From the NCBI RefSeq assembly GCF_002002865.1, contig NZ_CP019508.1:1146501-1210500 (forward strand): 64,000 bases of DNA, in the 5' to 3' direction. This document shows, piece by piece, positions 1 through 64,000 of this stretch. The stretch is from Brevundimonas sp. LM2. Lineage in GTDB: Bacteria; Pseudomonadota; Alphaproteobacteria; Caulobacterales; Caulobacteraceae. The notes under the pieces were generated by a model. It made no database searches. It worked only from the letters and a program-made list of their open reading frames with translations, and was not told where the DNA came from. Each line of letters begins with the position of its first letter. The stretch's first letter is position 1. The translations under genes were made by a program, and so were the position numbers.

Positions 1-884
1 GGATGGCTGAGGTAGATCGCATAGCTGGCGTCACCGATCACGAGCAGCCATGGCCAGTCGGCGCGGACGCCCCAGCGCTCCAGCCAGCAGGCGCAGGCGA
101 CGATGATGACGGCCGGCACGCCCCACTGGAGCACATAGGGCGCGGAGGGCCACAGCGCATCGCTGGCGATCATCATGGCCAGCGACGCCCCCAGAAGCGC
201 GGCCACCGGCCAGCGCAGCCGCGGCCTCGCCCAGTCGATGGGCGGACGGCCGGTGATCCAGGCGCATATGCCCATGCCCGCGACGAACTCGAGCAGGCGG
301 GGATCGGTGATCACGAAGGCGATGGCCTGGGTGGGCCGGGTGATCAGGCCGATGACGACCAGAAGCACCAGGACCGACGCCACGACCGCGAGCCTGGCCC
401 TGACCTTCAGAATGAGGACCACGGTGATCAAGAGGTAGAAGAACATCTCATAGCTGAGCGTCCAGCCCATGTAGACCAGCGGCTGGATCTCGCCGTCAGG
501 GGCCCGATAGGGGATGAACAGCAGCGATTGCCAAAGCATGTCCAAAGTCGGGACGCCGTTGCTGAGCAGGATGGGGACCTTTTGCGCGGCGAAGAAAAGA
601 AGGAGGGTCAGCAGCCAGTACAGGGGCACGATGCGGATGAGACGCCGCGTAGCGAACGTGACCGGGTCGGCTTCGCTGGCTGAGCGGATGATCCAGGCCA
701 TGATGAAACCGCTGACGACGAAGAAGATGTCCACCCCGCCCTGGCCGAACTCGAACGATCCGGACAGGTTCAGCGGCGTCATCAGCCGCATGTGGTAGAT
801 CACGACCAGGAGCACGGCGACGGCGCGCAGCCCCTGGATGTTGAGCAGTTTCGTGCTGGCGGGGGTCAGGCGGGCCGAGGTCAT
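1..884 (-). CDS. Acyltransferase 3 family membrane protein (partial)
   Basis: Translating the minus strand from the ATG at 884 gives an open frame running off the window edge (about 294 codons seen). The N-terminus reads LNIQGLRAVAVLLVVIYH, the typical acyltransferase-3 (OafA/YrhL/NodX) opening with its catalytic-type His, followed by GGVDIFFVVSGFIM and several hydrophobic helices. Such integral membrane enzymes move acetyl or succinyl groups onto sugars of exported polysaccharides. The start overlaps the flippase stop by 4 bp (ATGA), so the two are translationally coupled. The polysaccharide context supports a role in decorating repeat units, but donor and acceptor cannot be read from sequence. 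The C-terminal end is outside the window. Confidence 0.85.
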   Translation of the reverse strand, partial: MTSARLTPASTKLLNIQGLRAVAVLLVVIYHMRLMTPLNLSGSFEFGQGGVDIFFVVSGFIMAWIIRSASEADPVTFATRRLIRIVPLYWLLTLLLFFAAQKVPILLSNGVPTLDMLWQSLLFIPYRAPDGEIQPLVYMGWTLSYEMFFYLLITVVLILKVRARLAVVASVLVLLVVIGLITRPTQAIAFVITDPRLLEFVAGMGICAWITGRPPIDWARPRLRWPVAALLGASLAMMIASDALWPSAPYVLQWGVPAVIIVACACWLERWGVRADWPWLLVIGDASYAIYLSH

Positions 885-2161
885 GCGAGGGGTACCGAAA
901 GGGCCGCCGGCGCGGGGGCTCTGAACGTGCGGGCAAGCACCAGGAGACCGGCCACAGAGGCCACCGAGAGCGCCGCGGCGAAGGCATAGAGTCCCGAGAC
1001 GACCGAGCCGGATCCCAACAGGATCCAGGTCCCGGAAGCGATGCTCGCCACCACGGCGACGCCGGCGAACAGGCTGATGTCTCGGTTGCGTCCGATATGC
1101 CCGACGATCAGGGACCCGGCCTGGAAACCGACCGTGGCCAGTATGGCGATGGCCAGGGGAGGGCCGACGCCGTCGGGCACCGGATGGGTCGGTCCCAGGA
1201 TCAACTGTAACACCCAATCGCCTTTCAGCGCGACGACGGCCGCGGCCGGGATCGCGGCCAGTGCCCCGAGGCCCAGCACGACCGCCACCAACGACCGCGC
1301 GCGTCCGATCTTGCCTTCGAGAACGGCGCGGGACGCCTGGGGCAAGACGATCTCCGACAGGTTGCGCACGCCCGTCAGCATGACGCGCAGGAGTTTCATG
1401 CCCGCGTCGAGCACGACCAGCGACGGACCCACGCCATAGCGGACGGTGAAAACCGCATAGACGGCGTTAAGGCTGAACCATTCGGCGGCCGTGGCCTGGA
1501 AGGAGACGCCGACCTGTCTGGCGTGCGTCAAGGCGGCCGCGCGGCTGGTCAGGCTCCAGCTGGAGAACATGCGGCTGTGCGAACGAACCAGGCGCTCGGC
1601 GATGACCTGAAACAGCAGGGTCTCCGCCGCCAGCACGATGGCGAAGGTCAGAAAGTCCTTCTGAACGTACAGGAACAGCAGAGCCGCGACATTGGTGAGG
1701 CGGCGCACGAAGGAGAGGATCTCGAAGGTTATCGCCCGCTCCGTCGCCAGCATGGCCGACTGGATCTCGAAGAACCAGAGGTTCGAGAACGTGCAGAAAT
1801 AGCCGAACGCGGCCAGAGCCACCCAGGCGCGGGGATCCAGGCCCGGCGCCACGAGCAGGGGAGCGCAAAGGCTGGCGGCCAGCAACAGCGCCTGGCTGAT
1901 GCGGTAGGCGGCCGCGGCCTCCGGCGCGCCGGCGTCCTGAAACCCGCCGACGTGTCCCTGGCGGAGCAGGATGAAGTTGGCGCGCGCGACGGCCTGGTTC
2001 AACGGCAGCAGGTACAGGCTGATCGCCATCACGGCGATGGCCTGCGCGAGGCCCGTCGTTTCAAGGCTGCGCGCCAGCACCAGGGTCTGGGCGAGCGTGA
2101 ACGCCAGACTGAGCACAGCATTGGCGGCGTGCATCAGGGCGAAGGTTCGACCGCCCTTCAT
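881..2161 (-). CDS. Polysaccharide biosynthesis flippase, Wzx/MATE-like
   Basis: A 426-residue, very hydrophobic protein with roughly 12 predicted transmembrane helices, beginning with a MKGGRTFALMHAANAVLSLA helix typical of the oligosaccharide flippase (Wzx, MATE/MOP) superfamily. It would move lipid-linked repeat units across the inner membrane before polymerisation. It lies downstream of the Wzc-like gene on the same strand (about 100 bp gap) and overlaps the acyltransferase by 4 bp, which suggests one operon. Family assignment rests on helix pattern, length and neighbours; no single signature residue is diagnostic, so a related lipid II flippase-like transporter is possible but less likely here. 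Confidence 0.75.
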   Translation of the reverse strand: MKGGRTFALMHAANAVLSLAFTLAQTLVLARSLETTGLAQAIAVMAISLYLLPLNQAVARANFILLRQGHVGGFQDAGAPEAAAAYRISQALLLAASLCAPLLVAPGLDPRAWVALAAFGYFCTFSNLWFFEIQSAMLATERAITFEILSFVRRLTNVAALLFLYVQKDFLTFAIVLAAETLLFQVIAERLVRSHSRMFSSWSLTSRAAALTHARQVGVSFQATAAEWFSLNAVYAVFTVRYGVGPSLVVLDAGMKLLRVMLTGVRNLSEIVLPQASRAVLEGKIGRARSLVAVVLGLGALAAIPAAAVVALKGDWVLQLILGPTHPVPDGVGPPLAIAILATVGFQAGSLIVGHIGRNRDISLFAGVAVVASIASGTWILLGSGSVVSGLYAFAAALSVASVAGLLVLARTFRAPAPAALSVPLA

Positions 2162-2261
2162 GACCCGCCGCCACGCCCCGCGCCCCGGCCCGCGGTTTGC
2201 CGACGCCGCAGGGTCGCCAAGCGCGCGATGCGGTCGAGGTCGCTGCGGGACGGCAAGCCGG

Positions 2262-4454
2262 TCAATCCACGTAATAGGACTTGTAGGCCTTGTAGTAGAA
2301 ACTCGGGTCGCTGCGGCTGAAGCTGCTGCGGGCGTTCAGATCGGCCCGCGTCAGCAGCACGCCGCCGATGATCCCCCCGCTTTGCTCGATCCGGCCAATG
2401 GCGGCGCGCGCGGCGTCGCGCGGCGTCTTGCCCCAACGAACCGCCAGGACGACCGCGTCGGCGATCCCCGCCAGGGCCTGCGCGTCGGCGACGGCCAGGG
2501 TCGGCGGACAGTCGATGACGATCATGTCGTAACGCGCCCGGACGCTTTCGATCAGCTTGCCCATCACCTCGGTGTTGAACAGGTCTCGTGGCGTGAACAC
2601 CACCTTCGTGAGGGGCAGCAGGTCCAACCGCTCGACGGAGTCGCGAACGATGGCCTCGTCCAGAGTGGCTTCGCCCGTCAGCACCTCGACCAGCCCGACT
2701 TTCGGATTGGCCGACGCGGTCAGGTCCCGAAGCGCATTCTGGCGGAGGTCGCAATCGATCAGCAGGACACTGTCGCCGCTGAGCGCCAGGACCCGCGCGA
2801 GCGATACGGCGGTCACCGTCTTGCCCTCGTTGGGAAGGGCCGATGTGACCGTCACGACCTGGACCCGACGCCCCACATCCAGCAGGGCCAGTGATCCACG
2901 CACGGTTCTCAGGGCTTCAGCGAACCCGGACAAGGGTTTCTCGACGACATATTCCCATGGCTGGGATTTGCGCCCGCGGAACACCAGTTGCTTGGCTGCG
3001 ATCTCGGGCAGGGAGCCGAGGTAGGGAACGCCGAGGGCGCTTTCCACATCGTCGATGGTCCGAAGGCCGGCATCGAAAGCCTCGGCAATGAAGACGGCAC
3101 CGATCCCGAGGACGGCACCGACCACCAGACCCATCGCCGCGAACAGGACCTTGTTCGGGAAGCTGGGGCTGGCCGGAGGCGTGGCGGCACTGATGAGCTT
3201 GCTGTCGGTCTCCGAGAGCTGGCGCTGCTGGTTCGCCTGCTGGGCGGTCGTCGACAACTGCTGATAGATGTTGCGCTTGGCCTCCGCCTCCCGTGCCAGG
3301 CGATCGGCCTCGACGGTCAGACGGCTGTTGGACGATTGCTGCCCGCGCAGGCTGTTCAGCTGGGCGCGCAGGGCGGCGGCCCGGGCCTGGGCCGCGCGCG
3401 CGTCGCTGTCGAGCGCGCTGACGATCCGCTGCGCCTCGGCCTGGATCTGCTGGTCGAGGCCGGACAGCTGCTGCTGGACGCGAATGGTGTCGGGGTGCAG
3501 AGGGCCGTACCTCGCGGTGATCTCGTCACGGTCGCGGAGGACCTCCGAGCGCTGACGACGAAGGTCGGCAATGACGGACGAGGTCAGCACGCCGCTGACG
3601 GACTCGACGCCGGAGCGCGAGACCTGCGCGCGGGCGGCGTTGGCGGTGGCCGAAGCGGCCGCCGCATCCGACTCGGCGGTCGCCAGAGCCGAGGTCAGGG
3701 GGATGATCTGCTGGTCGACCGCGTTCACGGCGGGAGCCCCATCGGAGCCGGAGACCAGGCCCGTCGCGCTGCGATACTGGGCGAGGGCGGCGTCCGCCTG
3801 CTGCACTTCGCGACCCAGTTCGTTGAGGCGGCTGTTCAGCCCGGCGGACTGGGCGGACACGCTCTGAAGACGCAGGGATGCGGAGGCGTCGAGATAGGAT
3901 TGCACGAATTCGTTGGCAATCGTCGCGGCCTTGCGGGGATTTTCCGACGTGAAGGCAACGTTGACCATGAAGGTCTGTCCCGCCCGTTCGACCGTCAGTT
4001 TTTTCAGGACCGCGTCGATGGTCTCGTCGATGGCGCTCTTTTCGGCCTGCCCGCCGACGATCCCGGCCACGCCGCCTTCAGCCTCGTAGAACTCCGCATC
4101 CCGATCGAGGCGCAACTCGCGCACGACCTGTTCGGCGACGAGCCGCGAGGTGATCAGGGAGACCTCCGTTTCGATGATCGCCTCGGCAGGGAGGTTGTTC
4201 TGCGTCGGATCGTTGTTTTCGATCACGCTGCGCTGGGTCGGGTCGATCCTGAGTGACGCGCTGGCCGTGAAGGTCGGCGTGATCATCAACGCGGCCACGA
4301 TCGCCGCGATCGTGACCAGCACGACCACAACCGCCAGCAAGAGGATGCGCCGGCGCATGATGGCGAGAAGCGCCCGGAAATCCAGGGGCTCCGCCTCGCG
4401 CCGCACAGCCAGATTTTGATCTTGCACGCCCTTCGTGGCGTCAATGCTTGTCAT
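2262..4454 (-). CDS. Polysaccharide co-polymerase with fused BY-kinase (Wzc/GumC-ExoP type)
   Basis: A 730-residue protein with a Wzz-type N-terminal half: first membrane helix near residues 36-58, a long periplasmic coiled-coil segment, and a second helix near 435-457. It is fused to a cytoplasmic P-loop tyrosine kinase. The Walker A variant SALPNEGKT sits near residue 540, followed by the Walker A' motif VLLIDCDLR. The tail carries a tyrosine cluster (FYYKAYKSYYVD) that BY-kinases autophosphorylate. It should control chain length and export together with the beta-barrel and Wza-like genes upstream. Single-polypeptide kinase fusion is the usual form in proteobacteria. Confidence 0.92.
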   Translation of the reverse strand: MTSIDATKGVQDQNLAVRREAEPLDFRALLAIMRRRILLLAVVVVLVTIAAIVAALMITPTFTASASLRIDPTQRSVIENNDPTQNNLPAEAIIETEVSLITSRLVAEQVVRELRLDRDAEFYEAEGGVAGIVGGQAEKSAIDETIDAVLKKLTVERAGQTFMVNVAFTSENPRKAATIANEFVQSYLDASASLRLQSVSAQSAGLNSRLNELGREVQQADAALAQYRSATGLVSGSDGAPAVNAVDQQIIPLTSALATAESDAAAASATANAARAQVSRSGVESVSGVLTSSVIADLRRQRSEVLRDRDEITARYGPLHPDTIRVQQQLSGLDQQIQAEAQRIVSALDSDARAAQARAAALRAQLNSLRGQQSSNSRLTVEADRLAREAEAKRNIYQQLSTTAQQANQQRQLSETDSKLISAATPPASPSFPNKVLFAAMGLVVGAVLGIGAVFIAEAFDAGLRTIDDVESALGVPYLGSLPEIAAKQLVFRGRKSQPWEYVVEKPLSGFAEALRTVRGSLALLDVGRRVQVVTVTSALPNEGKTVTAVSLARVLALSGDSVLLIDCDLRQNALRDLTASANPKVGLVEVLTGEATLDEAIVRDSVERLDLLPLTKVVFTPRDLFNTEVMGKLIESVRARYDMIVIDCPPTLAVADAQALAGIADAVVLAVRWGKTPRDAARAAIGRIEQSGGIIGGVLLTRADLNARSSFSRSDPSFYYKAYKSYYVD

Positions 4455-4509
4455 GCGGTCAACTCGGGGCCTGGAGGAGGGGCGGTGCGCCTGTCATAGG
4501 CGACGTTTG

Positions 4510-5820
4510 TTAACGTTGCAGCACAAAGGAGACGCGGAATCCCAAAGCGTCGTAATCTCGGCCGGCGAAAGCGCCATCGGAGACGCGTTTCGAATACACG
4601 ACGTCGGCGCTTAAGCCCGCGCTGTTGCTGAGCAGATAGGTTCCGCCGACAGCCGCTTCCGTGATGTCGTCCGAGCGGTCCGCACCCTTGTACCGGTCTT
4701 CCTCATAGCTGAGGCCGGCACGCACGAGGACGAACCGCCGAAGCTCGTGATCGACGCGCAGCTCCGCGCGTCTGGCGAAGTAGCCGCCCGACCCGATGAT
4801 GGTGCTGTCCTCAACGCTGCGGGCGGCGCTGACCGTGATGGTGGTCAGCGGGGTGGGCAGGTATTCGATCTTGCCACGGAAATTGAGCCCGTCGATGTCG
4901 GGATAGGCGTCCGCATCATAGTCCCGCTGGCTGTAGCCGATGCCCACCGCGCCTCTGACCAGTCCGGTGAAGTCGAAACTGGCCCCGCCCATCACGCTCG
5001 ACTCCTCGGAGTCGCGCGAGACGGCCAGCCCGCCCTCGACGTCGTAATCGCTGTCGCTGTAGCCGACGAGCCCGAAGACGCTGAAGTCGGGTGTGATCCC
5101 ATATTCGGCCGTGGCGCGAAGGTTCGAGATCGTGCGGTCGCGGTCGGCTTGGGACACGACGGCCCCGGTGGGCGTGCGACCGTTCTTGTAATCGACTTCG
5201 CGATAGTCGCCCCCGATCCCGGCCTTCATCCGCCCGAACTGGTAGACCCCCCGGGCGTACAAGCCCGAGGAGTCGAACTCGATCGGCTCCACGGCATTGG
5301 TCGGCGAACCCGAAGCGGTCCGGGGTTCGAAGGCGCGCTGCGTCGACAGACCGCCACGGACATAGCTGTCGCCCACGACTTCAAGCTGTCCGTTCAGGCG
5401 TGCGTAATAGCCGGTCTGATTTTCGGACGAGAAGTCAAAATAGTGGCGGTGGTTCACGCCCGCCCCACCATCGACCGAGTGCCGGGACCAGGTTGAGTTG
5501 AACGTGATCGACGGGTCGATCGTGGCGAAGACATCCGACTGTTTCTGGGCGTCGGTGGCAAAGACGTTGTCGTCGTAGTTCAGCGCGGTTTCGACGCGCG
5601 GAAAGAACTCGAACGCACCGCGGCGGAAACCGATGGCCGCATACTCGGGCCGGTCGCGCTCGAGCACCGTGACGTTTCGGTTGCGATTGTAGTCTTCAAA
5701 CGCCCCGAATTCCGCGAAGGATGTGAGGCGCAGCGCGTAATCCTGCGCTACCGCAGCGCCACCGCCGAAAACCGAAATGGCCAGGGCCAGTCCGACCGAT
5801 CGCGATGTGTTTGCCGTCAT
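4510..5820 (-). CDS. Outer-membrane beta-barrel protein of polysaccharide locus
   Basis: A 436-residue protein with a Sec signal peptide (cleavage predicted after AAVAQ) and the alternating aromatic/polar strands of an outer-membrane beta-barrel, ending in FRVSFVLQR as a C-terminal strand. It resembles the BBP2-type outer-membrane beta-barrel proteins often found beside GumB/GumC-like exporters. The likely role is an outer-membrane conduit or accessory for polysaccharide secretion. It sits directly upstream of the Wzc-like gene (55 bp gap) on the same strand. Family name is from architecture and context only. Confidence 0.75.
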   Translation of the reverse strand: MTANTSRSVGLALAISVFGGGAAVAQDYALRLTSFAEFGAFEDYNRNRNVTVLERDRPEYAAIGFRRGAFEFFPRVETALNYDDNVFATDAQKQSDVFATIDPSITFNSTWSRHSVDGGAGVNHRHYFDFSSENQTGYYARLNGQLEVVGDSYVRGGLSTQRAFEPRTASGSPTNAVEPIEFDSSGLYARGVYQFGRMKAGIGGDYREVDYKNGRTPTGAVVSQADRDRTISNLRATAEYGITPDFSVFGLVGYSDSDYDVEGGLAVSRDSEESSVMGGASFDFTGLVRGAVGIGYSQRDYDADAYPDIDGLNFRGKIEYLPTPLTTITVSAARSVEDSTIIGSGGYFARRAELRVDHELRRFVLVRAGLSYEEDRYKGADRSDDITEAAVGGTYLLSNSAGLSADVVYSKRVSDGAFAGRDYDALGFRVSFVLQR

Positions 5821-5857
5821 TTAGTCGCCCCCATCGTCAATGTAAGTCTTTTGAAAC

Positions 5858-5877
5858 GGGCGGCGTCACAGCCGCCC
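5858..5877 (-). terminator. Putative intrinsic terminator
   Basis: GGGCGGC and GCCGCCC form a perfect 7-bp stem with a 6-nt loop. On the minus strand the hairpin is followed by GTTTC. It lies just downstream of the small secreted protein ending at 5887, and may attenuate transcription into the beta-barrel gene. Confidence 0.5.
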
Positions 5878-5886
5878 GCCCGCCCA

Positions 5887-6330
5887 TCAGAGCGGTGTGT
5901 AGTCTGATCCGGTGCCGCCGCCGGTGAACGCAGGGCCGCTGCCGAAGGCGCTCGGTCCCGAACCGCCCCTCAGCACCGATCCGACCCCGACCTGGCAGCC
6001 CGCTTCGCTGACCGTGGTCGACAGCGCCAGGATGGCCTGAAGCGCCGCGGGCGTCAGGCCGGTGCGCCCCTTGAGGATCAGGAGAGCGGCTTCCGCCTCG
6101 GGGCAGGTGGCGCCCGAGCTTTCGATGGCGCCCGCCAACTGAGCTTCATAGGTGGCGCTATCCGTCGTCGCCGGAAGGCTGTCGATGACCCTGGCCAGGA
6201 TGGTCGACAGGTCTTGCTGGACGACGCCGTACTGCGCGGCCGGTCGGCTCGTGACGGAAGTCAGGCCTGCCGTCGCAAACGAACCCAGCGCCAACGCCAG
6301 CACAACACTTTTAAGTTTTGATTTTGCCAT
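5887..6330 (-). CDS. Small exported protein of unknown function
   Basis: From the ATG at 6330 (MAKSKLKSVVLALALGSFA) the product is 147 residues with a clear Sec signal peptide. A start seven codons upstream is possible but would bury the signal in a longer N-terminus. The mature part is Ala/Thr-rich and helical with two cysteines, and ends in a Gly/Ser-rich tail (GGGTGSDYTPL). I do not recognise the family. Its position between the Wza-like lipoprotein and the beta-barrel protein on the same strand makes a periplasmic accessory of the exporter plausible, but that is inference from location alone. Confidence 0.65.
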   Translation of the reverse strand: MAKSKLKSVVLALALGSFATAGLTSVTSRPAAQYGVVQQDLSTILARVIDSLPATTDSATYEAQLAGAIESSGATCPEAEAALLILKGRTGLTPAALQAILALSTTVSEAGCQVGVGSVLRGGSGPSAFGSGPAFTGGGTGSDYTPL

Positions 6331-6429
6331 AGCGCTCTGTCCGTGTCCCATTTCAGCTCACTGTCGATGATGCAAGCAAACTTCAGGCCGCCTGGCCGAA
6401 AGCACGCATAGCGTGAGTGAAGCTCTTAA

Positions 6430-6999
6430 TCAAAAGTAACGTTCCCCGAACCTCAGCGTGTCACCCGGTTGGACCAAAAGGTCCGAGGTGAGGGGGACTT
6501 CCCGCTCGACCTGGGAACCCGCGGATTTGATGAACACCCGACCCTGATTGGCCCGATAGGTGAACCCCTTCGCCGTGGCTACGGCGTTGATGACCGTCAG
6601 TCGGGCCGAGAAGGGATATTCGCCCGGCTGGTTCACTTCGCCCAGGATGTAGAACGGACGATAGGTCAGCACGTCGATGCTGACCTGGGGATCGCGCAGA
6701 TATCCGCTGGCCAGTTTCAACTGGATGGCTTGACCCACTTCCATCGTGGTCAGGCCGGACGCGGCCACCGACCCGATCAGGGGAAGCGAAAGATCGCCGG
6801 CCGGGCCGACGACGAACTCGCCCGTCAGGGTCGGCTCGCCGAAGACCGTGATACGCACCTTGTCCGCCGATCCAAGACGGTAATCTCCATCCGCGGCCTG
6901 CTGCACTGCCGCATCTGCCGGCATCGCGGGACCGGGAGCGACCGTCGAACAAGCGGCCACCAGAAGCGCCAGAACGCCAAGGAGAAGTTTTAGAAACAT
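6430..6999 (-). CDS. Polysaccharide export lipoprotein (Wza/GumB-like)
   Basis: A 189-residue lipoprotein. The signal peptide ends in the lipobox LVAAC at about residue 17. A poly_export domain follows (YRLGSADKVRITVFGE... with LSLPLIGSV), then an SLBB-type segment (FYILGEVNQPGEYPF, residues about 115-130). Length is that of the small GumB-like class rather than full Wza, so the outer-membrane channel probably also needs the neighbouring beta-barrel protein. It works with the Wzc-like protein downstream on the same strand. Upstream sequence carries a 10-bp direct repeat that could be regulatory. Confidence 0.9.
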   Translation of the reverse strand: MFLKLLLGVLALLVAACSTVAPGPAMPADAAVQQAADGDYRLGSADKVRITVFGEPTLTGEFVVGPAGDLSLPLIGSVAASGLTTMEVGQAIQLKLASGYLRDPQVSIDVLTYRPFYILGEVNQPGEYPFSARLTVINAVATAKGFTYRANQGRVFIKSAGSQVEREVPLTSDLLVQPGDTLRFGERYF

Positions 7000-7010
7000 A
7001 TCGCGTCAGT

Positions 7011-7045
7011 CCGATAACACCGCAGAGAGGGGTTACCGATAACAC
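7011..7045. promoter_or_regulatory. Direct repeat upstream of export lipoprotein gene
   Basis: CCGATAACAC occurs at 7011-7020 and again at 7036-7045, 12 bp and further upstream of the export gene start at 6999. The second copy also forms a short inverted repeat with GTTAT a few bases on. The arrangement fits a regulator binding twice near the promoter; no regulator is identified. Confidence 0.3.
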
Positions 7046-7152
7046 AGTCCGTTATTGCGTTGCCAGATGACATTATCATCCCGCACCGCGACCAGCGATG
7101 TTGTGACTATGAAGTCAGGCTCTCCCGAAGATTGAAAGTGCCCGTCCGATTA

Positions 7153-7995
7153 TCAGACCGGTTGATCGGCGGCGAATGCGATCGGGCCCTGGGCCGTTTC
7201 GGACGTCGTCGGCACGTTGGGAGCCGTCACTGAGAGGCTGGCGGCCGTGAATTCGGCGTTGAGAACCTGTTTCCAGCCCTCGCCCGGCTCATTCACCTTG
7301 ACCCAGGTGTAGGGTGCGTCTTGCCAGGGAAGGACGTGGACGGACCTGTTGTCCAGCACGTAGTCCCTGTCGTTCACGCGCACCACCAGCACGGCGTGGA
7401 GACCGATGTCGCGCCGGTAGACCACGGCATAGCGTAGTTGGGACGCGGAGACTCCGGCCTCGATCAGTCTTTCGCGTTTCTCCACGGCGAAATTCTTGCA
7501 GTCGCCGACCAGGCCCCATCGCGTCATGGATGGACGGACCCACCCCTCGATCCCGCCCATGGCGGAAACGCGCTCCACGCCCCGCACCGCGTTGTTCACG
7601 GCACGATTGATGGCGACGACGCGGGACATCGAAAGAGGCGTATCCCGTTTTGGCGCAACGATCAGCGGCGCGGGCGACGACAGGAAGGAGGGCCGGACCC
7701 TGGCGGCGTCGACGCGCGACATCCAGAACGGACGGTCGTCCCCCCATGAGAGACGCGAGGGAGCCGATGGTGCGGCGCGATGAACAGCCCCGACGGTCAG
7801 GGCCTGGGGGCCGCAGACGGGTGTCGTGCCGCAAGCTTGCGTGAAGCCGAAGGGCGGTGCGATCGACGGCCCGGAGGCCCGCAGGACGGGCGAGGACGTC
7901 AGAGATCGGGACGTCGACATGTCGCTCTGACCTACAGTCGAGCAACCCGAAATCATAAGCGCAATAGCACCCAGGCCCAGTATAGCCGTTCTCAT
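7153..7995 (-). CDS. Transglutaminase-like cysteine peptidase lipoprotein (BTLCP, LapG-related)
   Basis: Starting at the ATG at 7995 (MRTAILGLGAIALMISGC) the product is 280 residues with a lipobox (MISGC), so it is probably membrane-anchored and periplasmic. A start seven codons upstream is open but spoils the lipoprotein signal. The C-terminal half contains the BTLCP (DUF920) triad: Cys in GDCKNFAVEKRERLIEAG, His 34 residues later in GLHAVLVVR, Asp in YVLDNRS. The best-known member, LapG, cleaves N-terminal retention modules of type I secreted adhesins; other members have unknown targets. Location between export genes and the oxidoreductase suggests a role in matrix maturation. No LapD partner is visible in the window. 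Confidence 0.85.
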   Translation of the reverse strand: MRTAILGLGAIALMISGCSTVGQSDMSTSRSLTSSPVLRASGPSIAPPFGFTQACGTTPVCGPQALTVGAVHRAAPSAPSRLSWGDDRPFWMSRVDAARVRPSFLSSPAPLIVAPKRDTPLSMSRVVAINRAVNNAVRGVERVSAMGGIEGWVRPSMTRWGLVGDCKNFAVEKRERLIEAGVSASQLRYAVVYRRDIGLHAVLVVRVNDRDYVLDNRSVHVLPWQDAPYTWVKVNEPGEGWKQVLNAEFTAASLSVTAPNVPTTSETAQGPIAFAADQPV

Positions 7996-8385
7996 AGCGC
8001 ACCTCCACACTGACAACTACGGTGGCGGAGGGGGATTTAATCCTGATGTATAATCAAGGTGAACGGGAAATTCAGCATATGTCAGATTTTGACGGAGCTT
8101 CGTGATCCATTCCATTCGACATGGAACAAAATTGCCGCATCCGTCCATCCAGACGCTCGGCGATCCGCTCTCATCCCTCTGCAAGTGTGTCTTCATTCCT
8201 TCTCAACGATCATCGCCGCTTCACCGGGGTCGCGCCTCGGGGCGGCTTACTTGCCGGATTGGCTATTTGCGCAAGGCTCGACGTCGCGTAGACAGTGACC
8301 GCGTGGGGTGGCCAGAAGCGAACCGGGATCGTCCTCGCTCGGACACCGTGCGCTCATCGATTTTGATCAAGAGGGATGCGCGACC
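7996..8385. other. Divergent intergenic region
   Basis: About 390 bases separate the peptidase start from the oxidoreductase start. AT-richer stretches around 8030-8130 could hold divergent promoters, but I see no strong consensus pair, hairpin or small gene. A longer in-frame reading upstream of 8386 exists but lacks a good ribosome site. Confidence 0.5.
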
Positions 8386-9699
8386 GTGAAGATCGCCTAT
8401 GTCGGCTGCGGCTTTGTGTTCGACATCTACATGCGGACCCGCTGGGCCCATCCCGAGATGGAGGTCGCCGGCGTCTTCGACATCGACGCCGCGCGCGCTC
8501 AGGTCGTGGGAAGCCACTACGGCTACCATGTCTATCCGACCTATGATGCCTTGCTGGAAGACGCCTCGGTCGATGTGGTCGTCAATCTGACCAACATCGG
8601 CGCGCACTACGCGGTGACGAAGCGCGCGCTCGAGGCCGGCAAGCACGTCTATTCCGAAAAGCCATTGACGACTGACGTCGCCCAATCGCGCGAACTGTTC
8701 GCCCTGGCCGAGGCCAGAGGACTCGTCTTCACCGGTGCACCCTGCAACGTCTTCTCGGACTCGGTCAGCACCATGTGGAAGGCGGTTCTGGACGGTGCCA
8801 TCGGCAAGCCGCTGCTGGTGCATGCCGAGCTCGATGACAACCCGGTCCACCTGATGAACGCCGGTGCCGTGACCAGTCCGACCGGTGCGCCCTGGCCCCT
8901 GGTAGAGGAACTGCAAGAGGGCTGTACGTTCGAGCACGTCGGCTACCACCTGGTGTGGATTTGCGCGATGTTCGGGCCGGCGACCTCGGTGACCGCCTTC
9001 TCCAAACTGTTGGTCCAGAACCGGACGGACCTGCCGTTGGATCCGGCCGACACGCCGGACTATTCGGTCGCCTGTCTGAATTTCGCTAACGGCGCGGCCG
9101 CTCGCGTCACCTGCAGCTTCGTCGCCCCGCGCGACCACCGCATGCGGATCATCGGCGAAGAAGGCGAACTCACCGGTGACAGCTATCGTCACTATCAGTC
9201 GCCCGTGTTTCTGGAACGGTTCTCAACCGTCAGCCTGAACGCGCGGAAGGCCTACGCCATCCGCGAACAGCCGCTGCTCGGCCGTCGTTTCGGCGTCGGC
9301 GGACGGCAACTGCCCCTGCTGCGGCAGTGGAAGAGCCACGCCGTCGAGGCGCAGAAGAACGCCCGCCTCTCGGCGAAACAAAAGTTGGCCGGCTACATCC
9401 GCCGCAAGCAGATCTATTCCCAGGACAAGCTGCTGGGCATCGCCGAGATGGCGCGGGCCATCCAGGCCGGCCGTCCCCAGCCGCTGAGCCCCGATTTCCT
9501 GATGCACGTCAACGAGCTGACGCTGCTGATCCAGCGCGCCGGACCCGAGGGGATCGCGACCAAGCCGACGACCACCTTCGTTCCCATCAAGCCCCTGCCG
9601 GAGGTCGCCGAGGCCCGCCGCAACTATCGCGACAGCTACCGGCCTCGGCTGCTGGAGCGGTTGCTGGGCGGTGCCGTGGATTCCCTCCACCGCAAATAG
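8386..9699 (+). CDS. Gfo/Idh/MocA family NAD(P)-dependent oxidoreductase
   Basis: The GTG at 8386 is chosen because a GAGGGA ribosome site precedes it and the Rossmann strand starts immediately (KIAYVGCGFVFDIYM). The product is 437 residues. The family EKP motif is present (GKHVYSEKPLTTD, about residue 90). The C-terminal alpha/beta domain is longer than in simple dehydrogenases. Members oxidise or reduce nucleotide sugars or sugar derivatives; here a nucleotide-sugar precursor of the exported polysaccharide, or a sugar released by the lyase next door, is plausible. It converges on the heparinase-like gene with a 3-bp gap. Confidence 0.88.
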   Translation: MKIAYVGCGFVFDIYMRTRWAHPEMEVAGVFDIDAARAQVVGSHYGYHVYPTYDALLEDASVDVVVNLTNIGAHYAVTKRALEAGKHVYSEKPLTTDVAQSRELFALAEARGLVFTGAPCNVFSDSVSTMWKAVLDGAIGKPLLVHAELDDNPVHLMNAGAVTSPTGAPWPLVEELQEGCTFEHVGYHLVWICAMFGPATSVTAFSKLLVQNRTDLPLDPADTPDYSVACLNFANGAAARVTCSFVAPRDHRMRIIGEEGELTGDSYRHYQSPVFLERFSTVSLNARKAYAIREQPLLGRRFGVGGRQLPLLRQWKSHAVEAQKNARLSAKQKLAGYIRRKQIYSQDKLLGIAEMARAIQAGRPQPLSPDFLMHVNELTLLIQRAGPEGIATKPTTTFVPIKPLPEVAEARRNYRDSYRPRLLERLLGGAVDSLHRK

Positions 9700-9702
9700 G
9701 GA

Positions 9703-11409
9703 TCAGACCCAGGTCAGCATCGTCGTCGCCCGGTCGGCGACCGGCCGGACGACGATCTCGTGGGCGGGCTCGGACAGATTGTACCGGCAGGACCACCGGC
9801 TGTCGGCGATCGACAGACGGGCGTCGCTGACTGAGAGCCGGACCGTCTGGCCATCGCGTTCCAGGGTGAGGCCGGTCGGCCCGACGTCGGCCGCGGTCCA
9901 TTCCGACGGCACGAGGAAACGGGCGACGCGTTCGCCCGCGCCGCTCTCCCACCGGTCGGCGAGGGTCAGGGTCGATCCGGTCAGGGAGACGTCCCGTCGG
10001 ACCACGACATCGCCGAACCGCAGCGAGCCGGCGGCGCGCTGGACGCCTTCCGTCTCGTCCGCGGCGTCGAGCACGGCGGCGACGCGCCGACCGACCTTGA
10101 AGGAGCCGAGGAACTCTACGGGCGTTCCCCCGGTGATGGACGGACCGTTGTGCTGGTCCCAGCTGCGATCCCGCTGGCGACCCGCATCGGCCGAATAACC
10201 GCTGGTGCCGGGGTCGACGAGGAGACGGGCTCCGTTCAGCGTCATTTCCAGGCTCAGGAAGTCGGGATGACCATGGCCGGGATTGGCGTCCGGGCCGATC
10301 GGACCCGCGTCGAACAGGGCGACGGCACCGTCCCGGGCCAGGCGGACATATCCGGCGTCACGCAGGGCGACGAAGCCGGGAACCCTATAGTCTCCCAGGA
10401 TCTGCGACGCGCGCGGGGCCTCATCGAACCAGCCGTCGTTCATCAGCGACGGGCGATCGTCACCCAGGGTCATCGCCGCCAGGGCCGCCTCCGCCGCCTG
10501 CAGTCGACGCGCGATCAGGGCCGCCTGGTCGGGCGTCCAGATGTCCAGTTCCCGGAACACCCGCAGGCTCTGGATGGTCAGGCCCTGATACATGGGCGAG
10601 CGTTCGAGCTGGACGCCGTCCTCGCCGATCGTCTCGCCGACGACGTGATCGAAATTGGCCAGGATCGCCTTGCGCACTGCGGGTGGGGTCTCGCCCGACG
10701 CCAGGGCGTAGATCGCCAGGGCCGACAGATTGCGTTCCAGGTGGTTGAACCCGAGCTCGGTCTCGAGGTTTCGCAGCAGATAGGCGACGTTGAACCTGAG
10801 GAAATCCTCGGTGACCCGGGCGTCCTCGGTGCCGCGCAACTCCGTCGGCAAGCGGATCAGGGCCGTGCCGAGCGCCAGAATACGCTGGGAGACCGGATAG
10901 CTGTTCCAGGCGTCGCTGAAGACCGAGGACCGGTCGAACCGCGCGAACCGGCGGAAGCTCCGGGCAAGGACCGCAGACAGCGCCAGGCCGCGCTTCGGAT
11001 CGGCGTCGATCGCCGGGCTCAGATAGCCCATGAAGGACAGGTTGGCGCGCCACAGCTGGTAGCGACCCCCGTCCATGTCGATGCGCCAGTCGACCTTGTC
11101 CGCGCCGCCGAAATCGTGCGTGCGGTTGAGGAAGGTGAATTTGCCGTCGAAACACTGGGGTACATTCTTGGCCTGTTTGGCCGCGAAATACATCGCGACC
11201 GTTTCGGCCGCGCGCGCTGCGGCCGCCGACGGGGATGCGGCGACGGGGGGCAGCCGCGACGCCTCGGTTTCAAGCGTGACCTCGAAGGCGGCCCCCCGCA
11301 GCGGGATCAGCCGGGCGCGCACGCGACGTCGCAGATGATGCAGCAGGGCGAGGGGCGGAACATAGGAGGCGGCGCGGACCGCGACGCCGAGGCTGCGGAA
11401 GGAGGGCAT
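9703..11409 (-). CDS. Heparinase II/III family polysaccharide lyase-like protein
   Basis: A 568-residue protein with an alpha-helical toroid N-terminal half (WRIDMDGGRYQLWRANLSFM is typical) and a beta-sandwich C-terminal half containing GHGHPDFLSLEM and LLVDPGTSGYS, the heparinase II/III core with conserved His. No convincing signal peptide is seen. Such proteins occur in many capsule and exopolysaccharide loci beside Gfo/Idh oxidoreductases and either trim uronic acid-containing polymers or act on intermediates. It starts 8 bp from the aldo/keto reductase stop on the same strand, so the two are probably one transcription unit. Substrate cannot be deduced. Confidence 0.88.
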   Translation of the reverse strand: MPSFRSLGVAVRAASYVPPLALLHHLRRRVRARLIPLRGAAFEVTLETEASRLPPVAASPSAAAARAAETVAMYFAAKQAKNVPQCFDGKFTFLNRTHDFGGADKVDWRIDMDGGRYQLWRANLSFMGYLSPAIDADPKRGLALSAVLARSFRRFARFDRSSVFSDAWNSYPVSQRILALGTALIRLPTELRGTEDARVTEDFLRFNVAYLLRNLETELGFNHLERNLSALAIYALASGETPPAVRKAILANFDHVVGETIGEDGVQLERSPMYQGLTIQSLRVFRELDIWTPDQAALIARRLQAAEAALAAMTLGDDRPSLMNDGWFDEAPRASQILGDYRVPGFVALRDAGYVRLARDGAVALFDAGPIGPDANPGHGHPDFLSLEMTLNGARLLVDPGTSGYSADAGRQRDRSWDQHNGPSITGGTPVEFLGSFKVGRRVAAVLDAADETEGVQRAAGSLRFGDVVVRRDVSLTGSTLTLADRWESGAGERVARFLVPSEWTAADVGPTGLTLERDGQTVRLSVSDARLSIADSRWSCRYNLSEPAHEIVVRPVADRATTMLTWV

Positions 11410-11417
11410 CAGCGGAC

Positions 11418-12269
11418 CTAGGCCTGGAGGACGGCTGCGGCCGCCTGCTCGAGGTGGGCCGTCTTGCTGGTCCCGACGATGACCGAAGTCACATGATTTC
11501 GGCCCAGGGCGTTGGCGACGGCCGTCGGCGGAGCGATGCCCGGCTGGAAGCGGATCACCTCTCGCGCCAGGACGCCGATGCTCCGTCGGGCGATCTCTTC
11601 GCCGACAGGCGAGGTCTGGATCGCGTCGATCACGTCCAGCGGCAACTGCAGCAGGGTCAGGCCCGGCATCGTCAGGGCCGCCTCAAGGCAGGCGTGGTCG
11701 TCGCATGACACGCCGAAATGGCGCACCTTGCCGGCGGCCTTCAGGGCGGCCAGAGCCGCGCCGACCGCCGGATCGCCCGCGACCGACGCCGGCGGGCTGT
11801 GCAGCAGAAGGGCGTCCACATAGGTGAAGCCCAATCGGCCGAGCGAGGCGTCCAGTCGGGGGGCGAAGGTCGCAGGGTCGAAGTTGCGGGACATGTTGTC
11901 GCCGCGCTGACCGGCGACGGCCTCGCCGCCGCCCCGCGCCATGATGATCGGCTTCAGGATGGGCTTCAGCAGCCGCAGCAGCTTCATCTTGGTCGAGAAG
12001 GTTAAACCGAGCTTGGTGACCACGAAGCCCTGGTCCCGACGGCCCTTGAGAAGCTTGCCGATTTCTCGCTCGCTATCGCCCTGGCCGTAGACGTCAGCGG
12101 TGTCGAACACGTTGACACCGAGCTCAAGCGCGCGGCGCAGCGTGGCCCTGATGTCGGCCATCGGGGTCGGATTGCTGAACGACCCGATCCGGCTGCAGCC
12201 CAGGGCCAATGCTGAAAGCTGCGTCGTTCCGCCCGAAACGTCGTCCTGCGTGAGTGTCCGGTATTTCAT
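11418..12269 (-). CDS. Aldo/keto reductase
   Basis: The start at 12269 (MKYRTLTQDDVSGGTTQLSA) fits the family; 13 further codons are open upstream but look non-coding. The product is 283 residues with a TIM-barrel. Catalytic residues are visible in FDTADVYGQGDSE (Asp, Tyr), VVTKLGL (Lys) and LLLHSP (His), and the late motif VIVGTSK binds NADPH phosphate. It would reduce a sugar aldehyde or keto group. It is the first gene of a unit with the heparinase-like gene, so a shared role in polysaccharide metabolism is likely but unproven. Confidence 0.9.
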   Translation of the reverse strand: MKYRTLTQDDVSGGTTQLSALALGCSRIGSFSNPTPMADIRATLRRALELGVNVFDTADVYGQGDSEREIGKLLKGRRDQGFVVTKLGLTFSTKMKLLRLLKPILKPIIMARGGGEAVAGQRGDNMSRNFDPATFAPRLDASLGRLGFTYVDALLLHSPPASVAGDPAVGAALAALKAAGKVRHFGVSCDDHACLEAALTMPGLTLLQLPLDVIDAIQTSPVGEEIARRSIGVLAREVIRFQPGIAPPTAVANALGRNHVTSVIVGTSKTAHLEQAAAAVLQA

Positions 12270-12668
12270 CGCCCAATCCCCCTGTCGGCCGCCGACGGAA
12301 CCCCGCATCCTAGGTCCGGCCTAGACTGTTCTCCTCGCAGCATGGCCGCATTTGCACAACCTTCCGAAGTGCAGAGCTAGGTACATTTTCAAGAGAATTA
12401 CGCGCCGCCGAGCCACGCTGAGACAGCTAAGCGGAAACGCGTGTGGCGCCCAGACTACTTAATCGAACATAACTCTGTTTAGCCCTGGCCCGCCTATCAT
12501 ATAAATGATTTCCGCACTAACCGACGGTGACTGTCCCAGCGCTGAATCAGGTCAAGCGGCGTGATCTAGTGGAAATGTCGAGGATTTTGCTACCCCTGCT
12601 TGAATCAGAATCAGGCGGGCACTGCCATGAGTGTCTCAATACCTTCGTAAAACAGTATCGGGGTTTGA
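12270..12668. other. Intergenic region ahead of the first GH16 gene
   Basis: Roughly 400 bases, AT-richer than flanking genes. ATCAT and ATGAT form a 5-bp inverted repeat at 12496-12509 around a TATAAA-like core that might be a promoter. A 109-codon open stretch from 12527 overlaps the GH16 start and has no family resemblance or ribosome site, so it is not called. Confidence 0.4.
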
Positions 12669-15644
12669 ATGCCGTCTTATTGGAACTACTTCGGCGTCGT
12701 GATGTCGGAAGCGCCGCGCCCTACGTCCTACTTCAGGGCGCAGACCCCCGGTGCGACCCTGACCGGGTCGAATGGCGCGGATCAGCTGGCGGACATGGCC
12801 GGTGGCAATCGACTATCGGGCGGAGCGGACGGCGACAGCTACGTGGTGATCGATAGCCGGACGCGGGTCGTGGAGTCGGCCGGAGGCGGCGTCGACACGA
12901 TCACGGCCTATTCGGACTTCGTCGCGCCGACGGGCGTGGAGGTGCTGAAGATCCTGGGCAACCAGAAGACCGGGGTGGCCAATGACTCGGGCATGTTGCT
13001 CACGGTCAACGGTCTGCGGTCGGTTCTGGTCGGTGGAGCCGGCAATGATGTGTTGGTCGATGAAGGCGGCGGCCAGACCCGGTTTTCGGTGGCGCGCAGC
13101 GGTGGCTATGATGTCATCCATAACTTCACCGCCACCGGCGCGAACCACGACTGGATCCAGCTCGTGGGATACGGCCTGACCCGTTTTGATCAGGTCAGCG
13201 CCCTGATGACCCAGGTCGGATCGGACGTCAAAATCACGCTGTCGGCCAATGACGCCGTCCTTATCCGCAACGTCCAGATGTCGAACCTGTCGGCTCAGGA
13301 TTTCCTGCTGGAGCTATCAACGGACTGGCGCACGCCGGCCTATCAGGACAATTTCAACACCGTAAACCTGCGCACCGGCTCGGGCACCACGGGATGGTCC
13401 ACGACGTTCACGTCCGGTTCCACGGATGTCTGGAACGGCTATTCCAGCCGGACGCTGACGTCGAACCACGAACTGCAGCTTTATGTCGACCCGTTGCTGA
13501 CGGGGTCGGGCAAGACGCCTCTGGGGCTCAACCCCTTCTCCGCCGATGCCGGCATACTCCAGATCCACGCTCGGCCGACGACTGCGGCCGAACAGAATGT
13601 CCTGTGGGGATATGACTACGCGTCCGGTCTTCTGACGACGGCGGGGTCGTTCACCCAGACCTACGGCTATTTCGAGATTCGTGCCCAGCTGCCCGAACAG
13701 CAGGGTGTCTGGCCGGCCTTCTGGCTGCTGCCGGCCAACCGGAACGGGACGGCCGAGATCGACGTGTTCGAGCAGGTCGGCGACGACAGTGTCCATCAGA
13801 CCGTGCATTCCTCGGCGGCAGGCAGTCCGGCCCGTACGGGCTTCTCGTCCCTGATGCCCCAGGCGTCCACGGGCTTCCATACCTATGGCGTGCTGTGGAC
13901 CGCCCAGACGATCACCTGGTACATCGACGGGATCGCGACCGCCTCGGTACCGACGCCGGCCGACATGCACTCGCCAATGTATATGCTGGTCAATCTGGCC
14001 ATCGGCGGAGACTGGCCCGGAAACCCGTCGCCGGGCTTCTCTGGCGCGGACCTGCTGGTGGACTACGTCCGGGCCTATTCGCTCGATGAGATGAACCGGC
14101 CGCTCCACGTCACCTCGGCGGTGTCGACCGCCCTGGCCGACGGCTATGTGCGCCTGACCCTGACCGGCAGCGCCGACGTGAACGGCACGGGCAACAGCCT
14201 GGACAACACCCTGATCGGCAACGCCGGCGCCAACACGCTGGATGGCGGAGCGGGCGCGGATGCGATGTCGGGCGGGGCCGGTGACGATCGCTATGTCGTG
14301 GACCATGTCGGGGACACGGCCGTCGAAGGGGTCAATGAGGGCTGGGACCGGGTCTTCAGTACGGTCAGCTACACGATCGGTGCCGACATCGAGGGACTGT
14401 CCTTGTCGGGCGCGGCCAGCATCAACGGCACGGGCAACGGGCTGGGCAATTCCATGGCCGGCAATGGCGGCGCGAATGTTCTGAATGGCGGTGCCGGCGC
14501 GGACACGATCAATGGCTACAGCGGCAACGACACCCTGATCGGGGGGCAGGGGGCCGATCAGTTCGCCTTCGCACGCTGGACCGGCGCGGACGTGATCAAC
14601 GACTTCGGGCTGAACGGTGAAAAGGACGTGATCGACGTCTCCGCCTTCAAATCCGCCGGGATCGCCGTGAGTTTGACGCAGCAGGGCAGCGACGTCCTGG
14701 TTGCGATGGCCACCGGGGAGACCATCTTGGTCCGCGGCACCTCCCTCGCCAATTTCGAGGCCACAGCCGTCGGTTACACCTTCCGGCCGATCGTCTTGGA
14801 CATCAGCGCGTCCGTCTCCACCATCCTGGGCGATGGCCACCTGCGGCTGACGCTCTCAGGAGCCGCGAACGTCAATGGCACGGGCAACAGCCTGGACAAC
14901 ACCCTGATCGGCAACGCCGGCGCCAACACACTGGATGGCGGAGCGGGTGCGGACACGATGTCGGGCGGGGCCGGTGACGATCGCTATGTTGTCGACAATG
15001 TCGGGGACGTGGTCGTCGAACGGGTCAACGAGGGTTGGGATCGGGTCACCAGTACGGTCAGCTACACGATCGGGGCCAACATCGAGGGCCTGTCCTTGGC
15101 GGGCGCGGCCAGCATCAACGCCACGGGCAACAGCCTGGGCAACTCCATGGCCGGCAGCACCGGAGCCAATGTCATGGATGGCGGGGCCGGCGCGGACACG
15201 ATCAACGGCTACAGCGGCAACGACACCCTGATCGGGGGAGAGGGGGCCGATCAGTTCGTCTTCACACGCTGGACCGGCGCGGACACGATCAACGACTTCG
15301 GTCTGGACGGCGAGCGGGACGTCATCGACGTCTCTGCCTTCACGTCCGCCGGGATCGCCTCCAGTCTGAGGCAGCAGGGGTCGGATGCCTTGATCTCGCT
15401 GGCGACGGGCGAGACCATCCTGGTCAAGAACGTGCAGCTTGCGGATCTTCAGATCGATCCCGCCGGATATGCCTATGAGCCGACGGCCTTGCGAAACCTG
15501 TCAGCGTCGCAGGGCGTCTTCAGCCAGGTCTTGGCGGACGACGCGGCCGTCGACGCCGAACTGTCGGACAACTACCTGACCGATCTGCACCATTTCGTCG
15601 CGCCGGCTGCGTTCGCCGGCGTCGACCCCGGCTGGCTGTTCTGA
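12669..15644 (+). CDS. Secreted GH16 endo-beta-glycanase with RTX repeats (ExsH/ExoK-like)
   Basis: A 991-residue protein without a Sec signal. Residues about 30-215 form an N-terminal calcium-binding/beta-roll module shared with the paralogue at 19304. Residues about 215-475 are the glycoside hydrolase 16 domain with catalytic motif EIDVFE near residue 363. The C-terminal half has two nearly identical 231-residue units rich in RTX nonapeptides (GGAGADAMSGGAGDD). This layout matches rhizobial ExsH, secreted by PrsDE and able to cleave nascent succinoglycan. The adjacent type I secretion operon is the obvious exporter. The chosen ATG has only a weak G-rich ribosome site; an ATG at 12702 is the alternative. 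Confidence 0.9.
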   Translation: MPSYWNYFGVVMSEAPRPTSYFRAQTPGATLTGSNGADQLADMAGGNRLSGGADGDSYVVIDSRTRVVESAGGGVDTITAYSDFVAPTGVEVLKILGNQKTGVANDSGMLLTVNGLRSVLVGGAGNDVLVDEGGGQTRFSVARSGGYDVIHNFTATGANHDWIQLVGYGLTRFDQVSALMTQVGSDVKITLSANDAVLIRNVQMSNLSAQDFLLELSTDWRTPAYQDNFNTVNLRTGSGTTGWSTTFTSGSTDVWNGYSSRTLTSNHELQLYVDPLLTGSGKTPLGLNPFSADAGILQIHARPTTAAEQNVLWGYDYASGLLTTAGSFTQTYGYFEIRAQLPEQQGVWPAFWLLPANRNGTAEIDVFEQVGDDSVHQTVHSSAAGSPARTGFSSLMPQASTGFHTYGVLWTAQTITWYIDGIATASVPTPADMHSPMYMLVNLAIGGDWPGNPSPGFSGADLLVDYVRAYSLDEMNRPLHVTSAVSTALADGYVRLTLTGSADVNGTGNSLDNTLIGNAGANTLDGGAGADAMSGGAGDDRYVVDHVGDTAVEGVNEGWDRVFSTVSYTIGADIEGLSLSGAASINGTGNGLGNSMAGNGGANVLNGGAGADTINGYSGNDTLIGGQGADQFAFARWTGADVINDFGLNGEKDVIDVSAFKSAGIAVSLTQQGSDVLVAMATGETILVRGTSLANFEATAVGYTFRPIVLDISASVSTILGDGHLRLTLSGAANVNGTGNSLDNTLIGNAGANTLDGGAGADTMSGGAGDDRYVVDNVGDVVVERVNEGWDRVTSTVSYTIGANIEGLSLAGAASINATGNSLGNSMAGSTGANVMDGGAGADTINGYSGNDTLIGGEGADQFVFTRWTGADTINDFGLDGERDVIDVSAFTSAGIASSLRQQGSDALISLATGETILVKNVQLADLQIDPAGYAYEPTALRNLSASQGVFSQVLADDAAVDAELSDNYLTDLHHFVAPAAFAGVDPGWLF
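14112..15485 (+). repeat. Two long direct repeats inside the GH16-RTX gene
   Basis: Two units offset by 693 bp (231 codons) encode near-identical RTX modules. The string starting GGCACGGGCAACAGC at 14184 recurs at 14877, with conservation continuing for several hundred bases. The high DNA identity implies recent duplication or ongoing gene conversion. Confidence 0.85.
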
Positions 15645-15780
15645 GGCTGGCCGGACCCATTGACGGCTGAAGGACCCGGGAGGCGATCGCGCCGTCTGGG
15701 GCCTCGGCCGTGGCAGGCGATTCCGCCAGTCCATCCGGCCATCCGATGGGTCGCGGTCAGCTCGTCGCCCGCGACGATGC

Positions 15781-17124
15781 CTACTGCTCCCGCCCTGAAC
15801 GCCAGAGCGTCCGAGTCAGGGGTTCCAGCAGATAGGCCAGGGCGGTCCGCTTCTGCAGGACGATGACGACCTCGGCGGGCATCCCCGACCGGATCCTCGC
15901 CGCGGCCGGGCCAAGGGCGGCCATTTCCGGTTTCGGAACCACCACTTCGGCCCGGTAGTGGCTCTGTCCGGTCGTTTCGTCGGTGAAACTGTCGGCGGAT
16001 AGACGGGTCACGCGTCCTCTCAGGATCGGTGCCGATCCGTTCAGAAGCCCCGGAAACTTCACCTCCGTGACGAGACCCAGTTTCACGTTGTCGATGTCCG
16101 ACGGATTGACGTTCGCGACGATCACCTGTGCCGCGTCGTCCGGCACGACCTCCATCAGCGTCTGGCCGGGTTGAATGACCCCGCCGGGGGTGAAGACGGT
16201 CAAGCCAACCACCTGACCCGTGGCCGGGCTTCTGATCTGGCTTCGCCCCAGCTCGTCTCGCAGAGCCGTGAGCTTGGGCCGCAGGTCGTTCAGCTGCACC
16301 TCGATCTGGCGAAGCTGATCCGACACGTCCTCGTTCATCTCCGTCGTCACGCCCAGCATCTGCAATCGGGTCTGACCGATCTGCTCCCGAGTGCCCGCGA
16401 CCTGCGCCCGCAACGAGCCCTGCTCGCCCTCCAGAGCGGCCGCTGTGCGTTCCAGAGCCCGCACGCGGTTCTGCGGCGCATAGCCCTGTCGCGCCAGATC
16501 CCGAAGGCCATCGAGCTCTTCGCCGATCAGGCGCTGCTGTTCGACATTGGCCGCGATCTGTCGGGTGAAGCCCCCGACCTGTTCCTGAAGCTGTCCGATC
16601 CGCTGCCGCAAGACGCCGGTCTCCGTCGATCTGCCGGCGCCGCGGGCAGAGAACTGCAGCCGCTGCAGTCGCAGCGCTTCATCGGCCAGGGCGCGGTCGT
16701 CGCCCGCCAAGGGCGCGAACTCCGCAGGCTCGGCGACCATCGGAAGCCGGTCGCGCTCTGCGATCAGGCGCGACCGTTGCGCCAACAGCGCATAGACCTG
16801 ACCCGAAAGCCCGCGCTCGGCCGCGATGATGTCTCCGCTCGCGAGATCGATCAGGACCTGCCCCTGTTGGACCTGGTCGCCTTCCGAGACATGCAGATTG
16901 GCGATCACGCCGCCTTCGCGATGTTGCACGGCCTGCCGATTGCCAGAAACGGACACGTGTCCGGGCGCAAACGCGCCGGAATCCAGCGGCGCCAAGGCCG
17001 CCCACCCAAGGAAGCCCACGAAGAAGACGGACGCCAGGATCGCGCCCGCCATCAGTTCGGTCCGCGGCGAGCCGGTTATGACCGGGCGCGCGCGGGACCC
17101 CAGGGCGTCAGCACGTGTCGTCAT
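15781..17124 (-). CDS. Type I secretion periplasmic adaptor (HlyD/PrsE family)
   Basis: A 447-residue membrane fusion protein: one N-terminal transmembrane helix (ILASVFFVGFLGWAALAPL, about residues 28-47), a half-motif after it (VSGNRQAVQHREGGVIANL), a long coiled coil rich in Gln/Arg/Leu, and a C-terminal beta-barrel region (SGMPAEVVIVLQKRTALAYL) characteristic of HlyD/PrsE adaptors. It would bridge the ABC exporter to an outer-membrane TolC-like pore, which is not in the window. The gene overlaps the upstream ABC gene by 4 bp, and both lie between two GH16-RTX genes, the probable cargo. Confidence 0.93.
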   Translation of the reverse strand: MTTRADALGSRARPVITGSPRTELMAGAILASVFFVGFLGWAALAPLDSGAFAPGHVSVSGNRQAVQHREGGVIANLHVSEGDQVQQGQVLIDLASGDIIAAERGLSGQVYALLAQRSRLIAERDRLPMVAEPAEFAPLAGDDRALADEALRLQRLQFSARGAGRSTETGVLRQRIGQLQEQVGGFTRQIAANVEQQRLIGEELDGLRDLARQGYAPQNRVRALERTAAALEGEQGSLRAQVAGTREQIGQTRLQMLGVTTEMNEDVSDQLRQIEVQLNDLRPKLTALRDELGRSQIRSPATGQVVGLTVFTPGGVIQPGQTLMEVVPDDAAQVIVANVNPSDIDNVKLGLVTEVKFPGLLNGSAPILRGRVTRLSADSFTDETTGQSHYRAEVVVPKPEMAALGPAAARIRSGMPAEVVIVLQKRTALAYLLEPLTRTLWRSGREQ

Positions 17125-18911
17125 TGGGCCGGCACCGAACGGAGGGACGAGGACTGACCCCGGGGGGCCGCGCCACTCAGCTTGGCCAGGACCTCCTCGC
17201 GCGGGCCCAATAGCTGCACGGCACCGCCGCGCAGCGCGAGAAGGCGATCGACATTCGCCAGGATGCCCATGCGGTGCGAGACGATCACGACCGCCGCCCC
17301 GCGCGCCAGGGCGGCGGTGACGCCATTCATCAGCGCGGTCTCGCCCTCCTGATCCAGACTGGCATTGGGCTCGTCGAGCACCATCAATACGGGATCGCCA
17401 TAGAGCGCCCGCGCGAAGGCCAGCCTTTGCGCCTGACCCGCGGACAGGCCGACGCCGCCGGAGCCCAGCACCGTATCATAGCCGTTGGGCAGACGCTGGA
17501 TCAGGTCGTGGACGCCGGCGGTCATCGCCGCCGCGATGACAGCGCGATCGACCGATGAAGGGTCGGCACCGCCCGCCGTCGCGAGCCGGGAGATGTTGTC
17601 CCGGATCGATCCTGGGAACAGGGTCGGACTCTGCGGCAGATAGCCGATGTGACGGGCCAGTTCGTCGCCGTCGCGCGCCTGGTATTCGGCTCCGTCCAAC
17701 CGCAGGGTGCCGTGGGTCGGTTCCAGCGCGCCGGCGAGGGCGCGGGCCAGGGTCGTCTTGCCCGATCCGCTCTGGCCGATGATCCCCAGGCTCTGGCCGG
17801 GCTCAAGCACGAAGCTGACGGGTCCGACGGTCGGGGCGTTGGTCCCCGGCAGTTGCACACGAACGCCCTCGACCGCCAGGCGGCCGAGGGGGGCGGGCAG
17901 CTCCATCCTCAGACGGCTGGGGTCCGGCGTCTCGGCAAACAGCGTGATCAGCGAGCGCCAGCTGTTCCGGGCCTGAACCAATCCGGGCCAGGCCCCGACG
18001 AGTTGCTCGATGGGGGAGACGGCGCGGCTGAGGAGCACAGACGACGCGATGATCGCGCCGGCCGACATCTGACCCCGGATCACCAGAAAGGCGGCCAGCC
18101 CCAGCGCCGCGGACTGGAGCGTGAGACGGACGAACTTTATCAGCCCCGAGTATCGCCCCCCGGTGAATTGGGCATCGACCTGTCGGTCGATGGCCGTGCG
18201 CCGTCGATCGACCTGGACGGCGATGCTGGATTTCCGCATGCCGAGCGCGCGCACCAGTTCCGACTGGCTGACCAGGGCCTCCTGGAGAGCATAGGCTCCC
18301 ACGGCGGCGTCGGAGGCTTCGGTCAGACGGGTCCGCGTGTCGCGCTCATTGGCCCAGGCGAGCCCGAACAGAACGAGTCCGCCCACCAGGGTCAGCACAC
18401 CGATCGCCGGGTGGAGAAGAAAGCAGCAGCCGAGGTACAGAGGCGTCCAGGGCGCATCCATGATCGCCAGGGCACCCTGTCCGCTGAGAGCCCCGCGCAC
18501 CTGATCGAAGTCGCGCAGGGCCTGAGCCCCCTGCGGCCGGCCTTTGTGCGCCATCAAACGCGCGAACAGGCCGGGTGCCAGTCGATGATCCAGTTCCAGC
18601 GCCGCCCGGATCAGCAGCCGCGTGCGCAGCCAGTCCAGGCCCGCCAGCGTCGCCAAGGCCAGCAGGGCGACCCCACTGACCAGGGCGAGAGTCATGTAGC
18701 CGCCGGTCGGCACGACCCGGTCGTACACCTGCAGCATGTACAGGGTCGGCGTCAGGTAGAGCAGATTGACGAAGGCGCTGAACAGGGCAGCGCCCACCAG
18801 ATGGGAGCGACAGGCCCGAACGGCGCTGGCCACGTCCTCCGTCCCGGGGCGTGTCGGAACCCATCCGTCGAACATGTGGTCGGTCCCCAACGAAATCTGG
18901 CGCGACGCCAC
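17121..18911 (-). CDS. Type I secretion ABC permease/ATPase (PrsD/PrtD family)
   Basis: A 596-residue exporter half-transporter: a transmembrane domain (residues about 30-320) followed by an ATPase with Walker A GQSGSGKTT near residue 385, signature LSAGQ near 490 and Walker B VLMVLDEP. It lacks an N-terminal C39-like domain, as in the PrtD/PrsD group that exports RTX proteases and glycanases. The start used is a GTG at 18911; an ATG twelve codons in (18875) is an alternative. A large nested inverted repeat sits about 32 bp upstream. It forms an operon with the adaptor. Confidence 0.93.
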   Translation of the reverse strand: MASRQISLGTDHMFDGWVPTRPGTEDVASAVRACRSHLVGAALFSAFVNLLYLTPTLYMLQVYDRVVPTGGYMTLALVSGVALLALATLAGLDWLRTRLLIRAALELDHRLAPGLFARLMAHKGRPQGAQALRDFDQVRGALSGQGALAIMDAPWTPLYLGCCFLLHPAIGVLTLVGGLVLFGLAWANERDTRTRLTEASDAAVGAYALQEALVSQSELVRALGMRKSSIAVQVDRRRTAIDRQVDAQFTGGRYSGLIKFVRLTLQSAALGLAAFLVIRGQMSAGAIIASSVLLSRAVSPIEQLVGAWPGLVQARNSWRSLITLFAETPDPSRLRMELPAPLGRLAVEGVRVQLPGTNAPTVGPVSFVLEPGQSLGIIGQSGSGKTTLARALAGALEPTHGTLRLDGAEYQARDGDELARHIGYLPQSPTLFPGSIRDNISRLATAGGADPSSVDRAVIAAAMTAGVHDLIQRLPNGYDTVLGSGGVGLSAGQAQRLAFARALYGDPVLMVLDEPNASLDQEGETALMNGVTAALARGAAVVIVSHRMGILANVDRLLALRGGAVQLLGPREEVLAKLSGAAPRGQSSSLRSVPAQ

Positions 18912-18942
18912 CGTTTGGGCGGGCGACGGGACCCGCTAAATT

Positions 18943-18983
18943 GACGTGGTTCGTCGATGCCTTAGGCATAGAATAACCACGTC
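18943..18983. promoter_or_regulatory. Nested perfect inverted repeat upstream of secretion operon
   Basis: GACGTGGTT (18943-18951) pairs with AACCACGTC (18975-18983), and inside, on the same centre, ATGCC pairs with GGCAT around TTA. The symmetry point is 18963. The element starts 32 bp ahead of the GTG of the ABC exporter, so it could be an operator or a leader-RNA hairpin. There is no T-run, which argues against a simple terminator. Confidence 0.6.
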
Positions 18984-19224
18984 CTCAGCGCAACCGGCCC
19001 GGCGGCCGGATTGACGGTCGCGACCCCGGAAAAATGGGTCGCCGCTTCGGTCAGACGGCGGGGATCCGTTGTCGAAAGTGGAACGTGCGAAACCGCCGTC
19101 CGGACCTGACCGCACCGCCTGGGAAGCGCGCTGGAAATCGCCTTCGGCAATCGGGTCTGGTGCTGTTTCCACGCGCATAGACAGCGATGGACGCCTCGAT
19201 AGCGTCTCCTGATCTTAAATAGGG

Positions 19225-19290
19225 TTAGTACGTATTAAGGTCGTCTGAAAACCTAAGATTAGAACCCGTCGATTTACAGTCAGTTGTAAA
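19225..19290. promoter_or_regulatory. Two palindromes upstream of second GH16 gene
   Basis: TTAGTACGTATTAA (19225-19238) is symmetric at 12 of 14 positions. TTTACA (19273-19278) and TGTAAA (19285-19290) form a perfect 6-bp inverted repeat 14 bp before the ATG. The region is AT-rich compared with flanks. Operator sites are plausible; no regulator is assigned. Confidence 0.4.
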
Positions 19291-19303
19291 CCGGTGGATT
19301 ATT

Positions 19304-21913
19304 ATGACAGTAAACCTCGTCAACTTTAATGGTCGCGCGCTCAGTTTGTCGGCGTGGGGCGCGAACAAGCTTGTTGGGACAGCGGCGGGACATGCCCTGA
19401 GCGGCGGCGCCACCAACGACACCCTTCAGGATCTCGGGTTCCGCTCGGCGCTCGCGGGCGGCGCGGGCCATGACACCTACTATGTCATCAACGTCGACAG
19501 CGCGGTCGTCGAGAAGACCGGGGACGGCAACGATACCGTCTATGCCTACCGCGACTATCGGCTGACCGCCAACGTCGAGAACCTGGTGATGGCGGGCAAC
19601 GATTTCAGCGGCGTCGGCAATGGGCTGGACAACCTGCTCATCAGCACGGGCTGGCGCAACCTACTGGAGGGCGGACAAGGGAATGATGTGCTTTCCGACC
19701 AGAGCGCCAGCACGACCCGGTTCCAGTTCAACGCCGGCGACGGAAGCGACGTGGTCTACGGCTTCGCCGCCAAGGGGGCCGGAGCCGACCTCATCAAGCT
19801 GACCGGCTATGGCTACAGCACCTTCGCCGAGATCAAGTCGCACATGACGCAGGCCGGGTCGGATGTGCTGATCAAACACGACAACGGTGATCAGGTCCTG
19901 ATCAAGGATATGGTGGTCGCGAACCTGTCGGCGTCGAACTTCATGTTGCCGGTGGACTTGTCCAACTACCATCTGTCCTTCGCCGAAGAGTTCAACACGC
20001 TCAGCCTGGTCAACCCCGCCACCGGTCTCGGCACCTGGAAGACTCAGTTCGCCACCGGGTCGCAAAACAGCATCTGGACAGGCTACAGCAGCCGGACCCT
20101 CGCCCCGAACAACGAGTTGCAACTCTATGTCGATCCGTTCCTGACCGGGACCGGTGCGGGTGCCCTGGGCCTCAATCCCTTCCAGGTCGAGAACGGGGTG
20201 GTCACGATCCACGCCGACCGGACGCCCGCCGCCCTCGATGCGGCGCTCTGGGGCTATGACTACACGTCCGGACTGCTGACGACGCAAACCTCGTTCGCTC
20301 AGACCTATGGCTATTTCGAAATCCGCGCGGAGCTGCCGACCGGTCAGGGCGTATGGCCCGCCTTCTGGCTGCTGCCCGAGACCCCCTCTGCCAGTGTGTC
20401 CGAGCTCGACGTCTTCGAACAGCTGGGCGGCACCACGCTCTACCAGACCGCCCATTCGGGAACGAAAGACGAGAAAACCCAAACCGGCTTCTCCACCCTG
20501 GTGCCCACCGCGACCAGCGGCTTCCACACCTACGGCGTCCTGTGGACCGCCGAGACCCTGACCTGGTACATCGACGGCGTCGCGTCGGCCTCCATGCCCA
20601 CGCCCGCCGACATGCACCAGCCCATGTATATGCTGGTCAATCTGGCGATCGGCGGCGACTGGGGCGGAAATCCCACCGACGCCTTCAACGGCGCCGACCT
20701 GCGGGTGGACTACGTCCGGGCCTATGCCCTCGACGACGTGAAGCGACCGGTGTCCTTCAGCGCCGGGGTGACGACGTCGATGGTCGACGATGATCTGAAC
20801 CTGACGCTGACCGGCGCTGCGAAGATCGACGGCACCGGCAATGCTCTGGACAACCAGATCACCGGCAACGCGAGCGCCAATATCTTGGACGGGCGTGCGG
20901 GCAACGACACCCTCATCGGCGGCGCCGGCTCCGACACGCTCTACGGGGGCGATGGCAACGACGTTCTGGACGGCGGCGCGGACCGGGACACGCTCGACGG
21001 CGGGGCCGGGGACGACCGGATCGTCTTTGATGTCCTCGACGCTTCGGTGAATGGCGGAGCCGGCAACGACACCCTGGTGCTGCGCAACTGGGCGGTGGTG
21101 AACCTCGCCAATGTCTCGACCAGCCAGGTCGACGGCAAGTCGGCGTTCGGGTTCGAGAACGCCGACGCCTCGGGCTCGACCGATGCCGTCAAACTGACCG
21201 GCTCTCAGTTCAACAACGTCCTGATCGGCGGCAGCGGCAACGATGCGCTGAAAGGCGGCGACGGCGACGACGTTCTGGACGGCGGAGCGAACGCGGACAA
21301 TCTGGATGGCGGCGGCGGCAACGACCGGATCGTCTACGACGCGGCCGACTTCAGCGTCGGCGGCGGCGGGGGCTCCGACACCCTGGTGCTGCTCGGTGAC
21401 GCGTTCGTCAATCTGGGAAACTCCTCGACCAGCCAGATCGCCGGCAAGTCGGTGTTCGGCTTCGAGAACGCCGACGCATCGGGCGCATCCGCGGCCGTGA
21501 CCCTGCTCGGCTCCCAGTACAACAACGTCCTGACCGGCGGTGGCGGCGACGATACGCTGAGCGGCAGGGGCGGCCGGGACACGCTGCAAGGCGGTGCCGG
21601 AGCCGACACGTTCGTGTTCGACGTCCTGGACAGCTCGACCAACCGCGACGTCATCGCAGACTTTTCGGCCGGCCAGGATCGCATCGGCCTGGATCGATCC
21701 GTCTTCACGGGTTTCGCCGATAACGCGATCGTGGACGCCGGCGCGTTCGTGTTCGGCGACAGGGCGCGGACGGCCGACCAGCATCTGATCTACAATCAGG
21801 GCCAGGGCGCGCTGTATTACGACGCGGACGGCGTCGGCGGTCTGGCGCAGATCCAGATCGCGACGCTGTCGAACCATGCGGCGCTCACCGCGGGGGACTT
21901 CTATCTGATGTGA
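19304..21913 (+). CDS. Second secreted GH16 endo-beta-glycanase with RTX repeats
   Basis: An 869-residue paralogue of the protein at 12669 with the same order: N-terminal beta-roll module (residues 20-225), GH16 domain (about 225-485, catalytic ELDVFE near residue 365), and C-terminal RTX repeats (GGAGSDTLYGGDGNDVLDGG and similar) ending in a type I secretion-like hydrophobic tail. No Sec signal is present. The first RTX block contains two repeats of an ENADASG unit. It reads away from the PrsDE-like operon, a likely dedicated exporter. The sequence TAAG at residues 26-29 matches the LapG-type cleavage motif, which may be chance. Confidence 0.9.
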   Translation: MTVNLVNFNGRALSLSAWGANKLVGTAAGHALSGGATNDTLQDLGFRSALAGGAGHDTYYVINVDSAVVEKTGDGNDTVYAYRDYRLTANVENLVMAGNDFSGVGNGLDNLLISTGWRNLLEGGQGNDVLSDQSASTTRFQFNAGDGSDVVYGFAAKGAGADLIKLTGYGYSTFAEIKSHMTQAGSDVLIKHDNGDQVLIKDMVVANLSASNFMLPVDLSNYHLSFAEEFNTLSLVNPATGLGTWKTQFATGSQNSIWTGYSSRTLAPNNELQLYVDPFLTGTGAGALGLNPFQVENGVVTIHADRTPAALDAALWGYDYTSGLLTTQTSFAQTYGYFEIRAELPTGQGVWPAFWLLPETPSASVSELDVFEQLGGTTLYQTAHSGTKDEKTQTGFSTLVPTATSGFHTYGVLWTAETLTWYIDGVASASMPTPADMHQPMYMLVNLAIGGDWGGNPTDAFNGADLRVDYVRAYALDDVKRPVSFSAGVTTSMVDDDLNLTLTGAAKIDGTGNALDNQITGNASANILDGRAGNDTLIGGAGSDTLYGGDGNDVLDGGADRDTLDGGAGDDRIVFDVLDASVNGGAGNDTLVLRNWAVVNLANVSTSQVDGKSAFGFENADASGSTDAVKLTGSQFNNVLIGGSGNDALKGGDGDDVLDGGANADNLDGGGGNDRIVYDAADFSVGGGGGSDTLVLLGDAFVNLGNSSTSQIAGKSVFGFENADASGASAAVTLLGSQYNNVLTGGGGDDTLSGRGGRDTLQGGAGADTFVFDVLDSSTNRDVIADFSAGQDRIGLDRSVFTGFADNAIVDAGAFVFGDRARTADQHLIYNQGQGALYYDADGVGGLAQIQIATLSNHAALTAGDFYLM

Positions 21914-21922
21914 TCCGATGCC

Positions 21923-21965
21923 CGCCCGGGTGCCGTCCAAGCCTATGGCTCACGGCACCCGGGCG
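21923..21965. terminator. Strong hairpin, bidirectional terminator-like
   Basis: CGCCCGGGTGCCGT and ACGGCACCCGGGCG form a perfect 14-bp stem with a 15-nt loop, 10 bp after the GH16 stop and between convergent genes. There is no clear T tract. Confidence 0.7.
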
Positions 21966-22048
21966 CAGACGGGTCCGTGCAGTCTGAGACCCACGCAAGA
22001 CACGGCCTTTGTGAGCGAGTGGGCAGGCCCGGCAGGCGGACCGGGAGC

Positions 22049-22783
22049 CTAGATCCGGCCCATCACACCCGGAAAAACCTCGCCGACCGGCTTCGTCTCG
22101 GGAAGGATGTAGACGACCCCCACGGTTCCGGCGAATGCTCGCTGAACCACCTGTTCGTAGAAGTCGACGGGCACGTTGATGCATCCGAAGGTGATGCGGC
22201 GGCTGAGAGCGGAGGTTGCCGCGCGTCGTTCGAGGCGGTGCTGGCGCGTCCCGACAGCCAGGACCCGGTGCAGGGCGAGGGCCGTATCGTAGTCGATCCA
22301 GAGGATGTCCTGGCCCGCGAGATTGAGCCCGAAGGAGGCGTCGAAGCGGCCGGCGGGGGTGGTCCGCTCTTCCGGGCGGATCTCTGACAGCTTGCGGTTG
22401 CCGACACCGTCGGCGGACTCGTCCCCGACCGCCAGCCCCAGCAGGGCCACGGTCGCGCCTTGCAAACCCGCGTAGCCGTCGAAGACGAAGACCTTGGTGT
22501 TCCGCTTGTCGACGATGATGAAGGGCCGTCCCTGATTGTCGCCGCTGCGGGCGATCCAGTCGGCGGTCCGGCGCGCGTCGTCAGAGGCGTCCTCCGTCTG
22601 GAAGTCCGCCTGGGTGGGCGTTCGTGGCGGGACCCCGAGCGTCGAAGCGCCGTCGGCGGCCGAGGCGGGCAGGGTCGCCATCGCCTGAACGCCGAGGACG
22701 GCGAGGGCCGCCAGCGCCAGGCGCGCAAACACGTGTGTCGACAGCGGTTTGAGGCTTGCGGCCATGGTCTTGCTCCGGGCCAT
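22049..22783 (-). CDS. L,D-transpeptidase-like (YkuD-fold) exported protein
   Basis: A 244-residue protein with an N-terminal signal segment (LALAALAVLGVQAMATLPASA). The C-terminal domain carries the YkuD layout: RTTPAGRF, an ALALHRVL helix with the first His, and RRITFGCINV with the catalytic Cys near residue 200. The conserved His of the usual [ST]HGC is Phe here. Canonical members make 3-3 peptidoglycan crosslinks or attach proteins to peptidoglycan. It is clearly paralogous to the protein at 27590 on the other side of the two-partner secretion pair. Activity with the altered motif is uncertain. Confidence 0.8.
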   Translation of the reverse strand: MARSKTMAASLKPLSTHVFARLALAALAVLGVQAMATLPASAADGASTLGVPPRTPTQADFQTEDASDDARRTADWIARSGDNQGRPFIIVDKRNTKVFVFDGYAGLQGATVALLGLAVGDESADGVGNRKLSEIRPEERTTPAGRFDASFGLNLAGQDILWIDYDTALALHRVLAVGTRQHRLERRAATSALSRRITFGCINVPVDFYEQVVQRAFAGTVGVVYILPETKPVGEVFPGVMGRI

Positions 22784-23310
22784 CGACGAAGTCGCACGCT
22801 GCTGACCGATCGAGGACGAGACGCAGTACCGAGTCTCGTTTCGGGTCTGCCCCGCCCATGGTCAGCAAGCGGCAGGCCAGTACCCCCTCGATCGCGACGG
22901 CCTGAGCCCACATGTCCGCGTCCGGGATCATGCCTCGCTCGGGTTGCTTCTGGGCTTTAGATCCAGGGCCGGCCCATGGCCGTAACACCGGAATGCGGAT
23001 TTTGTTCCAAGCAAACTGGTCATTCTTCTGAATATTCACTTGGCCATGCTGAAGTTGCACTGCAAATAAGCTGGCTGTAAATGGCATGTTAACTGTAGAT
23101 GTGCGACGTTTTGGCCGGTTATTTAACTTCATCTATTCTTAAATCATTCGGCGCATTGATTGCGTGTTGTGATTTCCAAGTTTCCCGCAACTGCGTCGTG
23201 TACCGCAGCTTCGTGCGTGAGGCCTCGTTCGAGCGGCCCTTCTACGTGCGTGCTCCCTGCTGCGTGAGAGCCGTTACGCCCTGAATTCGCGGCGGTATCT
23301 CGAGGCGGCA
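22784..23310. other. Long divergent intergenic region
   Basis: About 530 bases between the L,D-transpeptidase-like gene and tpsB. The stretch 23000-23170 is clearly AT-rich. It contains TTGCACTGCAA (a perfect palindrome at 23055-23065, also readable as a -35 with a TAAATG at 17 bp) and several TTAA half-sites without the CtrA spacing. A short ORF at 23099 has no support. A GAGG ribosome site precedes tpsB. Confidence 0.45.
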
Positions 23311-24975
23311 ATGTTCCGTTCAAGTCTTATTGTGGCGGCACTCCTGGCCACAGCCCAGGGCGCCAGAGCCCAGCAGCCACCGGTCGGGGGTCAGCTCCAA
23401 CAGATCCCGCCTGTGGCCCCCGCGATCCGGCCCACGCCGGATTTCCGTATCGAGCGACCCGAAGCCCCGGTCGACGCCGCCGCAGAAGGCGCCCGCGTCC
23501 GTGTCGATGCGCTGCGCATCTCGGGCGCGACTCTGTTCCCGGAAGCCGAGTTGTTGGCGGCGACGGAGTTTTCTCCCGGTCTGGACCTCACGCTGCCCGA
23601 ACTCCGCAACATGGCGGCGCGGATCACGCGCTTCTACAATGCGCGGGGCTATGTCCTGGCCCAGGCCTATCTGCCGGCCCAGGACGTCGTCGGCGGAACC
23701 GTCACCCTCGCCGTGGTCGAGGGCCGATACGGCGCCATCGATCTTCGCAACGAGTCCGGACTGGCGGACCGTCAGGTGCGCGGCCTGATCGCCGGTCTGA
23801 ACCCGGGCGATCCGGTCGCCCTCGCGCCGCTGGAACGCCGCCTGTTGCTGCTGTCCGACACGCCCGGCGTCATCGTCAAATCGACGCTATCGCCCGGCGC
23901 CGAGGTCGGCACGTCGGATCTGACGGTCGATCTGGCGCGCGCGCCCCGGATCTACGGCAGTCTGGAAGCCGACAACGCCGGCAATCGCTACACGGGGGCT
24001 TACCGGCTGGGCGGTTCGGTGAACCTCGCCAATGCGACCGGCTTCGGCGATCTGCTCAGCCTGCGCCTGCTGGTTTCCACCGACGATCTGGCCTATGGCC
24101 GCGCCGCCTGGCAGGTCCCCGTCGGCGAGGCCACCGTCGGGGTCGCCTACACCCATATGGAATATGGACTGGGTCGCGAATTCTCGGCGCTCGACGCCGG
24201 GGGGACCGCCGAAATCTTCAGCCTGTTCGCCCGCTATCCGCTCATCCGCTCCCGCAATGCCAACCTCTACGCCCTCGCCGGTTTCGATGCCAAATGGCTC
24301 GGCGAAGAGGTCGGCGTCGTCTCCCAGGTCTCGGACAAGGAAACCCGGGCGGTCACGATCGGCCTGACCGGCGATGTCCGCGACCGCTTCGGCGGCGGGG
24401 GCTGGAACACGGGGACGCTGTCCCTGACCTCGGGCGAACTCGACATCGAGAACCCCGTCGTACGCGCGGCCGACGCCAACACTGCCCGCACCCAGGGCGG
24501 CTTCACCAAGCTGACCTATGCCTTCACCCGGCTGCAGACGATCCGCGGTCCGCTCTCTCTTCACGGCGCACTGCGCGGCCAGTGGGCGGGCGACAATCTG
24601 GACAGCTCCGAGAAGATGGAGCTGGGCGGGGCCTACGGCGTGCGCGCCTATCCGGAAGGCGAGGCCTACGGCGACGAGGGTTATATCGCCACGATCGAAG
24701 CCCGTCTGGCTCTGGACGCATGGACGTCCGGCCTTCCGGGCCATCTCCAGCTGATCGGTTTCGTCGACAGTGGGGAAGTGGATTTCGCCCACGATCCCTG
24801 GTTCTCGGGATCCAACCACGCCCGTCGCAGCGGCGTCGGGACGGGGCTGATCTGGTCCGCCCCCAACGCCCTGCTGGTCAGCGTCACCTATGCGCATCGC
24901 CTCGGCGACCAGGTCTCCACCTCGGGCCCCGACGACGGCGACCGCGCCTGGTTCCAGATCGTGAAACTGTTCTGA
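23311..24975 (+). CDS. Two-partner secretion transporter TpsB (FhaC/ShlB family)
   Basis: A 554-residue outer-membrane protein. The signal peptide ends near ARAQ. Two POTRA domains span about residues 60-210 ([32 protein letters not shown]), followed by a 16-strand-type barrel. The conserved loop-6 motif [14 protein letters not shown] lies near residue 450 and the last strand ends WFQIVKLF, with a terminal Phe for BAM recognition. It should export the TpsA encoded just downstream. Adjacent L,D-transpeptidase-like genes on both sides are unusual company. Confidence 0.93.
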
Positions 24976-25022
24976 TGGCCGCCCCAACCCTTACCCGCGC
25001 TTTTTCCGACAAGGACATTCCG

Positions 25023-27587
<2,565 letters not shown>

Positions 27588-27589
27588 TC

Positions 27590-28297
27590 GTGGCCGTCCC
27601 GTCCGTCGCCTCGAAGCGTCAAGGCCGGCGGGCCGGTTCGCGCGGACTTGTCGCGGTCGCGGTCGCGGTCGCGGGGCTGGCGCTGGGCTTCGCGGCCCCT
27701 GTCTCCGCGCATGAGACAGGGCCATGGAGCGACGGGGCGATGGCTGCCAGCGAGGTCGGCCAGCTGAAGGCCTGGGTGCTGGAGACCGCCGACAACCAGG
27801 GCCTGCCCTTCCTGGTCGTCGACAAAAAGGGGGCCCGGGTGCTGGCCTTCAACGCCGAAGGCCACGTCCTCGGCGTCTCGCCCATCCTGCTCGGCCTGGC
27901 CCGAGGGGATGTCTCGCCCCCCGGCATCGGCGACCTTCCCCTTTCCGCGATCATGCCGGACCAGCGCGTCACGCCCGCGGGTCGCTTCGTGGCGTCCATC
28001 GGCAGAAACCTCGGGGCCAAGAGCATTCTCTGGATCGACTATGGGCTGGCCCTCTCGCTGCACCCGGTGGTCACGGCCAGAGCAGCCGACCGGCGCCTGG
28101 AGCGTCTGGCCTCGGCCACGGTGGACGACAACCGGATCTCCTACGGCTGCATCAACGTTCCGCCGGAGTTCTTTGAAGGCGTCATTCAGCCTGTCTTTCT
28201 GAACACGGTCGGCGTGGTCTACATCCTGCCCGAAACCCAGACCCTGGCCGAGACCTTCTTCGATCCGGCGGGCCAGTCCGTCACACCTCCGCACTAG
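27590..28297 (+). CDS. L,D-transpeptidase-like protein, paralogue downstream of tpsA
   Basis: A GTG start 2 bp after the tpsA stop implies translational coupling in one operon with tpsBA. The product is 235 residues with a signal peptide (VAVAVAVAGLALGFAAPVSA) and the same YkuD-like core as the protein at 22049: RVTPAGRF, ILWIDYGLALSLHPVV, and NRISYGCINV with Cys near residue 186. Again the [ST]HGC His is replaced, here by Tyr. Shared strings such as TVGVVYILPET show recent common ancestry. A role in anchoring or admitting the secreted exoprotein through the wall is conceivable but unproven. Confidence 0.82.
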   Translation: MAVPSVASKRQGRRAGSRGLVAVAVAVAGLALGFAAPVSAHETGPWSDGAMAASEVGQLKAWVLETADNQGLPFLVVDKKGARVLAFNAEGHVLGVSPILLGLARGDVSPPGIGDLPLSAIMPDQRVTPAGRFVASIGRNLGAKSILWIDYGLALSLHPVVTARAADRRLERLASATVDDNRISYGCINVPPEFFEGVIQPVFLNTVGVVYILPETQTLAETFFDPAGQSVTPPH

Positions 28298-28627
28298 CTT
28301 TCAAGCCCCGGACCCTCGGTCAGAACGGTGACGCAAAAGGGCGAGGACGGCGGAGTCGAGACGCCAGGAACAGCGAACCACGCCGACCGGCAAGGGCAGC
28401 TCGCTCCTGCCGTGGCAGCGCCGGTTCGGCCCGGGGTCACGCTGCTTGCGTAGAGATTCAGAGATCTTGGCGCGGGGCCGTGGCGGACAGAGAGTCCGAT
28501 TTACCACCGTCTGACGGCATCCCGCGTTTGATAAAATAGCCTAAAATAATCAACGGCCGTATGAGCTCACGGTCTAGCGTTATCCCAAGTTGTCCCGCAT
28601 AATCCCGGTCTTGCGTTAGGGCTGGCG
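28298..28627. other. Intergenic region containing the left island boundary
   Basis: Apart from the tRNA 3'-end copy at 28475-28494, I see no gene, promoter or terminator that I can support. Base composition drops just right of the repeat. Confidence 0.45.
28475..28494. repeat. att-like direct repeat, distal copy of tRNA-Ser 3' end
   Basis: The 20-mer GGGCCGTGGCGGACAGAGAG matches 34616-34635 at 19 of 20 positions. The right copy includes the CCA end and acceptor stem of tRNA-Ser. This marks the far end of an integrated element of about 6.1 kb. Confidence 0.75.
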
Positions 28628-29082
28628 GCCGCGAAGGTCTGGACGGTTCCGGCCTCGCGCATGAAAGCCGGTCGCGAGCATCGCGTCCCTTTGACCACCG
28701 CCGCCCTAGCGGTTCTAGAAAAGTAAAGCCGCTCACCGGTGGTGCGGCCGATGCCCCGATTTTCCCCGGTATTAAACCGGGCTCCATCCTGTCGGATGCC
28801 GCCTTCAATGCCCTACTGCTTCGCATGGGCATCGACCGCAGCAACGTCACGCCCCACGGGTTCCGCTCCAGCTTTCGCGACTGGGCTGGCGAAATCTCGA
28901 CCTTTCCGCGCGAGTTGGCGGAGGCAGCCCTGGCCAACGTCGTCGGCGACATGACCGAACGGGCTTACCGCCGGGGCGATGCGCTTGAAAAGCGGCGGAA
29001 GCTCATGGAAGGTTGGGCGAGGTTTTGTGAGCCGCGTGCGGCTGAACCGGTGGTGATTCCTCTGGCGAGGCGCGGAGCATGA
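28628..29082 (+). pseudogene. Integrase C-terminal remnant, frameshifted
   Basis: Two overlapping frames spell the C-terminal catalytic part of a P4-type tyrosine recombinase. From about 28634 the frame reads KVWTVPASRMKAGREHRVPL and stops at a TAA near 28726. The next frame continues KPLTGGAADAPIFPGIKPG and NVTPHGFRSSFRDWAGE, with the family's HGFR box, through to the TGA at 29080. A one-base loss near 28720 explains the break, and the N-terminal two thirds are missing. It lies about 135 bp inside the left att-like repeat, so it is probably the relic of the integrase that installed the island. Confidence 0.85.
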
Positions 29083-29882
29083 GCAGTGACCGCGAAAGCC
29101 CGGCGTCAGTCGATGCGCTGCCTAATCCTCTCAGCCCCGACTATAGGGGTATGCGGGAAAGGGTTACGCAGCTTCAAGAACTGCTAGACGGCGCGCGCGT
29201 CGGCGAGATTGACGGGGTCCACTTCGATCTCCGACATGAGAACCTCCCTCCGAGCGAAACTTGGCATGCGCCTGATGGGGCGTCGCCGTTCGGCATCGCA
29301 TTTCCCTGGGACGCAGACTATTTTGATGGCGACCATGTGAAAGCCGCCCAGTTCGTTACTGGGAAAGACATAGATAGCGGTTGGATTACAACTCATGTCC
29401 AACGCGGCGATAAAGTGATCGTCAAACGCGTAGTTATACGCAGACGAGGGTTAGGTAAGCCGCCCTATGTCGAGCATCACGACAACGCATATTATGCCGC
29501 TTACCTAACCATTCAGCACGTCGACGGCATTACGTCTGAGCCCGACACTCCAATCTGCTGGAATGCTCGCGACGCGATGGGACCTCACTCGCCCCACATT
29601 TGGGCAGGTGATGACGGCTTGGACGATTACGTCGGCGACTATCGGGGCAGCTTGGAGAATATAAGCCTTCGCATCGATCACTTATTGAGTTCCACCCATG
29701 TCGCGCCTGAATGGCAGTTGCTTGCGGAGCAGGCAGTTGAGGCACTTGGTTCGGATTGGGCGCGCCCCCAGGACAACAATCTTCCGCAATCCAACGACGA
29801 ACTCGGTTACCTTCTCGATATGGCTGCTGCTGCTGGATATGCATTGGCAAAGTTTGAGGCGGCACCCATTCTCAAGAGTTAA
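29079..29882 (+). CDS. Hypothetical island protein
   Basis: A 267-residue soluble protein whose ATG overlaps the integrase stop (ATGA). No signal peptide or membrane helix is visible. It is acidic, rich in Asp/His/Tyr/Trp, and I do not recognise a family. GC is lower and codon use less biased than in flanking chromosomal genes, consistent with acquisition. The frame is intact while neighbouring island genes are broken, so it may still be selected. Function unknown. Confidence 0.6.
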   Translation: MSSDRESPASVDALPNPLSPDYRGMRERVTQLQELLDGARVGEIDGVHFDLRHENLPPSETWHAPDGASPFGIAFPWDADYFDGDHVKAAQFVTGKDIDSGWITTHVQRGDKVIVKRVVIRRRGLGKPPYVEHHDNAYYAAYLTIQHVDGITSEPDTPICWNARDAMGPHSPHIWAGDDGLDDYVGDYRGSLENISLRIDHLLSSTHVAPEWQLLAEQAVEALGSDWARPQDNNLPQSNDELGYLLDMAAAAGYALAKFEAAPILKS

Positions 29883-29957
29883 AGGACTCGCACTACGGGT
29901 GCGGTAAATGCTCGAAAGGCGCTGACAGCGCCCATTGTAGATGCCGCTAAGGTCTAC

Positions 29958-30263
29958 ATGCGAAGCAATCCTAACACCTCTCTAGGGGCTTGCGCGAGAC
30001 ATCTGAGCGCGACCTTGTCTCGCGACCAAAGGCAAATGGAACGTCTTATCAGCCGGTTTTTCGATCCTGTCGAAACCAAAACCGGCGTTCGCGAAAAGCG
30101 CCCACGGTCCTACATTCTGAGCAACAGGTTCTCTGAACTGTTCTATGGGCCAATCGACGATCCACCGGGCTTGTCGTCAACGGTCCGCTGCCGAATGCGA
30201 CCCTTTAAGTGTCCTCTGGCGTGGCACAGACGGAATAGGCCGCCGGAACATCCTCAGGATTGA
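29958..30263 (+). CDS. Possible small hypothetical protein
   Basis: A 101-codon frame in phase with the preceding gene after its stop. The first 60 residues (ACARHLSATLSRDQRQMERL) look like a helical, basic DNA-binding type segment; the rest is Arg/Pro-rich and less protein-like. There is no clear ribosome site. It may be the truncated remainder of a larger gene. Confidence 0.3.
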   Translation: MRSNPNTSLGACARHLSATLSRDQRQMERLISRFFDPVETKTGVREKRPRSYILSNRFSELFYGPIDDPPGLSSTVRCRMRPFKCPLAWHRRNRPPEHPQD

Positions 30264-30265
30264 AC

Positions 30266-30454
30266 ATGCTGCCCACCTTTCAACCCCTCGCCCTTACCGT
30301 ACAGGATGCGGTCGCCTATTCGGGCCTATCGCGCTCGCGCCTCTACAAGCTCATGCAAACCGGTGAGTTGCCGTCCCTACAGGTCGGTGGTCGCCGCATG
30401 ATCCGACGGGACGCCCTGGATGCCTTCTTCGACAATCTGGGCAAGGCGGCCTGA
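30266..30454 (+). CDS. AlpA/excisionase-type helix-turn-helix protein
   Basis: A 62-residue protein beginning at the ATG at 30266, seven bases after AGGA; a TTG two codons upstream is possible. It has the MerR-like excisionase fold: TVQDAVAYSGLSRSRLYKLM followed by a wing GELPSLQVGGRRMIRRDALDAF. Such proteins direct excision or activate integrase genes in prophages and integrative elements. It heads a tight cluster (gaps of 3 bp or overlaps) with the next two genes. Confidence 0.85.
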   Translation: MLPTFQPLALTVQDAVAYSGLSRSRLYKLMQTGELPSLQVGGRRMIRRDALDAFFDNLGKAA

Positions 30455-30457
30455 ACC

Positions 30458-30850
30458 ATGACCGCACAAACGATGAACCCCGCCGCCGGTGACACGGCAG
30501 GCGGGGTTCGGGATGCTTCGCGAGGCGCGGCGCGTTCCGAACATACCACCGGCACCCGTTCCGACAAGCTGAAGCTGACGGTCTGCCTGCCACCGGCGAC
30601 CGACCCCATCACGGTCGAAGGTCGCGAAGCTCAGACGCTCACGCTCTTGATGAGAGTTGGACCGCGCGGGTTCACGTCTGGCGAGGCTTCACTGCTGGGC
30701 TGGGCGAGGCGAACGAGCGCCTATGTTCGCAAGCTGCGCCTAGCCGGTGTTCCAATCCACACGACATGGGAGGCCACCGACGACGCGAGGGTCGGCCGCT
30801 ATACGCTCGCGGGGCCGGTGGTAGTGGTCGGGCCGGGGGTGTCGCAATGA
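30458..30850 (+). CDS. Winged-helix domain island protein
   Basis: A 130-residue protein: a disordered 40-residue N-terminus, then a winged-helix-like region (TLTLLMRVGPRGFTSGEASL, then WARRTSAYVRKLRLAGVPI, then a wing VGRYTLAG). Similar small proteins occur in alphaproteobacterial prophages and islands upstream of replication genes. It starts 3 bp after the AlpA-like gene and overlaps the next start by 4 bp. DNA binding is inferred from fold pattern only. Confidence 0.6.
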   Translation: MTAQTMNPAAGDTAGGVRDASRGAARSEHTTGTRSDKLKLTVCLPPATDPITVEGREAQTLTLLMRVGPRGFTSGEASLLGWARRTSAYVRKLRLAGVPIHTTWEATDDARVGRYTLAGPVVVVGPGVSQ

Positions 30851-31122
30851 CCGCGCCCGGACCCGTACCGATCTGGAGCCTGCCGCTGAGCAGCAATTCA
30901 GTACTGCGCTTGGTGCTCGATAGCTTCAACGGACGGCCTCGCGCCGACCTGAGAACGTGGACTGACTATGCCGCCGGGCCTGTCCCTACACGAGGGCCGA
31001 CACGCAGAGGCGTCAGCATCGCAATCAGCGACCTTCCGGCTCTCGCCGGTGCCATGCGGGATGCGGAAAGCACGGCGCGTGACCTGGGCCTTTTGCCTCA
31101 CGCGGACATGAAAACGGAATAG
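30847..31122 (+). CDS. PC4/p15-like coactivator domain protein
   Basis: A 91-residue protein whose ATG overlaps the previous stop. The pattern LRLVLDSFNGRPRADLRTW, then PTRRGVSIAISDLPALAGAM, follows the PC4/transcriptional coactivator p15 fold (a strand with 'vdiRew', then 'PTrkGisl' and a C-terminal helix). PC4-like proteins bind single-stranded DNA, which would suit a replication module next to a Rep-like gene. The assignment is by eye. Confidence 0.55.
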   Translation: MTAPGPVPIWSLPLSSNSVLRLVLDSFNGRPRADLRTWTDYAAGPVPTRGPTRRGVSIAISDLPALAGAMRDAESTARDLGLLPHADMKTE

Positions 31123-31157
31123 GACGCCGCTGGGGCCGTTCGTAACCACCGGGGGCA

Positions 31158-32171
31158 ATGTTCCGCCTTCGGTGGTCGCGAGCGCTCCTGTGGCTTCCTA
31201 AGTCGTTTCTAGCGCCTCCCATGATCTGCACCGTTCCACGCAACGCCATCGCTGCGCACGTCGTCGGCGAAGGTGAACGCCGTTCACAGTGTCACCCCGT
31301 CCCGTCGCGTCCATGTTTGACTTTGGCCCGAAAGCCGGTTCGACAGGATGCTGGCGGGGGCGACCAAGTTATTGATCGGCCTGATCTTACAGCAAAATAC
31401 AGCACAAGCAGCGATGCGGCCTCCTATCCTTATAAGAGTGCAGGCCAACGGCGAGAGCACACACAAGCGTCCGGGGAAGCCGGGCGGGGCGCAGAGCCTT
31501 CAAACAGCGCAGCGCCTAGCCCGGCGTCACCACCGGCCACCCACGCGGGCGTAAAAGCTTTCAAAAGCATTCCGGGCCGTGGTGGTGCGCGTAACCGTGC
31601 CGACCGCTGGTCACATGCCATATCCAGCGCGGCCGAAGACAATTTGGCGGAGGCGGCATGGTTTGCTGCGGCGGTCGGTATGCCCTTCAACCGCATGACC
31701 ACCGTGCATTGGGAAAAAGGGGGTGTGACTGACGGGCTGGCCGCCACCCGGCGGCTGATCAAAGCCCTGTCCCGGCTGATCCGCTCACGCGGCCATGCCT
31801 TCGCCTGCTTGTGGGTAAGGGAAAGCGGACCGGACAAGGGCGAGCACGTCCACATTCTATGACATGGCCCAGCTTACCTACCCGACCTGTCCCGATGGCT
31901 CCGCCGAATTCTGAAGCGTTGCGGAGCGCAGTGGAAGGATGGGGTTCGCGATACCCGCGCAATCGGTCGCGGCCTGAATACCGCGACGGCCGGTGGTGAA
32001 GACTACCGCGCAAATCTCAACCGGGGCGTCAAATACGTCTGTAAGGGTGCCGACGGCGAGGTGCTGCTGACCTTGGGGCGACGGCACGAACCCGGTGGTG
32101 AGATTGTTGGGAAGCGGTGCGGCGTGAGCCGCAACATCGACCTGACCGCAAGGACGAAGGCGCGGTGGTGA
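31158..32171 (+). pseudogene. Rep-like protein with HxH motif, interrupted by in-frame stop
   Basis: One reading frame spans the region but contains a TGA at 31860-31862. Before it: FNRMTTVHWEKGGV, then a long helix and FACLWVRESGPDKGEHVHIL. After it, in the same frame: HGPAYLPDLSRWLRRILKRC, EDYRANLNRGVKYVCKG, ending TARTKARW at 32168. The HVH triad and layout resemble rolling-circle or inovirus/plasmid-type replication initiators found in small mobile elements. The protein start is uncertain, and the first 100 codons look weakly coding. A single base change would restore the frame, so this is a recent nonsense mutation or a sequencing error. Confidence 0.6.
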
Positions 32172-32173
32172 TT
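32113..32173 (+). repeat. 61-bp direct repeat, copy 1 (Rep tail)
   Basis: Covers the last codons of the Rep-like gene. It matches 33240-33300 at 55 of 61 positions without gaps, and the second copy translates to the same tail (RCGVSRNIDRTARAKTRW then stop). Confidence 0.85.
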
Positions 32174-32273
32174 GTATCCCGCCAAGAGCGTAAGTTTTGA
32201 ACTGTTGCGGGCTGGAGCAGCATACCCTTACCTAAGCATCGCAACCCGCCCTGAAAGCGAGCGTTGAGGAGGA

Positions 32274-32489
32274 ATGGGACTGCAAATTTCCGTTTTCCAG
32301 GCCGTGTTTGCGGTCCTCGTCATCATTGGGCTGGGATTGCTTTGGGCGAATGCGGCCAAGGGGGTGGACCGCCCCACGCGGATTACCGATGTCGACAAAG
32401 ATGGCGCAGGGGATGTCGACCCGAAAGAGAAGGAAGCCACGGTGCAAGCCTTTGAAGAAGAGCAAGCCCGGCGCCATCCTGAAGACTAA
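32274..32489 (+). CDS. Small single-pass membrane protein
   Basis: A 71-residue protein with an excellent GAGGAGGA ribosome site directly upstream. The N-terminus is one transmembrane helix (VFQAVFAVLVIIGLGLLWA) followed by a charged, acidic cytosolic or periplasmic tail (DVDKDGAGDVDPKEKEATVQ) with an EF-hand-like Asp pattern. No family is recognised. It lies between the Rep-like gene and the HAD gene, inside the segment bracketed by the 61-bp repeats. Confidence 0.65.
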   Translation: MGLQISVFQAVFAVLVIIGLGLLWANAAKGVDRPTRITDVDKDGAGDVDPKEKEATVQAFEEEQARRHPED

Positions 32490-32579
32490 TGTACGTCGAA
32501 TATAGTGGCCTTTCTCGAAATCACGCGGAAGATGAGCGGCCTAACGGTCTAGGTAGTAGGATGCGGCAGGGCGTGAGGG

Positions 32580-33188
32580 TCAAACAACGCCCGCGTCCCT
32601 TAGTTCACGAACCAACCTGTCGTGGTCCAAATACTGCACGGCTCGCCAGCCTGCTTTCCTGCTGGCTTCAACATTGGCGGCATTGTCGTCGATGAAGAAG
32701 GTCGCGGATGGATCGAGGCCGAACGAACGCTGGTGGTGGGCGAAGATTGCCGGATCAGGCTTGATCAGCCCGATCTCACCCGAAACGGTTACCCCGCGAG
32801 CTCGCCTCAGAAAGGGAAACATTCTCTGCGCCTCGACGAAGGTGTCCGAGGAAAAGTTTGTTAGCAAGGTCACGTCGCGCCCTTCGTCGATTAACTGCTC
32901 ATACAAGGCGACGGTTGGTGCGATGCGGTCGTGAACCATCAGGCTCCAGTTGGCGCGGAAAGCCCGGATGCGCGACGCCTGGTCCGGCCACTCGGCAATC
33001 AATGTCGCCTCCGCTTCGGCCCACGGGCGGCCACGATCCTGCTCCAAATTCCAGGCCTCGGTGCAAACGGTGTCCAGGAACCATGCTCGGTCGTCGGCAT
33101 CAGGTATGCTCGCCATCAGCCCCCTATGCGGCTCGTAGCGGATTAGAACCCTCCCGATATCGAAAACGAGGTGGCGAAGAGTTTCCAT
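32580..33188 (-). CDS. HAD superfamily hydrolase (subfamily IA)
   Basis: A 202-residue protein with all HAD motifs: I, VFDIGRVLI (second Asp replaced by Gly, as in the epoxide hydrolase N-terminal/YihX-like group); II, LLTNFS; III, Lys in LIKPDPAIF; IV, FIDDNAANV. Such enzymes dephosphorylate small molecules such as sugar phosphates. It is an intact cargo gene within an otherwise broken island and lies between the two 61-bp repeats. Reading opposite to its neighbours suggests separate acquisition. Confidence 0.85.
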   Translation of the reverse strand: METLRHLVFDIGRVLIRYEPHRGLMASIPDADDRAWFLDTVCTEAWNLEQDRGRPWAEAEATLIAEWPDQASRIRAFRANWSLMVHDRIAPTVALYEQLIDEGRDVTLLTNFSSDTFVEAQRMFPFLRRARGVTVSGEIGLIKPDPAIFAHHQRSFGLDPSATFFIDDNAANVEASRKAGWRAVQYLDHDRLVRELRDAGVV

Positions 33189-33239
33189 CTGGCGAGCTTA
33201 TATCAGCCCGGAAGATGGGGTCGAGCCATAGGCGACCCT

Positions 33240-33300
33240 AGCGGTGCGGCGTGAGCCGCAACATCGATCGGACCGCTAGAGCGAAGACGCGGTGGTGATT
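33240..33300 (+). repeat. 61-bp direct repeat, copy 2
   Basis: Second copy of the Rep-like C-terminal coding tail, still in frame to a TGA but without any upstream Rep sequence. The remaining non-coding stretch 33301-33576 shows no gene I can support. Confidence 0.85.
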
Positions 33301-33576
33301 CACTTCGCCCGAAAGCAGACTCCCTAACGGTCGATTATGAGTCGAGAATGGGCATGCACGTTATCCGCAGAAGCGGACGTTACTCGTGAGCTCAGGGACG
33401 GGGGTAGCTGACATCTCCGATGCGCCGTCCGATTTAGACATCGCGATTATTGGGGCCTCACGCCCATGCTCGCCAGCGGTTTTTTAAGAAGGTGGCTAAG
33501 GCGCATCGTGATTCCCATCCTTACGGAAAGCAGCGAAGAATTTGCCCGCTTGAGCCAGCGCGTTCAGGTGGTGAGC

Positions 33577-34300
33577 TCAAAGCTGCCCCCCAGTTTCTGG
33601 GTTCAAGTGGTGGTCTGTGGGATCTGGGTGACGCCAGACGTCTGCGATGACTCCTCGGTCCTCATCAAGCAAATCAGACGTCAGATCGATGAATGGCAGC
33701 GCCCGACTCATCGTTTCCCGCCGCAGCGCCGCATTATATGCGAGGGTGAGCCGGGTCCGCTCGACCTGTGTCGCAGTAACCTCGCGACGAAGATTTGGCG
33801 ACCTCAACGCCAAGTTCGCCGTCTCTGATCGTGGGGATTACCGCGCCAGTCACGACGACCGTCGGATATCCGGCGCAAAGCAGCTCATCCACGAAGCCGA
33901 AGTAAGCCTTGATCGATGCCAACATCTGAGCCTCGATGCTGTCACCCAGCTTTTCCGCGCGATACCAAATAACAAAGCCACAATCGACTTCTCCAAGCTG
34001 CAGCACTGGTATGGCGTTGCTCCGCGCTGGGATTACGGCATCTCGAAACTGGCTCAGAGCGTTCGTCGCCGAGTTTGGATTTCGCATTCCTACTGCTGTC
34101 GCACCCCCCACTAAGATGGATTTGCAAGGCAGGGTAAGATGTTTGGTGCCGGCCACAATTGCGTCGACGTGGCTATCGCCAATGACTAGCCAATATGGCT
34201 GCTCCACTGAGTTCTCGGCGTTGTTAAACATGTCTCGATGCCTTCGTTCAGATTCGGCATTTTCAACGGCAATCCCGGGTGGGAGACGTTTCGCGACCAA
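33577..34300 (-). pseudogene. SGNH/GDSL-like hydrolase, frameshifted
   Basis: Two minus-strand frames join into one SGNH-fold protein. The upstream frame has YWLVIGDSHVDAIVAG (block I Ser), a Gly block near VGGATAVG, and LQLGEVDCGFVIW, then runs to VVVTGAVIPTIRDGELGVEV. The downstream frame continues TATQVERTRLTLAYNAALR and ends with DPTDHHLNPETGG, the block V Asp-His pair. The frame changes near 33800. Intact members are esterases or acetylhydrolases acting on carbohydrates. The start is uncertain (34300 by TTG, or the ATG of MFNNAENS near 34231). Confidence 0.7.
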
Positions 34301-34615
34301 TATGCGCGCACGAGCGCGACAATAGACGTCGTCAACCGCGCTCTACATTTTTGCATGACGTCGGCATTTGGCACACCAGAAACCGACCTCGATCTAAAGT
34401 AGATCGATTTAAACGCGCCGGGTCGCTTGCCGTTGACAGGTTTGAGAAGTTTCCCCACGCCCGCGTCCGCGCGCGACACAGGCATTCGCAGATTTTTCCA
34501 TTCGCAGATTTTTCGGACGCACGCAGTCGCGTCAGCCAAAGCATGTTGTTAGGGCGCAAGTTGGGGCAGCGCTCGCAAGCTTGATTTTAATCAATAGAAA
34601 TCAAGACGTTATGGC
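34301..34615. other. Island right-end non-coding stretch
   Basis: About 315 bases of relatively AT-rich sequence between the SGNH remnant and the tRNA gene. Short opposite-strand ORFs exist (75-117 codons) but show no ribosome site or family features. I see nothing firmly annotatable. Confidence 0.4.
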
Positions 34616-34635
34616 GGGCGGTGGCGGACAGAGAG
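34616..34635. repeat. att-like direct repeat at tRNA-Ser 3' end
   Basis: Right copy of the island boundary repeat (19 of 20 positions match 28475-28494). It covers the CCA end and 3' acceptor strand of the tRNA gene, the standard attachment site for tyrosine integrases. Confidence 0.75.
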
Positions 34636-34711
34636 GGATTCGAACCCTCGGTAGGCTTTCACCTACACACGCTTTCCAAGCGTGCGCGATCGACCACTCC
34701 GCCACCTGTCC
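34622..34711 (-). tRNA. tRNA-Ser (anticodon GGA)
   Basis: The minus strand folds as a 90-nt class II tRNA. The acceptor stem GGACAGG pairs with TCTGTCC, with discriminator G and an encoded CCA. The anticodon arm is CACGC-TTGGAAA-GCGTG with GGA reading UCC. There is a long variable arm and a GGTTCGAATCC T-loop. The gene's 3' end forms the island attachment site and remains intact. Confidence 0.95.
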
Positions 34712-34759
34712 GTTTGACCACGAGGCAAACGTCCCGGGAGGTCGCCCGGGGAGGGCAGG

Positions 34760-34788
34760 CTGATAGAACAGGCGAGCGCGCGCGGCAA
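34760..34788 (-). promoter_or_regulatory. Putative sigma-70 promoter for tRNA-Ser
   Basis: On the minus strand TTGCCG and TATCAG are separated by exactly 17 bp, about 48 bp upstream of the tRNA 5' end. Spacing and position suit a tRNA promoter. Confidence 0.45.
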
Positions 34789-34832
34789 GCGTCCCTATGG
34801 GCAAAACGGGCCGGGGCACCCATATGGCCGTC

Positions 34833-35507
<675 letters not shown>

Positions 35508-35514
35508 TCGGGCG

Positions 35515-36030
35515 TCAGTCGCAAAGGGCGAAGAAGCGGTCGACGTCGGCCGCAGAACCCGGCTGCGGGGCATAGGCCTCGCGCCGGTCGCCGATCCACT
35601 GGGCCAGCCAGCCCAGTCGGCGGAAGCGCTGGAACACGGGGGCATCGGCGGGGGACTCGGCCGTCAGCAGGTCGCCCTCGCCCAACTCGGAGGGTTCGGA
35701 CCGAGCGGTCAGACGCTCGGTGTCGCCGCCGGATTCGAGCAGGATCAGCCGCGTGCCGCTGGGGGCGGTCGCCAGAACCTGCAGCGTTCCCGATCCCGCG
35801 CCGCATTCGAACGCCAGCTTCAACTCGTCGCTTTCGGCGATGCCATAGGCCAGGCGGGCGATGCCGTCATGGGTGGTCAGGTGCCAGTCGTAGCCGGCGA
35901 TCGGCTGTGGCGACGACGCGCCGGCGGTCACGACGACGGGCGTGGCAGGTTCCGGGGCGACGGTCGAACAGGCCGCGGTCATCGCGGCCAGCGCCAGGGA
36001 CAACATCAGACCGGGCGTCCGGGGGCTCAT
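35515..36030 (-). CDS. Exported lipoprotein, third of three tandem paralogues
   Basis: Start at 36030, overlapping the upstream stop by 3 bp (ATGA). The 171-residue product has a lipobox (MTAACS) and a mature core, [20 protein letters not shown] then [12 protein letters not shown], that aligns with the two proteins upstream, including a conserved Cys. A longer in-frame ORF reaching to 36393 is a shadow of the upstream gene. Unknown function; probably periplasmic and membrane-anchored. Location between msrA and flagellar genes does not define a role. Confidence 0.7.
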
Positions 36031-36437
36031 CCGGTGCACAGTTCGGCGAAGCGACGAAGCTTGGCCCGGTGCGCCGAGGGCACCTCGACCAGCCGATGCA
36101 CACCGGCGACGGCGACGTCGATCGTCCCGGTCCGGATGAACTGGGCGAAGACCGGATGCTCGGTCCGCAGCGCCAGGGACAGATGGTCGGTGTCCACCCG
36201 GGCCTGGGCCGCCGCAGAGGCCTGGCCCGCGCTCAGGTTGGCGAAACCGCCGTCGAGGGCGTTGCCGTAGAGGCTCAGCCGCGCCACGCCCGATCCCGGC
36301 TGGCACTCGAACGTCGCTTTCAGCTGCGGCGTGTCGGGGATCTCGTGGGCCAGGACCAACGGACCCTCGCCGTCGTACAGGGTCCACGTCCATCCCGCCT
36401 GGAGGGCGATCGCGGCGGCGAGACTGGCGAGCAGCAT
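36027..36437 (-). CDS. Exported small protein, second of three tandem paralogues
   Basis: A 136-residue protein starting MLLASLAAAIALQAG, a short signal peptide. The core WTWTLYDGEGPLVLAHEI then LKATFECQPGSGVARLSLYG matches the paralogues on both sides, and the C-terminus ends [10 protein letters not shown] as they end in FLAYCSAG or FFALCD. The two conserved Cys (mid-protein and C-terminal) could form a disulphide. Unknown function. Confidence 0.65.
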   Translation of the reverse strand: MLLASLAAAIALQAGWTWTLYDGEGPLVLAHEIPDTPQLKATFECQPGSGVARLSLYGNALDGGFANLSAGQASAAAQARVDTDHLSLALRTEHPVFAQFIRTGTIDVAVAGVHRLVEVPSAHRAKLRRFAELCTG

Positions 36438-36465
36438 CAGGGGTGGGGTCCGGTCCAGCGACCGC

Positions 36466-36939
36466 TCAGACGCGGCCTGCGGAGCAGTAGGCCAGAAAAT
36501 CCGCGATGGCGCGACGTTCCTGTACGGTGGCCGACAATTGGAACACGCCCGCGTCGCCGCGCACGGCCATCCGACCTCGACGGGCCAGGCCCTGAAGGGA
36601 CGGATCGCTCAGGGCGATGCGGGTCTCCTCGGCTTCGCCGTCGCTCAGGGGATCGACCCCCTGCGGCAGGCTGGCCCGGATCAGGCGCGCGCCTTCTGGC
36701 TGCACATCGCCGTAGACAGCCGCGGTACGGTCGCCTGGCAGGCACGACACCATCAGGGCCAGTTGGTCCGAGTGCGCCACGCCGTAGGCCAGCTTGGCCA
36801 GGGCCCCCTCATGATGCACGCTCCATTGCATCACCGGCGTGGCGGCAGCGGCGGTTTCGGCCGAAGCCACGTCTTGCGACTGGGCCGTAAAGGCGACCAG
36901 GCCCAGGGCGGCGGTGGCGGGCAGCAGAAACTTGAACAT
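36466..36939 (-). CDS. Exported small protein, first of three tandem paralogues
   Basis: A 157-residue protein with a signal peptide (FLLPATAALGLVAFTAQSQ). The core MQWSVHHEGALAKLAYGVAH then LALMVSCLPGDRT aligns with the next two genes, with the same two Cys positions. It is the first gene of the trio (28 bp gap to the next) and 86 bp downstream of flgH, so read-through from the flagellar operon is possible. I do not recognise a named family. Confidence 0.7.
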   Translation of the reverse strand: MFKFLLPATAALGLVAFTAQSQDVASAETAAAATPVMQWSVHHEGALAKLAYGVAHSDQLALMVSCLPGDRTAAVYGDVQPEGARLIRASLPQGVDPLSDGEAEETRIALSDPSLQGLARRGRMAVRGDAGVFQLSATVQERRAIADFLAYCSAGRV

Positions 36940-37025
36940 CGTCCGGTCCTTGCGTCTGATCCGATAACGCGGTGCCGCATTAACGGTTCAACCCGGACGG
37001 ACGGCCGGTCGCTGACCCGGCCGGA

Positions 37026-37751
37026 TCAGAACGGACTGAACCGCTCGACCAGGCTCTGGGCCGCCGGGGTGGACTGCACCCGGCTGATGTCGCCGCGCCC
37101 GCCATAGCTGATCCGCGCCTCGGCGATCTGGGTGTGGGCGATGGTGTTGGCCGAGCTGATGTCCTCGGGGCGGACGATGCCGGCGACGGTCAGCTCGCGC
37201 ACCTCGCGGTTGGTGCGCACTTCTTGCCGACCCTGGATGACCAGATTGCCGTTCGACAGGATCTCAGTGACGACGGCGGCGATGGTCAGGCTGACCTTCT
37301 CCGAGCGGCTGACCGACCCCGTGCCGTTGGCTTTGGACTGGCCCTCGACGCCGACCAGGTTCTGGGGATCGAAGCCGCCGGGAAAGGCGCGGCCCAGGCT
37401 GTTCTCCAGACCGAAGAAGTTGGTGATCCCGCCCGAGATGTCGTTGGACCGGCTCCGGTTGGTGCTGTTCGAGGTCTGGGCCTGGTCGTCGATGTCGATG
37501 TTGACGGTCAGGATGTCGCCGATGTTGCGCGCGCGCTGGTCGCCGAAGAAGGCCCGGGCCCCGGTGCGCCACAGCGAATTGGCGCTGGCCGAGCGTGGCT
37601 CGGGCACGGAGGCATAGGTCTGGCTGACGGGCACCAGCTGGGCCGGATAGCCGATGGGGGCCAGCTGCGGCCCCTGCACCGTCTCGACCACGGTCGAACA
37701 GCCCCCCAGAGCCAGGGCGGCGGCGGTCAGGGCGAGGATGGATTTACGCAT
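37026..37751 (-). CDS. flgH: Flagellar L-ring protein
   Basis: A 241-residue lipoprotein with lipobox ALGGC (Cys18) and the FlgH core: SLWRTGARAFFGDQRARNIGDILTV split across the ring domain, KVSLTIAAVVTEILSNGNLVIQG, and VRPEDISSANTI. It forms the outer-membrane bushing of the basal body. Last gene of the flgF-flgG-flgA-flgH operon, 11 bp after flgA. Length and motifs are normal. Confidence 0.96.
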   Translation of the reverse strand: MRKSILALTAAALALGGCSTVVETVQGPQLAPIGYPAQLVPVSQTYASVPEPRSASANSLWRTGARAFFGDQRARNIGDILTVNIDIDDQAQTSNSTNRSRSNDISGGITNFFGLENSLGRAFPGGFDPQNLVGVEGQSKANGTGSVSRSEKVSLTIAAVVTEILSNGNLVIQGRQEVRTNREVRELTVAGIVRPEDISSANTIAHTQIAEARISYGGRGDISRVQSTPAAQSLVERFSPF

Positions 37752-37762
37752 GACGGATCTTC

Positions 37763-38377
37763 CTAGCGCGAGGCGAACTGGGCGGAACTGCGGGCGGCGA
37801 CCTGGGCCTCCGGGCCCGCGAGGGCGCGGCCCGGGCCGACGGCCACGGCGTCGATGGTGCGGCCCGAGGCCACGTTCAGGATCGGCACCCGGTCACCCTC
37901 GGCGGCGTCGCGGGTGGCGCGTCCGGTGACGGTCAGGGTGACGCCCCCGGCGACATAGGCGACCTCGACCGTGTCGTTGCGGGCGATGACCCGGGCCGCG
38001 CGGGCCTGGCGCTGCGGGGTCGCCATGGGGCGGATGGCCGGTGCCACGGCCGCGTGGGCCGCCGCCGGAACCGTGTTGCCCCCCGTCGCCGGGGCCAGGG
38101 AGGCTTCGCGCACCACGACGCGGCGCAGACCCTGGGGATTGGCCCAGGCAAGGCCGTTGCGGGAGGCGATGGCCTGCAGCTGGGCGGCTTCGAACACCAC
38201 CGACGGCCCCGTCCGGGTGGCCAGGATGAAGTTGGCCGACGATCCGGCCCCGTCGAACACGTCGCCCAGGGTGACGCGGCCGTCGGCGTCGACCGGATTT
38301 GTCTTCAGCGTCACGGTCTCGGCCAGGGCAGGGGAGGCCAGCAGGACCACACCGGCGATCAGGCTCAGCATGCTCAT
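37763..38377 (-). CDS. flgA: Flagellar P-ring assembly chaperone
   Basis: A 204-residue exported protein (signal LSLIAGVVLLASPALA) with the SAF-like C-terminal domain: RVIARNDTVEVAYVAGGVTL, then GDRVPILNVASGRTIDAVAV. FlgA helps FlgI assemble the P-ring in the periplasm; flgI is not in the window. It lies 3 bp after flgG in the same operon. The N-terminal domain is shorter than in E. coli FlgA, as usual in Caulobacterales. Confidence 0.92.
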   Translation of the reverse strand: MSMLSLIAGVVLLASPALAETVTLKTNPVDADGRVTLGDVFDGAGSSANFILATRTGPSVVFEAAQLQAIASRNGLAWANPQGLRRVVVREASLAPATGGNTVPAAAHAAVAPAIRPMATPQRQARAARVIARNDTVEVAYVAGGVTLTVTGRATRDAAEGDRVPILNVASGRTIDAVAVGPGRALAGPEAQVAARSSAQFASR

Positions 38378-38380
38378 GAC

Positions 38381-39169
38381 CTAGCCCTTCACCTGGGCGG
38401 AGACGCTCATCATCTCGTCGGCGGTGGTGATGACCTTGGAGTTCATCTCATAGGCGCGCTGGGCGATGATGAGGGCGCTGATCTCGGTCACGGCATCGAC
38501 GTTCGAGGCTTCGGTATAGCCCTGCAGAAGTTGCCCGAACCCGGGCTCGCCCGGCGTCCCGACGGTGGCCGGACCGGAAGCGGCGGTTTCCAGCAGCAGG
38601 TTGTCGCCGATCGCCTCCAGCCCCGCCTCGTTGAAGAAGGTCGCCAGCTCCAGCTGGCCGACGACGGCCGGCTCGGTCGCGCCGTCGGTGATGACCTGCA
38701 CCTGGCCGCTCTTGGAGATGCTGACGTCGATCGCGTCCTGGGGAATGGTGATGGCCGGCTCGACCGCATAGCCGTCCTCGGTCACCAGCTGTCCTTCGGC
38801 GCTCAGCGAGAAGTTTCCGGCGCGGCTGTAGCCGATCTCGCCGGACGGCAGGGTGATCTGGAAATAGCCCTTGCCGTCGACGGCGATGTCATAGTCGTTG
38901 CCGGTCTGGGTCGGCGTGCCCTGTTCGGTGATGCGATAGACGCTGCCTGCCTTGACGCCCAGGCCGACCTGGATGCCGGTCGGGACGACCGTGCCCTGGG
39001 CCGACGACTGGGCCCCCATCCGTTCGACGTTCTGGTAGATCAGGTCCTGGAACTCGGCGCGCTGGCGCTTGTATCCGACCGTATTCATGTTGGCGATGTT
39101 GTTGGAGATGACCTCCACGTTCAGCTGCTGGGCGGCCATGCCCGAGGCTGCGGTTCTGAGAGCGCGCAT
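38381..39169 (-). CDS. flgG: Flagellar distal rod protein
   Basis: A 262-residue rod protein with the signature N-terminus (MRALRTAASGMAAQQLNVEV, then SNNIANMNTVGYKRQRAEF) and the C-terminal helix (NVDAVTEISALIIAQRAYEM) that polymerise together. No signal peptide, since it is exported by the flagellar type III apparatus. The starting Met is 11 bp downstream of the flgF stop. Normal length. Confidence 0.97.
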   Translation of the reverse strand: MRALRTAASGMAAQQLNVEVISNNIANMNTVGYKRQRAEFQDLIYQNVERMGAQSSAQGTVVPTGIQVGLGVKAGSVYRITEQGTPTQTGNDYDIAVDGKGYFQITLPSGEIGYSRAGNFSLSAEGQLVTEDGYAVEPAITIPQDAIDVSISKSGQVQVITDGATEPAVVGQLELATFFNEAGLEAIGDNLLLETAASGPATVGTPGEPGFGQLLQGYTEASNVDAVTEISALIIAQRAYEMNSKVITTADEMMSVSAQVKG

Positions 39170-39180
39170 CTATGTGTTCC

Positions 39181-39918
39181 CTAGCTCGATCGGCCCAGCC
39201 GCTCGACGGCGCGGCGGGACAGATCCTGGACGTTGTCGATCATCTTGGTCGCGCGTTCGTAGGCGCGGGTGATCTCGATCAGGTTGGTGATTTCGACCAG
39301 GGTGTTGACGTTGGATCCCTCCAGCATCCCCTGGCGAACCTGCACGCCCGCCGCGTCGAGCGCCGGGGCATTGGAGGCATTGCGGTAGAGACCGTCTCCG
39401 TCCTTGGACAGGACCGACAGGTTGTCGAACCGGGCCAGATCGAGCGTGCCCAGCAGGGCGCCGTCCTGGCTGAGAGTGCCGTCCTGGGCGACGCTGAGCG
39501 GGCCCAGGGCCGGATCGACGACGATCGGTCCGCCGTCGCCCAGCACGGGCAGGCCGGACTTGGTGACCAGCTGGCCGGTCGGGTCGATGGTGAAGGCGCC
39601 ATCGCGGGTATAGGCCTCGCCGGCCCCGTCCTGGATCTTGAAGAAGACGCCTTCGCCGTCGATGGCGAAGTCCAGCGTCCGGCCGGTCTCGTTCAGGGCC
39701 CCCTGGGCGAAATCGCGGCCCACGCCGTTGTCCAGCACGAAGCTGACGCTCGGGCGAACGGCGTCGTTGCGGGCCCGCTGGCCAATCTCGGTGCCGAGCA
39801 GCAACTGCTCGACCTTGAAGCCGGTGGTCTCCGCATTGGCGATGTTGTTGGCCGCGATGTCGAGTTCGCGACGCAGCGTCATCTGGCGGGACAGTCCGAT
39901 GTAGGCGGCGTTTTCCAC
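39181..39918 (-). CDS. flgF: Flagellar proximal rod protein
   Basis: The GTG at 39918 is the true start: AAGGAG lies ten bases upstream, and ENAAYIGLSRQMTLRRELD is the standard N-terminus. The open frame continues far upstream but is only the antisense of fliL. The product is 245 residues with the rod consensus ANNIANAETTGFKVEQ and C-terminal NTLVEITNLIEITRAYERA. First gene of the operon, 30 bp downstream of a consensus sigma-54 promoter, so it is a class III-type flagellar operon. Confidence 0.95.
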   Translation of the reverse strand: MENAAYIGLSRQMTLRRELDIAANNIANAETTGFKVEQLLLGTEIGQRARNDAVRPSVSFVLDNGVGRDFAQGALNETGRTLDFAIDGEGVFFKIQDGAGEAYTRDGAFTIDPTGQLVTKSGLPVLGDGGPIVVDPALGPLSVAQDGTLSQDGALLGTLDLARFDNLSVLSKDGDGLYRNASNAPALDAAGVQVRQGMLEGSNVNTLVEITNLIEITRAYERATKMIDNVQDLSRRAVERLGRSS

Positions 39919-39947
39919 GGTGGGCGGGCTCCTTCGCGGCAGGTCTC

Positions 39948-39962
39948 GCAACGACCGTGCCA
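39948..39962 (-). promoter_or_regulatory. Sigma-54 promoter of flgF operon
   Basis: On the minus strand TGGCACG-N4-TTGC matches the Caulobacter RpoN consensus exactly (GG and GC with correct spacing). Predicted transcription starts about 18 bases before the flgF GTG. The FlbD-type palindrome lies 54 bp upstream. Confidence 0.88.
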
Positions 39963-40015
39963 ACGCGGTTAATCCCCGTCCCCCGGGCGTTTGAGCGGTG
40001 AGGAGCCCGATACAC

Positions 40016-40032
40016 CCGGCAAATCTTGCCGG
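40016..40032. promoter_or_regulatory. FlbD ftr-like palindrome
   Basis: CCGGCAA-ATC-TTGCCGG is a perfect inverted repeat between the divergent flgF and fliL operons. It resembles the ftr enhancer elements bound by the sigma-54 activator FlbD in Caulobacter. It may also repress the fliL promoter. A TTAACC half-site at 40047 could contribute CtrA control of fliLM. Confidence 0.65.
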
Positions 40033-40096
40033 ATTTACACCTGGCGTTAACCAAACGCGTCGCATTGCGGACGTTGGGATCATCCGGGGCGCGTCG

Positions 40097-40758
40097 ATGC
40101 TGGGTTTGGGCAAGAAGAAGGACAAGCTCCCGAAAGACGACGCCACGGCCCTGGCCGTGGCCCACGGGGCCGATGTGCCGGCCGAGGGCGAGGCTCCGCC
40201 CAAGAAGAAGCTCCCCCTCCTGTTCATCATCGCGCCCGTCGCCCTGCTGGTTCTGCTGGGGGGGGAGCGGGGGCCTTCTTCATGCTCCAGCCGAAGCCCG
40301 CTGCCGCCGAGGGCGAGCACGGCGCGGCGGCCGAGGGGGACCACGGCGCGGCCAAGAAGGACGAGAAAAAGGAAGGCGGGGGCCACGGCGCGGCCAAGGA
40401 GGGCGAGGGCGAGGCGGATCCGGCCCTGGGCAAGATCGCCGAGGGCCCCGACGGCATCACCTTCTACACCCTGCCGGACATGGTGGTGAACATTCAGTCG
40501 CCCGACGGCAAGCCGACCTTCCTGAAGCTGAGCCTGACGCTTGAGATGCACGACGCCGACCTGGCCCACACCCTGCAGGGCCAGATGCCGCGCATGCAGG
40601 ACATGTTTCAGGGCTTCCTGCGCGAGCTGCGGCCCGAGGATCTGGCCGGATCGGCCGGCAGCTACCAGCTGCGCGCCGAGATCCTGCGCCGGGTCAATCT
40701 GATCGCCGCCCCGTCCAAGGTGGATGCGGTCCTGATCGAAGAAATGCTGGTTCAATAG
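40097..40758 (+). pseudogene. fliL: Flagellar basal-body protein FliL with one-base frameshift
   Basis: The ATG at 40097 opens MLGLGKKKDKLPKDDATALA and the membrane helix LPLLFIIAPVALLVLLGG. At the G8 run 40258-40265 the frame breaks. Adding one G continues seamlessly into FFMLQPKPAAAEGEHGAA and the FliL domain (ITFYTLPDMVVNIQSPDGK, FLKLSLTLEMHD) to the TAG at 40758. Unaltered, the first frame ends near 40489 without the domain. FliL stabilises the motor and stator. The frameshift may be a sequencing error in the homopolymer or a real slip. fliM follows after 4 bp. Confidence 0.85.
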
Positions 40759-40762
40759 GCCG

Positions 40763-41830
40763 ATGTCTGACGCGGGCTTAGCAGACACCGAACTCGATCC
40801 ATTCGGCGGATCGGACGCCTTCGGCGACGCCGGGTCGGCCGCATCCGAGCGCATCCTGAATCAGGACGAGATCGACAGCCTGCTGGGCTTCGACCTGGGC
40901 GACGACGACGGCTCCGAGCGCTCGGGCATCCGCGCCATCATCAACTCGGCCCTCGTCAGCTACGAGCGGCTGCCGATGCTGGAGATCGTCTTCGACCGCC
41001 TGGTGCGGCTGATGACGACATCGCTTCGCAACTTCACGTCCGACAACGTCGAGGTCAGTCTCGACAACATCTCGTCGATCCGCTTCGGCGACTATCTGAA
41101 CTCGATCCCGCTGCCCGCCATTCTCGCCGTGTTCAGGGCCGAGGAACTGGACAACTATGGCCTGCTGACCGTCGACTCCAACCTGATCTATTCGATCGTC
41201 GACGTGCTGCTGGGCGGGCGCCGGGGCACGGCGGCCCTGCGGATCGAGGGGCGGCCCTACACCACCATCGAACGGGTGCTGGTCCAGCGGATGGTCGAGG
41301 TCATCCTGGCCGACGCCAACGCCGCCTTCGAGCCCCTGACCCCGGTCCATTTCAACCTCGACCGTCTGGAGACCAACCCCCGGTTCGCCGCCATCGCGCG
41401 TCCCGCGAACGCGGCGATCCTAGTCAAGCTGCGGATCGACATGGAGGACCGTGGCGGGCGGGTCGAGCTGCTGCTGCCCTATGCGACGCTGGAGCCGATC
41501 CGCAAGATGCTGCTGCAGCAGTTCATGGGCGAGAAGTTCGGCCGAGACAACATATGGGAAGGTCACCTTGCCACGGAACTCTGGACCACCGACACGGTGG
41601 TCCGCGCGGTTCTGGACGAGCAGTCCTGCCCCCTGTCGACGGTGCTGAACCTGAAGGTCGGCGACACCCTGATGCTGAACGCGACGCCGGATTCGGACAT
41701 CTCGATCCGCTGCGGCTCGATCCCGGTGACGACCGGCCGGATGGGCCGCAAGGGCCAGCATATCGCCATTCGCGTGGAGGGTCCGATCAGTGTCGAGGCC
41801 GCCAACAGTCTGACCAAGGGACGACGCTGA
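40763..41830 (+). CDS. fliM: Flagellar motor switch protein
   Basis: A 355-residue C-ring protein. The N-terminal CheY-P binding motif LNQDEIDSLLGF lies near residue 32. The CheC-like middle domain and C-terminal SpoA domain (CPLSTVLNLKVGDTLMLNA, then GRMGRKGQHIAIRV) follow. It links chemotaxis signalling to rotor direction. It sits in the usual fliL-fliM operon, with the DUF6468 gene starting 1 bp after its stop. Confidence 0.97.
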   Translation: MSDAGLADTELDPFGGSDAFGDAGSAASERILNQDEIDSLLGFDLGDDDGSERSGIRAIINSALVSYERLPMLEIVFDRLVRLMTTSLRNFTSDNVEVSLDNISSIRFGDYLNSIPLPAILAVFRAEELDNYGLLTVDSNLIYSIVDVLLGGRRGTAALRIEGRPYTTIERVLVQRMVEVILADANAAFEPLTPVHFNLDRLETNPRFAAIARPANAAILVKLRIDMEDRGGRVELLLPYATLEPIRKMLLQQFMGEKFGRDNIWEGHLATELWTTDTVVRAVLDEQSCPLSTVLNLKVGDTLMLNATPDSDISIRCGSIPVTTGRMGRKGQHIAIRVEGPISVEAANSLTKGRR

Positions 41831-41831
41831 C

Positions 41832-42467
41832 ATGACCGGCATGATCCTCGACGCTGTCCTGATGCTGCTGCTGGTGGCGGCACTGGCCTATGGCGTGCGG
41901 CTGGAGAAGAAGCTGACCCAGCTCCGCTCGGGTCAGCTGGCCTTCGCCGGCGCGGTCACCGAGCTGAACGCCGCCTGCGGCCGGGCCGAAAGCGCCCTGG
42001 GATCCCTGCGCGCCTCGGGCGAGGAGGCCGACCTGCTGCACGACCGGATCATCAAGGCGCGGGCGCTGAAGACGGATCTGGAGCAGCTGATCGCCAAGGG
42101 CGCGCGCGGCGTTCTCCCTCCCCTTCATGGGGAGGGACCGCGAGCGCATGCGAGCGCGGGTGGGGACGTGTCGAGCAGAGATCACGCTGCCCCGCTCGAA
42201 CCCACCCGGGCTGCTGCGCAGCCGTCCCTCCCGACAAGCGGGAGGGAGAAGCCCGCATCCGCCGCCGCCCCAGACCCCGAAGACCGCGCCTTCCGCATGG
42301 CGGCCCTGGCCGAGCGGATCCATGGCATGGCCCCGCCCGCCAAGGCCGCCGCCGCCGGTGCCGGCAATGTTCAGGCCATCCTGCAGGCCATGACCGCTAA
42401 CCAAGCTGCGAAGCAAAGCCTCAACCGCGCCAAGGCTAGTCTCGACGAAGACCTGTTCGCCGCCTAA
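41832..42467 (+). CDS. DUF6468 flagellar-locus membrane protein carrying a palindromic insertion
   Basis: A 211-residue protein with an N-terminal transmembrane helix (MILDAVLMLLLVAALAYGV), a helical coiled segment (residues 25-90), and a conserved C-terminal helix (NVQAILQAMTANQ). Residues about 94-140 are encoded by a palindromic element and read as Pro/Ala/Ser-rich filler, absent from what the rest of the protein looks like. The gene directly follows fliM and precedes a MotE-like gene, so a role in flagellar motor assembly is likely. Exact function is unknown. Confidence 0.8.
   Translation: MTGMILDAVLMLLLVAALAYGVRLEKKLTQLRSGQLAFAGAVTELNAACGRAESALGSLRASGEEADLLHDRIIKARALKTDLEQLIAKGARGVLPPLHGEGPRAHASAGGDVSSRDHAAPLEPTRAAAQPSLPTSGREKPASAAAPDPEDRAFRMAALAERIHGMAPPAKAAAAGAGNVQAILQAMTANQAAKQSLNRAKASLDEDLFAA
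42112..42250 (+). repeat. Palindromic mobile repeat element inside coding sequence
   Basis: The ends are inverted repeats: TTCTCCCTCCC at 42112-42122 and GGGAGGGAGAA at 42240-42250. Each end forms a perfect 9-bp hairpin (42115-42137, loop TTCAT; 42225-42247, loop ACAAG). The middle contains GCGAGCGC/ATGC symmetric sequence. It has the look of a non-autonomous REP/MITE-like element and preserves the reading frame. Confidence 0.75.
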
Positions 42468-42485
42468 CTCCTGAAAGCCTCCTGA

Positions 42486-43439
42486 ATGGCCAAGCTGCCG
42501 CGCCTCCTGCCCCTGATCGCCATCGCCATTGGCGGGGTCGTGGCCGTGCGCGCCGTGGGGGCCGGACCGGGCCTGCTGGCCGGGGCCCAGGCCTGGGCCG
42601 AGGACGCCGGCACCGCCGTCGGCGAGGCGGCCGCCCCCCCGGCACCGCGTCCGGCCCCGGCCGTCTGCGCCCTGACGCCCGAACAGCTGGCCCAGCAGGC
42701 CGGCATCTCTCCGGCGGAGCTGCGCATCATCCAGTCCCTTTCGGCCCGCCGCACCGAGCTGGACGTCCGCGACGCCGATTTCGCCACGACCCTGCCGCTG
42801 ATGGTCGCCGCCGAGGCCAAGCTGGACGCCAAGGTCCAGGCCCTGAATGCCATCAAGGCCGAGGTCCAGACCCTGTTGGGTCAGGTCGACGAGCGCCAGA
42901 AGGCCGAGACCGATCGCCTGGTGGCCGTCTATGCCGCCATGCGTCCGCGCGAGGCGGCCGCCGTCTTCGCCACTTTGGACGACAGCGTGCGGCTGCCCAT
43001 CGCCGCCGCCATGCGTCCGCGCGGCCTGTCCGCCATCATGGCCCAGATGCCGGCCCCGGCCGCCCGCGAGCTGACGGAGAAACTGGCCCGTCGCTTCCAG
43101 GCCCAGCAGCTGGCCGCCCGCGCCGCCGCGGCCGCCGCCGTGGCACCCGCCCCGACCCAGACCGCCGCCGCTGCCCCTGCCACGCCCCCAGCGGCGACGC
43201 CTGCCGCCCCGGCGACCGCTGCCGCGGCCCCGACCGCCCAGCCCGCCGCCAACCGCACCCCCCAGGCCCGTCCTGCGCCCCGGGCGGCGCGTCAGGCCTC
43301 GACGCCGACGCGCTCCAACCCCCGGCCCCCGGCCGCTGCCCAGGCCTCGGCGACCACGGGGGCCCAGCCGTACGCGCCGACCGCCCCGACGGCCCCGCCG
43401 CCGTCGAACCCCACCGCGCCGCGCCAGTCGGTGCAGTAG
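42486..43439 (+). CDS. MotE-like flagellar chaperone protein
   Basis: A 317-residue protein with an N-terminal signal or anchor (LLPLIAIAIGGVVAVRAV), a coiled coil (LDAKVQALNAIKAEVQTLLG), and an MgtE_N-like domain (AAMRPREAAAVFATLDDSV, then MRPRGLSAIMAQMPAPAAREL) characteristic of MotE, which in rhizobia stabilises MotC. The C-terminal 110 residues are low-complexity Ala/Pro/Thr. It follows the DUF6468 gene by 18 bp and ends the fliL-fliM unit. Confidence 0.8.
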   Translation: MAKLPRLLPLIAIAIGGVVAVRAVGAGPGLLAGAQAWAEDAGTAVGEAAAPPAPRPAPAVCALTPEQLAQQAGISPAELRIIQSLSARRTELDVRDADFATTLPLMVAAEAKLDAKVQALNAIKAEVQTLLGQVDERQKAETDRLVAVYAAMRPREAAAVFATLDDSVRLPIAAAMRPRGLSAIMAQMPAPAARELTEKLARRFQAQQLAARAAAAAAVAPAPTQTAAAAPATPPAATPAAPATAAAAPTAQPAANRTPQARPAPRAARQASTPTRSNPRPPAAAQASATTGAQPYAPTAPTAPPPSNPTAPRQSVQ

Positions 43440-43516
43440 CCACCGCGCACAGTTGGCACCGACAGCGGGGGAGGGTATCACCCGCCTCCGCTTCCTCCGC
43501 CTCTGAAGGCCCGACC

Positions 43517-43780
43517 ATGTCCGACACGCCCCCCGACCGCCTCTCGGTCAACCCTTCCAGCCCCCACCATGACGCCGACGTGCTGGCGCGCGGCGTGGGC
43601 ATCAAGTTCAAGGGCGAGGAAAAGACCAACGTCGAGGAATACTGCGTTTCCGAGGGCTGGGTCCGGCTCGCCGTCGGCAAGGCCGTGGACCGCAAGGGCA
43701 ATGCCCTGACCGTCAAGCTTCAGGGCCCGGTCGAGCCGTACTTCCAGAACAGCGTCGTCGAGGACGAAGCCGAGGGCTGA
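43517..43780 (+). CDS. DUF3297 family protein
   Basis: An 87-residue soluble protein with the compact DUF3297 pattern: DRLSVNPSSPHHDADVLARG, GIKFKGEEKTNVEEYCVSEG and GNALTVKLQGPVEPYF. An AAGG ribosome site sits eight bases upstream. The family is widespread in proteobacteria without a proven role. It stands alone, convergent with the Mfd-like gene. Confidence 0.9.
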   Translation: MSDTPPDRLSVNPSSPHHDADVLARGVGIKFKGEEKTNVEEYCVSEGWVRLAVGKAVDRKGNALTVKLQGPVEPYFQNSVVEDEAEG

Positions 43781-43818
43781 TCCAGGATCGCGTCCGACCC
43801 GGCCCGGCCCGGCGCGCC

Positions 43819-46800
43819 TCAGGCCGCCAGCCGGGTCAGGATCGAGGTGACGAAGGCCTCATCATGCGGCGTGTCGTCCGCATCGAAGACCAGCCGGTCT
43901 TCGGACCAACGGCCGAACCCTTCCGCCGGCAGGCTTTCCCGCAGCCGGACCGCCTGGGCCCGGGCCAGGGTAAAGGCCGTCGCCTTGGGGCCCGAGGCGA
44001 TGGCGGTGACCCCCGCCTCGGCGGCCATGGCCCCGATCCGGGCCGCCCCGAGCAGCTTCACGACCTCGGGCGGCGGCGGGCCGAACCGGTCGGCGATCTC
44101 GTCCTCGAGCGCGTCGACGGCTGCGGGAGACGTCACCTGCGACAGCCGAGCGTAGAGGTTGATGCGCAGGGTCGCGTCGGGAATGAAGGCCTCCGGGATG
44201 AAGGCGGTCTCGTCGACCTTCAGCGGAGCGGGCGGCGGAATCGCCTCTTCGCCGCGCGCGAGCCTGACGGCGCGCTCGAGCACCTGCTGATACAGCGCCG
44301 CCCCGATCATGCGCATGTGACCGGCCTGATCGTCTCCGACCAGATCGCCGCCGCCCCTCATGTCGAGGTCGCGGGCGCTGATCGCGAACCCCGACCCCAG
44401 GCGGTCGAAGGCCTCCAGGGCGCTGAGCCGCGCCCGGGTCGAATCGGACACCTCGTCTTCCGGGTCCGTCAGCAGGAAGGCGAACCCCTGCATCCGCCCG
44501 CGGCCGACGCGCCCCCTCAGCTGGTGCAACTGCGCCAGGCCGAAACGGTCCGGCCGCCAGACCACCATGGTGTTGGCCCGCGGCACGTCCAGACCGCTCT
44601 CGATGATGTTGGTGGCCAGCAGGATGTCTCCGCGTCCTTCGGCGAAGCCCACCATGGCGTCGTCGACCTCGGCGGGCGACATCTTGCCATGCGCGACAGT
44701 CACCGACAGTTCGGGCACGAGCGTCTGCAACCGGGCCTGCATCGGCTCCAGGTCCTCGATGCGGGGGCAGACGACGAAGGCCTGACCGCGCCGGCGCTTC
44801 TCGCGCAGCAGGGCCGTGCGCAGGGAGGCGGCGTCGAAGGCCGCCAGGGCGGTCCGGATGGGGCGCCGGCGGGCAGGCGGGCTGGCGATCACGCTGACGT
44901 CGAGCAGACCGACGAGGGCGCTCTGCAAGGTCTTCGGGATCGGCGTGGCCGTCATGGTCAGGGCGTGCGGGGCCTGGGCGCGGAGCGCGTCCTTCATCTT
45001 GGCACCGAACCTCTGTTCCTCGTCGATGACGACCAGACCCAGATCCGCGAAAGTGATCGTATCGCCCGCCAGGGTCTGGGTGCCCACGACGACGCGGACG
45101 CTGCCGTCCGCCAGACCCGCCTTGACCGCCTTGGCTTCGGCACCGTCCACCAGCCGGGACAGATGCGCGACCTCGATCCCGATCTCCTTGAAGCGTCGTC
45201 GGAAGGTCTCGTAGTGCTGGCGCGCCAGCACCGTCGTCGGCGCGGCCACCATCACCTGGCGTCCGGCCAAAGCAACCGCCGCGGCTGCCCGCAGGGCCAC
45301 CTCGGTCTTGCCGAAGCCGACGTCGCCGCACACCAATCGGTTCATGGGTCGCCCGGAGGCCAGGTCGTCGAGCACGCCCGCGATCGCGGCGGTCTGGTCC
45401 GGCGACTCGGGAAAGGGGAAACGGCTGGCGAAGGCGGCATAGGCCGCGGCCGGCGGTGTTACCGGGTCGGCCGCCGCCTCATCCCGTTCGCGGGTCAGGA
45501 CCACCAGTCGCTGGGCGGTCTCGTCGATCTGGGCGCTGACCTCGGCGCGCCGCTTGCGCCAGGCGTCGGCGCCGATCCGGTCCAGGGTCACGGCGTCGGG
45601 CTCGGAGCCGTAGCGCCAGACCCGACCCAGGTCCTCGACCGGAGCCAGGACGGTCGTCCCCCCATGGTACGCCAGTCTCAGGACGTCACGTTCGAAGCCG
45701 CCGACCGTCACACGCTCGAGGGCCGTCAGAACCCCCAGACCGTGGTCCTCGTGGATGACGACATCGCCCGTCCGCAGTTCGATCTCGCCGGACAGGATCT
45801 GCGCGGTCGTGCGCGATGGCCCGAGACGTCCGCCCAGAACTTCCGTGGCCGTCAGGACGGTGAGGTCGAGGTCCGCGTCGTCGAAGCCGGCCGAGGGATC
45901 GGCGACGAAGGTCGAGACGCTTCCGGAGCCGGCCGCGACGATCTCGTCCCAGCGGGACGGCGAGGACGGGACGTCGACCGTCTGGCGGGCCAGAAGCCGC
46001 CGCATCGCCTGCAGCTCCGGCGCTGTCGCGCTCAGCACGATACGTCGTCCCTTGATCGACTGATCCTGGATATAGGCCGCGAGCGCCTTGCCCGGGCGAC
46101 GTTCGGTGGCGAAGGCGGGCAGGGGATCCGCGACGTCCCCGGCATCGATCGCCTCGCCGCGCGCCAAGGCTGCATCGGCCTCCAATTCCGACAGGTAGAG
46201 GGCCGAGGGAGCTGCGGGCGCGACGTCCGCCCCGCCGAAGACCCGCGCCGTCTCATGGGCCTCGGCCACCTGAGCGAGGAAGCGGCCACAGCGTTGCGCC
46301 GCATCGGCTTCCACCAGCACGGTCGCCGCGTCCATACGCTCGAACAGGGTTTCGAGAGTGCCGGCGACACGCGCCAGCCCGTGTTCGATGCCGGGTTCGC
46401 GGATCTCATCGTCGGAAAGATGCAGCTCGGAAGCCCCCTGCAGCGTGAGCCGGTCGATCGCGTCCTCGGTGCGCTGGGTGATCGGGTCGTACCATTTCAG
46501 GGTCTCGATCCGCTCGTCGACCAGGGACGCGCGCACCGGGCGGTCCGCCGCGGCAGGAAAAAGATCGATCACCTCGCCGAGAAAGGCGATCTCGCCCGGC
46601 TCATCCACCCGGTCGTCCACGACATAGCCCGTCCGATCGGCGAAGGCCTTGAGCGCGTCGCGGTCGAGCGGCTCGCCGACACGAAGATCGAAAGACGCCT
46701 GCGATGCGGTCCGGGGCGGCAGGCGCTGCATCGCAGCCTCGGGCGACACCACCAGGACGACCTTGCCGGACGCCCGCTCCAGGCGGTCGAGCACGAGCAG

Positions 46801-47103
46801 ACGGCGGCCCTGGCTCTCGCGCGAAGGCGAGGCGTGATCGTAGGGCAGGCAGTCCCAGGGCGGCAGGGCCATCACCTCCACAGCCTCCCCCGCCATCGCG
46901 GCCAGGACCCGTCCGATGTCGTCGGCTCGGGCTTCGCTGGTGGTCACCAGGATGACGTGCTCGGGGCCGTCCGTGATCCGTCGGCAGGCGAGCGCCGCGA
47001 TCAGGGTGGGGCTGGGTTTCAGGCGGCGGCCGGTTTCGGGGCGAGGCGTGGGGCCGCCGACGAGAGGGGCGACGCCCGGGACGGGACTCATAGGCTTCGG
47101 CAC
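43819..47103 (-). CDS. mfd: Transcription-repair coupling factor-type helicase (Mfd or paralogue)
   Basis: A 1094-residue protein with Mfd layout: a degenerate UvrB-like N-terminal part (LPPWDCLPYDHASPSRE), an RNA polymerase-interacting Tudor-like domain (DVVIHEDHGLGVLTALERV), a RecG-like translocase with Walker A GDVGFGKTE, DEEQRFG box and TATPIPKTLQ, and a C-terminal TRCF domain (INLYARLSQVTSPAAVDAL). It would release stalled RNA polymerase and recruit UvrA. Several canonical strings are altered (ALVGLLDVSVIASPPARRRP instead of the usual LTGxRELSxIxTPP), so it may be a divergent second copy rather than the main Mfd. Confidence 0.82.
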   Translation of the reverse strand: MPKPMSPVPGVAPLVGGPTPRPETGRRLKPSPTLIAALACRRITDGPEHVILVTTSEARADDIGRVLAAMAGEAVEVMALPPWDCLPYDHASPSRESQGRRLLVLDRLERASGKVVLVVSPEAAMQRLPPRTASQASFDLRVGEPLDRDALKAFADRTGYVVDDRVDEPGEIAFLGEVIDLFPAAADRPVRASLVDERIETLKWYDPITQRTEDAIDRLTLQGASELHLSDDEIREPGIEHGLARVAGTLETLFERMDAATVLVEADAAQRCGRFLAQVAEAHETARVFGGADVAPAAPSALYLSELEADAALARGEAIDAGDVADPLPAFATERRPGKALAAYIQDQSIKGRRIVLSATAPELQAMRRLLARQTVDVPSSPSRWDEIVAAGSGSVSTFVADPSAGFDDADLDLTVLTATEVLGGRLGPSRTTAQILSGEIELRTGDVVIHEDHGLGVLTALERVTVGGFERDVLRLAYHGGTTVLAPVEDLGRVWRYGSEPDAVTLDRIGADAWRKRRAEVSAQIDETAQRLVVLTRERDEAAADPVTPPAAAYAAFASRFPFPESPDQTAAIAGVLDDLASGRPMNRLVCGDVGFGKTEVALRAAAAVALAGRQVMVAAPTTVLARQHYETFRRRFKEIGIEVAHLSRLVDGAEAKAVKAGLADGSVRVVVGTQTLAGDTITFADLGLVVIDEEQRFGAKMKDALRAQAPHALTMTATPIPKTLQSALVGLLDVSVIASPPARRRPIRTALAAFDAASLRTALLREKRRRGQAFVVCPRIEDLEPMQARLQTLVPELSVTVAHGKMSPAEVDDAMVGFAEGRGDILLATNIIESGLDVPRANTMVVWRPDRFGLAQLHQLRGRVGRGRMQGFAFLLTDPEDEVSDSTRARLSALEAFDRLGSGFAISARDLDMRGGGDLVGDDQAGHMRMIGAALYQQVLERAVRLARGEEAIPPPAPLKVDETAFIPEAFIPDATLRINLYARLSQVTSPAAVDALEDEIADRFGPPPPEVVKLLGAARIGAMAAEAGVTAIASGPKATAFTLARAQAVRLRESLPAEGFGRWSEDRLVFDADDTPHDEAFVTSILTRLAA

Positions 47104-47199
47104 GGCCGGGGCTCCTGGAAGGCTGCGCTGCTCAACCCGCCCGTTGCGCCAATGTTCCGCCGCCAGACACGCGAACCGCGCGTGTCACGCCGACCCGTA

Positions 47200-47976
47200 T
47201 CATCTCAGGCGGATCGCCGACATCAGCCGGCCGAAGTCCGGCTCTCCCGCCCGGTGCGCCCGCCGGTTGGAATAGAACCGATCCGCGTCCACGCAGGTGT
47301 CGTGACCGGTCCAGGCGGCCTCTGCGACCCCGGCCTGGTCCAGCCGCCAAAGCACGAAGCCGGGCAGGTCGAACATCCGCTTGTCGACCTCGGCCCCCGG
47401 CGCGAAGAACCGGCCGGCCCCGGCGTCGTGATGTTCGAACCGGTCCTGGAAATCGGCACCGACCTCATAGCTGGCCGGGGCGATACAGGGGCCGACCACG
47501 GCCACCGTCCGATCCAGGCGGGCTCCCAGGGCGACCATGGCCGTGACGGCAGAGTGGATCACGCCGGTCAGGGCCCCCTTCCATCCGGCATGGACCGCCC
47601 CGACCACCCCGGCCTCGGCATCCGCCAGCAGGATCGGGGCGCAGTCGGCTGTCAGCACGGCGCAGATTGCGCCTGAGGTCGCCGTCACCACCGCATCCCC
47701 CTCCGGCCGCTCGCCGTCCCAGGGCCCGGTCGCCACTCGCGTTATAGCCGAATGGATCTGGTAACAGTTGGCCAGGTCGTCGGCCGCCCCGCCCATAGCC
47801 TCGGCCACGCGCCGCCGGTTTTCGGCCACGGCCCCCGCATCGTCCGCCGACCCCAGGCCGGCGTTCAGGCCCGCGTACAGTCCGGTCGAGACCCCGCCCT
47901 GTCGGGTGAAGAAGCCGTGCCTCACGCCTGCCCGGTCCAGCAGGGGATGGGTGATGGGAGAGGGCCGGTCGATCAT
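47200..47976 (-). CDS. pgeF: Peptidoglycan editing factor (YfiH/laccase-domain)
   Basis: The true start is the ATG at 47976, overlapping the methyltransferase stop (ATGA); the longer open frame is its shadow. The 258-residue product has the zinc/copper-binding pattern: HGFFTRQGGVSTG, QIHS, TADCAPILLAD and AVHAGWKG. PgeF proteins remove mis-inserted residues from peptidoglycan precursors, and older annotation calls them polyphenol oxidases. Third gene of the lgt-midA-pgeF operon, an order common in alphaproteobacteria. Confidence 0.93.
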   Translation of the reverse strand: MIDRPSPITHPLLDRAGVRHGFFTRQGGVSTGLYAGLNAGLGSADDAGAVAENRRRVAEAMGGAADDLANCYQIHSAITRVATGPWDGERPEGDAVVTATSGAICAVLTADCAPILLADAEAGVVGAVHAGWKGALTGVIHSAVTAMVALGARLDRTVAVVGPCIAPASYEVGADFQDRFEHHDAGAGRFFAPGAEVDKRMFDLPGFVLWRLDQAGVAEAAWTGHDTCVDADRFYSNRRAHRAGEPDFGRLMSAIRLR

Positions 47977-49046
47977 GTCTCGAACCCCGGCACGGCCAAG
48001 CGGCGCGGCGAGAAGATCGCCGCCGCCTTGAACAGCTCGCCCATCTGGTCCGGTGCTGTCAGTCGGGCCAGCTGACGCCCGATCACCGCCGCCGCCTCGG
48101 GTCGTCCCCGGGCCAGCCGTTCGGCCCGCGCCTCGATCCCCAGCCGGTGCAGGAACGCGCCCTGGCCGAGGCAGCCGGTGACGTCCGCACCGGTCCGCAG
48201 CGCCGCTTCCAGCACCGCCGGAAAGTCCGCCCACTGGGTCACGTCCGCCTCGCCGGGAGTGTCCAGCGGGTCCACCTTCGCGTGCCGCCGCAGGGCCTGC
48301 AGCGTGTCGCCGACGCCCGGCCGATCGCGCCCATAGTCGATCAGCAGCGCGGCCCCCGAGGTCTCGGACACCAGGGTCGCCAGGTCTCGCCCGAAGGCCG
48401 CCTGCTGCTCCGACGTCTCGATCACCTGACCCGGCTCGACCGCGAAGCCGGGCCGTTCGAAGCCGCCGGTGATGCCGACCAGACCGAAGGTCAGTCCCCC
48501 GTCATCGGTGACCCCGACCCGCCGCTCGGCCCAGCCGCCCTGCGTCTTCACGAACTGCCGCGCCGGCAGACAGTCCAGCACCTCATTGGCGATCAGGATG
48601 ACCGGGGCGTCGGTCTCGATCGCCCCCAACGTCCGGACCCAGCGTGGCGCGACGTCCGCCTGGGCCAGCCGCCGGGCCTGCACCGCCCGCAGGGGGGCGC
48701 TGGGTTCGATCAGGATCAGGTCGCACGCCTCCAGGAAGCCCGGGACGACCCGGGCGGCGCGCAGGGCGTCGTCCATCAGCGTGCCGTCGCCCGGCCCGAC
48801 CTCGACCAGCCGGAACCGCTCAGGCGCGCCCAGCCTCTGCCAGGTCTCGACCGCCCACAGGCCGATCAGTTCGCCGAACATCTGGCTGATCAGCGGGGCG
48901 GTGATGAAATCCCCGCCTTCGCCGAGGGCCGGCCGGGTCGCATAGTAGCCGTCGGTCGGGTCGTGCAGGCAGCGGGTGACGTAGTCGGCCACCGTCATCG
49001 GCCCGGTCAGGGCGATCTCGCGCGCCAGCCTGTCCTTCAGCGCCAT
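47973..49046 (-). CDS. SAM-dependent methyltransferase, MidA/NDUFAF7 family
   Basis: A 357-residue protein from the ATG at 49046, overlapping the lgt stop by 1 bp. Motifs: MTVADYVTRCLHDPTDGYYA at the start (family hallmark), SAM site LVEVGPGDGTL, acidic IEPSAPLR, and ANEVLDCLPARQF. NDUFAF7 methylates an arginine of complex I during assembly; the bacterial role is presumed similar. It lies in the lgt-pgeF operon. Confidence 0.9.
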   Translation of the reverse strand: MALKDRLAREIALTGPMTVADYVTRCLHDPTDGYYATRPALGEGGDFITAPLISQMFGELIGLWAVETWQRLGAPERFRLVEVGPGDGTLMDDALRAARVVPGFLEACDLILIEPSAPLRAVQARRLAQADVAPRWVRTLGAIETDAPVILIANEVLDCLPARQFVKTQGGWAERRVGVTDDGGLTFGLVGITGGFERPGFAVEPGQVIETSEQQAAFGRDLATLVSETSGAALLIDYGRDRPGVGDTLQALRRHAKVDPLDTPGEADVTQWADFPAVLEAALRTGADVTGCLGQGAFLHRLGIEARAERLARGRPEAAAVIGRQLARLTAPDQMGELFKAAAIFSPRRLAVPGFET

Positions 49047-49933
49047 CAGGCCGCCGCCGGCTCCGTGGCCCCGACGGGGGGACGCATCCAGGCCCGGCGG
49101 ATCAGCCAGGCCCCGATCAGGATCATCGGGATCGACAGGATCATGCCCATGGTCAGCCCGAACGGCAGCTGGTCCAGCCCCACGTCGGGCTGGCGCACCG
49201 TCTCCAGCGAAGCCCGCGTCAGGCCATAGCCGACCAGGAACAGGCCGGTGACATAGCCGGGCTTGGTCAGCAGCTGCCATTTCCAGACGGCGAGCGACAG
49301 GATGCTCAGCAGCACGATGCCTTCCAGCCCCGCCTCATACAGCTGGCTGGGGTGGCGCGGTTCGTTGCCGGCGGGGCAGAAGCCGTAGAGCTGCTCGATG
49401 CGCGCATTGCAGAACCGGACCGCCCAGGGCACGTCGGTCGTCCGGCCCCACAGCTCGCCGTTGATGAAGTTGGCCAGTCGCCCGAACAACAGGCCGATCG
49501 TCGTGACCGGCGCGATCGCATCCCCCAGGCTCAGCAGATTGGCCTGGTGCTTGCGGGCGAAGAAGAAGATGGCCAGGCAGACGCCGAGGAAGCCGCCATG
49601 GAACGACATGCCGCCGGTCCACAGCTGCAACAGCTCGAACCGCTCGCCCAGCGTCCCGCCGGTGAACAGCTGGGCATAGAGCTCCGGCTTGTAGAACAGG
49701 GCATAGCCGAACCGCCCGCCCAGGATGATGCCCAGCGTGATCCACAGCACCAGATCGTCCAGCTGGACCGTGGTGATGGGCGCCTTGCCGGGGGCCCAGA
49801 CGCGCTCGCTCTTCAGAATCCGCGCCGCATAGACCCAGCCCAGGACGATGCCCATCACATAGGCCAGCGCATACCAGCGGATCGGCAGAGGCCCCAGGTG
49901 GATCAGGACCGGGTCGAACTCGGGAAAGGGCAC
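49046..49933 (-). CDS. lgt: Prolipoprotein diacylglyceryl transferase
   Basis: A 295-residue, seven-helix inner-membrane enzyme with GGMSFHGGFLG (essential His), the Lgt signature FGRLANFINGELWGR and RHPSQLYEAGLEG. It transfers diacylglycerol from phosphatidylglycerol to lipobox cysteines, the first step for all the lipoproteins in this window (Wza-like, BTLCP, FlgH and others). First gene of a three-gene operon. Normal length. Confidence 0.97.
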   Translation of the reverse strand: MPFPEFDPVLIHLGPLPIRWYALAYVMGIVLGWVYAARILKSERVWAPGKAPITTVQLDDLVLWITLGIILGGRFGYALFYKPELYAQLFTGGTLGERFELLQLWTGGMSFHGGFLGVCLAIFFFARKHQANLLSLGDAIAPVTTIGLLFGRLANFINGELWGRTTDVPWAVRFCNARIEQLYGFCPAGNEPRHPSQLYEAGLEGIVLLSILSLAVWKWQLLTKPGYVTGLFLVGYGLTRASLETVRQPDVGLDQLPFGLTMGMILSIPMILIGAWLIRRAWMRPPVGATEPAAA

Positions 49934-50108
49934 GACTGAGGCTCCGCAACGGTTTCGGATCGCCCTTTAGCAAGGGTCGATGCGTCGCGCGAGCGTGACA
50001 CGTTTCGGCCCGGTTTGGGCGGGATCAGGGGTGGTCCGGTAAGGTTTCGTTCACCATATCAGGCAACCCTCCCTTAACGACGCCCGCTTCGTGGGCCGGA
50101 GCCGTACC

Positions 50109-50399
50109 ATGCAGACCCGCAACCCCTTCCTCGACGAGTTCGCCAAGCTCTCGACCAGCGCCATGGGCCTGGCCCAGGCGGCCGGCGACGAGGCCAAGGC
50201 CGCCTTCCGCGCCCAATCCGATCGTCTGGCCGCCGAAATGGATCTGGTCCGTCGCGACGAGTTCGACATCCTGAAGGCCCAGATCACGGCCCTGCGCGCC
50301 GAGGTGGCCGAGCTTCAGAAGGCTGCTGCGGCCAAGGTTGCAGCGCCGGATACGGGAACCTCCACAGATGGAACTCGTCTTCCGGACGCAGCCGGTTGA
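50109..50399 (+). CDS. ubiK: UbiK-like accessory factor (BMFP domain)
   Basis: From MQTRNPFLDEFAKLSTSAM the product is 96 residues: an amphipathic helix followed by a heptad coiled coil (FDILKAQITALRAEVAELQK), the DUF526/BMFP shape. UbiK assists ubiquinone biosynthesis in proteobacteria; the alphaproteobacterial orthologue is assumed similar. An upstream Met (50091) adds six residues of poor quality. Divergent from lgt. The symbol is by family, not proven orthology. Confidence 0.75.
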   Translation: MQTRNPFLDEFAKLSTSAMGLAQAAGDEAKAAFRAQSDRLAAEMDLVRRDEFDILKAQITALRAEVAELQKAAAAKVAAPDTGTSTDGTRLPDAAG

Positions 50400-50478
50400 G
50401 CCGAATCTGCGAACACGCTTACCGTCGCCTTAAGGCTGCCGAGTCGCGGCCGACCTCCTGCGAGATCGAGTTTTCCTG

Positions 50479-50979
50479 ATGGATGCTGTTGGACAAGACG
50501 TCGACGTCCCGTTTGACCCCCTCGACGTTGTCGAACATGTCCTGAATGCCGAGAACCTGCCGTTCGACCGGACGGACGACGGCGATCTGGCCTTCGCCCT
50601 CGCCGGGGACTGGAAGGACTATGAGCTGTGGTTCGCCTGGCGGCCCGAGGGCGACTGCCTTCAGCTATGCTGCGCCCTCGATCTGCGCGCCGCCAAGTCG
50701 CGCCGCACCGCGGCCTATGAACTGGTGTCGATGGTCAACCAGCGCACCTGGATGGGGCATTTCGAGGTCTGGGCCGAGGACGGCGAGATCGTCTTCCGCC
50801 ACTCACTCGCCTTGCCGCTGGGCGAGCGCCCGACCCTGGCCCAGGCCGCGTCCATGATCGACGCGGCGATCGAGGCGGCGGACCGTTATTATCCCGCCTT
50901 CGACTTCATGATCCGCGGCAACAAGAAGCCCCAGGACGCGATCGACTCCTGCCTGTTCGAGACCGTCGGCACGGCCTGA
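50479..50979 (+). CDS. YbjN domain protein
   Basis: A 166-residue soluble protein with the YbjN/type III chaperone-like alpha-beta pattern: LAGDWKDYELWFAWRPEGDC, then TAAYELVSMVNQRTWMGHF, then YPAFDFMIRGNKKPQDAI. In alphaproteobacteria it is encoded next to proC, as here (1 bp gap to the GTG of proC). E. coli YbjN affects stress and motility genes by an unknown mechanism. Co-operonic with proC. Confidence 0.88.
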   Translation: MDAVGQDVDVPFDPLDVVEHVLNAENLPFDRTDDGDLAFALAGDWKDYELWFAWRPEGDCLQLCCALDLRAAKSRRTAAYELVSMVNQRTWMGHFEVWAEDGEIVFRHSLALPLGERPTLAQAASMIDAAIEAADRYYPAFDFMIRGNKKPQDAIDSCLFETVGTA

Positions 50980-50980
50980 C

Positions 50981-51730
50981 GTGGTCCTCGGCGCGGTCAC
51001 CCTTCTCGGTCACGGCCGGCTCGGGTCGGCCATGGCCGAGGGCTGGCGGCTGACGGGGACCGCCCCCGACCTGACGATCCTGACCCGGGCGGACCAGCCC
51101 GTCGTTCCAGCGGGCACGGCCGCCCTCGTGATCGCGGTCAAGCCGTCGACCTGGCGCCAGGCGCTCGCGCCGCTTCTGTCCACCCTTCCGCCGGCGACCG
51201 TCGTGGTGTCCGTCATGGCGGGCATCCGGGGCGAGGACATCGCCGCCGCCGTCCCGGGGCGCCCGGTGGTCCGCGTCATGCCCACGACCGCCGTGGCCCA
51301 GGCCCAGGGCGTGGCGGCGATCTGGTCGGCGGATCCCGCCGCCCGCGCCCTGGCCCACGCCCTGTTCGATCCGGTCGCGGACGCCGTCGATCTTGAGGGC
51401 GAGGCGCTCATCGATGCGGCCACAGCCGTCTCCGGCTGCGCTCCGGCCTTCTTCTATGCCCTGGCCCAGGCGCTGGCGGTGGCCGGAGCCGATGCGGGCT
51501 TGCCGCTGGATACCGCCATCCGCCTCACGCGCGGCGCTCTTCGCTCAGCGGGGGCGGGGGCCGTCACCGAGACCGCGCTCGATGCCCTGATCGACCGCAT
51601 CGCCTCGCCCGGCGGCGTGACCCGCGCGGGGCTCGAGGCCCTGGACCCCGATCTGAACACGGCAGCCCGCGCCGCGGTCGCCGCGGCGGTCGCACGGTCG
51701 AAGGGGTTAGCGGGACACCAGCCGGCCTGA
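50981..51730 (+). CDS. proC: Pyrroline-5-carboxylate reductase
   Basis: GTG start 1 bp after ybjN; 249 residues. Rossmann start VTLLGHGRLGSAMAEGW, then VIAVKPSTW, VSVMAGI and VRVMPTTAVAQAQGV, and the C-terminal helical domain ATAVSGCAPAFFYALAQALA. It catalyses the last step of proline synthesis. The usual SGSGPA is SGCAPA and the protein is slightly short, which is a mild divergence. Its 3' end overlaps the convergent gene by 24 bp. Confidence 0.9.
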   Translation: MVLGAVTLLGHGRLGSAMAEGWRLTGTAPDLTILTRADQPVVPAGTAALVIAVKPSTWRQALAPLLSTLPPATVVVSVMAGIRGEDIAAAVPGRPVVRVMPTTAVAQAQGVAAIWSADPAARALAHALFDPVADAVDLEGEALIDAATAVSGCAPAFFYALAQALAVAGADAGLPLDTAIRLTRGALRSAGAGAVTETALDALIDRIASPGGVTRAGLEALDPDLNTAARAAVAAAVARSKGLAGHQPA

Positions 51731-52201
51731 GGCCAGGTTGCTGGCCAGCCGGCTATAGGCGCGATCGGCGTCCTGCCAGGTGCCGAAGCCGTAGACGTCC
51801 GCCAGGCTGGTGGAATAGCGGGAATAGCGAACCGGCAGCCGCTGCCCGTCGACGGTGACGACCTCGCCCTCGATCGTGGCTCCGCCGATCGAGATGCTGT
51901 CGAAGACCGAGAGACCGGGCCGATTTCCGACCTGTTCGAAGGTCGGGCGATTGGGCTTGAGGTCGGTCAGCACCAGATTGACCTGCGCCCCTTCCAGACC
52001 GCCCCGGCGGGCCAGTTCGCGGGACACGACGGTGGTCAGCCGCTCGACCTGAAGGTCCACGTCGCGTTGCCCCAGACCCTCTGCCGCCTCGACCAGGTCC
52101 CCGCCGACGGTCACATTGACCTGTGGCGTCTGGGCGGAGGCCGGCGAAACCGCCAGTCCGAAGGCGAGGGCGAAGGGGGTAATCGAGACAAGGCGGCGCA
52201 T
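51707..52201 (-). CDS. Exported protein of unknown function
   Basis: A 164-residue protein from the ATG at 52201 (two codons earlier is also open) with a signal peptide (FALAFGLAVSPASAQ). The mature part is a compact alpha/beta domain (VNVTVGGDLVEAAEGLGQRD, then VSRELARRGGLEGAQVNLVL) with no Cys and no lipobox. I do not recognise a named family. Its convergent overlap with proC is unusual but both frames are intact. Confidence 0.75.
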   Translation of the reverse strand: MRRLVSITPFALAFGLAVSPASAQTPQVNVTVGGDLVEAAEGLGQRDVDLQVERLTTVVSRELARRGGLEGAQVNLVLTDLKPNRPTFEQVGNRPGLSVFDSISIGGATIEGEVVTVDGQRLPVRYSRYSTSLADVYGFGTWQDADRAYSRLASNLASGRLVSR

Positions 52202-52283
52202 GACCATCTCCTGAACGGTGTGTCTCGAAGATGCGCTCGGCGCGGCCTCTTCGCCAGTCTCCGCGCCGAAATGTGATCGGCCC

Positions 52284-53627
52284 TCAGCCCGGCAGCCGGA
52301 TCAGCGCCCGCAGTCCGCCCAGCTCGCTGCGGGCCAGGGTGATGTCGCCCCCGTGTCCCCGGGCCACGTCGCGCGCGATGGCCAGCCCGAGCCCGACGCC
52401 CTTGCGGTTCTGATTGCGGCTGGCGTCCAGGCGGCTGAAGGGCCGAAAGGCCTCTTCGTGCATGTCGTCGGGAATGCCGGGTCCGTCATCCTCGACCGCG
52501 ATCTCGAACCCGCCGGAGGTCAGGGCTCGCGCCGTCAGCCGTACGTGCTCGCCATGGGCCGCCGCATTGCCCGCCAGATTGGTCAGGGCCCGCTTGAAGG
52601 CCATGGGGCGCAACGAGGCGGTCAGGGTGTCGGGGGCGGCGATCTCGACCTCGGCTCCGGCGCGCTTCACGTCCTCGCCCGCCGCCTTCAGCAGGGCCGC
52701 CACATCGACGGCCTGGGTCGGCTCGCCCGCCTCGCCCTTGGCGAAGGCCAGGTATTCGTCGATCATATGCTCCATCTCGTCCAGATCGCCCTTCATGGCG
52801 CTCGAGCGTTTGAAGGCCGGGGCCAGGGCCAGTTCCAGCCGCAGTCGGGTCAGGGGCGTGCGCAGGTCGTGGCTGACCGAGGCCAGCAGGGCGGTGCGCT
52901 GCTCGATATGGCGCTGGATCCGGTCCCGCATGGCCAGGAAGGCGACGGCCGCCTGCCGGACCTCCTTGGCCCCATGCGGCTTGAACCGCGGGGACATCTC
53001 GCCGCGTCCGAAGGCCTCGGCCGCCTCCGCCAGCCGCTCGATGGCCCGGACCTGATTGCGGATGAACAGGATGGCCACGCCCATCAGCAGCACCGTCGCC
53101 ACCATCAGCCACAGCACGAAGATATGGGCCTGGGTCGCCACCGCCCGCTCGCGCGGGGCGATGATCCGCATGACCCCGTCGGGCTGCTGCACCTGGATGT
53201 CGACATAGGCAGGATAGCGGGTGGTATTGAACCAGAACGGCTGATCCAGCCGGCTCGCCAGCGCGCCTTCCAGCGCCCGGTCAATCACGCCGATGGGGCC
53301 CCGTCGCGCCGGGCCGGGCAGGGTGGCGCCCGGGCGCATGGCGATGGACAGTTGCATCGACCGCTCGCCCTGGTCGGCGATGGCCGCCAGATTGGCCGGC
53401 GTGGGATCCTCGCGATAGCTTTCAGCCGCCCAGGCCACGTCGCCGGCCAGGCCCTCCGACAGCCGGGCCGTGACCGTCTGCCAGTGCAGGTCGAAGAAGG
53501 CCCAGGTCACCGCCCCCTGCATGATCAGGATGGGCAGCACGATGATCAGCAGCGACCGGCCCCACAGCGTCGTCGGCAGCCGCCGCTTCAGCACGCGCGC
53601 GATGACGGGGAAGGGGATCAGCCGCAT
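52284..53627 (-). CDS. EnvZ-like sensor histidine kinase
   Basis: A 447-residue inner-membrane kinase: a first helix near residues 24-44, a periplasmic loop of about 120 residues, a second helix near 165-190, HAMP (RNQVRAIERLAEAAEAFGRG), DHp with H-box ASVSHDLRTPLTRLR (His near residue 251), and HATPase with NLAGNAAAHG, EDDGPGIP and GVGLGLAIA. It pairs with the response regulator 4 bp upstream in the operon. The EnvZ-type H-box and loop size support osmotic or envelope sensing, but the signal is unknown. Confidence 0.93.
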   Translation of the reverse strand: MRLIPFPVIARVLKRRLPTTLWGRSLLIIVLPILIMQGAVTWAFFDLHWQTVTARLSEGLAGDVAWAAESYREDPTPANLAAIADQGERSMQLSIAMRPGATLPGPARRGPIGVIDRALEGALASRLDQPFWFNTTRYPAYVDIQVQQPDGVMRIIAPRERAVATQAHIFVLWLMVATVLLMGVAILFIRNQVRAIERLAEAAEAFGRGEMSPRFKPHGAKEVRQAAVAFLAMRDRIQRHIEQRTALLASVSHDLRTPLTRLRLELALAPAFKRSSAMKGDLDEMEHMIDEYLAFAKGEAGEPTQAVDVAALLKAAGEDVKRAGAEVEIAAPDTLTASLRPMAFKRALTNLAGNAAAHGEHVRLTARALTSGGFEIAVEDDGPGIPDDMHEEAFRPFSRLDASRNQNRKGVGLGLAIARDVARGHGGDITLARSELGGLRALIRLPG

Positions 53628-53631
53628 GGCG

Positions 53632-54351
53632 TCAGTCCGGGGCCAGCATATAGCCGATGCCGCGCACGGTCTGCAGATAGCGCGGGTTCTTCGGGTCCGC
53701 CTCCAGCTTGCGCCGCAGCCGGGTCACCTGAACATCGACGGCGCGGCCGGTGATGTCGGCCGTGTCGGGCGACAGGTCCATCCGCTCGACCGGGGCATGG
53801 GCGTGCAGGGCCAGGGTTTTCAGCAACTGCCCCTCGGCCTCCGTCAGCCGCATCGGCTGCCCATCCCGCGTCAGTTCCAGCCGCTCCAGATCGAACATGG
53901 CGGTACCCAGGCGGATCTCGCGCGGCATGATCGGCTTGACCCCGGTCCGCCTCAGGATGGCGTCGATGCGCAGGCTCAATTCCTTGGGATCGAAGGGCTT
54001 GCCCATATAGTCGTCGGCCCCGCGCGACAGGCCGTCGATCCGGTCGGCTGCCTCGCCCCGCGCGGTCAGCAGCAACACCGGCGTCTTCGACAGCTGCGCC
54101 TTGGACCGCACCCAGGTGGTCAGCTCCAGCCCGCTCTCGCCCGGCATCATCACGTCCAGCACCACCAGATCGAACTCGATCAGCTCCATCAGCCGCCGCG
54201 CCGCGGCGGCGTGGGCGGCCCCGGTGACGCGATAGCCTTCGCGCGCCAGGTATTCCTTCAGCAGTTCGCGAATCCGGTCGTCGTCGTCGACGATCAGCAG
54301 ATGGCGACCCACGCCCGCCCCGGCGACCGGCCCCGAACGACCCGCACTCAT
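53632..54351 (-). CDS. OmpR-like response regulator
   Basis: A 239-residue regulator: receiver domain with acidic pocket IVDDDDRI, phospho-acceptor Asp in LVVLDVMMPG (about residue 68), Thr in LLLTARG and Lys in MGKPFDP. It has an OmpR-type winged-helix with VDVQVTRLRRKLE and YLQTVRGIGYML. First gene of the operon with the kinase, divergent from ilvE across 91 bp. Targets are not identifiable here. Confidence 0.95.
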   Translation of the reverse strand: MSAGRSGPVAGAGVGRHLLIVDDDDRIRELLKEYLAREGYRVTGAAHAAAARRLMELIEFDLVVLDVMMPGESGLELTTWVRSKAQLSKTPVLLLTARGEAADRIDGLSRGADDYMGKPFDPKELSLRIDAILRRTGVKPIMPREIRLGTAMFDLERLELTRDGQPMRLTEAEGQLLKTLALHAHAPVERMDLSPDTADITGRAVDVQVTRLRRKLEADPKNPRYLQTVRGIGYMLAPD

Positions 54352-54442
54352 GCCTCTGCTCCCACGATTCCACGCGCCCCGGCGTTGACCTCAGGCCTTT
54401 GGGACGTTCTAACCGGGAAATCTACGCAGGAGACGTTGTTCA

Positions 54443-55321
54443 ATGGCCTTGGTTCCTTTCGACGATCGTGACGGCTGGATCTGGATGGATGGCGATTTCG
54501 TGCCCTGGCGGGAAGCGAAAACGCACGTTCTGACCCATGCCCTGCACTACGGCTCGTCGGTGTTCGAGGGTGAGCGTATGTATGGCGGCGAAATCTTCAA
54601 GCTGACCCAGCACTCCGAACGTCTGGCGCGGTCGGCGGAACTGCTGGACTTCTCCCTGCCGTACAGCGTGGCCGAGATCGACGCGGCCTGCAAGGAAACC
54701 TGCGCCCGCATGGGCATGGAGGACGCCTATGTCCGCCCCGTCGCCTACCTCGGGCCCGAACAGGTCAGTGTCTCGGCCCTGAACAACAAGGTCCACGTCG
54801 CCATCGCCGTGTGGGACTGGCCCAGCTATTTCGACCCCGAGGTCAAAAAGAAGGGCATCAAGCTGGAATGGGCCAAATGGCGCCGCCCCGATCCCGCGAC
54901 CGCCCCGACCACGGCCAAGGCCGCCGGCCTGTACATGATCTGCACCATGTCAAAGAACGCGGCCGAGCGGCGTGGCTTCTCCGACGCCATGATGCTGGAC
55001 TGGCGCGGCTATGTCGCCGAGGCCACCGGGGCGAACGTCTTCTTCGTCCAGGACGGGGTGATCCACACCCCCGACGTGACCCACATCCTGAACGGCATCA
55101 CCCGCCAGACAGTCATCGACATCGCCCAGGCCAAGGGCATCGAGGTCGTCGTGCGCCACATCCGTCCGGAAGAGCTGTCGACCTTCAGCGAGTGCTTCCT
55201 GACCGGCTCGGCCGCCGAGGTCACGCCGGTCCAGTCGATCGGCGAGTACAGCTTCACGCCGGGCGACCTGTCGCTGACCCTGATGGACGACTACGGCAAA
55301 CTGGTGCGGCGCCAGTCCTGA
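54443..55321 (+). CDS. ilvE: Branched-chain amino acid aminotransferase
   Basis: A 292-residue fold-type IV PLP enzyme. AGGAG lies upstream of the ATG. Catalytic Lys is in TTAKAAG (about residue 159), with LHYGSSVFEGER near the start and YVAEATGANVFFV and CFLTGSAAEVTPV binding PLP phosphate. It transaminates Leu, Ile and Val. The class IV fold also includes D-amino acid and aminodeoxychorismate enzymes, but length and motifs suit IlvE. It overlaps or abuts bioF, so both are probably cotranscribed. Confidence 0.92.
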   Translation: MALVPFDDRDGWIWMDGDFVPWREAKTHVLTHALHYGSSVFEGERMYGGEIFKLTQHSERLARSAELLDFSLPYSVAEIDAACKETCARMGMEDAYVRPVAYLGPEQVSVSALNNKVHVAIAVWDWPSYFDPEVKKKGIKLEWAKWRRPDPATAPTTAKAAGLYMICTMSKNAAERRGFSDAMMLDWRGYVAEATGANVFFVQDGVIHTPDVTHILNGITRQTVIDIAQAKGIEVVVRHIRPEELSTFSECFLTGSAAEVTPVQSIGEYSFTPGDLSLTLMDDYGKLVRRQS

Positions 55322-56493
55322 GCTGGACGCTGACACCGCTTGAGGCGACGCGGTCCCGTTCGGTCCTGCTGGACGGGCACCGCGCGCATCTGGACGGCCT
55401 GGCGGACGCCCACCGCCTGCGACGCCTCGCCCCGCGGGCGGGGCGCGACTTCGCCTCCAACGACTATCTGGGCCTGGCCGCGTCGCCCGCATTGCGCAAT
55501 GCCGTGGCCGAGGCCCTGGCGCGCGGCGTGCCGGTCGGGTCGGGCGGCTCGCGTCTGCTGCGCGGTAATCACCCGGAGCATGAGGCGCTGGAAGCGGAGG
55601 CCGCCGCCGTCTTCGGCAGCGCCGCCGCCCTGTATTTCTCGTCCGGCTATGCGGCCAATGCGGCGTTGCTGGCGACCCTGCCGCAGCGGGGCGATCTGAT
55701 CGTCCACGACGCCCTGATCCACGCCAGCGCCCATGAGGGCATGCGGCTCGGCCGCGCGGAAGCCGTGTCGGTCCCCCACAACGACGCCGATGCCTTCGAG
55801 GTCGTCATCCTGCAATGGCGCGCGCGCGGGGGCGTCGGTCGCGTCTGGATCGCGGTCGAGAGCCTGTATTCGATGGACGGCGATCGCGCGCCGTTGGCCG
55901 ACCTGGCCGTCCTCGCCGACCGCCACGACGCCTTCCTGCTGATCGACGAGGCCCATGCGACGGGGGTGTTCGGCCCCGGCGGACGCGGTCTGGCGGCAGG
56001 CCTCGAGGGGCGGGAGAACATCATCACCCTGCGCACCTGCGGCAAGGCCCTGGGCTGCGAGGGGGCCCTGGTCTGCGCCGACCGGACGGTGATCGACTTC
56101 CTGATCAACCGGGGCCGGGGCTTCATCTTCTCGACCGCCCCGTCGCCGCTGATGGCCGCCACCTGCCGCGCGGCCCTGACCCTGATGCAGGACGAGACTC
56201 GTCAGGCGCGCCAGGCGACGCTGATGGCCGAGGCGGGGGGCCTTCTCGCCGACCGGCTGGGCATCGCCCCGACCGGATCGCAGATCATCCCGGTCGTGCT
56301 GGGCGACGACGGTCGCACCATGGCGGTGGCGCAGGCGCTTCAGGCCCGGGGTTTCGACGTGCGCGGCATCCGTCCGCCGACCGTCCCGGCGGGCACCGCG
56401 CGGCTGCGGCTGTCCCTGACGCTGAACGTGGAGATGGCCGACGTGGAAGCGCTTGTTGAGGCGATGCAGCCCTTGCTGGAGCTCGCGACATGA
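55318..56493 (+). CDS. bioF: 8-amino-7-oxononanoate synthase
   Basis: PLP-dependent condensation of pimeloyl thioester with alanine, the first committed biotin step. Motifs: [50 protein letters not shown] and catalytic Lys in LRTCGKALG. No ATG, GTG or TTG start exists in frame near the ilvE stop; a CTG at 55318 overlapping it ([14 protein letters not shown] follows) gives 391 residues, the family length. The start codon is therefore uncertain. It overlaps bioD by 4 bp. Confidence 0.9.
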
Positions 56494-57113
56494 GCCGGTT
56501 CGTCGTCACCGGCACCAACACCGACATCGGCAAGACCGTCTTAGCCGCCGCCCTGACCCAGGCGCTCGACGGCTGCTACTGGAAGCCGGTGCAGGCGGGG
56601 CTGGAGGACGGCACCGACGCCCAGCGCGTCGCGGCCCTGACCGGCCTGCCCGACGACCGTATCCTGCCCGAGGCCTGGCGGCTGCGGACCCCGGCCTCGC
56701 CACATCATGCCGCCGATCTGGAGGGCGTCCGCATAGACGCCGACGCCCTGATCCTGCCCGCCTGCGACCGCCCCCTGGTGATCGAGGGGGCGGGCGGGGC
56801 GCTGGTGCCGCTGAACGACGAGGTCCTGTTCGCCGACGTTTTCGCCCGCTGGGGCCTGCCGGTGGTGGTCTGCGCCTCGACCGCGCTGGGGACCATCAAC
56901 CACAGCCTGATGACGCTGGAGGTTCTACGCGGGCGCGGCGCGCCGGTCCTGGGCGTCGCCTTCATCGGTGCCGCGAACGACAGTTCGGAAGAGGCCATCG
57001 TCCGCTTCGGTCGGGTCAAGCGGCTGGGGCGGCTGCCCTGGCTCGAGAGCCTGACGCCGGAGACGCTTCGCACCGGCTTCGCCTCCGGGTTCGACGTCGG
57101 CGATTTCGCATGA
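56490..57113 (+). CDS. bioD: Dethiobiotin synthase
   Basis: A 207-residue P-loop ligase: [19 protein letters not shown] (Walker A of the family), [14 protein letters not shown], and [14 protein letters not shown]. It closes the ureido ring of biotin from 7,8-diaminononanoate, CO2 and ATP in the cytosol. ATG overlaps the bioF stop and its stop overlaps the bioA start, so the bio genes are tightly coupled. Confidence 0.95.
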
Positions 57114-58378
57114 GCCCGGTCTGGCATCCCTTCACCCAGCACGGCCTGAAAGAGCCGATCCCCGAGGTGATGCGCACCGAGGGCGCCTGCCTGCACACCG
57201 CCGACGGCCGCCGCGTGATCGACGCCATCTCCAGCTGGTGGGTCATCACCCACGGCCACAGCCATCCGCGTCTGCAGGCCGCGATCCGCTCGGCCAGCGA
57301 ACGCTTCGACCAGATCATCTTCGCCGGCTGGACCCATGAACCGGCCGAGACCCTGGCGCGCGGCCTGGTCGAGATCACCCCCGAGCCCCTGAAGCACGTC
57401 TTCTATTCCGACAGCGGATCGACGGCCGTGGAGGTGGCGCTGAAGATGGCGCTGGGCTTTTGGGCCAATATCGGCCAGCCCCGTCACCGCATCGTGGTGA
57501 TGCAGCACAGCTATCACGGCGACACGATAGGCACGATGTCGGTGGGCGAGCGCGGGGTGTTCAACCAGGCCTATGCCCCCCTGCTGTTCGACGTGGCGAC
57601 CGTTCCGTTCCCAGCTGCAGGGGCCGAACAGGCCAGCCTCGACGCCCTGGACGCCTTGTGCCGACAGGAGCTCCGGCCGGCCGCCTTCATCGTCGAGCCC
57701 CTGATCCTCGGGGCCGGCGGCATGCTGATCTATGCCGCCGAGACCCTGCGGGCCTATGCCGAGATCTGCGCCCGTCACGGGGTGCTGTTCATCGCCGACG
57801 AGGTCATGACCGGCTGGGGGCGAACCGGTACCCTGCTGGCCTGCGACCAGGCCGGGGTGTCGCCCGATATCCTGTGCCTGTCCAAGGGCCTGACCGGCGG
57901 GGCCCTGCCCCTGGCCGCGACCCTGGCCACCGCCCCGATCTTCGAAGCCCATCGCTCGACCGACCGGGCGCGCATGTTCTTTCACTCGTCCAGCTACACC
58001 GCCAATCCCCTTGCCTGCGCCGTGGCGGCCGAGAACCTGGCGATCTGGTGCGAGGAGCCGGTGCTGGCGCGTGTCGCGGCGCTCGGCGCGGCGCAGCAGG
58101 CGGGGCTGGACCGCATCGCCGACCATCCCGCCCTGTCGAACCCGCGCCGCCTGGGGACCATCGCGGCGGTCGATTTCGACGAGGCGCGCGGCGGCTATCT
58201 GTCCGGTCGGGGGCCGTGGCTGAAGGCCTTCTTCGCCGAGCGCGACCTGCTGCTCCGCCCCCTCGGCGACACCGTCTATGTGATGCCGCCCTACTGTATC
58301 GACGCCGCCGACCTGGACCGTGTCTGGCAGGCCATTGCCGAGGCCGCCGACGCCATCGATGCGCAGGGCACCGCTTAA
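57110..58378 (+). CDS. bioA: Adenosylmethionine-8-amino-7-oxononanoate aminotransferase
   Basis: A 422-residue class III aminotransferase beginning [17 protein letters not shown], typical Bio[43 protein letters not shown] and PLP Lys in [13 protein letters not shown] are present. It uses SAM as amino donor. Last gene of ilvE-bioF-bioD-bioA; bioB and bioC are not in the window. Confidence 0.96.
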
Positions 58379-58459
58379 GGGGCTTGCAGCCCGCGCCGCA
58401 GTCGCGTTCAAGCGACACCGCAGGTCCGCCCGGAATGGACCCGGGAGAGACCACCACCG

Positions 58460-59731
58460 ATGTTCAGCACACTGAACCTCCAGAGCCTGCTCGGCCTCGT
58501 CGTTATCGTCGCCGTCTGTTGGCTGGTGTCCGAGAATCGGGCCCGGTTTCCCTGGCGGCTGACCCTGGGCGCGATCGGGGTTCAGGCCCTGCTGGTGCTG
58601 GCCTTGTTCGCCATTCCCGGATCGCAGGGCGTGCTGGCGGCGGTGACCGGCGCGGTCGACGGCCTGGCCCTGGCCACGGCCGAGGGCACCAAGTTCGTGT
58701 TCGGCTATCTGGCCGGCGGGGCCCAGCCCTATGCCGTGACCAATGAGGGCGGCCTGTTTACCTTCGCCTTCTACGTCCTGCCGCTGATCCTGGTGATCTC
58801 CGCCCTGTCGGCCCTGCTGTGGCACTGGCGCATCCTGAAGTGGATCACGCTGGGCTTCGGCTTTCTGTTCCAGAAGACCATGGGGCTGGGCGGCGCCTCG
58901 GCCCTCGCGGTGGCCGCCAACATCTTCCTCGGCATGATCGAAAGCCCGATCGTCATCCGCGCCTATCTGGACAAGCTGACCCGGTCGGAGATCTTTCTGA
59001 TGATGGTCGTGGGCCTGGCCACCGTGGCCGGCTCGACCATGGTCGCCTACGCTTCGATCCTTTCGGCGACCCTCCCCAATGCGGCGGGTCACGTGCTGGT
59101 CGCCTCGATCGTCTCGGCCCCCGCCGGCGTGCTGCTGGCCCGGATCATCATCCCGGAGACGCCGGGGCAGGGCGGGGCGGTCGCCGACTACGGCTCGGCC
59201 CTGAAGTACGACTCGGCCATCGACGCCATCGTCAAGGGCACGGCCGACGGCCTGATGGTGGTGCTGAACATCTCGGCCGTGCTGATCGTGTTCGTGGCCC
59301 TGGTCGCCCTGGTCAACGTGATGATCGGCGGCTTCTGGCTGTTCGATGCGCCGGTGACGGTGGAGCGTCTGCTGGGCTGGATGTTCATGCCCCTGGCCTG
59401 GCTGATCGGGGTCGACTGGGCCGAGGCGGGCCCGGCGGGGCTGCTGCTCGGCGTCAAACTGACCCTGACCGAGTTCGTGGCCTTCATCCGCCTGGGCGAG
59501 ATCCCGGTCGGCGAGATCAGCGAGCGGACCCGCATGCTGATGACCTATGCTCTGTGCGGCTTCGCCAATATCGGCTCGGTCGGCATCACCGTGACGGGCC
59601 TGTCCGTCCTGATCCCCGAACGTCGGGAGGAGGTCCTGGGCATGGTGTGGAAAGCCCTGTTCGCCGGTTTCCTGGCCACTGCCATGACGGCGGCGGTTGT
59701 GGGCGCGATGCCGGCCTCCATATTCGGCTGA
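58460..59731 (+). CDS. Concentrative nucleoside transporter (CNT/NupC family)
   Basis: A 423-residue, 10-plus helix membrane protein with CNT marks: GLGGASALAVAANIFLGMIE, then SPIVIRAYLDKLTRSEIFLM, GLATVAGSTMVAYASIL, and LTLTEFVAFIRLG. It would import nucleosides using the ion gradient. A GGGAGAG ribosome site precedes the ATG. About 80 bp after bioA; possible read-through, but a functional link is not apparent. Confidence 0.93.
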   Translation: MFSTLNLQSLLGLVVIVAVCWLVSENRARFPWRLTLGAIGVQALLVLALFAIPGSQGVLAAVTGAVDGLALATAEGTKFVFGYLAGGAQPYAVTNEGGLFTFAFYVLPLILVISALSALLWHWRILKWITLGFGFLFQKTMGLGGASALAVAANIFLGMIESPIVIRAYLDKLTRSEIFLMMVVGLATVAGSTMVAYASILSATLPNAAGHVLVASIVSAPAGVLLARIIIPETPGQGGAVADYGSALKYDSAIDAIVKGTADGLMVVLNISAVLIVFVALVALVNVMIGGFWLFDAPVTVERLLGWMFMPLAWLIGVDWAEAGPAGLLLGVKLTLTEFVAFIRLGEIPVGEISERTRMLMTYALCGFANIGSVGITVTGLSVLIPERREEVLGMVWKALFAGFLATAMTAAVVGAMPASIFG

Positions 59732-59750
59732 ACCGCAAAGGCTGACCGCG

Positions 59751-60371
59751 ATGAAGCTCTACGACTCCTTCCGCGCCCCCAATCCCCGCCGTGTCCGCTG
59801 GGTCATGGCCGAAAAGGGCATCGAGGACGTCGAGATCGTCCAGGTCGACATCATGTCCGGCGACCACAAGACGCCCGACTACCGCGCCAAGGTCGGCGTG
59901 CCCCACGTCCCGGCCCTGGAGCTCGATGACGGCACGGTGGTGTCGGAGTCCGTCGCCATCTGCCGCTATCTGGAGGCGCTGTATCCCGAGCCCAACCTGT
60001 TCGGCCACGACCCGCGCGAACAGGCCATCGTCGAGATGTGGACCCGCCGCTGCGAGTTCTATCTGGCCAATCCGATCATGCTGAACGTGCGCCTGACCCA
60101 CCCGGCCCTGGCCGTGCTGGAGGCGACGCAGCAGCCCCAGGTGGCGGACTACAACCGCCTGTCGGCCGAGCGCTTCATGAAGACCCTGGACCGCCATTTG
60201 GCGGACCATGAGTTCATCGCTCTGGACCGGTTCACCATCGCCGACATCGTCGGTGCGGTCGGGCTCGATTTCGCCCGGCTGGTGAAATACCGGCCGCCCG
60301 AGGAGTTCACCCACCTCGCCCGCTGGCTCGACGCCTGCCGCGCTCGCCCAGCCGCCAAGGCCGGCCTCTGA
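59751..60371 (+). CDS. Glutathione S-transferase family protein
   Basis: The ATG at 59751 starts KLYDSFRAPNPRRVRWVMAE, the thioredoxin-fold beta-alpha unit; upstream in-frame residues belong to the CNT antisense. The 206-residue product has VPHVPALELDDGTVVSESVA (cis-Pro and Glu/Ser binding glutathione) and a C-terminal helical domain with FTIADIVGAVGLD. Substrate unknown. Confidence 0.92.
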   Translation: MKLYDSFRAPNPRRVRWVMAEKGIEDVEIVQVDIMSGDHKTPDYRAKVGVPHVPALELDDGTVVSESVAICRYLEALYPEPNLFGHDPREQAIVEMWTRRCEFYLANPIMLNVRLTHPALAVLEATQQPQVADYNRLSAERFMKTLDRHLADHEFIALDRFTIADIVGAVGLDFARLVKYRPPEEFTHLARWLDACRARPAAKAGL

Positions 60372-60400
60372 TTGAAAAACGGGGTTAGCTAGGTTAGCTT
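60372..60400 (+). promoter_or_regulatory. Putative promoter/operator of the toxin-antitoxin pair
   Basis: TTGAAA (60372-60377) and TAGCTT (60395-60400) are 17 bp apart. A direct repeat GGTTAGCT at 60383-60390 and 60392-60399 overlaps the -10, as expected for autoregulation by an antitoxin. The predicted start nearly coincides with the ATG at 60407, so the mRNA may be leaderless. Confidence 0.45.
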
Positions 60401-60406
60401 ATCCGC

Positions 60407-60712
60407 ATGGCCGTCACCGCGAACATCCATGAAGCCAAGACCACCCTGTCGAAGCTGATCGAACGCGCCCTGGCCGGCGAAGAGGTCATCATCGCCAAGG
60501 CGGGCAAGCCGCTTGTTCGCCTGGCCCCGGTCACCCAGCCGGTCGCCGTCGATCGCGCCGCCATATTCGGGAAGTATCGCGGCAAAATGATCCTTTCCGA
60601 CGACTGGGAGGAGTCAGCGTTCGACGCCGAAATGCATCGCAAATGGTACGGAGAGGACCCCGTCCCGATGCCGCATGCCGCCGAGGACGGCAAGCCGTTC
60701 GAGCGTAAATGA
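60407..60712 (+). CDS. Antitoxin, Phd/YefM family
   Basis: A 101-residue protein with the N-terminal Phd/YefM DNA-binding fold (ANIHEAKTTLSKLIERALAG, then VIIAKAGKPLVRLAPV) and a flexible C-terminal tail (WEESAFDAEMHRKWYGED) of the sort that neutralises the toxin. It starts a two-gene operon with the PIN toxin, overlapping by 4 bp. Confidence 0.93.
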   Translation: MAVTANIHEAKTTLSKLIERALAGEEVIIAKAGKPLVRLAPVTQPVAVDRAAIFGKYRGKMILSDDWEESAFDAEMHRKWYGEDPVPMPHAAEDGKPFERK

Positions 60713-61083
60713 GGCTGTTGCTCGACGCTAACATCGTGATCTGGCTCCTGACCAACCCGGAGCGTCTGCGTCCCGCGGTGCTTGCTGCGATCCGCGACGA
60801 CGGCAATGAAATCCTCGTCAGCACCGCTTCGCTGCTCGAGATCACGACCAAGGCGTCAAGCGGGCGATTGGCCTTCGACGACGAAATGCTCGCCGATATT
60901 GAGATGATCTCCTCGTGGCTGCCCGTGTCAGCAGCTCACGCCCTGCGGGTCCAGCGGCTGCCGCGCCTCCACGGCGATCCCTTCGACCGTGTCATCGTCG
61001 CCCAGGCGATGATCGAAAATCTGACCCTCGTGACCGGCGATCACTTGCTCGCGGACTACGGCGTGCCGGTGCTCCTCACCTGA
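60709..61083 (+). CDS. Toxin, PIN-domain ribonuclease (VapC-like)
   Basis: A 124-residue PIN domain: LLLDANIVIWLL (first Asp), SLLEITTKASSG (Glu), DPFDRVIVAQA (Asp) and LVTGD, together the metal-binding active site. VapC-like toxins cleave tRNA or rRNA. Stability of the chromosome segment or stress response is the usual suggestion. The ATG overlaps the antitoxin stop (ATGA). Confidence 0.94.
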   Translation: MRLLLDANIVIWLLTNPERLRPAVLAAIRDDGNEILVSTASLLEITTKASSGRLAFDDEMLADIEMISSWLPVSAAHALRVQRLPRLHGDPFDRVIVAQAMIENLTLVTGDHLLADYGVPVLLT

Positions 61084-61518
61084 TCAGCCTCGCGCGTTGA
61101 ATTTCCGGATCACGCCGCTGAAAGTCATCAGCGTGCGCCCGCCCGTCGTGATCTGCCCCCGTGCGAAGATCAGCGACCCGCCGGCGCGCACGACCTCTCC
61201 GGTCGCCTCGATCAGCTCGCCGACATAGGCCCCGTCCACGAAGGTGGAATCCAGCTGGATCGTCACCCCGTTCTTGCCCTCCATCTCCTGATAGGCGACC
61301 TGGAACAGGGCGATGTCGGCGAAGGTCATCAGGCAGCCGCCGTGCATCCGGTCGCCGGCGTTCATGTGCTTGGGCTCGGCCCGGAAGGCGCAGCGCATCC
61401 GTCCGTCGGGGTCCGGCTTGAAGTAGAAGGGGCCGACCACCTGATCGAAGGTGCCGTGCAGGTCGTACATCTGCCAACCGGCAAATTCCCCTTCGCTGAC
61501 CGTGACCTTCTCAACCAT
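61084..61518 (-). CDS. PaaI-type hotdog thioesterase
   Basis: A 144-residue hotdog-fold protein: MNAGDRMHGGCLMTFADIAL (central helix with the active-site region), VTIQLDSTFVDGAYVGELIE, and GQITTGGRTLMTFSGVIRKF. It likely hydrolyses acyl-CoA. Start at 61518 (MVEKVTVSEGEFAGWQM) is chosen for a plausible GGACGGA site; 61557 (MLHCEIKKK) is another option. The long frame further upstream is the antisense of the DUF3253 gene. Confidence 0.85.
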   Translation of the reverse strand: MVEKVTVSEGEFAGWQMYDLHGTFDQVVGPFYFKPDPDGRMRCAFRAEPKHMNAGDRMHGGCLMTFADIALFQVAYQEMEGKNGVTIQLDSTFVDGAYVGELIEATGEVVRAGGSLIFARGQITTGGRTLMTFSGVIRKFNARG

Positions 61519-61566
61519 TCCGTCCAACGCCTTCTTTTTGATCTCGCAGTGCAGCATATAGGCGCG

Positions 61567-61887
61567 ATGAGCGATCCAATCGAAGCGGCAATTTTCGAAA
61601 CCCTGGCCAAGGCCGACCCCAAGGGCGTCGGCGGCAAGTCGGTCGAGCCGGCCGACGTGGCCAAACATATCCAGACCGAGCAGTGGCAGCGCGTCCTGCC
61701 CAAGGTCCGGACGACGGCCCTGCACCTGATGCGCCAGGGCCGCCTGACCATCACCAAGAAGGGCAAGGTCGTCGACCCGACCAATTTCCGCGGTGTGACC
61801 CGTCTGCGCCTGCCGACCGAGGCCGAGACCGCCGCGGCCCTGGCCATCCTGCCGCCCGCGCCCGAGGGCGATGACGACTTCGCCTGA
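61567..61887 (+). CDS. DUF3253 family protein
   Basis: A 106-residue small protein from ATG 61567 (SDPIEAAIFETLAKADPKGV). A winged-helix-like layout: EPADVAKHI, then VLPKVRTTALHLMRQGRLTI, ending TKKGKVVDPTNFRGVTRLRL. The family is uncharacterised, often near DNA-repair or photolyase-type genes. It overlaps the start of the uracil-DNA glycosylase-like gene by 17 bp. Confidence 0.85.
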   Translation: MSDPIEAAIFETLAKADPKGVGGKSVEPADVAKHIQTEQWQRVLPKVRTTALHLMRQGRLTITKKGKVVDPTNFRGVTRLRLPTEAETAAALAILPPAPEGDDDFA

Positions 61888-62467
61888 TCTCGAGGCCGTC
61901 CTATCGGACATCCGCGCCTGCCGCGCCTGTATGGGCGAGTTGCCGCACACCCCGCGCCCCGTGGTGCGTGTCTTTCCCCAGACCCGCCTGCTGATCTGCG
62001 GTCAGGCCCCGGGCCGTCGGGTGCATGAGAGCGGCCTGCCGTTCACCGACCCGTCGGGCGACCGTCTGCGCGACTGGATGGGCGTTGCGTACGACGACTT
62101 CTATGCGGATCCCCGCATCGGCGTCGCCGCCCAGGCCTTCTGCTATCCCGGCACAGCTCCGAAGGGCGGCGACTATCCGCCGCCCCGTCGCTGCGCCGCC
62201 CTGTGGCGACCCCGGCTGATGTCGGCCCTGCCGGCGATGGAGCTGACCCTGCTGGTCGGCGGCTATGCCCAGGTCTGGGCCCTGGGCGACCGGGTCAAGG
62301 TCAACATGACCGAGACCGTCCGGGCCTGGCGCGACTTTGGTCCCGCCATCCTGCCCCTGCCGCATCCGTCGTGGCGCAACACCGCCTGGCTGCGACGCAA
62401 TCCCTGGTTCGAGGCCGAGGTCGTGCCGTATCTTCGCCAGAGAGTCCGAGGCATCCTCACGGCATGA
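61871..62467 (+). CDS. Uracil-DNA glycosylase family protein
   Basis: A 198-residue protein with UDG fold marks: LLICGQAPGRRVHESGLPFTD near the start (motif A region), TLLVGGYAQV, and LPLPHPSWRNTAWL (motif B His). The Cys-rich N-terminus (RACRACMG) resembles a partial Fe-S cluster site. Base excision of deaminated cytosine is expected, but this YqfM-like subgroup is not well studied. It overlaps both neighbours. Confidence 0.87.
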   Translation: MTTSPDLEAVLSDIRACRACMGELPHTPRPVVRVFPQTRLLICGQAPGRRVHESGLPFTDPSGDRLRDWMGVAYDDFYADPRIGVAAQAFCYPGTAPKGGDYPPPRRCAALWRPRLMSALPAMELTLLVGGYAQVWALGDRVKVNMTETVRAWRDFGPAILPLPHPSWRNTAWLRRNPWFEAEVVPYLRQRVRGILTA

Positions 62468-63489
62468 TCCGACGGACGCTGCTGACGGGACTGGTGCTGG
62501 GCCTCGGGGCCTGCGCGGCCCCCTATCTGCAGTCGCCCCTGGTCCCCCCCGCCGATTTTAGCGGACCGCGGATCCAGTCCGACGGCTTCATCGTCCAGGA
62601 CGGGGCCCGGCTGCCCTGCCGCTATTGGGGCCCGGCCGCCGGCGAGCCGCGCGCCGTGGTGGTCGCCCTGCACGGCATGAACGACCACGCCAACGCCTGG
62701 CGTCTGGCCGGACCCTGGTGGGCCGCGCGTGGCATCGCCACCTATGCCTATGACCAGCGCGGCTTCGGTGCGGCGCCCGGGCGCGGCACCTGGGCCGGCG
62801 AGGCCTTGATGACCGAGGACCTGCGCACCATCGTCACCCTGGTGCGGGGCCGGCATCCGTCCGCCCGCCTCGCCGTGGTCGGCGAGAGCATGGGCGGGGC
62901 CGTGGCCATCTCCGCCTTCGCCTCGAACCGGCCTCCACAGGCCGATCAGCTGATCCTGCTGGCGCCCGCCGTCTGGGGCTGGTCCAGCCAGAGCCTCGCC
63001 AACCGCGCGAGCCTGTGGGCCGCCGCCCGGCTTCTGGGCAGCCGTGCGGTAGAGCCTCCCGGCTGGGCCGTGCGGCGCATCCGGGCCAGCGACAACCTGG
63101 CCGAGCTGATCGCCAACGGCGCGGACCCCCTGTTCATCCGCGCGACCCGGTTCGATGCCCTGTCGGGCCTGGTCGATCTGATGGAGAGCGCTTCACGCCA
63201 GCTGGGTTCGGTGCGGATCCCCACGACCCTGATGTACGGTGCCCACGACCAGATCATCGAGCCCGGGCCGATGCGTCGCGCCCTGATCCAGGCCGGCCGG
63301 CCGCCCAATCTGCGCACGGCCTTCTATCCCGACGGCTGGCACCTGTTGAACCGCGACCTGCAGGCCGAGGTGGTCTTCCGTGATATCGAGGCGCTGTTAT
63401 TCGACGCCGCCGCCATCCTGCCGTCCGGGGCGGGGGCAGTCCTGCAGGCCCTTCTCGAAGAAAAAACGCGAAGCGCGGCCGCAACTTAA
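62464..63489 (+). CDS. Lysophospholipase-like alpha/beta hydrolase lipoprotein
   Basis: A 341-residue protein with lipobox LGLGAC (Cys17). An alpha/beta hydrolase core follows: ALHGMNDHANAW, nucleophile Ser in VGESMGGAVA, Asp in YGAHDQIIEP and His in DGWHLLNRD. It is similar to monoacylglycerol lipase/lysophospholipase, periplasmic by its signal. It overlaps the previous gene by 4 bp. The stop codon TAA at 63487-63489 lies inside the CtrA box of fliF. Confidence 0.9.
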   Translation: MIRRTLLTGLVLGLGACAAPYLQSPLVPPADFSGPRIQSDGFIVQDGARLPCRYWGPAAGEPRAVVVALHGMNDHANAWRLAGPWWAARGIATYAYDQRGFGAAPGRGTWAGEALMTEDLRTIVTLVRGRHPSARLAVVGESMGGAVAISAFASNRPPQADQLILLAPAVWGWSSQSLANRASLWAAARLLGSRAVEPPGWAVRRIRASDNLAELIANGADPLFIRATRFDALSGLVDLMESASRQLGSVRIPTTLMYGAHDQIIEPGPMRRALIQAGRPPNLRTAFYPDGWHLLNRDLQAEVVFRDIEALLFDAAAILPSGAGAVLQALLEEKTRSAAAT

Positions 63490-63500
63490 ACCGACATTAA
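63486..63500 (+). promoter_or_regulatory. CtrA binding site upstream of fliF
   Basis: TTAA-N7-TTAA (TTAAACCGACATTAA) matches the CtrA consensus exactly, 86 bp upstream of the fliF GTG. CtrA drives fliF in Caulobacter as an early flagellar class, so cell-cycle control is expected. Confidence 0.85.
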
Positions 63501-63586
63501 CCACAGGGGCGGCAGTTTCTGCCTAGCGGAGGGGTCTGGGCTCCCGCGAAGTATCGGGCGGACCCGGTTTTCTGAAGGCGGTTTGG

Positions 63587-64000
63587 GTGGGCGGCTTTAC
63601 GGCGGCGTTGCAGAGATTCGGGATCGGCCGCCTCGCCATGGTGCTGGGCGTCGGCGCGGGCGTGGCGGCCGTGCTGGTCGCCCTGATGATGCGCGTCGGC
63701 CAGGCCCCGGACGCGCTGCTCTATTCCAATCTGGACCTGCGCGAAGCGGGCGAGATCACGGCCTCGCTGGAACAGTCGGGCATTCCCTATACCACCCGCG
63801 GCGACGGATCGACGATCATGGTCAATCGCGATCAAGTGGGCGAGGCGCGGCTGATGCTGGCCGGCAAGGGTCTCGTGACCTCGGGCTCGGTCGGCTACGA
63901 GTTGTTCGACACCCAGTCGGTGCTGGGCCAGACCGAGTTCCAGCAGCAGATCAGCGAACAGCGCGCCCTGCAGGGTGAGTTGGCGCGCACCATCATGTCG
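63587..64000 (+). CDS. fliF: Flagellar M-ring protein (partial)
   Basis: GTG at 63587 begins [20 protein letters not shown], then a membrane helix and the conserved [40 protein letters not shown] and [19 protein letters not shown] of FliF (138 codons visible). It continues past the window edge. FliF forms the MS-ring that founds the basal body, and its placement after a CtrA box fits the Caulobacter hierarchy. An overlapping TTG frame at 63583 is a shadow. Confidence 0.95.

Follow-up and report, generated by a model that had tools for sequence, protein, structure and literature searches.

What is the low-GC stretch with several broken reading frames that lies against a serine tRNA gene of Brevundimonas sp. 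LM2, and does it stand alone? Within the window (the whole stretch of 64,000 nucleotides analysed here), the 6.1 kb next to this tRNA gene are what is left of a small, now decayed integrative element, very probably an immobile copy from a family of elements dedicated to tRNA-Ser genes. Its limits are set by the following features:

28481 to 28494, minus strand: distal attachment core (attR), repeating 14 bp of the tRNA-Ser 3' end
28495 to 34621, no strand: island body, 6.1 kb, GC 0.596
34622 to 34635, minus strand: tRNA-side attachment core (attL), the final 14 bases of the tRNA gene
34622 to 34711, minus strand: tRNA-Ser(GGA), the target gene and the sole tRNA in the window (ARAGORN)

The 14-mer CTCTCTGTCCGCCA is the true repeat, with its copies at 28481-28494 and 34622-34635 in direct orientation, both on the minus strand. 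An earlier note on this DNA had described a 20-bp repeat, and the 20-mers at 28475-28494 and 34616-34635 do differ by a single mismatch (19/20; 0.05 matches expected by chance, and two matches in 0 of 100 shuffles), but since the 3' end of the tRNA gene is at 34622, the remaining six bases fall outside it and the core is 14 bp rather than 20. The limits given there, 28475 to 34711, were likewise right in placing the island between the repeats, but the island proper spans 28495-34621 and 34711 is the 5' end of the tRNA. A whole tRNA at one end and a same-orientation 3' fragment at the other, as found here, is a feature of tDNA islands, among which P4-type satellites are counted.

If the 14-bp repeat were a chance or common motif, the region could be ordinary chromosome with decayed genes, a reading that we consider highly improbable. 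The 3.56-Mb single-contig genome holds exactly two copies of the 14-mer, and a reversed-motif control gave three hits in total across 131 genomes of the genus, which counts against the common motif that the note named as a ground for refuting its reading. The lower GC that it reported also holds, at 0.596 between the copies versus 0.680 in the rest of the window, and ranks below every one of 579 equally long windows sampled in 100-base steps. Moreover, an identical pair of 14-mers bounds homologous elements in two genus-mates, G057 and G111 (loci L186 and L188), at the same tRNA, which upholds the placing of the island at the 3' end of tRNA-Ser(GGA). What speaks for chance is the window's own left flank, for which the predicted empty tRNA-Ser site was not found among the 131 genus genomes. 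When positions 27400-28474 were compared with these genomes, 66 matched the flank gene or short pieces, with none of the listed matches reaching beyond base 28280, and the ~190 bases left of the repeat had no match in the 131; 15 stretches around the flank-gene matches contained no tRNA, and, apart from overlap at the tRNA and a few scattered weak matches, the 12 kb left of the tRNA at 22 relatives' loci had nothing in common with the window.

Matching empty sites were found for one insertion, that of G111. Its outer distal flank corresponds to the sequence immediately after tRNA-Ser(GGA) in G105, G048, G041, G107, G095, and G122, with identities of 72-80% over 75-416 bases, a length that includes the 14 of the core, starting from the first core base, and in G048, G041, and G095 a second piece matching the flank follows further on. 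Five of these six relatives have one copy of the 14-mer, whilst in G122 a further copy lies on a different contig. Flank matches elsewhere (e.g., G135, G071) were weaker and did not begin at the first core base. A second case is the G129 island, whose integrase is 49% like that of L188: its outer flank matches the post-tRNA sequence of G064 (82% over 515 bases), although G064 itself carries a further distal copy.

The note's inventory of an integrase remnant, an excisionase-like gene, a Rep-like gene and broken frames was recovered in full between the repeats:

28628 to 29082 (approximate), plus strand: integrase remnant, beginning near codon 255 and changing frame (phrog_1 integrase, E 9.4e-5; comparison with relatives)
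29079 to 29882, plus strand: 267-aa ORF, the 5' part of a gene, ending at a stop and overlapping the integrase end by ATGA
29958 to 30263, plus strand: probably the 3' remainder of that gene (the matching parts are one open frame in L186)
30260 to 30454, plus strand: AlpA/excisionase-like gene (HTH_17), frame open (Pfam E 1.7e-12; TIGR01764 excise E 1.3e-9)
30458 to 30850, plus strand: winged-helix protein (HTH_91), frame open (Pfam E 2.5e-14; homologs)
30847 to 31122, plus strand: 91-aa ORF with homologs in L186, L187, L197, and L260
31170 to 32171, plus strand: Rep, an HUH replication initiator with an in-frame stop (TGA) at 31860-31862
32274 to 32489, plus strand: cargo ORF, 71 aa, without a Pfam match
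32580 to 33188, minus strand: cargo, HAD-IA family hydrolase
33734 to 34300, minus strand: cargo ORF, 188 aa, without a convincing family match

The integrase remnant had no Pfam match at 0.1 and was detected through PHROGs and comparison to relatives; for the 91-aa ORF, PHROGs and NCBIfam gave no match. Homologs of the hydrolase were strong (55-61%) in two of the 130 other genus genomes and weak and partial in 38. A scan for defence genes returned only an AlpA-type match to mad1 (E 5e-7), far under the NCBI MAD1 cut-off (17.6 vs 80 bits).

How the window copy came to be broken can be read against its genus-mates, which were reached through the winged-helix protein: HTH_91 homologs occur in 14 of 390 genomes of the taxonomic family (own genome included), and those of G057 and G111 adjoin tRNA-Ser(GGA), with a far-end 14-mer 7.28 kb (L186) and 6.46 kb (L188) away. 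Both integrases lie at the far end, read inward and are full-length, with arm-binding, central and catalytic domains, whereas inside the window's element only the remnant is present. L188 further encodes AlpA, an HTH_91 protein split in two, an ORF of 438 aa and a Rep of 326 aa, part of which is 99% identical to a protein labelled as from a Caulobacteraceae MAG; in L186 there is no Rep match and a different HTH protein occupies the Rep position. Both have a tandem pair of ~12-bp units ~50 bases inside the tRNA-side core, which recurs immediately ahead of the integrase, running in the same direction along the chromosome. The window retains the following:

34548 to 34570, plus strand: tandem pair on the tRNA side, units of ~12 bp, putative arm sites
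28615 to 28622, plus strand: lone first unit by attR, at the edge of a deletion, a putative integrase arm-site remnant where L186 and L188 have the tandem pair

The 19 bases from 34547 onward are identical to a region upstream of the L196 integrase. Within a few bases past 28615-28622, homology resumes near integrase codon 255, and compared with three relatives 781-808 bp are missing here. This deletion of ~0.8 kb removed the N-terminal part of the integrase along with one half of the repeat pair at attR. With its integrase truncated and its frame changed, the copy retains both cores but no working enzyme. Since Rep and the ORF that follows the integrase are also broken by stops, the copy is expected not to move alone and, judged from its sequence, looks immobile.

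The Rep carries the HxH metal motif and the catalytic Tyr/Lys, with H211, H213, Y276, and K279 invariant in 34 sequences. Its in-frame TGA sits immediately 3' of the HUH motif, so that the window's frame is cut between the HxH motif and the catalytic Tyr/Lys. The end of this gene is present twice, the two copies enclosing the 71-aa ORF and the HAD hydrolase:

32113 to 32173, plus strand: Rep 3' end, first of two 61-bp copies
33240 to 33300, plus strand: Rep 3' end, second copy, 90% identical

Either neighbouring elements were fused, or the 3' end of rep is where cargo enters. Under the former, which we hold to be possible though less than probable, the island would be two tandem elements joined by a deletion, the second Rep end at 33240-33300 and the cargo beyond it coming from an older neighbour. 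The identity of 90% rather than 100% between the ends is in keeping with this, as is the second integrase that starts just past the distal core of L186, and Rep-end fragments lie downstream of Rep also in G793, of another order, where one fragment with the same GKRCG codons is accompanied by a longer degenerate one. The stretch between the window's two Rep ends, however, holds no internal copy of the 14-mer and no trace of a second integrase. The other Rep-bearing loci compared with it had no Rep-end fragment inside the element.

Within the genus, tRNA-Ser(GGA) is a hotspot. The 14-mer was present in 122 of the 131 genomes, and 19 (the window's included) had a same-strand pair within one contig, spaced by 5.4-48 kb. 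For 16 of these 19 pairs tRNA-Ser(GGA) was confirmed to form one end, the remaining ones being G047 (contig without tRNA), G060 (distal end only), and G098 (set aside); the survey likewise set aside the island middles of G058, G068, G091, and G143. Distal copies extend to a 15-mer by one extra C in 11 of 18 cases, and in the parts of this group that the analysis covered the only match to the window-family integrase was a weak one in G138, while the other seven (window, G057, G111, G060, G068, G091, G129) all match it. In the genus-mate G004, the post-tRNA sequence is identical to that of the window over 700 bases.

Beyond the genus, intact relatives in the serine tRNA genes of other alphaproteobacteria appear to form an unnamed family; a search of open-licence papers found no name for it. 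Rep searches covered 299 genomes of the order (11 matched) and 298 of the class (7 matched), the own genome being in both sets, and the family count sets aside the Rep-match genomes G431, G262, G538, G046, G071, and G739. An IntA-type integrase is paired with a Rep or HTH_91 homolog at 14 loci: the window, L186, L188, L189, L191, L196, L258, L259, L260, L261, L297, L298, L299, and L301. L297, L298, L299, and L301 are in genomes outside the window's order, so the family spans at least two orders. A tRNA is visible at 12 of the 14 and is tRNA-Ser every time (GGA 5, GCT 3, CGA 3, TGA 1), and 10 of these 12 elements have an exact distal copy of the final 14 bases of their own tRNA, 4.8-7.5 kb off, the others being L259, where the contig ends soon past the integrase, and L261. 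In L191 and L196 a tRNA-Ser-like 14-mer adjoins the integrase. The element-side bases before the core are GGA in 7 of 9 and GGT in 2 of 9. The note was correct that the integrase relic sits away from the tRNA, but not that this is unusual, because the integrase is distal in 9 of the 12 elements with a visible tRNA and tRNA-adjacent in three (L261, L297, L298). The core genes are a tyrosine integrase, an AlpA-like protein, the winged-helix protein and the HUH Rep, not all visible in every member. Counter-examples were L300 and L302, with Rep present and IntA and tRNA-Ser absent, as well as some HTH_91 loci near other tRNAs with no match to the window's integrase fragment; this fragment was unmatched at nine loci in one set of 14.

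The phage-type integrase and the AlpA-like gene would also suit a defective integrated phage remnant, yet the relatives with exact ends measure only 4.8-7.5 kb and no structural-gene match was obtained among the proteins scanned. Furthermore, the G111 Rep at E 1e-5 matched none of 50,697 phage records (and 1 of 72,556 plasmid records), and a scan of viral contigs gave 13 pattern matches with no relative among them, which makes a phage remnant very doubtful.

For the intact members of the tRNA-Ser family, we infer a cycle in which the tyrosine integrase would bind the putative arm sites just inside both ends and recombine the 14-bp attP core with the final 14 bases of the tRNA-Ser gene, leaving the tRNA whole. 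AlpA would act as excisionase and the HUH Rep would copy the excised circle by rolling-circle replication. Passage from cell to cell would need a helper, a phage or a conjugative element, because the elements, 4.8-7.5 kb long, showed no recognisable gene for a capsid or for conjugation.

Comparable modules are known. AICEs such as pSAM2 have a Rep, Xis, Int module integrated in a tRNA gene, as in the tRNA-Ser family, but carry a DNA translocase for conjugation, and none was recognised in the tRNA-Ser elements. In layout the family is reminiscent of the phage-inducible chromosomal minimalist islands (PICMIs) of Vibrionaceae, satellites with a prototype of six genes; they are alike in having int, then a gene that overlaps it by ATGA, AlpA (HTH_17 being among its models) and a replication gene, in integrating site-specifically and in the absence of capsid-remodelling genes (PMC10803314). 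PICMIs carry a primase (DUF3987/DUF5906) and their prototype sits at fis, whereas the tRNA-Ser family has an HUH Rep and tRNA-Ser (PMC10803314). In the window, int (as a remnant) and alpA are found together; the scanned proteins of the window, L186, and L188 had no match to that primase, with an HUH Rep instead in the window and L188, and integration at fis was not seen, 12 of 12 visible tRNAs beside elements being tRNA-Ser. No helper phage is known for the tRNA-Ser family. With the tDNA islands as defined by Islander (PMC4383910), the family shares a tyrosine integrase, a tRNA 3' end and a displaced far-end fragment, and differs in being very small, always in tRNA-Ser where seen, with the integrase usually at the far end and an HUH Rep.

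Should the helper be conjugative, intact members would be hitchhikers on conjugation (integrative mobilizable elements, IMEs), with the HUH Rep doubling as relaxase, rather than phage satellites. The streptococcal IMEs treated in the sections consulted of PMC5704250 lend this some weight, since they share tyrosine integrases at tRNA 3' ends and RCR-type initiators in some, with putative relaxases related to RCR initiators in 118 of 144, and the Rep here is HUH-type by motif. The RCR-type examples in that source are streptococcal, however, and no coupling-protein, mobilization or relaxase family was recognised among the proteins scanned (part of each of the window, L186, and L188); we regard this reading as less likely than not. 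Rep type does not discriminate between the IME and the phage-satellite readings.

Taken alone, the window island is an ordinary fossil; the family behind it is coherent. An odd broken island has led to a family whose ends are exact, whose targets are all of one kind and which has intact members, and this makes excision, replication and helper use testable. Since phage and plasmid collections offer almost no match to the G111 Rep, current annotation probably misses such elements. The 14-mers across four tRNA-Ser isoacceptors are a natural series for target switching by tyrosine integrases among tRNAs. Tentatively, and with somewhat less than even confidence, we propose that these are unnamed minimal elements (4.8-7.5 kb) of alphaproteobacteria dedicated to tRNA-Ser, whose integrases may follow the isoacceptor whose last 14 bases the element carries (GGA, GCT, CGA, TGA), whose HUH Rep may copy the circle, to which cargo may be added at the rep 3' end, leaving Rep-end scars (window, G793), and which may live as helper-dependent satellites or hitchhikers.

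Two elements whose hosts belong to different orders, the window island and L297, carry additional pieces of the 3' end of rep, the gene for the HUH replication initiator Rep, on the downstream side of that gene, and the GKRCG region is present in the pieces of both:

32113-32173 and 33240-33300, Rep 3'-end copies in the window island
L297:8354-9247, Rep 3'-end fragments in L297

Close to its tRNA-side end, the window island carries a perfectly tandemly duplicated 16-mer (34483-34514), and the cargo region of the related tRNA-Ser element in genome G618 holds a 108-bp repeat in five copies (L260:12108-12845).

Outside the island, the left flank contains two adjoining features:

24294-27587, large ORF that contains an extended PTPT repeat and, judged by eye, resembles a haemagglutinin
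27590-28297, accessory gene

No tRNA was found in any of 15 sequence stretches examined around relatives of the left-flank gene.

A separate group of islands (L216, L218, L219, L221, L223, L224, L227, L231 and L233) also occupies this tRNA-Ser(GGA); their core is 15 bp long and their tRNA-side sequence is related. In L186, which holds the element of a genus-mate, a second integrase (L186:13683-14900) starts immediately outside the distal core, is oriented away from it, and probably belongs to another element inserted in tandem at this tRNA.
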